A DNA stretch of 30,846 bases from a virus: IMG/VR virus record IMGVR_UViG_3300030329_002768, positions 1 to 30,846 of that record; one strand, 5' to 3'. Position numbers and translations under genes: made by a program. Positions 1 to 30,846 of this stretch are shown piece after piece. How positions within the stretch are numbered: position 1 is the stretch's first letter; each line of letters begins with the position of its first letter. The notes under the pieces were generated by a model. The model was not told the DNA's origin and did not search any database. It worked only from the letters and a program-made list of their open reading frames with translations.

Positions 1-284
1 CCCTTAGCACCACGCATTAGAAGGTGCAGTCGAGTGTCAGCAACGTGACTCATGGGTGTGTAGATAGGGTGGTTGTCGTGGCGCATAGGACAATCGAAGA
101 TTGCGTATGCACCCTCATTCTCCTCGTCAGGGCGGTAGGGACAGGTGGCACATCTGTTCACTGTATTGAACAAGTGCGCACCTATCGAGCAGATGAACAC
201 AGGTAGTTTGTCTGCAACATCAATATAGTTGTTACCGTCTGCATAACTCTGCACCGCATCGAAAATATCTTCTACATCCTTCAT
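1..284 (-). CDS. Partial unknown protein with cysteine pairs (runs off left edge)
   Basis: The frame opens at ATG 284 on the minus strand and stays open to the window edge (94 codons seen). Its ATGA start overlaps the TGA of the gene before it, as expected for translational coupling. The visible N-terminus begins MKDVEDIFDAVQSYADG and later holds a CATCPYRP segment followed by FDCPM, so a small metal site (CxxC plus a further Cys) is possible. I do not recognise a family. The C-terminal part lies outside the window. Confidence 0.6.
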   Translation of the reverse strand, partial: MKDVEDIFDAVQSYADGNNYIDVADKLPVFICSIGAHLFNTVNRCATCPYRPDEENEGAYAIFDCPMRHDNHPIYTPMSHVADTRLHLLMRGAK

Positions 285-1072
285 CCAAACATCACCCCGT
301 CGGGATTTTTCTTGGTAGTATTTACGTTAAAAGCATTGCGCAACAATTCCTGTTCATACTCTTCGGCTTCAACAATCCCTTCTCTTACCTTGTCGGCAGA
401 TTTAGAATCAAAGTCCCAATCATATTTCTCACCCAAATAATCAATGAGAGTTTGAGTTGCCACTTCATCAATGAAACCATCAGCATCCCAACCGATCGAA
501 GTTATCCATGCCTTGTTACTCTTCTTGAGTTTAGTAAAAATGGAAGTCAGCATCCATGCGGGCGCGTGTAGGAATACACTTTGTCCTTCTTCGGGTCGCT
601 CGTTCATATCGTATGTATTGACAGAATCGTTTGGTAGTTGTTGGAACATATCATCAGGAATTACTTCGTGCGTGTATGTTACATTCAACATTTCCAATTC
701 TGTTGAACCCATGTGACGGATTGCTTCTGCAAGATCTCTGAACACAGGGTAGTAGTATGTCCACATGGTTTGACTGTGCATACCCAAACTTTCGGGTGTG
801 TGGATTTGACGCATCAAAACAACGTAAGTGTTGTTGACTGAATAAATCGGCCAACCCATAGGTTCGGGTTCGGGCAATGTGTTGATACTATCATGCCGCA
901 TGAAACGCGACACGAAGTATGCAACAGGCTTTCTCTCGCCTACAAAGCCGGATAAAGCCACAAGGGGCGCACATCCATGTTCGCCCTCAATTGCCACGAC
1001 CACTCGCTTGTGCGTAATGTTATCGTGCGTTTCGACAAACAGGTCAGAATCACGTAATTGTAGGTTCTTCAA
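281..1072 (-). CDS. PAC2-family-like protein (putative proteasome assembly chaperone homologue)
   Basis: 263 residues. The N-terminal part (about 22-50) reads as a beta-strand, glycine-rich segment (VVVAIEGEHGCAPLVALSGF), followed by a mid-region resembling the PAC2 core. The C-terminal part (about 197-245) has the family's usual layout: a DEVATQTLIDYLGEKYDWDFD segment, then a helix rich in E/K (REGIVEAEEYEQELL), matching the PAC2 pattern of a second ligand-free strand block followed by a charged helix. PAC2 proteins in archaea and eukaryotes bind 20S proteasome alpha subunits. The C-terminus (DGVMFG) lacks a HbYX motif, so it need not dock like a proteasome activator. It overlaps both neighbours by 4 nt. 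The family call is by pattern only; the gene itself is secure. Confidence 0.5.
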   Translation of the reverse strand: MKNLQLRDSDLFVETHDNITHKRVVVAIEGEHGCAPLVALSGFVGERKPVAYFVSRFMRHDSINTLPEPEPMGWPIYSVNNTYVVLMRQIHTPESLGMHSQTMWTYYYPVFRDLAEAIRHMGSTELEMLNVTYTHEVIPDDMFQQLPNDSVNTYDMNERPEEGQSVFLHAPAWMLTSIFTKLKKSNKAWITSIGWDADGFIDEVATQTLIDYLGEKYDWDFDSKSADKVREGIVEAEEYEQELLRNAFNVNTTKKNPDGVMFG

Positions 1073-1572
1073 GCCGTCCCCTCCAATTCTTTGATAGCCT
1101 TCTGTAAGATAGCGGCGTATCGCTTGCTTGATATTCTGTGAGTCTTGCTAACGATTCTTTGTGCCACCTCATTTACATCATGTATATCCCATAGGGGATA
1201 TTCGTATGTGTAATTTTGAACGCTTTCAGCCCATTGTGATTCCTTGCCAATCTTATTGAACAGGGGAGAGCGGGTTAAGATTTGTGATAACTGTTGGATC
1301 GACTTAGGTTCAAATCCCTTTCTGTTATACTCTTCCGCCACACTCTTCAACCACGAATACAAGACCGCAGAGTTTGTAGGCCCACGAACCTGTATGTAGT
1401 AGTAGGAAAGATCTTGCATACCTGTCTTACGTGTCAAGTTAGGTAGTAGTCCCGCGTAGGGCTTGTCTGTCGCATCACCCAAAAAGATTCTTTCAGACTT
1501 ATGTGTGCGCGAAGAGTAGCGACCATTAGGGCAACAACCGAGAGTGCATATACCACCTCGTCTTTTACTCAT
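1069..1572 (-). CDS. Hypothetical protein with basic Cys-containing N-terminus
   Basis: 167 residues, not recognised. The N-terminus is basic and contains CTLGCC (residues 9-14). The C-terminal half is helical and charged (SKRYAAILQKAIKELEG), which would suit nucleic-acid or protein binding. It sits in an ATGA-overlap chain with the PAC2-like gene downstream and a 48-residue gene upstream, so it belongs to one short operon started by the TATA-like box near 1740. Confidence 0.6.
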   Translation of the reverse strand: MSKRRGGICTLGCCPNGRYSSRTHKSERIFLGDATDKPYAGLLPNLTRKTGMQDLSYYYIQVRGPTNSAVLYSWLKSVAEEYNRKGFEPKSIQQLSQILTRSPLFNKIGKESQWAESVQNYTYEYPLWDIHDVNEVAQRIVSKTHRISSKRYAAILQKAIKELEGTA

Positions 1573-1715
1573 GCGACCACCCCAAAACTATTCTTTCTAT
1601 TCTTTCTGTCGGACTCCAAAACAAATAATCGAGTGACTGTGCCATCGTTCTCACTATTCTTTCTTTTCGTTATTAGGGTATTAACTTTACTATTACCGGA
1701 AATATATTCCGCCAT
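1569..1715 (-). CDS. Small hypothetical basic protein, operon head
   Basis: 48 residues from ATG 1715 (MAEYISGNSKVNTLITKRK...). A longer reading from 1763 is possible, but 1715 is favoured because a TTTATT box lies 22 nt upstream, the leaderless spacing seen at other operon heads here, and because a GGGGGA stretch precedes it. The protein is basic (many K/R) and unrecognised. Its stop overlaps the next gene's ATG. Confidence 0.45.
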   Translation of the reverse strand: MAEYISGNSKVNTLITKRKNSENDGTVTRLFVLESDRKNRKNSFGVVA

Positions 1716-1737
1716 TCTGTTAAATCCCCCATAGAGC

Positions 1738-1743
1738 AATAAA
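1738..1743 (-). promoter_or_regulatory. TATA-like promoter, leaderless spacing
   Basis: On the minus strand TTTATT lies 22 nt before ATG 1715, close to the 23-24 nt spacing of the other boxes in this window. It would start a transcript at or next to the ATG. Confidence 0.4.
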
Positions 1744-1795
1744 AGATTACATGAAAACCGCATTACTGCGCCCCCTTTATTCTTTCAGGAGAATT

Positions 1796-1813
1796 GCGAA
1801 ACAATAAAAACAA
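1796..1813 (-). terminator. T-rich terminator after the 293-residue gene
   Basis: Directly after the TAA at 1814-1816 the minus strand reads TTGTTTTTATTGTTTCGC. Short T-runs after a stop codon are the usual archaeal intrinsic terminator. Confidence 0.35.
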
Positions 1814-2695
1814 TTAGACCGCCTCTGACTCGCGGGCCACTTGTAGTCGATAGAACATCAGTGCATTCTTCTCTATCTTGTCACCATACTTTTCCTTCAC
1901 TTTCATTTTCTCTTCTTGTCGTAACCATGACGCTTGTAGAACCTTTATGCTCTTACAACACATAGCACTTAGGTCACTTAGTGAAACGTAATAGCGTTTG
2001 AGCGCAGGGCCGAGGAATCGAGGGTCAAACTCCATGAGTCTACCGACCGAATCGAAAGGCGAAGCCTCCCAACCATCACCTTCAGTCCACGCTTCGATAG
2101 TAGCGGTTCCTTTCTCGTTGATTACAATTCTCATACGCATCAACACACCTTCATGCTTCTTTTCACTAAACTCGTGAACAGTAGCCGTGATCCGTTGACT
2201 ATGGTTTACCTTACCTGATACCCCATCGTAATTCATGGGGACATCGTAGTCCTTCATAGTATTCAGAACGTGAAGCAGTAACTCCTCTTCGGAAGGGACT
2301 GATACAGATTTCACAATGCCTTCGTTTACAGTATGTGAAGCATCAGACATAGGGTTGATTCCGTATTCATTTTGAAACTCTTCCCTGTTACAGAAGTGAA
2401 ACACAATGTCCTCGTCTTTCATTTTCTGAATCTCACTCTGCAACCCTTCCTTGAAATCCTCAAGGGGGCCACAGTAGAGGGCATCGAGTATGTCTTTGCG
2501 TGAGTAGTCGGGGCCAATCACCCTGTCATAGAATGACCATAGCAATCGCTTCCCTGTCATGTAGTAAGTATCTGAACCATGCTTGAACACGATTGAGGGT
2601 TGCTTCAGAACGGCGCGAACCCCTTTGATACTACTGCGCGTGTAGGGGTAGATCTCCACCACCTTGAGTTTATTCTTTGATATTTGCACAGTCAA
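1814..2695 (-). CDS. Hypothetical 293-residue protein
   Basis: Starts at TTG 2695, which overlaps the TGA of the upstream 38-residue gene (TTGA) and follows a GGTGG ribosome site. It is a soluble mixed alpha/beta protein with a CC pair near residue 247 and a basic, helical C-terminus (RQEEKMKVKEKYGDKIEKNA). No family recognised. It is the longest gene of the first 4 kb and ends the block that includes the winged-helix and DUF1599-like genes. Confidence 0.6.
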   Translation of the reverse strand: MTVQISKNKLKVVEIYPYTRSSIKGVRAVLKQPSIVFKHGSDTYYMTGKRLLWSFYDRVIGPDYSRKDILDALYCGPLEDFKEGLQSEIQKMKDEDIVFHFCNREEFQNEYGINPMSDASHTVNEGIVKSVSVPSEEELLLHVLNTMKDYDVPMNYDGVSGKVNHSQRITATVHEFSEKKHEGVLMRMRIVINEKGTATIEAWTEGDGWEASPFDSVGRLMEFDPRFLGPALKRYYVSLSDLSAMCCKSIKVLQASWLRQEEKMKVKEKYGDKIEKNALMFYRLQVARESEAV

Positions 2696-2808
2696 GGGAC
2701 CACCTTCTTTCCGTTCTCGTCATACATGTGTTCTTGACCCACCAAAGGCCCAAAGCAAGGCACACACCTAACTCTATCGGGAATGTTTTCGCCACAAACA
2801 TGGCACAT
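2692..2808 (-). CDS. Tiny zinc-finger protein (two CxxC)
   Basis: 38 residues: MCHVCGENIPDRVRCVPCFG followed by a polar tail. CxxC at 2-5 and CxxC at 15-18 make a likely four-Cys zinc site. It is coupled by overlap to the following TTG start. Such mini zinc ribbons recur throughout this virus. Function unknown; nucleic-acid or protein binding is the usual role. Confidence 0.6.
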   Translation of the reverse strand: MCHVCGENIPDRVRCVPCFGPLVGQEHMYDENGKKVVP

Positions 2809-2816
2809 TTCTTCGG

Positions 2817-3110
2817 TCACTCTTCCACCTCATCCATACTGATGCGAAGCAGAATCAGATAGCCGATTAAATCTTCCACGATGTCAATGTCACTTTCGAT
2901 CGAGTCGTTACCCCGCGCAAGGCGCGAGAGTTTGTCATCAATACGAACGCGTAGTCCCTGTTGCGAGTCTGCTTTACTGAAGATACGCACAGGTTGAAAC
3001 ACACTGTCTCCATACTGCGCGTTCTTCAGATTCAACAGGTTCACAACTCGTGCGGCAACATTGGCTACCTTCTTCCTGAACCCTTCATGGTTTGACACTT
3101 TCACATCCAT
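2817..3110 (-). CDS. DUF1599 / MazG-like nucleotide-modification-associated protein
   Basis: 97 residues from ATG 3110, preceded by GGAGG with 8 nt spacing (an ATG at 3128 is less well placed). Motifs fit the small helical DUF1599-type family found in phages: NAQYGDSVF (about 30-38), then RIDDKLSRLARG (about 56-67), then an acidic helix EDLIGYLILL near the end. These match the K..YG, RI..K..RL and DLiGYLiL blocks of that family, which is related to nucleotide pyrophosphohydrolase-like folds. A role in the nucleotide pool or base modification is inferred from the family only. Confidence 0.6.
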   Translation of the reverse strand: MDVKVSNHEGFRKKVANVAARVVNLLNLKNAQYGDSVFQPVRIFSKADSQQGLRVRIDDKLSRLARGNDSIESDIDIVEDLIGYLILLRISMDEVEE

Positions 3111-3376
3111 GTTTGAGCCTCCATCCAATCAATAGTCCATAGATTCAAGGTGACTGAACCGTTCAAGTCCTTGTCGTAGAAGCAGATCTTATCGCTTGCG
3201 TAAAATCCATCAGTCCCTTTGAGGATGCCACCCAATTGCCTACCCGAAGGTAGGTGTTTGAATCCACCGTTCATTAGGCGGTCACGGATTTGACCCACTG
3301 TAAGCCCTAATTCTCCTTGCTCTTTACTGTCTTTCAATATGTGAGCAACTGCTCGCTTCAACTTTTTCTGTCTCAT
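3101..3376 (-). CDS. Putative winged-helix DNA-binding protein
   Basis: 91 residues with a good GGAGG site upstream. Residues 1-50 show a basic helix, then LTVGQIRDRLMNGGFKHLPS and GRQLGGILKG, the spacing of a helix-turn-helix with a recognition helix, then a short hairpin (FYASDKICFY). This fits a small winged-helix regulator. It overlaps the DUF1599-like gene by 10 nt and the next winged-helix gene by 4 nt, so the three are probably one transcript. Confidence 0.5.
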   Translation of the reverse strand: MRQKKLKRAVAHILKDSKEQGELGLTVGQIRDRLMNGGFKHLPSGRQLGGILKGTDGFYASDKICFYDKDLNGSVTLNLWTIDWMEAQTWM

Positions 3377-3711
3377 ACTTTTTCCTCCATATTTACGTGT
3401 TCTGCTGACTTATCAACCTTACGATAAAGGCTCACAGAACCAGCATATTGGCGTTTGCATTCTAACAAACCGCTATTCACAAACTCGGTCAAAATACGTG
3501 CGGCCATCATAGTGGTCATCCATACATTTTTGCGACCTCGCTTTCGGTAGTGTGTCTTACCTGTCCTCTTGTCAAAGTGTTTGTCGTCAGCAACCGTGTA
3601 TTCATTGTTGATTGCCCACGCCACATCCTTTGCTGAAATCCAATAGTCGAGAATACCAAACTCAATGGCCTTCTCGATACGGGGCCGGTTCATTTTACCG
3701 TGAGTCCCCAT
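3373..3711 (-). CDS. Putative winged-helix DNA-binding protein
   Basis: 112 residues. ISAKDVAWAINNEY (about 26-39) and MTTMMAARILTEFVNSGLLE (about 65-84), followed by YAGSVSLYRKV, read as a helix-turn-helix plus wing. The segment between them is highly basic (KRTGKTHYRKRGRKN). An early regulator role is inferred. The start abuts the stop of the gene upstream and has a GAAGGTG ribosome site. Confidence 0.5.
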   Translation of the reverse strand: MGTHGKMNRPRIEKAIEFGILDYWISAKDVAWAINNEYTVADDKHFDKRTGKTHYRKRGRKNVWMTTMMAARILTEFVNSGLLECKRQYAGSVSLYRKVDKSAEHVNMEEKV

Positions 3712-3915
3712 TCAGAACACCTTCTCTTCGTAGTAAATCCAATCGGGGTTCTCCCAACGCTCATCTTCATCCACTGACATATACTCATCCATGAATTGTT
3801 GCATTCGATCCACCAATATGTTACACTCGTCAAGATTTGCGGGCTTTATCCACCCCTTGACAAACGCATACAACACGTCGTTGATGATACCTGCGGCACT
3901 ACTATCTTCACTCAA
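3712..3915 (-). CDS. Small acidic hypothetical protein
   Basis: 67 residues from TTG 3915, chosen because AGGAGGTG lies 6 nt upstream and the start overlaps the stop of the preceding gene (TTGAGTGA). A longer reading from 3969 would bury that ribosome site. The protein is acidic at its C-terminus (DEYMSVDEDERWENPDW). No family recognised. Confidence 0.5.
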   Translation of the reverse strand: MSEDSSAAGIINDVLYAFVKGWIKPANLDECNILVDRMQQFMDEYMSVDEDERWENPDWIYYEEKVF

Positions 3916-4171
3916 GCATAGCACCTCCTGATAGAATGTAATACATGAACCTGTCCCATTGACTGACACTCATACCCAATCGCATCCGAACAGATTTGTT
4001 GGTCAATTCATAGGTAATACCGTGGTCTTCGTAAGGGTCATACCACCATCTAATTGCATCCTTTACCTCATCCCATTCAGGCACAACTTGTTCTTTCCAT
4101 AACATCTCAAGCATTCGCTCAAAATCTGACTCGTTGAGAGATCTCTTAGACCACTTTCGCTTCTTAATCAT
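3908..4171 (-). CDS. Small hypothetical protein, operon head
   Basis: 87 residues from ATG 4171 (MIKKRKWSKRSLNES...), which has a GGCAGGTGGTAGC ribosome site directly upstream; the longer reading from 4201 lacks one. Basic N-terminus, then a helical tryptophan-rich middle (WKEQVVPEWDEVKDAIRWWYD) and a segment LTNKSVRMRLGMSVSQWDRF that could be a helix-turn-helix. Family not known. Confidence 0.5.
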   Translation of the reverse strand: MIKKRKWSKRSLNESDFERMLEMLWKEQVVPEWDEVKDAIRWWYDPYEDHGITYELTNKSVRMRLGMSVSQWDRFMYYILSGGAMLE

Positions 4172-4213
4172 GCTACCACCTGCCCGATTTTTTTTCGGCA
4201 ATTTTCATGTGTA

Positions 4214-4224
4214 GGGTTTATATT
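4214..4224 (-). promoter_or_regulatory. TATA box for the 4171 to 2.7 kb operon
   Basis: The minus strand reads GAATATAAACC at this place. Transcription would start near 4193, leaving a leader of about 22 nt that carries the ribosome site of the 87-residue gene. Confidence 0.45.
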
Positions 4225-4652
4225 CATTGAATAGCCCCCATATCAAGCATAGCAATATCTAATCCTGAACGACCTGTCAATAAATCACCAACTGCGTGTT
4301 TTATCACCTTGTAGGCTTGTTCTTCGACAATAGCCCGCTCTACGTTGTTAATCAACATGACTGCGCCACAAGGGATGGGAGGAGGGGCTTGCGCGTTAGT
4401 GGCGTGAGCCTGTTCTATCATCACTCGGTAAGCATTTTCATTGGCGGGGTAAGCCATACTACCTGTCATCGACCAAATTGCTGATACTGATTTGTTAATT
4501 CTCCAAACAACCAACTTACGTGCGTGACACGTAGGGTAAAGTCGCCTCAAAAACTTACTGACACCCATTTCGATCAACGTTTCATTTTCTTTGAAGTCCA
4601 GCAAAACCGTTGAACCGATTTCGACTGAACCATCTTCTCCATACATTTCCAT
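4224..4652 (-). CDS. Hypothetical 142-residue protein
   Basis: Start ATG 4652 (MEMYGEDGSVEIGSTVLLDF...) follows AATAGGAGAAATAA, a clear ribosome site, so the longer 173-residue reading is not used. The protein looks globular with a C-terminal hydrophobic alpha/beta part (CGAVMLINNVERAIVEEQAYKVI is split over about 95-115). Unrecognised. It is 11 nt downstream of a 48-residue membrane protein and shares its promoter. Confidence 0.5.
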   Translation of the reverse strand: MEMYGEDGSVEIGSTVLLDFKENETLIEMGVSKFLRRLYPTCHARKLVVWRINKSVSAIWSMTGSMAYPANENAYRVMIEQAHATNAQAPPPIPCGAVMLINNVERAIVEEQAYKVIKHAVGDLLTGRSGLDIAMLDMGAIQ

Positions 4653-4663
4653 ATTTATTTCTC

Positions 4664-4810
4664 CTATTCTATACTCAAGAGTATGAACACTACCCCCATG
4701 AGAATTGAGACACCTGCAAACACATAACCTGTGATTGCTTCCCAATTCTCATCGAAGTAGGTTCGCCACTCGTCTATTTTCCATACCATTTCTGTCACCA
4801 TTCGTCCCAT
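4664..4810 (-). CDS. Single-span small membrane protein
   Basis: 48 residues, MGRMVTEMVWKIDEWRTYFD then a polar linker and one strongly hydrophobic helix (about 26-46, GYVFAGVSILMGVVFILLS). The short basic and aromatic N-terminus should be cytoplasmic. A TATA-like TTTATG box sits 24 nt before the ATG, and an AGAAGGAT ribosome-like site also precedes it. It could be a membrane-acting early protein; no family recognised. Confidence 0.55.
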   Translation of the reverse strand: MGRMVTEMVWKIDEWRTYFDENWEAITGYVFAGVSILMGVVFILLSIE

Positions 4811-4834
4811 ATCTATCCTTCTGTTTTTGATTCA

Positions 4835-4840
4835 CATAAA
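4835..4840 (-). promoter_or_regulatory. TATA-like box, leaderless spacing
   Basis: Minus strand TTTATG, 24 nt upstream of ATG 4810, matches the spacing of the better boxes at 7975 and 9112. Confidence 0.4.
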
Positions 4841-4863
4841 GGTTATTGAGACACATTTATTGG

Positions 4864-5550
4864 TCAGAATAATACCTCCTCGACACTTTGGTTAATGAAC
4901 CACTTTGTCTGTTTTCCTTTGGCCCTAGCCTTCTTTCCGATTTGGGGCCAATTCTTGTTTGTTCGCACTTTCTCACCGTGAATTATCCTCGCCCCATTCA
5001 AGAATCCAAGATCTTCCTGTCGGTCCTTCTTCTTCATCAATCGGGTTACTTCGGCCACAGTGAGTCGCTTTTTTGCGCTTCCATGTTTTGCTTCGGCATA
5101 TTTCAACATCAAATCACTGTCGCTCGTGACAACATAGATGTCATCCATAGTCGTGCGTAGCCACTTGTTTTTGATAGCCAACCATGCGGGAGGCACAATC
5201 TGAACAAAGTCGATCCACTGTGATTGACAAATGTCTTGCGCCCACGCATTTGCGAAGTAGTATGCGGCCTTCCACGATTTGACACCTGCGACGTGCCTTC
5301 CGGTGTGAATACCATCCCACACTTCCGACACATCCCACTGTCCCTTCTTCTTACGTTGAAGGTAGATGTGAACGTCGCATTCTGAATCCTTCTTGCGGGC
5401 TGATTGGTGAAGATCTTCAACGAAGTCGTCATACTGATTGTAGGTGATTACATCAGTCTCCACTCCATCAATCACCTCCACAGTCTTTTTCCTCTTAGCC
5501 TTCTTGAAATTATCAGTGCGCTTCTGCACCTTACGTTTCTTCTTACTCAT
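4864..5550 (-). CDS. Basic hypothetical protein (228 residues)
   Basis: Very lysine-rich N-terminus (KKKRKVQKRTDNFKKAKRKK, residues 3-22) and basic C-terminus (KKARAKGKQTKW), with a mixed alpha/beta core between. The charge suggests nucleic-acid binding. The segment DDIYVVTSDSDLMLKYAEAK (about 136-155), with its SDSDL run, could be part of a nucleotide-binding or nuclease fold (PIN-like), but I cannot show a full active site. GGATGAG lies upstream of the start, 12 nt after the preceding gene. Confidence 0.55.
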   Translation of the reverse strand: MSKKKRKVQKRTDNFKKAKRKKTVEVIDGVETDVITYNQYDDFVEDLHQSARKKDSECDVHIYLQRKKKGQWDVSEVWDGIHTGRHVAGVKSWKAAYYFANAWAQDICQSQWIDFVQIVPPAWLAIKNKWLRTTMDDIYVVTSDSDLMLKYAEAKHGSAKKRLTVAEVTRLMKKKDRQEDLGFLNGARIIHGEKVRTNKNWPQIGKKARAKGKQTKWFINQSVEEVLF

Positions 5551-5562
5551 ATCTCATCCTCC

Positions 5563-6504
5563 TCAAGCGACAATCTCCTCTTCAGGTTTAGGGTTGATTA
5601 GGGGGCGCAATTCTACAAGGCCACCCATGATACCAATGATGACATCATTTTCTTCGACCAAACCATTTTCCAAAATCTGTTCGATATTTGCATTATTGGC
5701 CTCGATCCGTTGTGCATAGTCATCGCGTGATGAAATGTCGTAACTTATTCGGTTTTTCTTCTCTTTGGCGATAAACTCGGCAAGCCACTTTTCGTCGTTG
5801 AAATTGGCCTCAACCTTGGCAATCTTCTCCTCATAACGATTCAATTGCTCTGTTTGTTTCTTCACTCTCTCCTGTAATACATCGAGATTTGTCGAATCTG
5901 CGGCCCCTTGAAGCAAAGCCCAATGCTCATCGTTGAGCCATGAATCATACACCTTACTGTTTAGGCCACCAACCGCAATCTGTTGTGTGCGCTTGTAGTA
6001 TGCGACACCTGACCACTGTTGATTGTCCCACTTCTCCTTAGCGGCGGCATATCTGCGCTGACCGCGTGTGTGGGGCTTTGACGAAAGTGTTAGCCAATTC
6101 ACGAAGGGGTATGCCTCACGGCAAGCAACAACAATCGCAATAGATTGGCGAAGGCTTAGAACATGAGTCAATGCTTTAGACCATCCATTGTGCTTATCCC
6201 AATACGTGTATTTACCTGTTTCTCGGTCATAGTGTGACGACCACTGAACAGTCCTCTCGGCCTGTGCATTCAGGTATTCCTGAAGTGTCATCTCAAACTC
6301 ACCTGTTTTGGGGTTAACAACCGAGAATGTGTTCTGTGTCCTATCGTAACCTTCAGGTTGTAGTCGTTCGTTGTTAGGGTAATGTCGCCCTAATTTCTGC
6401 AACTCCTTCTCTGCGTGATACCATTGGCCGATTGAATACTCGACTCTCCCTTCTTCTGCTATTTGGCGCGTGAACGCCCTAATTTCTGTTCCATTTTTGC
6501 TCAT
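5563..6504 (-). CDS. Hypothetical coiled-coil protein (313 residues)
   Basis: First gene after the TATA element at 6539-6557; ribosome site GAGAGGTGA precedes ATG 6504. The middle part is rich in aromatic residues (YDRETGKYTYWDKHNGWSK). Residues about 205-240 form a likely coiled coil (LQERVKKQTEQLNRYEEKIA). A short hydrophobic, glycine-containing stretch follows near the C-terminus (DVIIGIMGGLVEL). Family not recognised. Confidence 0.55.
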   Translation of the reverse strand: MSKNGTEIRAFTRQIAEEGRVEYSIGQWYHAEKELQKLGRHYPNNERLQPEGYDRTQNTFSVVNPKTGEFEMTLQEYLNAQAERTVQWSSHYDRETGKYTYWDKHNGWSKALTHVLSLRQSIAIVVACREAYPFVNWLTLSSKPHTRGQRRYAAAKEKWDNQQWSGVAYYKRTQQIAVGGLNSKVYDSWLNDEHWALLQGAADSTNLDVLQERVKKQTEQLNRYEEKIAKVEANFNDEKWLAEFIAKEKKNRISYDISSRDDYAQRIEANNANIEQILENGLVEENDVIIGIMGGLVELRPLINPKPEEEIVA

Positions 6505-6538
6505 TTTTTCACCTCTCGGTTATTATATCCTAGTTTTT

Positions 6539-6557
6539 CGACCCTATAAACGTGTCG
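6539..6557 (-). promoter_or_regulatory. Promoter of the conserved viral type
   Basis: Minus strand CGACACGTTTATAGGGTCG. The TTTATA core is flanked by CGAC and GTCG, as in the elements at 7968, 9107, 11376 and 11461. Here the ATG is 40 nt downstream of the core, so the transcript should carry a short leader with the GAGAGGTGA site. Confidence 0.65.
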
Positions 6558-6570
6558 GAGGGTGCAGATC

Positions 6571-6774
6571 TCATACATTTTCTACACCCCACCTCAATTC
6601 AACGTCGTGCCATTCGGCCCATCCGTCCTTGAAACTCTTTGCCGCTTCATCGGAAGTATATTTGCCATCTTTCAAGCAAGCATCAATCCACTCGTGCATT
6701 AAGTCCTCTTTCTGACTGAAAAGATACACTTCGGGTATCAATTCGTATGAGTAAATCATGTAGTAAATCTTCAT
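6571..6774 (-). CDS. Small hypothetical protein
   Basis: 67 residues. Begins MKIYYMIYSYELIPEVYLFS, a strand-forming tyrosine-rich stretch, then a helical acidic segment (KEDLMHEWIDACLKDGKYTS) and tryptophan-rich end. GGGAGGTG precedes the start, which overlaps the stop of the next upstream gene. Unknown function. Confidence 0.55.
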   Translation of the reverse strand: MKIYYMIYSYELIPEVYLFSQKEDLMHEWIDACLKDGKYTSDEAAKSFKDGWAEWHDVELRWGVENV

Positions 6775-6998
6775 TCGTCATGCACCTCCCATGTGTGGAT
6801 TCGCGCATACACGATGACCTCTTTCGATCGGCCGCACACATCACACTCTATTCTTTCGTCCATTGTGATTGTGAGGGCATCACCGTCAATCTCGATTGTC
6901 CCATCGGTCAAATCAATATCATAATTTTCAAGTGTCAAAAGATCCCCGCTCTCACAGTAGTAGCACAAATCTTGCCAAGGTTGAAGCCGTTCACTCAT
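6771..6998 (-). CDS. Small protein with two CxxC zinc pairs
   Basis: 75 residues. CYYC (12-15) and CDVC (52-55) would form one four-Cys zinc site bracketing an acidic beta-rich insert. The final segment is charged. Ribosome site GGGGG lies upstream. It resembles zinc-ribbon proteins in outline only. Confidence 0.55.
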   Translation of the reverse strand: MSERLQPWQDLCYYCESGDLLTLENYDIDLTDGTIEIDGDALTITMDERIECDVCGRSKEVIVYARIHTWEVHDE

Positions 6999-7194
6999 TT
7001 CTCAACCCCCATGCGATATACAACGAACGCAGTATGGGTGCGTTGTGGTAGCGGGCGAATCTATACGCTCGCCAAAACGACGCCCGAACATTTCTGATGT
7101 CTCGACCATAGTGATGCACGATTCGGTCAGTAGAAGATACCTTCCACGTTTCTTTACCTTGCCAACGCCATTCACTCTTCTCTTCCTCGCACAT
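6991..7194 (-). CDS. Small basic hypothetical protein
   Basis: 67 residues from ATG 7194, 6 nt after GGAGGG; the longer 79-residue reading would start before this site. Tryptophan- and arginine-rich (RASFWRAYRFARYHN), probably helical. Not recognised. Confidence 0.45.
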   Translation of the reverse strand: MCEEEKSEWRWQGKETWKVSSTDRIVHHYGRDIRNVRASFWRAYRFARYHNAPILRSLYIAWGLRNE

Positions 7195-7196
7195 TT

Positions 7197-7421
7197 TCAT
7201 CCCTCCATAATGAATCCATCCCAGACCCATGTACTATCATCCTCAAGCATCAAATACGCTTTACCATCTTTGAGCAACTCAAGATATTGCAGATTTTCGA
7301 TTGTGATTCTCACGGCAGGTCTGCCGCATACTTCTTCAAACTCAATCAATCCTTTCTCTACCAAACTCTCAATAGTTGAGTAAATCCTGCTCATCTGCCA
7401 AATCAATTCTTCTTCTTCCAT
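7197..7421 (-). CDS. Small winged-helix-like protein
   Basis: 74 residues from ATG 7421, 7 nt after GGAGGT. Residues about 5-50 (IWQMSRIYSTIESLVEKGLI, then EFEEVCGRPAVRITIENL) have the pattern of a helix-turn-helix followed by a two-strand wing: a repeated 'liekGLIefee..gr.avriT' layout as in small transcription regulators. Call is by pattern. Confidence 0.4.
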   Translation of the reverse strand: MEEEELIWQMSRIYSTIESLVEKGLIEFEEVCGRPAVRITIENLQYLELLKDGKAYLMLEDDSTWVWDGFIMEG

Positions 7422-7439
7422 CTCAATTACCTCCAATTT

Positions 7440-7583
7440 CTAACATTCCAATTCACCTTCCAAATATGCTACGAGATCTTTGACCCCGAAATACAGGTGG
7501 TCGTAATCACCAAATGTTCTGCGCTCATGCTCGATGAGTTCGCGCAAAAATGTCAACGAGTGTTTCGCAAGCCTCTTACTCAT
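7440..7583 (-). CDS. Small hypothetical protein (47 residues)
   Basis: ATG 7583 overlaps the TGA of the upstream zinc protein (ATGA), and the TAG ends at 7440. The peptide MSKRLAKHSLTFLRELIEHE continues with a polar tail ending EGELEC. Likely a single helical hairpin. Kept because it fills an otherwise empty slot in a fully overlapping gene chain. Confidence 0.5.
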   Translation of the reverse strand: MSKRLAKHSLTFLRELIEHERRTFGDYDHLYFGVKDLVAYLEGELEC

Positions 7584-7777
7584 TCATCATCACCTTCCTC
7601 ATCTAATTCATACTCATACGCGCACGACTCGCACACGTAATCGTCTAACTTTGTGACCCATACGAAATCGTAACCAATATCGAACCATGTATCACAACTC
7701 CAACACTTGTGGAGTTTCTCATCATAGTCGTCACGACCTCGCCAATCGTCATAATCTCCTTGTTCCATTCTACTCAT
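7580..7777 (-). CDS. Acidic zinc-finger protein
   Basis: 65 residues. CWSC (25-28) and CESC (49-52) give a four-Cys zinc site, flanked by very acidic ends (DYDDWRGRDDYDEK; ELDEEGDDE). GGAGGAGAT precedes the ATG. It could mimic nucleic-acid charge or bind a protein partner, but function is unknown. Confidence 0.6.
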   Translation of the reverse strand: MSRMEQGDYDDWRGRDDYDEKLHKCWSCDTWFDIGYDFVWVTKLDDYVCESCAYEYELDEEGDDE

Positions 7778-7950
7778 TCTATCTCCTCCTTTATTTGTTC
7801 TACTCTCTTCAAAATCAATTGTGATAACTCATTCACATATCTTAGTGTTTCTGACTGAACATCTAACGCTTGCATTCTCCCACGAATCAAATCTGCGTAT
7901 TCGTGAATGTCATACAGTGCGTGTCTAATCATTTGCTTATCTTTTTCCAT
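7774..7950 (-). CDS. Small helical protein, operon head
   Basis: 58 residues from ATG 7950 (MEKDKQMIRHALYDIHEYAD...). This start is fixed by a TTTATA box 23 nt upstream and a GAGGAG site; a longer frame to 8085 would run through the promoter. The sequence is almost all helical with coiled-coil character (LSQLILKRVEQIKEEIE at the end). Unrecognised. Confidence 0.5.
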   Translation of the reverse strand: MEKDKQMIRHALYDIHEYADLIRGRMQALDVQSETLRYVNELSQLILKRVEQIKEEIE

Positions 7951-7967
7951 AATATCTCCTCTATTTA

Positions 7968-7986
7968 CGACCCTATAAACCTGTCG
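7968..7986 (-). promoter_or_regulatory. Promoter of the conserved viral type, overlapping a stop codon
   Basis: Minus strand CGACAGGTTTATAGGGTCG. The core is 23 nt before ATG 7950, so the transcript can be leaderless. The TAG at 7973-7975 that ends the upstream zinc-ribbon gene is part of the same TTTATAGGG sequence. Confidence 0.65.
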
Positions 7987-8137
7987 TATGCCCACCTCGT
8001 GTGACCACCCAAACTGAAAACCCGAAGATCTTCGTTGATCCACAGGTGGGACATTTATTGTCGAGAGAGTGGGCGTAACGCTCACGCATGGTGACGTTAC
8101 AATCCCAACATCTCGCTACTCGTAATTCTTCAATCAA
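7973..8137 (-). CDS. Zinc-ribbon protein (54 residues)
   Basis: TTG start at 8137 after GGAGAGGTTAAGA. The protein MIEELRVARCWDCNVTMRER continues to a second knuckle CPTC (29-32) after the first CWDC (10-13), with GSTKIFGF following: the layout of a classical zinc ribbon. The stop codon lies inside the TATA element of the next operon. DNA or RNA binding is the usual role of such ribbons. Confidence 0.55.
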   Translation of the reverse strand: MIEELRVARCWDCNVTMRERYAHSLDNKCPTCGSTKIFGFSVWVVTRGGHTTGL

Positions 8138-8189
8138 TCTTAACCTCTCCAAATAGTGCTTTCAAAAGCATAACCCAAAACCAAATCAC
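8130..8189 (-). CDS. Possible 19-residue hydrophobic peptide
   Basis: GTG 8189 overlaps the TGA of the methyltransferase gene (GTGA) and follows AAGGTGATTTC. It would encode MIWFWVMLLKALFGEVKID and end inside the start of the zinc-ribbon gene. The overlap at both ends fits a coupled chain, but so short a frame may be chance. Confidence 0.25.
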   Translation of the reverse strand: MIWFWVMLLKALFGEVKID

Positions 8190-8671
8190 GAAATCACCTT
8201 GCCTTGCCTGTCCACTTGGACGCACGAAGGTTGGTCGCCTCTCTCGTTATCGAAAACCAAAATCACGGAGGCGAAAGGCGCAGGGCCTCGACCACCGAAA
8301 GTCAATCGACCTTTGACGAATCCAATCGTGGTTGCTTTGGGATATGCTACATCATGGAACCACCGAACATCGGTAGTCGATTTGAGCAACATAACCACGC
8401 GCTTGCAGTTACCTGCGGCCAACTCTTTGCTCGCTTTGTGAACCCACGCGCCTACGGAATGTCCGTAGGGAGGGTTGCACCAAACATTGTCGGCTTTCCA
8501 ATCTTGCTGAAGTCCATCCTCTTTCATGGTGAAGTATTCTTCGCATTTGTGGTTCCAATCGGATGCCGCCACGTCGAGCGTGAAGGGGCCGTAGATTTCA
8601 CTCAATCCATCCACAAACTCTTGAGGTGTTGACCATTCAACGGTCTGCGAAGGTTGCATATATGCGGTCAT
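8186..8671 (-). CDS. Phage-type DNA N6-adenine methyltransferase (Dam family)
   Basis: 161 residues. It transfers a methyl group from S-adenosylmethionine to adenine N6 in DNA. The family signature is complete: EWSTPQEFVDGL (12-23), GPFTLDVAAS (28-37, the cofactor-side strand), then CNPPYG with catalytic NPPY at 66-69, WVHKA, and a C-terminal KGRLTFGG.GPAPFASVILVF block. Length is normal for the phage Dam family (PF05869). Phage members commonly methylate GATC, but specificity cannot be read here. The start overlaps the upstream gene (ATGA). It may protect viral DNA or mark it; the window is rich in AGATCT (see findings). Confidence 0.85.
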   Translation of the reverse strand: MTAYMQPSQTVEWSTPQEFVDGLSEIYGPFTLDVAASDWNHKCEEYFTMKEDGLQQDWKADNVWCNPPYGHSVGAWVHKASKELAAGNCKRVVMLLKSTTDVRWFHDVAYPKATTIGFVKGRLTFGGRGPAPFASVILVFDNERGDQPSCVQVDRQGKVIS

Positions 8672-9090
8672 TCTTCATCCCCCAAACTTCGTTCATACCA
8701 TACCTCATCTTCATTATTCTGCCCCCGTATGAAGTGAGGTAGATTACTCATAAACTCTTCAAAACTTAGGGTAACAGCATCACTATCATATTCATGTTCC
8801 ACCGTAGGCACATCATTTTCCATTTCGCTCATCATCAAATCCCATTCTCGTTTTGACAATGTGAATTGCACATCTTCCAAATCCATTACCCAAAATCTTG
8901 AGTGGGTGGGGTCAAGAACAAACTCTCCATGTTCATTGAACACCACATACCATGTATGCGAGGCTCTATGTCCTCGGTGCTGAATCCGATAACCATACTC
9001 TTCGTGATAATGCTCTACTCCTCTTCTCTGCGTAGGGTGGTCACGTTGGAACCACCGTCGCCTCTCATGTCGCCAACTAAAATCGCTCAT
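8668..9090 (-). CDS. Hypothetical 140-residue protein, operon head
   Basis: ATG 9090 lies 23 nt after the TTTATA core of the promoter at 9107-9127, so it may be translated from a leaderless message; a GAGGTG site is present too and could serve read-through transcripts. Basic, histidine-rich N-terminus (SWRHERRRWFQRDHPTQRRG) and acidic C-terminus. No family recognised. It is coupled to the methyltransferase gene by an ATGA overlap, so it may act with it. Confidence 0.55.
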   Translation of the reverse strand: MSDFSWRHERRRWFQRDHPTQRRGVEHYHEEYGYRIQHRGHRASHTWYVVFNEHGEFVLDPTHSRFWVMDLEDVQFTLSKREWDLMMSEMENDVPTVEHEYDSDAVTLSFEEFMSNLPHFIRGQNNEDEVWYERSLGDEE

Positions 9091-9106
9091 GCTAACACCT
9101 CATTTT

Positions 9107-9127
9107 CAGACCCTATAAACATGCCGG
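9107..9127 (-). promoter_or_regulatory. Promoter of the conserved viral type
   Basis: Minus strand CGGCATGTTTATAGGGTCTG, 23 nt from core to ATG 9090. It drives the methyltransferase pair. Confidence 0.65.
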
Positions 9128-9133
9128 AAGATC

Positions 9134-9868
9134 TCATAGTTCCCACTCTCCTTCGGTGGGTGCTATAACTGCGATACCACGCTGAAGTCTAACCCATGCC
9201 GCTTCTAAACTGTTCAATTCTCGCCAATGAGTCCTGTCCCATTCAACGGTGTCGGGATGCCGTGCATCTTCCAACCATGTTACGCGCTCACCGAGATTAT
9301 CCCCTTCAATGTCAGCACACTCATCGGGGCATTCGACAGGGTAATCGGGGCAATCCCCATCATCCGAATAATCCATAGCCCAAACACACCCACCATTCAT
9401 GCAAATATCCAATGCCTCATCAAATGTTAGAGGCGCATAGGCTTCAGGTCTTTCAGGAATAGGCTGATTTTCATTTTGACAATTTTGATCGAGTGCCTCC
9501 CGATATTCACGCCAATGAACTCTGTCCCTTCTAATTTCTTCGGGGACTACCACACCATGTTCTTCTGCTAAATGCTCTCTCCATAGCGAGGCAACTCTGT
9601 TCAATCCCCACTCTATGATTTCTTTGTCGGTCATTTCAACGAATCCTGATACCTTGACTCTTTCGCCCGCATCTCCACGCATTTCGATGGGGTGGTCTTT
9701 GTGTGCAAGATACACGAAGGATTCTTTGCTATCGGTCATTACTCCGTTGGCACTCCTGTCGCCACACGAATAGCACTCAAGGAATCGCACGAAGTCCGTA
9801 TCGTCATCTGTCAAAAAGATCTTCGTCCAATTCATCGAATATGAGCCACAACACTCTACGCTACTCAT
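9134..9868 (-). CDS. Acidic hypothetical protein with Cys-rich segments (244 residues)
   Basis: Start ATG 9868 overlaps the previous TGA (ATGA). Highly acidic throughout. Cysteines come in groups: CC (6-7), CYSCGD (about 32-37), CMNGGC (about 155-160), and CPDYPVECPDEC (about 171-182), so metal sites are possible. Two similar tryptophan motifs, RVHWREYREAL (about 115) and RTHWRELNSLEAAW (about 210), suggest an internal duplication. Family unknown. Confidence 0.55.
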   Translation of the reverse strand: MSSVECCGSYSMNWTKIFLTDDDTDFVRFLECYSCGDRSANGVMTDSKESFVYLAHKDHPIEMRGDAGERVKVSGFVEMTDKEIIEWGLNRVASLWREHLAEEHGVVVPEEIRRDRVHWREYREALDQNCQNENQPIPERPEAYAPLTFDEALDICMNGGCVWAMDYSDDGDCPDYPVECPDECADIEGDNLGERVTWLEDARHPDTVEWDRTHWRELNSLEAAWVRLQRGIAVIAPTEGEWEL

Positions 9869-10119
9869 CCAAGCCACCCCGACAATCGTCTTTCCTCATC
9901 AGAATCGGGATGGTCTTGACCTGTCAATTCGCAAATCAAAGGCAAGATTCCATACAGAATCAATTCGTCATCACCAAACACATTGAACAGGCTTGTTATC
10001 CCAACTTTTGAGAAATCTACCATTGACTCTTCTTCCATTTTCTGCATTTCATATCCATGCTCTTTCAGATGCCGTTCAATCGCATCTTTCACACCTTCCA
10101 ATGTCAATTCAATACTCAT
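9865..10119 (-). CDS. Small acidic hypothetical protein
   Basis: 84 residues from ATG 10119, 9 nt after GGAGG; the in-frame ATGs further upstream lack a site. Begins MSIELTLEGVKDAIERHLKE, then a segment that looks like a second small helix bundle ending in acidic DSDEERRLSGWLG. Unrecognised. Overlaps both neighbours. Confidence 0.5.
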   Translation of the reverse strand: MSIELTLEGVKDAIERHLKEHGYEMQKMEEESMVDFSKVGITSLFNVFGDDELILYGILPLICELTGQDHPDSDEERRLSGWLG

Positions 10120-10285
10120 CTTCAACATCCTCCTCATACAAGTATTCGTAAGTTTCAAGCGCGGTTTTCAAATCTTCGCGCAAATCACAATCGAACATTC
10201 CTGACTCTGAATCCATCCAGAGCGTTTCTGTCATCAACTCCCAAGCCCATTCGGGCATCCTAATTACTACATTCTTATTCTTCAT
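10109..10285 (-). CDS. Small acidic hypothetical protein
   Basis: 58 residues from ATG 10285, which follows GAGGTGATT. Starts MKNKNVVIRMPEWAWELMTE, a form seen in small helical proteins that associate with MPEWAW/ribbon-helix-helix-like sequences, then acidic helices (TALETYEYLYEEDVEDEY). A ribbon-helix-helix fold is possible, not shown. Confidence 0.45.
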   Translation of the reverse strand: MKNKNVVIRMPEWAWELMTETLWMDSESGMFDCDLREDLKTALETYEYLYEEDVEDEY

Positions 10286-10415
10286 TTTCAATCACCTCTT
10301 TTTCGCATCCGATACACCAATAATCGGGAAATCGGACAACCGTTCCGCAATCACACCATCTGCGTGATGACTTACGCCATCTTGCGTCGTATGAAATCGT
10401 TGACATTTGATACAT
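10275..10415 (-). CDS. Mini zinc-site protein (46 residues)
   Basis: ATG 10415 after GGGAGTAATTGAG. CDC (21-23) and CIGC (34-37) flank TVVRFPDYW, a compact zinc ribbon pattern; the N-terminus is basic (ARWRKSSRRW). Overlaps the next gene by 11 nt. Function unknown. Confidence 0.5.
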   Translation of the reverse strand: MYQMSTISYDARWRKSSRRWCDCGTVVRFPDYWCIGCEKEVIENEE

Positions 10416-10416
10416 C

Positions 10417-10596
10417 TCAATTACTCCCTATTTCGTATATGTCGCTAATGATGAATATAGGCGTGTCTTGACCATTATGCTTTCTCCAAACTCGGCAATC
10501 GTAACAACCCAATGCCCAAATGCCAGCGTAGCGCATCAATTCCAATCGCTTGCCACAACACATCAATTCCTTATCAAAATCCTTAATTTCTATCAT
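10417..10596 (-). CDS. Small Cys-containing protein (59 residues)
   Basis: ATG 10596 overlaps the upstream TGA (ATGA). MIEIKDFDKELMCCGKRLEL opens the protein; CC (13-14) and CYDC (31-34) may bind a metal. The end (TPIFIISDIYEIGSN) is strand-like. Unrecognised. Confidence 0.5.
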   Translation of the reverse strand: MIEIKDFDKELMCCGKRLELMRYAGIWALGCYDCRVWRKHNGQDTPIFIISDIYEIGSN

Positions 10597-10847
10597 TCAA
10601 CCACCGTCCATGTTCGCTGATGCGTGGTCTTACCGGCGTCATCTTCAACGCCAACTCGGTGCATCTCCACCAATCCTTCATTTCTCAACGCTACCATGTA
10701 GCGCGATACTGCATTTCCATGCAGGTTACTCGCGCGTGTGTCTATCTTCTTCGCGTGATGAATCACGTCACCCGCCGTGTAGAACACGTTGGGTCGAAGA
10801 GTAGCAATCGTTCGCACGATGACCTGCTTCATTCTGTTCGATACCAT
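10593..10847 (-). CDS. Winged-helix transcription regulator (84 residues)
   Basis: First gene of the leftward block next to the control region. The pattern is a winged helix: MKQVIVRTIATLRPNVFYTA, then GDVIHHAKKI as the second helix, then GNAVSRYMVALRNEGLVEMHR as recognition helix and wing start. Being nearest to the dyads and divergent promoters, it is a natural candidate for their repressor. A hairpin precedes the ribosome site in its leader. Confidence 0.55.
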   Translation of the reverse strand: MVSNRMKQVIVRTIATLRPNVFYTAGDVIHHAKKIDTRASNLHGNAVSRYMVALRNEGLVEMHRVGVEDDAGKTTHQRTWTVVE

Positions 10848-10860
10848 ATTATCACATTCC

Positions 10861-10878
10861 GGCGCGTCCCTCCGCGCC
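10861..10878 (-). promoter_or_regulatory. Leader hairpin GGCGCG-GAGGGA-CGCGCC
   Basis: Perfect 6-bp stem with a GAGGGA loop, about 14 nt before ATG 10847. With the TATA box at 10902-10909 the transcript would begin at about this hairpin, so it could affect message stability or translation. Confidence 0.4.
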
Positions 10879-10901
10879 TAATTTCGTATAGGGGTCATAG
10901 G

Positions 10902-10909
10902 ATATAAAG
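10902..10909 (-). promoter_or_regulatory. TATA box for the winged-helix gene
   Basis: Minus strand CCTTTATATCC. A start about 25 nt downstream would give a leader of roughly 35 nt. It lacks the CGAC/GTCG flanks of the other viral promoters. Confidence 0.45.
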
Positions 10910-11375
10910 GCTTCTGTGTGCGAAAAGATCTCGCAAAAATAACATTCTGTCCTCTCGCGTAGAGCGGTCGAATCAGCAGAAAGTGGTGTAAAAAATACAC
11001 TTGGTGTTATTTCAAGGGGTGGTTCACATTCTACACCTAATGCACCAATAAAACCACGAAAAACCCTACCCTCTCACACGACCCCTCATTTTTGTGGCCG
11101 CGCAGTTTCACGATTTGGGGATTGCTCAATCACCTTTCGCGCCGAGGCTAGATGGGAAGCAGAATGCACCCCAAAAATCCCCAAAACGCATGACTGCGAG
11201 CCTGTTTCTACACGGTGTAAAAACTACACCGCCGCAGTTGCCCGTTCTTGGAGATCTTTCGATTAGGGTGTTCAGGGAGGCGACAAGTATATATGGTAGC
11301 ACCCCCATGTCAAACCCCATTACGCCGACTATAATTGGGACGGGTTATAATACCCGCCCATGTGTATAGGGGCTT

Positions 11376-11394
11376 CGACCATATAAACCTGTTG
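11376..11394 (-). promoter_or_regulatory. Divergent promoter of the conserved viral type (leftward)
   Basis: Minus strand CAACAGGTTTATATGGTCG. No large gene follows at once: 20 nt after the core is an ATG that opens a 10-codon frame (11361 to 11329), and the next gene starts about 500 nt on, at 10847. Confidence 0.5.
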
Positions 11395-11460
11395 ATTTGG
11401 CCTGATTTTGACCAAAAGATCTGGACAAAGATCTTGCCACCAGCCCGATTTCAACGAAAT

Positions 11461-11480
11461 CGACATCCTTATAAGGTCGT
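11461..11480 (+). promoter_or_regulatory. Divergent promoter of the conserved viral type (rightward)
   Basis: CGACATCCTTATAAGGTCGT with the TTATAA core 23 nt before ATG 11498, the same leaderless spacing as on the other strand. Confidence 0.65.
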
Positions 11481-11497
11481 AACCCCCATACACCATT

Positions 11498-11902
11498 ATG
11501 GACGCGAGAACACGCAACCGACTATACGCACGATGCCGACGATGGGGAATATGGTGGGACAGGATGCCCTACATCGACCTGACCGATACTCGATTCAACG
11601 ACGAGGTGATTCGTCACCTTCAGCGTGGACGCGAGGGATTGCAGGTGCTACCCACAGGTGGCGTTCGTGCCTTGCTCGTCAATCAGAGATTTGAACCCCT
11701 CGGAATCCGAATCATGCGTGATTTGCGAGTTGGTGCTGACCGCTCATCGTTCGATGCGTTCGTGGATTCTGCGCGTGGTCGAGTCGATGGCAAGCGCCGA
11801 TTCACAGGCAGACTTTTGAGAATCGGTGTCGAGTTGCACAGTCGGGCATCTGGAATCTCTGAAGAATCTCTGGTCGTGATTATCGAGGAATCTCTTGTGT
11901 AA
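11498..11902 (+). CDS. Basic single-gene transcript product (134 residues)
   Basis: The only + strand gene in the left half, transcribed alone from its own strong promoter and ended by a long T-rich terminator, which suggests high or specially timed expression. The N-terminus is very basic and tryptophan-rich (MDARTRNRLYARCRRWGIWW) and basic residues continue (DSARGRVDGKRRF), so DNA or RNA binding is likely. The C-terminus is strand-like (SEESLVVIIEESLV). No family recognised. Its position across the control region from the winged-helix gene would suit a switch or replication protein, by context only. Confidence 0.6.
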   Translation: MDARTRNRLYARCRRWGIWWDRMPYIDLTDTRFNDEVIRHLQRGREGLQVLPTGGVRALLVNQRFEPLGIRIMRDLRVGADRSSFDAFVDSARGRVDGKRRFTGRLLRIGVELHSRASGISEESLVVIIEESLV

Positions 11903-12016
11903 TTTTTCTTTGGTTTTTCTTTACTTTTTGTTTGTAATTTTTTGAAGATCTTTTGTAACTTTTTTGTTTGTTATTTTTTCTTTGTTTTTTCTTTCTTTTT
12001 TTTTTGTGATATTTTG
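11903..12016 (+). terminator. Long T-rich terminator
   Basis: Right after the TAA at 11900-11902 come about 110 bases that are mostly T in runs of 4-10, broken by single G, C or A. Archaeal RNA polymerase ends on oligo-T, so this would stop + strand transcription very efficiently. Confidence 0.75.
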
Positions 12017-12216
12017 AGTGTGAAATATAACATTTTTATGGAGGCGCGACATACCTTCCGACTCATGCTTTACGTCCTGTGGACTTAGGGGGGTTCAATG
12101 GGGTCGTTCTATTCACTGTGGCCGAGAGCGGGACACGCCCACTCTCTAAACCGATGAGAATGATGGCCGACAGAGGGGATCGGAACCCCCTCTGCCGTTA
12201 ATGCCGGTATTTCTGC
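12017..12216. other. Non-coding hairpin cluster
   Basis: No gene. Hairpins: GTCC-tgt-GGAC at 12074-12084; GAGAG-c-GGG paired with CCC-a-CTCTC at 12124-12146; an 8-bp stem CAGAGGGG/CCCCTCTG at 12171-12194; and a 7-bp stem CTGCTTA/TAAGCAG at 12213-12231 that covers the stop codon of the next gene. Could be a small structured RNA or a set of 3' ends. I looked for a tRNA and found none. Confidence 0.4.
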
Positions 12217-12495
12217 TTACGCACTAAGCAGATAAGCGCGGGCTTCTCTCTGAAGATCTATGCAGGTCTGCACCCAATCCTCATCTGAAAGTTCCCGTCC
12301 GGCCTTTGTTTCGATTTCGATACATCGGGCCGCCGTGATGAAGTCCACCACAAGTCGGTTGCCACCCTCGTCAAATCCCAATTTCTTGAAATATCGAAGG
12401 GTTGCATACCAACCTCGGTTGTTCAGTTGCTTTGTCACCTCCTCTTCCAAGCGTTTTACCGCCCAGAATCGAGTAGGGTCTATGCTTCCACTCAT
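12217..12495 (-). CDS. Hypothetical 92-residue helical protein
   Basis: Start ATG 12495, 6 nt after AGGTGA; an ATG at 12501 is directly adjacent to that site and less likely. Mostly helical: PTRFWAVKRLEEEVTKQLNN, YATLRYFKKLGFDEGG, ITAARCIEIETKAG, DEDWVQTCIDLQREARAYLL. It follows the amidoligase gene on the same strand after two hairpins. No family recognised. Confidence 0.55.
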   Translation of the reverse strand: MSGSIDPTRFWAVKRLEEEVTKQLNNRGWYATLRYFKKLGFDEGGNRLVVDFITAARCIEIETKAGRELSDEDWVQTCIDLQREARAYLLSA

Positions 12496-12539
12496 TTCCA
12501 TTCACCTTTCACTCCCCTCAATCGGGGATTTATGAAGGT

Positions 12540-12571
12540 GTGCCGAGGAGGGTTTGACCCCTCCCCAGCAC
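12540..12571 (-). other. Hairpin with GGGTTTGACCC core
   Basis: Inner 6-bp stem GGAGGG/CCCTCC with a TTTGAC loop, outer GTGC/GCAC. The same core and loop recur in the hairpin at 17500-17521. It lies between the amidoligase gene and the 92-residue gene. Confidence 0.5.
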
Positions 12572-12577
12572 GGACAA

Positions 12578-12607
12578 CCCCCAAGGGCAATTTCTCGCCC
12601 TTGAGGG
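12578..12607 (-). other. Stem-loop repeated at 19481-19518
   Basis: Minus strand arms CCCTCAAGGGC and GCCCTTGGGGG, an 11-bp stem with one U-G pair, 37 nt after the amidoligase stop. The arms CCTCAAGGGC/GCCCTTGGGG are identical to those of the hairpin at 19481-19518 while the loops differ. Acts as a 3' end structure here or as a leader element of the 92-residue gene. Confidence 0.55.
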
Positions 12608-12644
12608 ATGTGTGTGTTATCTTGTGTTCCGTTTCAGAGATTAC

Positions 12645-15600
12645 TCAACCTGAATGGGTTTCGTTTTCCATGAAGGCGTTGTAGATTGCTCGCTCATCAG
12701 GGCTGAGGGCGGAGTAATCTACTTCATTCACGTTGTCTGTGACCCACTCTAGGAAGTTCTGTTCCATGTCTGCCTCGTCGTCGGCCACCTCTGCGGCAAC
12801 TACCTGTTGAACGATGCTATTATCGCACACGCAGTCACCTGCGAGGCAATCTACACAGTCCCAATCTTCATCACCGAAGTCAACGGCGGCCTCTGCGAGA
12901 CCCAAGTCCATGAACGCCTGTGCATCTGCATCTGCCGTTTCCAACAGTGCAGGGCAGTTAGTGACACAGGCACTCTCCTGAAGCCCGCAAGGGCAGACAG
13001 GTTCCTTCTGCAAGGTTTGAGTGTCCATGTCCCACACATAGACGCCAGCGTCAGTGGAATCTTCATCAATCCACTTCTGCTCGACATCTTCACAGGGGCC
13101 ACAGTCCTTGGCGGGTGACGAACAAGCCTCGACTTGGGACAGGGGTTTGATGGTTGTTACCCCGCCCTTTGTCTCAGTGACCATGACTTCTCCCTTGGTG
13201 TTCTGGGAGGCAGTCTTCTTGGTCTTGTTGCTCTTACCCTTCTTCCACGCATCTGCGTCATGCTTGGCAATGACACCACACTGACCGAGATTGATTAGAC
13301 CGAAGTCGTAGTCAATCACATAGTGCGCCCCAATTTGAGCGGGGAACACCGAGTTGGATTTGAGGCATGAGCCATGATGACTCTTACCACGTCCGTCCTC
13401 TTCAGTATAGTAATCACCAAAGGCATCCAACAAGATACCCTTTTCTGACGCCCACACGACATTGCCATTGACTGTCTCGCCAAACCATAGGTCTTGGGTG
13501 TTTGACCATAGGTGGATGCGAGGACTGATGTTGTCAGCCAATTTCTCACGCTCGTCAACCCATGCAATACGCATTGAGCCGTCGACCATTTGAGACATCA
13601 GATGAACACCATCGTTGTCAGATTTCTCGGCATAATTCAACGCCGCCGCAATTGCGAAGGTGTCTGTTTCATTACCAACGAAGTCTTTCGCCAATCGTGT
13701 GTCGCCATCCCACCAGCCTTCATCTTCACCGAACTTGCGAAGGTGGCGGTCTTCTACCACTCCATTGTGCATCAGTGTGATGTTGTCTGCTCGCATGGGA
13801 TGTGCGTTACGCTCGTTGATTGCACCGTTTGTCGCATAGCGGGTATGTACCATCCATGCGTCTGCCGTGTAATCTCTGTGATCCCGTGAACCAGCCAATG
13901 CTTCAACTAGCAGAGGCCCTGCCACAGTAGGCATGTCTGAGCCACTTTCGTAGCGTGACCAACCTGTTGCATAGCCGGTTCCCCAACTACTACGAGTCTT
14001 TGTCCAACCCGAATCAGATTCGTCACGAGGGCGAGCGGCTTTGCGAACTCGGCCACGGCCCTCATCAAACATTGCTACCCCGATGGATTGCTTTCCACGA
14101 CTGCCTAGTTCGCTGGTCAGAATCTTTCGCAGACCGAATGCCTCACGACGAGTGAGGTTCTTGTTGCGATACATCTTGACCAAACCACCAATCCCACAGT
14201 TTATCAGTAAGACAACTGCGCTCACTAAGAGCATTAAGGGGGACAGTGTGGCAATCAGCGAAACCACGCCAGCACCCAACGCAACCGCTTTGAAATCACG
14301 GTGTTTGTTGTGGTCACTCATCAGAGGATTACTGTTTCTGATGAAGTCAGACCAGCCGGGAGGGATTACTCCATCTTCGACCAATCCGAGGTGCTGGAAC
14401 AAGTCATCTGCTTTCGCAGTTGACGCACGACTTCGTACCACAGAGTGATGACTCATCTCCACAAGTGTTGCGATTTGTTCATCCCGGTCTTGGCCGGGCT
14501 TCAAATTGAATCGCATTCCGCCCATCGAGAGTGCAACAAGGCTATGCAAGAAGTAAAGCCATGCCAACATTGCATCTGAATTGAGCAACCCACCTTGTTG
14601 GCGGAACTCGACAGTGCCGTGTTTGGTTATTGCACCCATGTTGACGTTAGGGTATGAGCCACCGTCACCTGCACCACGCTCTGACGCAATCATATCAATT
14701 AAGTGTCGCGCCGCGCCGTGTTTTGCTTCGTTCAGCGCACGATATAGGACATCAGGGACATCTTGATCTTCGGGATCCCATTCTTCCCATGTCTGCGTGT
14801 AGGAAGGGAGGTAGTGGTCTCGCCCATGCGCACAGTAGCAGTTGATGAAATCCAGCCACATGTCTTTCCAGACTTGCGAATCAATCTCACCATCTTCATT
14901 GATGGCGAAGTCAATCTGCATCGCACCTGCCAACTTGGACAGAGCGTATGACTGCTCAATTCTACGTGCGTAGTTTCCAACGGGGTTACTGTAGTAACAG
15001 TTTCCTGAACGACGAGAGTAGTGCATGAGCATGTCAATTTGCTCTTGCATACCTGCGTAATTACAAACAATGGCGTTCATCCAATTGACCCAGAATGTTT
15101 CATCTGCGTTTAGGTCTTCGCCATTGTAGAACTTGTTTTCGATGCGACTGATGAACCGTCGCATGTCACCCTGATGTCCGTACTTTGTAATGCCGAAGTG
15201 GATGTGTTGACCGCACTGAATGTCAATGAATCCGCGCCCACCCTCTTCAGGGCCAGCCGTTCCACCGGGGATTCGGAACGATTTCAGCGCATCCATCAGA
15301 ATGGGAATACGCTTTGTCGCTCTCTCAATCGTCCATACAGGGGTCTTGATCTCAACACAGAACACATATCCGTTTTCTTCCATGTGCATTTCATCGTGCG
15401 AGGGATCCGAGTCCACGACAGAATCTAAACTACTGTCTACGCTCACCACGATTGCACTTTGGTCGGTTGCGGAGTAATCACCCGAATAGGCGTTTTGAGA
15501 AATCCCTTCAGCACGGAAGCCGCTCTTGATGTGCAGAACTATACTTTCCATTGTTGCTGAATAACTCATTGCGCCGTCATTGGGGAACTTGCATTCAATC

Positions 15601-16550
15601 TCAAACGAGCATGTTTGCTTCGTAGGGTTTGTGACGAATAAATCAGTGACCTTTTGGTATGAATCCGCCTTCACCTTCGACATAGCCTCGACCGCCGTTG
15701 ACGTATCGAGAAGCATGTTGATTTCGCCCACAAGTTTCTGCTCGTTCTTCTGAGCAGTTTCGATGCGCTCGTGAAGAGCAAGCATCGTTTTACCTGAAGG
15801 GCGACGACTTTCGTCTGAATGTTGGAGGCGATTCTCTGCATCCTGAAGCGCAATCTTAGCGGCCATCGTCTGTGCTTTGGCCGCATTCAACTGCGTCATT
15901 ACATTCTCAACATTCTTAGCAAACTTAGCCGCTTTGAAGTTGCGAACCTTGTCCACCTTTGCCTGTTCTGCCGCGATGTCAGTGACTTGTTCCTTGTCTG
16001 CCACAAGACCCTTGCGGATCTCGACATATTCAGAACCATCTCTGACTGCACCAACCACCAAACCGAAGCCGATGGTAGAAAGTAGCATCTGTACGGTCAG
16101 GTCCGTGAAAGACCCTAAGAGGAGAGTTGCCCCTCCAATTGCACCGATGACTGCAATGCGGGTCAACCCACCCTGTAGGATGCGGTTTTGGCGCTTGGCC
16201 TTTACCGCGAGTGAACGCAGGTGTTTGATGTGCGATAGGGTAATTTTATCGCGCACCGCCTGTGTCACACGTTCCCATTTGTCCTTGAAGGACAGGGTTG
16301 ACCACCGAGAGCGCTTCTTGTCGAGTCTTTGCCGGTGAAGGCTAGTTGCTCGACGGTTTGCGCGTCGGCTTGCACTACTACTGCTGGGCAGTAACTTGTA
16401 GGCAATGTCGTCGTTCATTTCACTGTCAAAGACAGTCTCCTCGATGCTGACAACGTGGTCTGCACCGAAGTGTGTTTCAGTAGCATCTGTTACTCCGCCC
16501 GAAAGCATTGCAACAAATACGAAAGCCATGAAAATCTTGTTGAAGTTCAT
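12645..16550 (-). CDS. Membrane-bound amidoligase fused to class II glutamine amidotransferase
   Basis: 1301 residues, ribosome site AGGAGG before ATG 16550. Order: signal-like helix (1-20); basic linker (55-85); membrane hairpin (about 129-170); coiled coil (about 175-300); Amidoligase_2-type ATP-dependent ligase (about 313-680) with FEIE (E317, E319), VEIKTP (E400), CGQHIHFG (H449, H451) and KHGTVEFRQQGG (E648, R650); hydrophobic segment (755-784); class II (Ntn) glutaminase (785-1095) with CGIGG (C785), HTRYATNG (R904), NAHP, HNG (N929, G930) and ETDT (D963); Cys-rich acidic tail (1140-1245). Known role of the parts: glutaminase frees ammonia, ligase joins an amine to a carboxylate. In this fusion C785 is internal, so cleavage before it would be needed for normal activity. 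Substrate unknown; cell-envelope or virion peptide modification is inferred. Confidence 0.8.
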   Translation of the reverse strand: MNFNKIFMAFVFVAMLSGGVTDATETHFGADHVVSIEETVFDSEMNDDIAYKLLPSSSSASRRANRRATSLHRQRLDKKRSRWSTLSFKDKWERVTQAVRDKITLSHIKHLRSLAVKAKRQNRILQGGLTRIAVIGAIGGATLLLGSFTDLTVQMLLSTIGFGLVVGAVRDGSEYVEIRKGLVADKEQVTDIAAEQAKVDKVRNFKAAKFAKNVENVMTQLNAAKAQTMAAKIALQDAENRLQHSDESRRPSGKTMLALHERIETAQKNEQKLVGEINMLLDTSTAVEAMSKVKADSYQKVTDLFVTNPTKQTCSFEIECKFPNDGAMSYSATMESIVLHIKSGFRAEGISQNAYSGDYSATDQSAIVVSVDSSLDSVVDSDPSHDEMHMEENGYVFCVEIKTPVWTIERATKRIPILMDALKSFRIPGGTAGPEEGGRGFIDIQCGQHIHFGITKYGHQGDMRRFISRIENKFYNGEDLNADETFWVNWMNAIVCNYAGMQEQIDMLMHYSRRSGNCYYSNPVGNYARRIEQSYALSKLAGAMQIDFAINEDGEIDSQVWKDMWLDFINCYCAHGRDHYLPSYTQTWEEWDPEDQDVPDVLYRALNEAKHGAARHLIDMIASERGAGDGGSYPNVNMGAITKHGTVEFRQQGGLLNSDAMLAWLYFLHSLVALSMGGMRFNLKPGQDRDEQIATLVEMSHHSVVRSRASTAKADDLFQHLGLVEDGVIPPGWSDFIRNSNPLMSDHNKHRDFKAVALGAGVVSLIATLSPLMLLVSAVVLLINCGIGGLVKMYRNKNLTRREAFGLRKILTSELGSRGKQSIGVAMFDEGRGRVRKAARPRDESDSGWTKTRSSWGTGYATGWSRYESGSDMPTVAGPLLVEALAGSRDHRDYTADAWMVHTRYATNGAINERNAHPMRADNITLMHNGVVEDRHLRKFGEDEGWWDGDTRLAKDFVGNETDTFAIAAALNYAEKSDNDGVHLMSQMVDGSMRIAWVDEREKLADNISPRIHLWSNTQDLWFGETVNGNVVWASEKGILLDAFGDYYTEEDGRGKSHHGSCLKSNSVFPAQIGAHYVIDYDFGLINLGQCGVIAKHDADAWKKGKSNKTKKTASQNTKGEVMVTETKGGVTTIKPLSQVEACSSPAKDCGPCEDVEQKWIDEDSTDAGVYVWDMDTQTLQKEPVCPCGLQESACVTNCPALLETADADAQAFMDLGLAEAAVDFGDEDWDCVDCLAGDCVCDNSIVQQVVAAEVADDEADMEQNFLEWVTDNVNEVDYSALSPDERAIYNAFMENETHSG

Positions 16551-17540
16551 AACGATTCCTCCTGTTTACACGTTTCATCTACACACATGGGTTGTTAATC
16601 CATTTTGACGCCCGCGATATTCTGCGGATTGTGTGACGCATACTATGTCCTTCCTCTGGCGAGGTTCTGCACAAGGTGTAGCGTGACAACAGACCGAAGT
16701 CCCTTGTTGCCAATGCGCTCACCAAGCACGTCTACTCGTTTTTCACGCTGACATCTCTGCCCTCGCGCCGTCATAAGCAATTCCGAGTCCATACCAATCC
16801 CTAAAGATTGCGTGGGTGATGAATCCCAAGATATGCGATTTTGACTGCAATGATACTATAATTCTCTTGCAGTCATCACACAGTGTCGGTTCAATTCTAT
16901 GTCAGAGCGAGGCTTGCCCTTTACTAATGGCCTCATTGTTTTTCTAGGGCGGTCGGACTCTGTAATACCTCCTTTCCTTTCAACTTTTCAGTTTCCGTTG
17001 TCTTGCTACCTCGTAGCAGATCTGCTCTCATTACTGTCAGCATCATCGAATGAACCTCTGACGAACTCTGGCAGTCTCTTTGACTAGTGGTGCTATGCGG
17101 GGTTTGTCTGCGGCTTGAGCAGTTTGTCTTGTCATTGACTCTCGATCCGTATTTGATCGGAACCCTTGCATTCGTTCGACCTAAGCACCTACCGGATTGT
17201 TTTCGGTAATTCCTCTTGCGAGGCAATAGAACCTACACCGAACCGTGTGATTCGGTGACTGTCTGATTCCACCTAACAGTTTTGACCTTTCGGTCGCTAC
17301 CGCTTTCCCGCTACTTTGTAGTCGGGGCGGCCCCCAATTGGGGCCGGGAGGTAATGACGGCCTCCCGACCCGCTCTGGGGTATTGGCATTTTCATGCTTC
17401 TTCATATTCCCAATATATCCATCGGTTATTTGATAGCACAATCTTCAACTTAGCCATGTTGGTGCATCCCTCCTTGCCTTTTCGGCATTCCCGTCGGAGG
17501 CAGGGGGTTTGACCCCCCTGCACTCACAATCGGGGCCGTT
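16551..17540 (-). ncRNA. Hairpin-rich non-coding region A, candidate large structured RNA
   Basis: About 990 bases with no gene I can support. At least 13 hairpins lie in 16842-17521, among them 9-bp TGACTGCAA/TTGCAGTCA (16842-16875), TGCTAC/GTAGCA (17004-17018), CGATC/GATCG (17143-17159), TACCG/CGGTA (17190-17208), CACCGAA/TTCGGTG (17236-17257), CGGCCCC/GGGGCCG (17328-17346), CGGGAGG/CCTCCCG (17345-17367), a nested stem at 17469-17500, and GCAGGGGG/CCCCCTGC (17500-17521). On the minus strand the stems at 17212-17223 and 17284-17295 have GCAA and GAAA tetraloops (GNRA type), which favours a minus-strand RNA leading into the amidoligase gene. Part may act as a very long leader. Bases 16551-16841 show little. 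Confidence 0.45.
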
Positions 17541-18122
17541 TCAACTCTCGTATGCGCCATACTCATCTGCATGAGTTTCGCAACATCCGTAGTTGGCAAC
17601 CAAGTCAGTTTCTTCACACTCTTCGATTGCACACGTTTTTGGGTAGTTGTCTTCGACCCACTTTACCATGTCAATGAGTTCAGGCCCAAAGCCGTCAGGC
17701 ATGAACATCGGGTCTTGTGAACCCGCAAGGCTTGGTCGCATCTTGAACATATAGAGCCACGACACCCATTCCTTGATCTTCCCCGGAACCGAGTCTTGCA
17801 TCATTTCATGTTCATACATGTCCCACCATGCTTTGTCAGGGTTTTCAGCATTCATGTTTGACCACATTCGTTGCAATACCTTTGCGGCACCATGCTCTTT
17901 GACCCACCACCAAAACGGTTTCGGGTATTTTAGCGCATTTGCTACGGCTTCAGGCGTTTCCACTGTTTGCGGATGACAGTTCTCTGCGGGTGCTAGGGCT
18001 ACCAACACCGCTCTGAACTGCGATCGCAGTTTGCTCACTTCTTGATGTAGAGCCAACATCCATCCGAAGCCGAAGCCTACGGACAACATGCCGACAATCA
18101 CCATTATCATTCCATTTTCCAT
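17541..18122 (-). CDS. Single-span membrane protein with Cys-rich tail
   Basis: 193 residues from ATG 18122 (MENGMIMVIVGMLSVGFGFG...), since the longer frame to 18233 has no site; a GTGAT stands before this ATG. Residues 4-28 form one membrane helix, followed by a helical region and a tryptophan-rich middle (PKPFWWWVKEHGAAKVLQRM). The C-terminus has C-x4-C and CC-x2-H (about 170-187), a possible zinc site. Family unknown. It lies just upstream of structured region A. Confidence 0.55.
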   Translation of the reverse strand: MENGMIMVIVGMLSVGFGFGWMLALHQEVSKLRSQFRAVLVALAPAENCHPQTVETPEAVANALKYPKPFWWWVKEHGAAKVLQRMWSNMNAENPDKAWWDMYEHEMMQDSVPGKIKEWVSWLYMFKMRPSLAGSQDPMFMPDGFGPELIDMVKWVEDNYPKTCAIEECEETDLVANYGCCETHADEYGAYES

Positions 18123-18207
18123 TTTATCACTCTCGTGTGTCCTCTGTGTTGGGACATTGCGGGAGGGGCCAACGTATTGACTCGCCCTCTCCGCGTCTTG
18201 ACACAGT

Positions 18208-18372
18208 TCAATAGAAGTGGGGGTTCTTTTCACGAATCGTTGTGTCTGCCCAAAGATCTGTTGTTGGTGTCCATAGGATTATTCGGTCTGCGAACATTTG
18301 CATGAATCGCTTCTCCCATTCTTCACCATCTGTTAGCAGTCGTGCTGGGTTTGTTATTGCTTCAGTCGTCAT
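18208..18372 (-). CDS. Small hypothetical protein (54 residues)
   Basis: ATG 18372 follows a very strong AGGAGGTGAGAG site inside the end of the upstream gene. The protein begins MTTEAITNPARLLTDGEEWE and has a helical middle and tryptophans. It overlaps the upstream gene by 11 nt. Not recognised. Confidence 0.55.
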   Translation of the reverse strand: MTTEAITNPARLLTDGEEWEKRFMQMFADRIILWTPTTDLWADTTIREKNPHFY

Positions 18373-18553
18373 TTTCTCTCACCTCCTTTTGACTTTCCAT
18401 TTTTTGTGGGAATGTTTGTAGGTGATTCGGGCGGATATACCCGATCACTGTGAGATTGTTCTCTTTTGGTGCTGGGGGCAACCCGTAGATCTTTCGTCGT
18501 AGGTCATCCACCATGTGTCGCAGTCTTCGTCGCAATGTTCGTTTGTATTTCAT
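18362..18553 (-). CDS. Small basic protein (63 residues)
   Basis: Arginine-rich N-terminal helix (MKYKRTLRRRLRHMVDDLRR) and polar C-terminus ending in acidic residues. Its start overlaps the stop of the next upstream gene. Likely a nucleic-acid-binding mini-protein; family unknown. Confidence 0.5.
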   Translation of the reverse strand: MKYKRTLRRRLRHMVDDLRRKIYGLPPAPKENNLTVIGYIRPNHLQTFPQKMESQKEVRENDD

Positions 18554-19035
18554 TCAATCACCTCTTTCATCCAAGGCCCGTGCATTTGGAACCCGAAGTA
18601 TCGGATGAAGTCGATTTCATTTGTCAAAGGTTGTTCGCACTTTTCATCTGCATAGGCCACATAGATGTCTGTTGGCAATAAAGTTTGTCGGTCTAAGATA
18701 CAAGATACCATCAATCCCGCAATCAACTCTACATTTTCTCTTCGTAGTGCCGTGCGTTCGTTTTGAATCTCTGTTGCTTCCCACCAATTCTCTCCGTTTA
18801 GATTTGGGATTCTACCGTATTCATCTGCAAGAATGATTTTTTCCATCTGTCGAGGTGGCGACCATAGTGAGGCTTCTCTACCATCTGGTAGGATGATTTT
18901 CTCTATGAGGTCGCAGGTTCTCTCTGTTTCTTGGATTTCCCACTCTACCTCTTTTTGGCGCTTTTTCTCTTTTTGTCGCTTTTTTCTCGCTTTCCACTCT
19001 CTCTTGGTTCTGTTCATTGCCCCTCTTCCTGTCAT
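18550..19035 (-). CDS. Basic coiled-coil hypothetical protein (161 residues)
   Basis: ATG 19035 lies 7 nt after AAGGAGG. The N-terminal 35 residues are nearly all K/R/E (KREWKARKKRQKEKKRQKEV), a highly charged helix, then a globular part (CDLIEKIILPDGREASLW...). A second helical segment (TEIQNERTALRRENVELIAG) follows. Family unknown. Confidence 0.55.
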   Translation of the reverse strand: MTGRGAMNRTKREWKARKKRQKEKKRQKEVEWEIQETERTCDLIEKIILPDGREASLWSPPRQMEKIILADEYGRIPNLNGENWWEATEIQNERTALRRENVELIAGLMVSCILDRQTLLPTDIYVAYADEKCEQPLTNEIDFIRYFGFQMHGPWMKEVIE

Positions 19036-19065
19036 CTCCATTCCTCCTTCATCGGTTGGGTGGTA

Positions 19066-19096
19066 GTGTGGTTGTGGTTGGTTGGTTGGTTGGTTG
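19066..19096. repeat. Short (GGTT)n tract
   Basis: Four or five tandem TTGG units in the gap upstream of the basic 161-residue gene's ribosome site side. Similar CCAACCAACC strings recur near 19390, 19430 and 19803-19839. Confidence 0.5.
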
Positions 19097-19102
19097 TCGT
19101 GT

Positions 19103-19411
19103 TCACCATTTCTTCCCCCTTCGCTTGTTGCGTCGTGCCTTGTTCTTACTCGCCTTCTTGCGTTCTTGCTTCTCGGCTCGCTCGGTCAATTGTCGGTGGT
19201 GTTCCTGATTCATGGCGAGTTGTTGCCATGATGACGACTTGATAATTCGTCGTGTTCGATAGCCACCTTGACGGCTTCGCACGTTGCCCGCATAACTCCG
19301 CTTGTGGATTGACACATAGGCACTTGCCTTCGTGTTCAAGTCGGGGTCGATGTCAAGTTCGGATTCACCGTACTTCCGTTGGTCGGTTGCGTGGTTGGTC
19401 ATTCGTTTCAT
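19103..19411 (-). CDS. Very basic protein (102 residues)
   Basis: ATG 19411 after AGGTGATAAC. The C-terminal third is a lysine/arginine/glutamate helix (RAEKQERKKASKNKARRNKR) and the middle is arginine-rich (GGYRTRRIIKSSSWQQ). Suited to RNA or DNA binding. It is the first gene downstream of structured region B on this strand, so an RNA-binding role with that region is worth a test, but it is only an idea. Confidence 0.5.
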   Translation of the reverse strand: MKRMTNHATDQRKYGESELDIDPDLNTKASAYVSIHKRSYAGNVRSRQGGYRTRRIIKSSSWQQLAMNQEHHRQLTERAEKQERKKASKNKARRNKRRGKKW

Positions 19412-20809
19412 GTTATCACCTGTTGAATCATCGGTTGGTTATCCAAACTCGCCACGGGGAGGCTGATTCGTGAGTTCGTGTAATCCCCAAGGGCATCCGA
19501 AAACGCCCTTGAGGATTATGTCGGTCACTCCTAGGCTTATGGGTGCTAGGAGGTCAATGGTGTGGTGGAACCACAGTGAATTATGCCACTACGAAGGCGC
19601 GATAATCTGCGCCGGAAGGCCGCCCTTGTCCCTGTTATTATTCACTCGGGGGGGCTAAATTGCGGAGGCTTCGACTTGTCCCCACGTCCTCGGACTAATG
19701 GGTGTATAGCGAAGTGGCACCGGCACCGATTGAGTGCCGGAGAACGTAAGACGATTGAAGGACGGTTGAACGATTGATTCAGCGAGTCCACTAGGTGAGG
19801 TGATTGGTTGTAATGTTGGCACGTTGCCAACCAACCAATAACGGTCAATTCAAGGGGGTGTGGCTAATCACCCCGTTAAGCCCATGAATTACACCGGCCC
19901 AACTCGTCACCCGCTTAGGTGCGTCATAGTTGAGGTCGCTGATGTGTGAGGGTTGTCAATCCCTACATCGTCCAATTGCTTCCCCGCTATCATGGCGGCG
20001 AACAATCGAATAATTGAGGTGTGGGGCTACTATCCCACACCTCGTTGAGTCTGCGCCGACTGACTAGATGACGGCCCTATCCCGTCCGCTTCCCAACTAT
20101 CAAACCTTGAATTGAATCAGACTTGCACACGTTGGCACAAATCGGTTTAGTTGATTACTGCCCTAGGCACTCAATCGCACACTTACACCTAAGTTCAATA
20201 TGCTCGCACCGAATCCACTTCATCAAATCCATTCGCCACCTATTCACCCTCAACCGTAAGCATTGGTTGAGGTCACTAAATCGCGCCCAATTCATGCCGA
20301 GGCAGTCATTGAGTTCAAGAGTTGAATCCACTTCATTCAAGGGGTTCATCCATTGGGACGGGGAACCGTCCTAATCAGTCGTCGTCCATCGCACCACACA
20401 CTTCAACGCGCTGATGTTCTCGGTTGTTGCGTGTGGTGGACTGTCCCCATTTCAGGGGCGGGAAGGACTCGCCTCACCCCTTGACGGGGTTCATTGACTC
20501 ATTGGATTAAGTGACTATCAATCACCGTACCAACCATGAATTAGATTCAAGGCCCTGATGAGGGTTGTATTTCACCCCTCTCAACCCTACTACGTAGGGC
20601 TAGGGTATAACCTTGACTGATGAAAAACGGCCTAAAATCAAGGGTTGAAATTGGGGGTCATAGGCACATCGAAATTATGCCCATTAGAGGCCCTAGAATA
20701 CCCCTAGAATCAACGCTTTTCTCTTCAGAGGGTCAAACTACTACAAACCGAAAAAACGCCAAAAATAGGCCCTCTCGCGTACGTATAGGTGGGCTACCCC
20801 CTTACAAGA
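19412..20809. ncRNA. Hairpin-rich non-coding region B, candidate large structured RNA
   Basis: About 1.4 kb without a gene I can support. Stems include CTCCTAG/CTAGGAG (19528-19552), TGTGGT/ACCACA (19561-19575), GGCGC/GCGCC (19596-19613), CCGGCAC/GTGCCGG (19720-19740), ATTGGTT/AACCAAT holding TTGGCA/TGCCAA (19803-19839), GGGGTG/CACCCC (19855-19874), GATGT/ACATC with AGGG/CCCT (19941-19969), a 10-bp GAGGTGTGGG/CCCACACCTC (20016-20043), CCTCAACC/GGTTGAGG (20248-20272), GGACGG-GGAA-CCGTCC (20356-20371), a nested stem at 20384-20441, ACCCC/GGGGT (20476-20490), AGGGTTG/CAACCCT (20561-20588) and CCCTAC/GTAGGG (20585-20599). The strand is unclear: GGAA loops favour +, the U-G stem at 19481 favours minus. 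Bases 20620-20809 hold no clear structure. Confidence 0.4.
19481..19518 (-). other. Stem-loop sharing arms with the one at 12578-12607
   Basis: Minus strand arms TAATCCTCAAGGGC and GCCCTTGGGGATTA form 14 pairs, one of them U-G, around a 10-nt loop. The + strand would have a C-A mismatch there, so the minus strand is the better RNA. About 70 nt upstream of ATG 19411. Confidence 0.55.
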
Positions 20810-20834
20810 TTTTTAATTTTTTTTTCAAAAAAAA
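20810..20834. terminator. T-run/A-run terminator, possibly two-way
   Basis: A T-rich run followed by eight A on the + strand. On the minus strand it gives T8 directly after the TGA (20835-20837) of the coiled-coil membrane gene, and on the + strand a T-run that could end a transcript of region B. Confidence 0.65.
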
Positions 20835-21152
20835 TCACAGGAGGCCAAAAAACTTGAATGCGAAAAATAGGAAAACCCCAACACCGCCTGTCCATGCGCT
20901 GACGATCTGGGCAACACGTTTGGTGATAAACTTGTCAAGGGAATAAACCGGCCCCTCTTTAATTTCCTTGATGTCCTTTGACACCATTTCAACAAGGGAG
21001 GAAATGCGTTCTGTCGCCGCTTCGTGATCGGCATTCATATCTTCCAATCGAACAAGTCTTGTTTCATGGCGGCGCAAATCCTCGCGCATATCCGTAACTT
21101 TGTCGTTAACAATGTCAATACGGGTCATTATAAGATCTGTCTGCCTCGACAT
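20835..21152 (-). CDS. Coiled coil plus C-terminal membrane helix, XhlA-like
   Basis: 105 residues. The N-terminal 70 residues are heptad-like (MTRIDIVNDKVTDMREDLRR and on), and the last 22 form one hydrophobic helix (QIVSAWTGGVGVFLFFAFKF). This architecture and size match XhlA-type phage lysis accessory proteins, which act with a holin in the inner membrane. Sequence support is only the layout. GAGGG precedes ATG 21152. Ends in a T-run terminator. Confidence 0.5.
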   Translation of the reverse strand: MSRQTDLIMTRIDIVNDKVTDMREDLRRHETRLVRLEDMNADHEAATERISSLVEMVSKDIKEIKEGPVYSLDKFITKRVAQIVSAWTGGVGVFLFFAFKFFGLL

Positions 21153-21375
21153 TCCTATCCCTCTTTGCTTTACGACGCAAGACGTATCTTTTCAATCTTC
21201 TCCCTACCCATGCCGATAAAAACAACCACCATATTATTTCCAAAACCCCTAATGCTAACAAATATGGTGAACCCCAACCGGGGACATCGTAGCAAAAATC
21301 ACCAAAACACACTGTAAAAGGATCGGGTTTAGAAGCCGCTTCCAAAACTTCTACGATTTTCGTTCCGTCAACCAT
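21115..21375 (-). CDS. Single-span membrane protein, possible holin partner
   Basis: 86 residues. An exported-looking N-terminal part with one Cys pair (CFGDFC, about 23-28) precedes a membrane helix (about 37-58, YLLALGVLEIIWWLFLSAWV) and a strongly basic tail (GRRLKRYVLRRKAKRDR) that should be cytoplasmic. N-outside topology follows from charge. It overlaps the coiled-coil gene by 38 nt, so the pair is one unit divergent from the packaging genes. A lysis role is inference. Confidence 0.5.
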   Translation of the reverse strand: MVDGTKIVEVLEAASKPDPFTVCFGDFCYDVPGWGSPYLLALGVLEIIWWLFLSAWVGRRLKRYVLRRKAKRDRNVEADRSYNDPY

Positions 21376-21463
21376 CAGTTAGTCCAAAGATAGTAGTGTT
21401 GCATAGGTATTTCTCTTATTTGGGCAAAATGTTGATAAGGCAAATACGAAACCATGTATATTG

Positions 21464-22672
21464 ATGGACGATACCTCATTTGATGTGGTGCGGGCCTTTC
21501 TCCACGAATGGGACGGTAATGATTCAGCATTTGCTAGATTATTGTTCCAAAGAACAGGAGAGCGACAACCAAACGCATGGAGAAATGTATTTGGTCGTTT
21601 CAAGACCCAACATCCCGAAGAATTACCTAAAATTGAAAAAGATGAACCAAATAAACTGATTCCTGAACATTGGGACAGAACATGGGCCGATCTAGCAAGG
21701 ACTTTGCATAAAAAACGACCTGATATTACCTACAAAGGTTGGGAGTCGAGAATAGCACAGGCAAGAATGCGCGGAGATGTAACAAGAACCCCACACAAGG
21801 ATTTTGTCGTGACACATCTCAAAGCACCCTCAATGAACGTCGGTGATTTGTGGAATGAGTTAGAGTTTCGCACTACACGCGCAATAGGCAACCATGAATC
21901 TTCAAGATGGGCTGATATTCACTTTGATGACAAACATTACATCGGAATTGCCTTCGCCGCAGATCAACACATTGGAAGTGCGTTCTGCGACATGAAAAGA
22001 ATGCGTGAAGATGCAGAATTAGTCGCAAATACTCCACATTGTTACGCAGTTATGGGTGGAGACTTTATTGACAACTTTTTACCCGCAGATAAGCCATTTC
22101 CGGCCGCTTCTGCGACAACTAAACCGGATATGCAATGGAAATTGATGGAACACTACCTCGATATGTTCAATAACGACATTTTAGCCGTTGTAGCGGGTAA
22201 TCACGACCAATGGACGAAAAAATACGCCGGAATTGACCCATTGGCAGAAATTATGGATCAAAAAGGCACATTATATCACACAGACGAGTTAAATATGCGT
22301 ATTTTCCTTGGAAAGCAACCATATTTCATTGCGGTGCGCCATAAGCGTCGAGGAAACTCGCAAATTGACCCCGCGCGTGTAGTAAAGAAGATGTGGGAGG
22401 ATGGAGAGTCAGATTTTGACATTGGTGTAGTTTGTCACAACCATACGCCAATCGTAGCACCATTTACACGACACGGTATTGAGCGTTGGGCTATCCGCCC
22501 CGGATCCTACAAAGTAGTTGATAAGTTTGCAGAAATGATTGGGTTCCCATCAGATAGGCCAACTTGCCCTCTAGCAATCCTAAATCCAAAAACACGCGAA
22601 ATACAAGTGTTTTCAGATTTGAGGCAGGGCATTAGAACACTTGAAATCTTGAATGGTGATCTTAATGAGTGA
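21464..22672 (+). CDS. Calcineurin-like metallophosphoesterase at the head of the packaging operon
   Basis: 402 residues from ATG 21464. Metal ligands of the superfamily appear in order: DQH (D167, H169), GGDFID (D200), GNHD (N246, H247, D248) and CHNH (H325, H327). These bind two metal ions for phosphodiester or phosphomonoester cleavage. Residues 1-110 are a separate helical region: two helix-turn-helix-like blocks (FDVVRAFLHEWDGNDSAFAR and WADLARTLHKKRPDITYKGW). No other small terminase gene is visible, so this N-terminal part may do the DNA-recognition job of a small subunit. It overlaps the zinc-ribbon gene by 8 nt. Confidence 0.75.
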   Translation: MDDTSFDVVRAFLHEWDGNDSAFARLLFQRTGERQPNAWRNVFGRFKTQHPEELPKIEKDEPNKLIPEHWDRTWADLARTLHKKRPDITYKGWESRIAQARMRGDVTRTPHKDFVVTHLKAPSMNVGDLWNELEFRTTRAIGNHESSRWADIHFDDKHYIGIAFAADQHIGSAFCDMKRMREDAELVANTPHCYAVMGGDFIDNFLPADKPFPAASATTKPDMQWKLMEHYLDMFNNDILAVVAGNHDQWTKKYAGIDPLAEIMDQKGTLYHTDELNMRIFLGKQPYFIAVRHKRRGNSQIDPARVVKKMWEDGESDFDIGVVCHNHTPIVAPFTRHGIERWAIRPGSYKVVDKFAEMIGFPSDRPTCPLAILNPKTREIQVFSDLRQGIRTLEILNGDLNE

Positions 22673-22805
22673 CCCACTTGAAAGACAGGCGGCCAAATGC
22701 ACAGGTTGTGGTTGGGCCACAAGATACCTTGCAGAAAAAACCTGTAAGACTCGTATTTGTCCATTTTGTGGTGAAAAGAAATTAGTGCCGTGGACTTTTG
22801 CGTAG
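22665..22805 (+). CDS. Zinc-ribbon mini-protein (46 residues)
   Basis: ATG 22665 overlaps the phosphoesterase stop, and the TAG at 22803-22805 lies 8 nt before the terminase start. CTGC (12-15) and CPFC (32-35) form a zinc ribbon of the rubredoxin-like type: AKCTGCGWATRYLAEKTCKT, then RICPFCGEKKLVPW. Position between two packaging genes suggests a role in DNA recognition by the packaging motor. Confidence 0.65.
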   Translation: MSDPLERQAAKCTGCGWATRYLAEKTCKTRICPFCGEKKLVPWTFA

Positions 22806-22813
22806 GTGATAGC

Positions 22814-24307
22814 ATGGATATTGATATGTCCCGCTTCCACTTCCAACGCTCTCGTAACGATGTAAGACATTTTTATGAATGGTTGGGCTATACGTGGGGC
22901 GACCATATCGAAGAGTGGGTTGACCTTTACCTACAAAGAGGAGATTCTGAAGTCCACCGAACCTGTATTATTGCGCCTCGTGACCATAGCAAATCTACAA
23001 CACTACGAGTAATTTTGGCTCATAACTGCTTATTCAGAAAATGGAGAGACAAGCCTTACACTGTTTGGTTATTTTCAGCGAGTAAAGATACCGCAAGTAA
23101 CCGACTTCAGGAAATCCGTGAAGATCTAATGCGCCATCCTGACCTTCGGAAGATGATTGATGAAAGACGTGGTGGTAAATGGGAATTAAAGTTCAATAAT
23201 GGCGCGTGGATTAAAGCCACATCGGTAGGTTCCGCTATTCGTGGTGAGCATCCCGCCTGTATCGCTTTTGATGACGTTCTTGTTGATTTGGGTGATATGT
23301 CAATGGACAATGTAGCCCAATGGATGCGAAAGGTTGTTACACCTATGCTAAGTCCGGGGACTGACTTCTATTGTGTTGGAACACCTATGGCGAAAACAGA
23401 TATTTACCATACTGAAATGCTAACTAACGACCAATGGAAATCAGGAGTTTGGTCTGCTTTTCCTAATTGGGATGAATGGAAATCGGATCCTGACAACATA
23501 GAGTTAGAGTGTTTATGGCCTGAACATCGTTCAAAGAAGTTTATCTTAGAACAACGGGATGCTATGGGTGATTTAGCGTTTGTGCAAGAATACTTGTGCA
23601 AAGTAGTTGATGATGATGCGCAGGTATATCCCCGAAACTTAATTCGTAAAAATCTGTCAATGGAAAATCTGATAGAACCCGAAAAAGTGCATAGTGGTAA
23701 GTATGCGATCGGATTTGACCCTGCACATGGTCTCAAACAGGACTACTCTGTAATGATTGTAGTTAGGCAAGATGAAGATGGTATTCTACATGTTGTGAAT
23801 ATGTGGCGTCGTAACGATTTTCCACCCGCAAAACAAGTTGATGAGATCTTACGCTGGAATCACGCTTACAAAATGCCCGCATTTGCTTCTGAAGATGTAG
23901 GTTTCCAAAGATTATACGAGCAACTAATCAATCAGCGTGATTCAGTCGTGGATTTCAAGCCTAGCAAGGTTAGCAACAAAGGATTGAAGCAAGGTCTCCT
24001 AAATCGCCTTCGTGTTTGGTTTGAACAAGAGAAAATACAATTCCCATACGGAGATGACAAAACTCGTAAAGTAATGGAAATCATTCTTGAAGAATTAGAG
24101 AATCACGTTTGGAAAGAAGGTGAAATCACAGATATTGGCCGACACAACGATACTACAATGGCTTTGGCTCACGCAGTCGATCAGTTTTCATTCAAAGAGG
24201 GTGGGGCAATTTTCGCATCACGCACAACCACGATGAATAGTTGGGGTGGAGAAAAGTCAAAAAAAGGTGGCAGAAGGCCCGGACGTTTTGTGACTTTTGG
24301 GGGATGA
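22814..24307 (+). CDS. terL: Terminase large subunit (packaging ATPase/nuclease)
   Basis: 497 residues from ATG 22814, which follows GGTGAT. It pumps DNA into the prohead with ATP and cuts it. ATPase: Walker A APRDHSKST (54-62), with a D-H-S form in place of the usual glycines; Walker B ACIAFDDV (about 148-155); then CVGTPM (coupling motif). Nuclease (RNase H fold): FDPAHG acid, later ASEDVGF, and GRHNDTTMALAHA with the last acid. Length is normal for the family. Followed by the portal gene after a TATA-like box. Confidence 0.9.
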   Translation: MDIDMSRFHFQRSRNDVRHFYEWLGYTWGDHIEEWVDLYLQRGDSEVHRTCIIAPRDHSKSTTLRVILAHNCLFRKWRDKPYTVWLFSASKDTASNRLQEIREDLMRHPDLRKMIDERRGGKWELKFNNGAWIKATSVGSAIRGEHPACIAFDDVLVDLGDMSMDNVAQWMRKVVTPMLSPGTDFYCVGTPMAKTDIYHTEMLTNDQWKSGVWSAFPNWDEWKSDPDNIELECLWPEHRSKKFILEQRDAMGDLAFVQEYLCKVVDDDAQVYPRNLIRKNLSMENLIEPEKVHSGKYAIGFDPAHGLKQDYSVMIVVRQDEDGILHVVNMWRRNDFPPAKQVDEILRWNHAYKMPAFASEDVGFQRLYEQLINQRDSVVDFKPSKVSNKGLKQGLLNRLRVWFEQEKIQFPYGDDKTRKVMEIILEELENHVWKEGEITDIGRHNDTTMALAHAVDQFSFKEGGAIFASRTTTMNSWGGEKSKKGGRRPGRFVTFGG

Positions 24308-24308
24308 G

Positions 24309-24316
24309 TTAAATAT
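24309..24316 (+). promoter_or_regulatory. TATA-like box before the portal gene
   Basis: TTAAATAT ends 21 nt before ATG 24338, close to the spacing at other operon heads. It lies right after the terminase stop. Confidence 0.4.
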
Positions 24317-24337
24317 CAGCCCACGTTTCTTACAAAC

Positions 24338-25765
24338 ATGGCCCAAACATGCTCAAACTGTGGTCAAACAGGACACAACGCAAGAACTTGTTCAGTCGGT
24401 AAAAACCGATTTTATCCTGTGGCTACCGCTACAAACTCAAACAAAGGAATGATGCGTGGCCCATTCGCCGCCGCAACAGGAATCCCTGCAATCATTGATG
24501 ATACAGAGGATATGCGAAAGGATGCTCACTATGACACAGTATTCGACCTCTATGATGATATGGTCAGATTCGACCCTGAATTGAACGGCGCAGTAAGATC
24601 TGTCAGCCTAACTGCAAATAATTGGGATATTGACTATCGGCCCGGAAAAAACGAGACTGTTCGCAACGCTATTCGTGAATTAGTAGAAAATCTTGATTTT
24701 GATGACATCCTAATCAACTGTATGCGAAACTTGATGGTTTATGGAAATGACGTAAACAAATTGGTCGGTAAAGCCGGAATAGGTATTAGCGCAGTCCAAA
24801 GTCTTCCCATCACCCAAATTACAATTGTTGATGAGCGAAACCCACCATTCCAAGCCGATCAGGACAATCCTGTTATCGACCCTCGTTGGTATTGGCTTCG
24901 TGAGGGTAAGCGCGACCCTATGGCATTCCCAGCAAATGAAATCCTCCATGTAAAGATTGATTATCGCTCTAATTGGTACAAGGACAAAAAACTCCGATGG
25001 ACTTACGGTATTTGGGGCGCATCCCGATTTAGCAGTCTAAAGCAACCAATCCGAGCAAAGTATAACAGTATCAACAATAGAACGGCTCTTGAAGATAGTT
25101 TGACAAAACAATTCGTTACAATTGACCAAGCGGCAGTTGAACACATTGTCGATCCGAATGAACAACGTGAAAGACTTGTCCACATTATGGATGAGGTAGC
25201 AAAACTACTTGAGGGGCTACGTGGCGACCAAATCCCAATCCTACCCCACTACGTTGAAATGCACCACGTTGATTTGAAAAACTCAATTCCTGATAATTCA
25301 GGATTCCTTGACAGTGTTAACGCCGATATTGCGGCGGTTCTAAATGTTCCGCGTGTGGCGGCAGGTCAAGAACGTGGCTCAACCTTCGCCGCAACTTTCA
25401 ACGCAAATATGTGGTCTGTTTCAGCAATTAAGCGTCTACAAAGTGTTGTTGAACAAGCAATGCTTGATTTATTCATGCGTCATCTTGATCTTAAGGGCAT
25501 CAAAGTAGAACAGAGGCAAATACCTCGATTAGTGTTCAACCCAATGGAAGATGAGTCCCGATTTGAAAAAATGCGAAGAGCCGTCATGGGTTATGGCGGT
25601 GGTATTCTCACTTTGAATCAGTCCCTTGATATTTTGGGCTTCCCACCTGTCCCTGATGGGGACGAGAGGAAGCAAGATTCATTAAACGAACAAGACGTAG
25701 GTGAATTGCCGAGAGAGAACGAACAAGAGGACACAGGTAATACAAAGGGTGGTGACGATGAGTGA
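24338..25765 (+). CDS. Portal protein with an N-terminal CCHC zinc knuckle
   Basis: 475 residues. Portal proteins form the dodecamer through which DNA enters the head. Support: place directly after the terminase, length, a SLTANNWDIDYRPG core after an N-terminal FDPELNGAVRS helix region, EILHVKIDYRSN and a C-terminal NVPRVAAGQERGSTFAATFN segment as in phage portals (the region after the stem helix), then an acidic tail. Residues 5-18 are C-x2-C-x4-H-x4-C (CSNCGQTGHNARTC), a zinc knuckle known from retroviral nucleocapsids and some RNA- or DNA-binding proteins; I do not know it from portals. Confidence 0.8.
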   Translation: MAQTCSNCGQTGHNARTCSVGKNRFYPVATATNSNKGMMRGPFAAATGIPAIIDDTEDMRKDAHYDTVFDLYDDMVRFDPELNGAVRSVSLTANNWDIDYRPGKNETVRNAIRELVENLDFDDILINCMRNLMVYGNDVNKLVGKAGIGISAVQSLPITQITIVDERNPPFQADQDNPVIDPRWYWLREGKRDPMAFPANEILHVKIDYRSNWYKDKKLRWTYGIWGASRFSSLKQPIRAKYNSINNRTALEDSLTKQFVTIDQAAVEHIVDPNEQRERLVHIMDEVAKLLEGLRGDQIPILPHYVEMHHVDLKNSIPDNSGFLDSVNADIAAVLNVPRVAAGQERGSTFAATFNANMWSVSAIKRLQSVVEQAMLDLFMRHLDLKGIKVEQRQIPRLVFNPMEDESRFEKMRRAVMGYGGGILTLNQSLDILGFPPVPDGDERKQDSLNEQDVGELPRENEQEDTGNTKGGDDE

Positions 25766-26942
25766 TGGGAATGAAGAGGCAATTAAGCGAGCATTAGAAT
25801 CGGGTCGAAGCCACGAAGATATTGCTAAAGATCTAGCAGATGATGGGTTACTGAATAATAGTCATCTTCTAGGTTCGACTGAAAGACTTATCGAATCAAA
25901 CGGTGAAACTCAAGACGTTATTGAACGTGCCACAGAAACCGCACAGAAGTTACAGAAACTCCTAACTGCTATTATCCCAATCCTTGTTCTTATCGCAGGT
26001 AGCGGTTTGGAACTCGGAGGGTTCATTGATGTTACACCCGCAGGTGACGGTGACGATGACGAGTGGTTTTGGCAAGATAATAATGAGCCTAACTATCCAC
26101 ATATACCTCGTTTGGGATGCACAGATTACAACGCACTAAACTACGATGAAACGGCAGAGGTGGATGATGGATCTTGTGACTATCCGCACCACGTTGAACC
26201 GAGTGTAGATATTACACAGATGGAATCCTCACTTACACCCGATGGCGATATGAAAATGGAAATGTATCTTGTCGTTGAAGGTCACTTTGAAGATGACATT
26301 GGGCTATGGTGGTCTGTTCAACATGACGGAGAACACCAACCACACTTAGACCGACATACTGAAGAATACGCGGGCGATACAGGACACGTCGAAGAGTATT
26401 GGAGTGATTTAGAAGATGGTGAGTGGGTCGTACGAATACGTGCATACTATCCCGAAGGTGAACTGATGGATGATGAAACGTTCCCCGCTATCATCTTACA
26501 AAACGACGAGCCTGAACCTATTGAGGGTTGCACCGATCCTGAAGCCGAAAACTATGACGACGAGGCTGAAGAAGATGATGGGTCATGCACATATCCACCG
26601 GAATGTGAGCCGGAATACTACGACTACCAAGTATCTTACACCGACAATAACACAACAGGTATTCAATTCACTTACGATGTAGATATTTCATGTGATGAGA
26701 CACAGAATGTGGAAGTTCAATTCCTTGCTTATGTGAATGGAAGCGGGCATGGTGTCTCTCCTTACAATTGGACTTCAGATATTTACAACACTACCTATCA
26801 AGATTGGGATAGCCGAACAGTGTATCTTAGTAACTTTGAAAATGGTTCATACGACATTTACGCCTACTTAATTAACGAAGATGGTGAAATGATTAGTGAA
26901 TTGATTTGGCGTGACGTTCAATTGAAGATGAGGGATGAGTAA
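25758..26942 (+). CDS. Membrane-anchored acidic protein with GCTD...DDGSC repeats
   Basis: 394 residues from ATG 25758, which overlaps the portal stop and has a GGTGAC site. A helical N-terminal part (1-67) leads to one membrane helix (about 68-83, LLTAIIPILVLIAGSGL). Outside follow a very acidic stretch and two copies of GCTDxxAxNYDxxAExDDGSCxYP (120-143 and 257-280) separated by a beta-rich domain of about 110 residues. This Cys-pair repeat is known from surface and secreted proteins of marine microbes. With N-in topology the repeats are exported or lie on the virion. Placement within the head operon suggests a structural or adhesive role. Confidence 0.6.
   Translation: MSDGNEEAIKRALESGRSHEDIAKDLADDGLLNNSHLLGSTERLIESNGETQDVIERATETAQKLQKLLTAIIPILVLIAGSGLELGGFIDVTPAGDGDDDEWFWQDNNEPNYPHIPRLGCTDYNALNYDETAEVDDGSCDYPHHVEPSVDITQMESSLTPDGDMKMEMYLVVEGHFEDDIGLWWSVQHDGEHQPHLDRHTEEYAGDTGHVEEYWSDLEDGEWVVRIRAYYPEGELMDDETFPAIILQNDEPEPIEGCTDPEAENYDDEAEEDDGSCTYPPECEPEYYDYQVSYTDNNTTGIQFTYDVDISCDETQNVEVQFLAYVNGSGHGVSPYNWTSDIYNTTYQDWDSRTVYLSNFENGSYDIYAYLINEDGEMISELIWRDVQLKMRDE
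26115..26186 (+). repeat. GCTD/DDGSC repeat copy 1 (coding)
   Basis: Encodes GCTDYNALNYDETAEVDDGSC plus YP context; second copy at 26526-26597. Cysteines at both ends probably close a disulfide. Confidence 0.7.
26526..26597 (+). repeat. GCTD/DDGSC repeat copy 2 (coding)
   Basis: Same motif with more acidic residues between the cysteines (NYDDEAEEDDGS). Confidence 0.7.
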
Positions 26943-27064
26943 TGTGTGAGATTGTCAAAGAAGGATTATCCACATTAGTTTGCCAACAAAGATCTAGTGA
27001 CAAAAAAGATTGGTGTGATAGTTGCCGTATGGGAGGGTATGAGTATGATAACCTTTCTGTCTGA
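26942..27064 (+). CDS. Small Cys-containing protein (40 residues)
   Basis: ATG 26942 uses the last base of the previous TAA. MCEIVKEGLSTLVCQQRSSD then a CDSC knuckle (25-28). Ends within the start of the acetyltransferase gene. May be another mini zinc protein; short, so uncertain. Confidence 0.4.
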   Translation: MCEIVKEGLSTLVCQQRSSDKKDWCDSCRMGGYEYDNLSV

Positions 27065-27464
27065 AACTAATTTCATTGATACACGAAACCCTATCCAAAA
27101 GGGCTACCCATCTGTAATACCACCTGTGACTTATCTTGTAGGCGCAATCTATCCTGAAATTATTGGTTATACTTCGTTTTCTGATATGGGCAAGTTTTAT
27201 TTTGTAGGTAACACTTACATTTCTCCAAAATACAGAGGGCTTGGTCTGTATAGTCAGTTATTATCTGATCGGAATGAGCATTTGAAAGAGAAACCAAAAG
27301 TTACTCTTGCTAACCCAATAGAAAATACAGACATGGGTATTTTGAAATATCAGGTAACAAAACAAGGTGGTGTGGAAATTACCCACTATGATGAAGTCTC
27401 TGATATTATGGAGAAAGACCTATATGTCGCATTAGCGACATTACCTATGTTCATTTACAGGTGA
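27045..27464 (+). CDS. GNAT-fold acetyltransferase-like protein
   Basis: 139 residues from ATG 27045, which has GGAGGGT 6 nt upstream; a GTG at 26997 is the alternative start. The GNAT motif A is visible: FVGNTYISPKYRGLGLYSQL (about 55-74), with the R-G-x-G acetyl-CoA loop, and a strand then helix before it. The C-terminal TxxMxIY end is typical of the fold's last strands. Substrate cannot be told; in a head operon it may modify a virion protein. Confidence 0.55.
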   Translation: MITFLSETNFIDTRNPIQKGYPSVIPPVTYLVGAIYPEIIGYTSFSDMGKFYFVGNTYISPKYRGLGLYSQLLSDRNEHLKEKPKVTLANPIENTDMGILKYQVTKQGGVEITHYDEVSDIMEKDLYVALATLPMFIYR

Positions 27465-27468
27465 TATT

Positions 27469-27780
27469 ATGAAGGATAATGGCAATTGGGATGTAAGAAT
27501 TACGCTTAACGATATTTTCGTGGCAGTAGTATCGCTACCAATGGTATTCATCTTCTTTATCCTATCCTATCAACTCATCAATCAGGCATTCGTGAATCCT
27601 GAAGTGCGCGAGGATATTGAATCGTATATCGCCGTTCTCGGTATTTTGAGCGGGCCATCCTACATGGCAATCTCCCGATTCTTCGACCGATGGAATGCTG
27701 AACAAGAAGAGCGTGTGGAAGCCATGCGTCGTATATCCAAGACCGAGGACGACTTGAAGCGTATCAAACTCAAGAAGTAA
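27469..27780 (+). CDS. Small membrane protein (103 residues)
   Basis: ATG 27469 after AGGTGATATT. One strong membrane helix (about 12-38, IFVAVVSLPMVFIFFILSYQ), then an acidic linker, a second weakly hydrophobic segment (SYIAVLGILSGPSYMAISRF) and a charged C-terminal helix (EEQEERVEAMRRISKTEDDL). Similar layout to phage holins or minor membrane proteins, not more. Confidence 0.5.
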   Translation: MKDNGNWDVRITLNDIFVAVVSLPMVFIFFILSYQLINQAFVNPEVREDIESYIAVLGILSGPSYMAISRFFDRWNAEQEERVEAMRRISKTEDDLKRIKLKK

Positions 27781-27782
27781 CC

Positions 27783-27790
27783 TTCATAAG
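27783..27790 (+). promoter_or_regulatory. TATA-like box before the protease gene
   Basis: TTCATAAG, with the ATAA core 24 nt before ATG 27814. No ribosome site precedes that ATG, so a leaderless message fits. Confidence 0.35.
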
Positions 27791-27813
27791 TCAGACAAGA
27801 TGTGCAATTGGTT

Positions 27814-29235
27814 ATGTCTGATGAATCTATGTCAGTAGAAGCAGATCTTCCCGAAAATTATCGGGATAGTGGCGGCGAGGAGAATTGCGGTAATTGTGTA
27901 ATTGCCAATCACGAAAATGGTGGGCTATATTGCGAAAAGTTTGAAGCAAATGTCGAATCCCAAAAGGTCTGTAATTCATGGACTGATGAGAAGATCGAAC
28001 AGGCCGAGACTATTCCGCAAGAGTCAATGACACCTGTTGAACGACCGGCGGCTCAACATGTTACTATGGATTTGGATATTGACAATGCTACGGCCTTAGT
28101 TGAAGCCGAATCAGGCACCACTATTATCGAAATCCGAGGAATTGCATTCCACGAAGGATTTAACAAGAACAATTGGGCTATTTCAAGAGCCGGTGTTCAG
28201 AATGTAGTTGACCAAATGGTCGGTGCAGATCTTACACTAAAACACCCTAAGCCTGATGGACATGGCTTTTCGCGTAACATGGATGGTGGCGTTGAAGAAG
28301 CAGTAGTCGGAACAATCAAAGAAGCATGGGTTGAAGATGTCCCCGGTGGTTGGAATGTCCGGTATATCGCACATGTCGTGCGCACAGAATTATTCGACGC
28401 TCTTGAATCCGGCCTTTGGACTCGTGGAGACTATGGAGTTTCGATCGGTGGTTACGGCGTTCCTGATATGGAAAGCGAAGAAGGCATCGTATTCGGAACA
28501 GATTTTACATTTGACCATTTGGCTATTGTCCACAGACCTGCATACCCACGCGCAAACATTGAGTCTGCGAAAAAGAAGAAGAAGAAGAAGTATGCAGAGT
28601 TGGAACAAGTTGCAGAATTACTCGCGCATAGAATAAGGGATGTCGTTATGGCCCCTGAAGCGCAACCACTTGTCGCAGAAGATGAAAACGAAGATACGTT
28701 TAAGTATCAGACGGACTCTAACGACAATCACCGTAAGGAGACACTAGAAATGTCAGAAGAAAATCAGAACGAAATTGAGGAAGATACTTCCGCACATCTT
28801 GTAGCGGAAATCGAGTCACTCAAGGCTGAAGCAGTTCTTCGTGAAGCCGCTATTGCAGAGTTTGAGGCTCAAGAAGCCGCTCGCGCCGAAGAAGAGCGCG
28901 TTGCTCTTGTAGAGAAGGCGTCCGAGTTGGGACTAAAGGGCCATGAGGACTTCGGTGCAGATACATTGAACACTATGATTGCATCATGGGAAGATAGCCG
29001 ACCTACTTTTGAGGCCGCTACACCTGCAACCACAGAACCAACAGAGGTTCCTGTCGAAGCAAGTGAAAACCATGCAGTCGTAGCAAACTATTTCAACGGC
29101 GTTAAAGTCGAAACAAGAGAGGATCTATACGAGCGAGCCTACAATGCTTGGGCTTCCGCATGGAACCGCACTCTTTCGTCCGTTGAAAAGGACTTGCGAG
29201 CAGGTATGTTCGCTGAAATCAAGGAGATGATTTAG
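27814..29235 (+). CDS. Prohead protease / scaffold polyprotein
   Basis: 473 residues from ATG 27814 (GTG 27802 is the alternative). Three parts. (1) Four-Cys module, C25, C28, C40, C53, with the C-x2-C-x11-C-x12-C-x2-W layout seen in HiPIP-like and small zinc domains. (2) Protease, about 85-250: IEIRGIAFHEGFN, LKHPK (H144), DYGVSIGGYG (S210) and DHLAIVHRPAYP (H235, H240), the pattern of phage prohead proteases (S78/U35 kind), which cleave the scaffold and capsid during maturation. (3) A lysine run (253-259) then an E/A-rich coiled coil (about 313-380) and a helical C-terminus, as in scaffolds. The scaffold may also be made alone from ATG 28750. Confidence 0.75.
   Translation: MSDESMSVEADLPENYRDSGGEENCGNCVIANHENGGLYCEKFEANVESQKVCNSWTDEKIEQAETIPQESMTPVERPAAQHVTMDLDIDNATALVEAESGTTIIEIRGIAFHEGFNKNNWAISRAGVQNVVDQMVGADLTLKHPKPDGHGFSRNMDGGVEEAVVGTIKEAWVEDVPGGWNVRYIAHVVRTELFDALESGLWTRGDYGVSIGGYGVPDMESEEGIVFGTDFTFDHLAIVHRPAYPRANIESAKKKKKKKYAELEQVAELLAHRIRDVVMAPEAQPLVAEDENEDTFKYQTDSNDNHRKETLEMSEENQNEIEEDTSAHLVAEIESLKAEAVLREAAIAEFEAQEAARAEEERVALVEKASELGLKGHEDFGADTLNTMIASWEDSRPTFEAATPATTEPTEVPVEASENHAVVANYFNGVKVETREDLYERAYNAWASAWNRTLSSVEKDLRAGMFAEIKEMI
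28750..29235 (+). CDS. Scaffold protein from an internal in-frame start
   Basis: ATG 28750 lies in frame with the protease gene and is preceded by GTAAGGAGACACTAGAA, the strongest ribosome site of the gene. It yields 161 residues: the coiled coil and C-terminus without the protease (MSEENQNEIEEDTSAHLVAE...). This is the lambda C/Nu3 arrangement, in which the scaffold is made in excess from inside the protease gene. Inferred from the site and frame. Confidence 0.6.
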   Translation: MSEENQNEIEEDTSAHLVAEIESLKAEAVLREAAIAEFEAQEAARAEEERVALVEKASELGLKGHEDFGADTLNTMIASWEDSRPTFEAATPATTEPTEVPVEASENHAVVANYFNGVKVETREDLYERAYNAWASAWNRTLSSVEKDLRAGMFAEIKEMI

Positions 29236-29236
29236 A

Positions 29237-29650
29237 ATGCCAGCATTTAATGAGCCACGAAACTATGATATGGATGGGACCGACACCGTAGCCGGTGTTG
29301 GCTACCTATTGACTTTTGATAGCACTAACAACCGACTCAAATTGAGTGAGGTTGGTGTAATCGCAACGCACGTTAGCGCAGATGAATCTTCACGAGATTC
29401 CGCTGGCGCACTTGAAACAACCGGCGCGACTGTATCAGCATACCCAATGGGTGCCGTCCTAATGGTTGCCGCTACAACCGGACAAACATGGACTACCGGC
29501 GCAACTGTTTACGCAACTAACGCCGGACTTGCTACTACTGCATCCGGATCATCCGCAAAGAAGATTGGACTATATGTTGGGGAAGGAGTTACGACTACTG
29601 CCAACGGTGATCTAATTCCTGTCGCAACACACGGCGCGGAGATTGCTTGA
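29237..29650 (+). CDS. Capsid decoration protein
   Basis: 137 residues with AAGGAG before the start, one base after the protease stop. Threonine/glycine/alanine-rich strands (VGYLLTFDSTNNRLKLSEV, MGAVLMVAATTGQTWTTGAT, KKIGLYVGEGVTTTANGDLI) and the position between protease and capsid genes match small trimeric head-stabilising proteins of phages. Sequence likeness is of general kind. Confidence 0.65.
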   Translation: MPAFNEPRNYDMDGTDTVAGVGYLLTFDSTNNRLKLSEVGVIATHVSADESSRDSAGALETTGATVSAYPMGAVLMVAATTGQTWTTGATVYATNAGLATTASGSSAKKIGLYVGEGVTTTANGDLIPVATHGAEIA

Positions 29651-29664
29651 TAGGGGGAATAAAT

Positions 29665-30585
29665 ATGTCAAACCAAACATTAGAAGAAATTATGAACGTA
29701 GAAGCCGCAGCCGGGCCATTCGGCAAGGGTGATGTTGTACTTCAGCAGACTCTCCGAGACTTTATCCAACTACAATCAAACACGATTGCTATTGGAACAA
29801 GCCTTTTGGGTGTCAGGACTGTGCCGTGGATGACTTACAAGTGGTACACAGGTGTTGAGGGTACTTTCAGTTACCCATTGGATGACAACGCAGTTGTTGA
29901 CCCAACCAAGATTGGTACATCCTCATACGATGTTGTGCTACGAAAGGGTCAAGGCCGATGTGTTTTCCTAGATAGCACAAGCCTCCGTGGTGAAACATGG
30001 GATGGTATGGATCGCCAACAGTTGGCTATCGTAACCGCTCGTGCAAACAAGATTGACAACAAGATTCTAACCGACATTAAGGCTGGATTCCGTCAGACTG
30101 CCGCCGCAACCGCAGTATTCGGTAGCGCAACCGCAGATGAAGAATCCGATTTGCTTGCAGGTATGGACAGTATCTTCGCAAACGCTCGTGTAAGCGGTAA
30201 CGAGGCACTAGCCCTTGTTCTACCAGCAGACAAGCGAAGTGCTATGCTAAACACTCAACTATACGGAAACGTCGTTGAGTCCCTAAGCGACCACATGGGT
30301 CGAATCGGCAACTTGTCGATTTTCTACACTCGTGACTATGGAAGTTCCAGCGCACTCGGTAACGATGCAATCTTGATGATTCCCGGTGGCGAAACAGGAG
30401 AGTTCCTCCAATACAACGGTCCCGGTTACATGGAAACTGAATTGACACGAATCGAAGGTGTCGGTTTTTCATGGCTACTTACTTCCTACTACGGAAGCGT
30501 TATCCATGAGCATCAGGATTCCGGTGCAACTGCTGGCGATCAGAAGTCAAACCGCATTTACAAGATTACGGGTGTCCGTTCGTGA
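29665..30585 (+). CDS. Major capsid protein (HK97 fold)
   Basis: 306 residues from ATG 29665, after AGGGGGAATAA. The place behind protease and decoration protein, the length, and features such as an N-terminal helical arm (NQTLEEIMNVEAAAGPFGKG), ARANKIDNKILTDIKAGF (spine-helix type), LALVLPADKRSAMLN (A-domain strand) and an MIPGGETGEFLQYNGPG stretch all fit an HK97-type capsid protein. It should be the most abundant virion protein; codon choice is regular here. Confidence 0.8.
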   Translation: MSNQTLEEIMNVEAAAGPFGKGDVVLQQTLRDFIQLQSNTIAIGTSLLGVRTVPWMTYKWYTGVEGTFSYPLDDNAVVDPTKIGTSSYDVVLRKGQGRCVFLDSTSLRGETWDGMDRQQLAIVTARANKIDNKILTDIKAGFRQTAAATAVFGSATADEESDLLAGMDSIFANARVSGNEALALVLPADKRSAMLNTQLYGNVVESLSDHMGRIGNLSIFYTRDYGSSSALGNDAILMIPGGETGEFLQYNGPGYMETELTRIEGVGFSWLLTSYYGSVIHEHQDSGATAGDQKSNRIYKITGVRS

Positions 30586-30624
30586 GGTCATTCTCCGAGG
30601 TAAAAAAACAGGAGAGTGAATGAT

Positions 30625-30846
30625 ATGGCACAAAATCGAAAAATGCAAGACTTTGTTGAGGACAAATACCTCAAAGACGATTCGCTATTGCTAGAAGCAT
30701 CCATCAAACCTCGCACGGCAGTTACTACAAGCGGAACACAATATGTTCCTATCATGCTTGAACTTGTAACCGCCGCAGGTGCAGGTGCAAACCTTGATAC
30801 CGTTATTCAGGAAAAGATGGTCGTTACAGATGTTCACGTCATTATG
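30625..30846 (+). CDS. Partial head protein (runs off right edge)
   Basis: ATG 30625 after GGAGAGTGA; 74 codons visible: MAQNRKMQDFVEDKYLKDDS then SIKPRTAVTTSGTQYVPIML and on. No stop in the window. Probably a head-tail connector or capsid-associated protein by position; no family recognised. Confidence 0.65.
   Translation, partial: MAQNRKMQDFVEDKYLKDDSLLLEASIKPRTAVTTSGTQYVPIMLELVTAAGAGANLDTVIQEKMVVTDVHVIM

Follow-up and report, generated by a model that had tools for sequence, protein, structure and literature searches.

A single reading frame in a viral contig was found to encode a protein of 1301 residues in which an amidoligase domain is joined to a class II GATase domain. Comparison with relatives supported both enzyme domains as real and fused, and hydropathy indicated that the protein is membrane-associated. 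The contig, referred to here as the window, is the whole stretch of 30,846 bases that was analysed (positions 1 to 30,846 of IMG/VR record IMGVR_UViG_3300030329_002768). It is proposed, with moderate confidence, that the protein acts as a glutamine-dependent amide ligase tethered to the membrane. It would be synthesized as a precursor that becomes active once the bond preceding the glutaminase cysteine has been cut, and its likeliest substrate would be a host molecule linked to the membrane.

The plus strand of 12645–16550 contained stop codons all along its length and the uninterrupted frame was present on the minus strand only. The features of the protein, together with the terminase gene used in the search for relatives, were located as follows.

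12645..16550, minus strand: amidoligase-GATase fusion ORF, membrane protein of 1301 aa (frame, Pfam, conserved relatives)
16479..16535, minus strand: N-terminal hydrophobic segment, residues 6–24, signal anchor or signal peptide (Kyte-Doolittle)
16035..16175, minus strand: second hydrophobic region, residues ~126–172, peak at 151–169 (Kyte-Doolittle)
15639..15905, minus strand: long helical, coiled-coil-like region, residues ~216–304 (AlphaFold2 helices)
14451..15617, minus strand: Amidoligase_2 domain, residues ~312–700 (Pfam, invariant residues, fold matches)
14199..14291, minus strand: junction hydrophobic segment, residues 754–784, Pro at 771, candidate propeptide end and membrane anchor
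14196..14198, minus strand: Cys785, GATase catalytic nucleophile, with candidate cleavage bond N784/C785 (invariant, superposes on PurF/GlmS Cys1)
13266..14198, minus strand: class II GATase (Ntn) domain, residues 785–1095, with R904, N929, G930 and D963
12648..13223, minus strand: C-terminal tail, residues 1110–1301, no known family (sequence, without Pfam match)
22790..24307, plus strand: terminase large subunit (phrog_38, E=7e-41), bait for related viruses

The layout bore out an original prediction made from the letters of the window alone, which had placed both enzymes in one 1301-residue frame with membrane segments, a coiled coil and a Cys-rich tail. Kyte-Doolittle peaks were obtained at residues 6–24, 151–169 and 754–794, the last overlapping an AlphaFold2 helix at 756–781. 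The second hydrophobic region was present in the subgroup formed by the window protein and L013, and much of it was missing from L183. Long helices were modelled at ~216–304, and the Cys-rich part of the tail could be read off the sequence from residue ~1165 on.

Direct searches matched only distant phage proteins, and scans of viral contigs for close relatives of the whole protein or of its amidoligase part gave no new locus. The alignments with the phage proteins were too divergent to serve as queries. Relatives were sought via the terminase (29 related contigs), via a degenerate HTRYATxG...NAHP pattern (45) and in a third scan. This search of viral contigs for the same fusion, which the original prediction had suggested, yielded 22 distinct fused proteins, including L183, after removal of one contig that had been fetched twice. 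A chance join, a frameshift or an assembly error was ruled out, as the fused frame is kept in L013, L183 and 19 others. In a tree of GATase domains the fused proteins formed a single clade (support 97/94), showing a single origin, with the window protein and L013 as a divergent pair. Whole-gene dN/dS between close pairs of fused members was 0.08–0.39, as expected of a gene under purifying selection. The fusion gene was carried by 3 of the 18 terminase-related contigs searched and is classed as accessory, because related terminase lineages are without it. One scan of cellular genomes with HTRYATHG-type patterns gave no fusion; these motifs belong to the main subgroup and would miss the divergent subgroup of the window, so that absence of the fusion from cells is unproven.

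Pfam matched Amidoligase_2 (PF12224) at residues 316–465 of the window protein (E=5.3e-6, 26.9 bits against a curated cut-off of 22) and GATase_6 at residues 895–1011 (E=1.6e-9, above the curated cut-off), the two families on which the original prediction was to stand or fall. Among the fused relatives GATase_6 was matched in 21 of 21 and Amidoligase_2 in 20 of 21 at E ≤ 0.001, with a best value of 5.9e-24. Every motif that had been named was found at its given residue and was invariant in an alignment of 21 fused members (A5, in which the window residue is the A5 number + 214, C785 being A5 residue 571). These are E317, E319, E400, H449, H451, E648 and R650, the key residues of the amidoligase domain, and C785, R904, N929-G930 and D963 of the GATase. 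The first domain combines a glutamine-synthetase/GCS-like fold with the conserved E, H and E-x-R residues of Amidoligase_2, and the second combines the profile of class II GATases (MEROPS C44) with their catalytic Cys, Arg, Asn-Gly and Asp, Cys785 occupying the Cys1 position of the Ntn fold. NCBIfam ranked GlmS models first for the fused proteins, although the glmS and purF scores were far below cut-off; the window protein is not a GlmS, scoring 30.8 bits for glmS against a cut-off of 418, with the match confined to the glutaminase part. No match at E ≤ 0.01 was obtained for the window protein among the anti-phage defence profiles of PADLOC-DB.

Structures were modelled by AlphaFold2 with family alignments for the 764-residue relative L085 (mean pLDDT 74, domains mostly 80–93) and for residues 215–1110 of the window protein (mean pLDDT 61). 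The GATase of L085 begins at Cys395 and aligned with GlmS and PurF from their residue 1 (Z ~26, VIA-align 2), while residues 44–332 matched YbdK and glutamine synthetase (Z ~12.8, VIA-align 2). In the window model, residue 571, which corresponds to Cys785, aligned with residue 1 of PurF/GlmS (1ecb/2j6h) with Z ~20, and the amidoligase part matched glutamine synthetase with Z ~12, YbdK also being ranked by Foldseek. The fold matches of L085 included beta-lactam synthetase, and one GAT-QueC-type protein was present in the fold-match list. The junction hydrophobic segment was modelled with pLDDT under 50, and the packing of the domains against one another is unreliable in both models (pTM 0.45–0.46).

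Cys785 is internal in the translated ORF of the window, and in all 22 fused members a hydrophobic segment runs right up to the catalytic Cys. The 22–35 residues preceding the Cys are uncharged, except in L036, where the uncharged length is only 9 and the stretch contains one Lys. A Pro lies inside the stretch in every fused member except L060. The residue at -1 is Gly in 18 members, Asn in two (window, L059) and Ala in two (L013 and L183, the latter taken from the protein sequence). The -1 codon is GGN, AAC or GCG and never a start codon, so translation cannot begin at the junction Cys and an internal start just ahead of it was ruled out. Met-Cys stood at the junction position in 80 of the 95 stand-alone GATase ORFs recovered in the same searches, and the remaining 15 had no hydrophobic segment there; judged against these 95 sequences, a hydrophobic segment abutting the Cys is specific to the fused family. 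Look-ups among solved structures gave no relative of the junction segment. As a separate observation, the GATase-like proteins L165–L168 and L171, from Ignisphaera and other Thermoproteota, begin Met-Gly-Gly in place of the Met-Cys-Gly of other family members, and their nucleophile seems to have been lost or replaced.

The type of host was judged from RFC and PolB. The window terminase had no close match among named viruses, and that of the nearest long relative, G001, was 84% identical to it. Genes for an RFC small subunit, a family B polymerase and a cpn60-type chaperonin are present in G001; among solved structures, the RFC small subunit was best matched by the RFCS chain 1iqp, the archaeal clamp loader. 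RFC was found in 10 and PolB in 11 of the 16 contigs tested, nearly all the long ones among them; no match to a PCNA profile was found in 12 contigs. Because the long contigs carry archaeal-type RFC clamp loaders together with PolB, gene content gives good support to an archaeal tailed virus, in agreement with the archaeal-type virus originally suggested. Among named viruses, the RFC matches with the best E-values were to HVTV-1 and HCTV-5, tailed viruses of haloarchaea that belong to the Druskaviridae. Druskaviridae-type haloarchaeal viruses are distant relatives of the magroviruses according to ICTV (PMC10768690). Magroviruses, which are viruses of Poseidoniales, have archaeal-type RFC and PolB and a GroEL-type chaperonin, like G001 (PMC10768690, PMC10160649). 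The viruses with the fused protein are probably viruses of marine archaea, with Poseidoniales as a likely host. The chaperonin gene of the nearest long relative (L178:1240-2826, plus strand) has a GroEL-like N-terminus, as reported for magroviruses.

In the window the head genes, including terminase and portal, are on the plus strand, and the fusion gene is on the minus strand. The terminase is adjoined on its upstream side by a calcineurin-like phosphoesterase (21461–22672, plus strand), in whose place G001 has a similar 402-aa ORF (L176:12092-13297). The portal ORF (24338–25765, plus strand) opens with CSNCGQTGHNARTC, a CCHC zinc-knuckle-like motif missing from the portal of the relative (L176:9044-10423). 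Its end is overlapped by a 413-aa ORF (25701–26942, plus strand) with two GCTDxxAxNYxxxAxxDDGSC repeats and an N-terminus conserved in L176:7924-9081. Near the divergence of the gene arms, ~1.4 kb (19411–20835) is without a convincing long ORF and may contain control elements or an origin.

Class II GATases belong to the Ntn enzymes and use an N-terminal Cys as nucleophile, and in family C44 a few residues ahead of the Cys are removed autocatalytically and ammonia is channelled to a second domain (PMC9140057). Here, what precedes the Cys is the entire amidoligase together with a membrane-type segment. Class II GATases need the Cys at the N-terminus, but that of the glutaminase is internal, so the expected working form is two chains, cut at 784/785. 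Given an intact active site under selection, a precursor cut directly before the Cys would be the simplest reading. Other Ntn enzymes have Gly before the cut, as in proteasome beta subunits and penicillin acylase, or Asn, as in the gamma-glutamyltranspeptidase of E. coli. Under the proposed mechanism a single precursor chain would be made first, and the Gly-, Asn- or Ala-Cys bond behind the membrane-type segment would then be cut, most likely through self-cleavage by the Ntn domain, leaving Cys785 as the N-terminal nucleophile. The GATase domain would split glutamine and pass the ammonia to the amidoligase domain, which has a glutamine-synthetase-like fold and would use ATP to convert a carboxylate to a carboxamide. 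The N-terminal membrane segments would keep the amidoligase anchored, and the likeliest substrate would be a carboxylate carried by a host molecule linked to the membrane, for example a lipid-linked glycan. The original prediction of a self-contained, membrane-held machine thus stands as regards fusion and membrane association, but is doubtful in its simplest form, because class II GATases need an N-terminal Cys (PMC9140057) and the Cys of the glutaminase is internal.

The flank charges of the hydrophobic segments conflict: the stretch after the first is basic, whereas the junction segment mostly has an acidic flank on its N-terminal side and a basic one on its C-terminal side. The amidoligase and GATase would therefore both be placed inside the cell only if the junction segment forms a re-entrant hairpin. 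The location of the Cys directly behind a membrane segment suggests that the glutaminase can work only once a cut at the membrane has released it. This may represent a new way of switching on an Ntn enzyme, in which the catalytic Cys is kept at the end of a membrane segment until a cut there makes it the N-terminal nucleophile. The product of one viral gene would then be a membrane-bound, amide-forming complex that rewrites carboxylates on the marine-archaeal surface during infection, a proposal that is tentative and on balance doubtful.

Both domains could also be active if the junction were cut by a host membrane protease of signal-peptidase or rhomboid type, the glutaminase being switched on only once inserted in the membrane. 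In favour of this, 20 of 22 members have a small residue, Gly or Ala, ahead of the Cys, where a hydrophobic segment carrying a conserved Pro comes to an end; however, Asn at -1, as in the window and L059, makes a poor signal peptidase site. Ntn enzymes are moreover normally self-cutting (PMC9140057), and a host protease is considered unlikely. The internal Cys would also fit a GATase in which it is never freed, serving a regulatory or glutamine-sensing role without glutaminase activity, with the amidoligase using free ammonia or another amine. Beta-lactam synthetase, one of the fold matches, does retain a GATase-like domain lacking glutaminase function, but the invariance of the catalytic residues, including the Cys, in 21 diverse members under purifying selection is unexpected for a dead site and makes this quite improbable. 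A lipoprotein-type junction, in which a lipid on Cys785 anchors the GATase and the Cys does not act as nucleophile, is suggested by the lipobox-like V-[VI]-G-C of most members. Most relatives do fit the lipobox [LVI][ASTVI][GAS]C, but the window reads LINC, and Asn is at -1 in two members. Lipidation would also block Cys785, which aligns with Cys1 in structure and is invariant, as is the rest of the active site, and the basic flank after the Cys suits the inside, whereas lipoproteins face outside; lipidation is thus extremely improbable.

The target is a further point on which readings differ. The original prediction had offered the host envelope or the virion; the envelope is a guess, and the virion is less likely because the gene is in the non-structural arm, on the strand opposite to the terminase, portal and capsid-side genes. 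Viral DNA, a nucleotide precursor, as for GAT-QueC-type phage proteins, or a virion protein might instead be modified. Class II GATases do occur in phage 7-deazaguanine pathways, one such protein being among the fold matches, and the gene lies in the non-structural arm, near replication genes in G001. An enzyme acting on DNA or a soluble nucleotide would nevertheless hardly be expected to have membrane segments, which are present in all members, and these targets are judged very unlikely.

Amidoligase and class II GATase as neighbouring separate genes are common in phages, as had been stated in the original prediction, and the single-gene membrane fusion is a variant of this known pair. Pairs of phiEco32, LUZ24 and Grimontviridae type, for example in Escherichia phage ECBP2, Pseudomonas phage tf and Arthrobacter phage Kovu, have the same two domain families, often in the same order with the amidoligase upstream, an arrangement that would fit a functional pair. 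Unlike the fusion, they are two separate soluble proteins, with a GATase starting Met-Cys and no membrane segments seen. They often occur with an ATP-grasp RimK gene, whereas no RimK partner was found in the 16 fused contigs searched. They also often occur with a gamma-glutamyl cyclotransferase gene, and a GGACT gene in 8 of 16 fused contigs, with none in the nearest long relative of the window, recalls this phage cassette. The GGACT (gamma-glutamyl cyclotransferase-like) genes of the long fused contigs G005–G012 (L087, L089, L091, L090, L100, L099, L085, L095) lie near the RFC gene and many kilobases away from the fusion. The GATase domains of GlmS and PurF share the fold and the catalytic Cys, Arg, Asn-Gly and Asp of the fusion, but their synthase partner is not an amidoligase, their Cys comes to stand at the N-terminus once Met or a short propeptide has been removed, and they are without a membrane segment. 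YbdK/GCS2 and glutamine synthetase have the fold of the amidoligase domain at 7–14% identity, with different substrates expected and no glutaminase fused.

According to a 2009 proposal by Iyer et al., as reported in PMC10580990, phage amidoligase/GATase pairs would modify the cell wall and shut out superinfecting phages. The literature found on these pairs reported no enzymatic test, and no description of an amidoligase-GATase fusion was found. Surveys of magroviruses list 'GlmS' among auxiliary genes (PMC10160649), and these calls may be GATases of the fusion kind, because GlmS is the first-ranked, if far sub-threshold, NCBIfam model for the fused proteins. A single-gene, membrane-bound form that is conserved among archaeal viruses points to the membrane as the likely place where the enzymes act, and the fusion offers one protein for testing the function of amidoligase and GATase. 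Should the junction prove to be cut, Ntn enzymes would gain a membrane-coupled activation, and the genes that magrovirus surveys may call GlmS would gain a concrete role.
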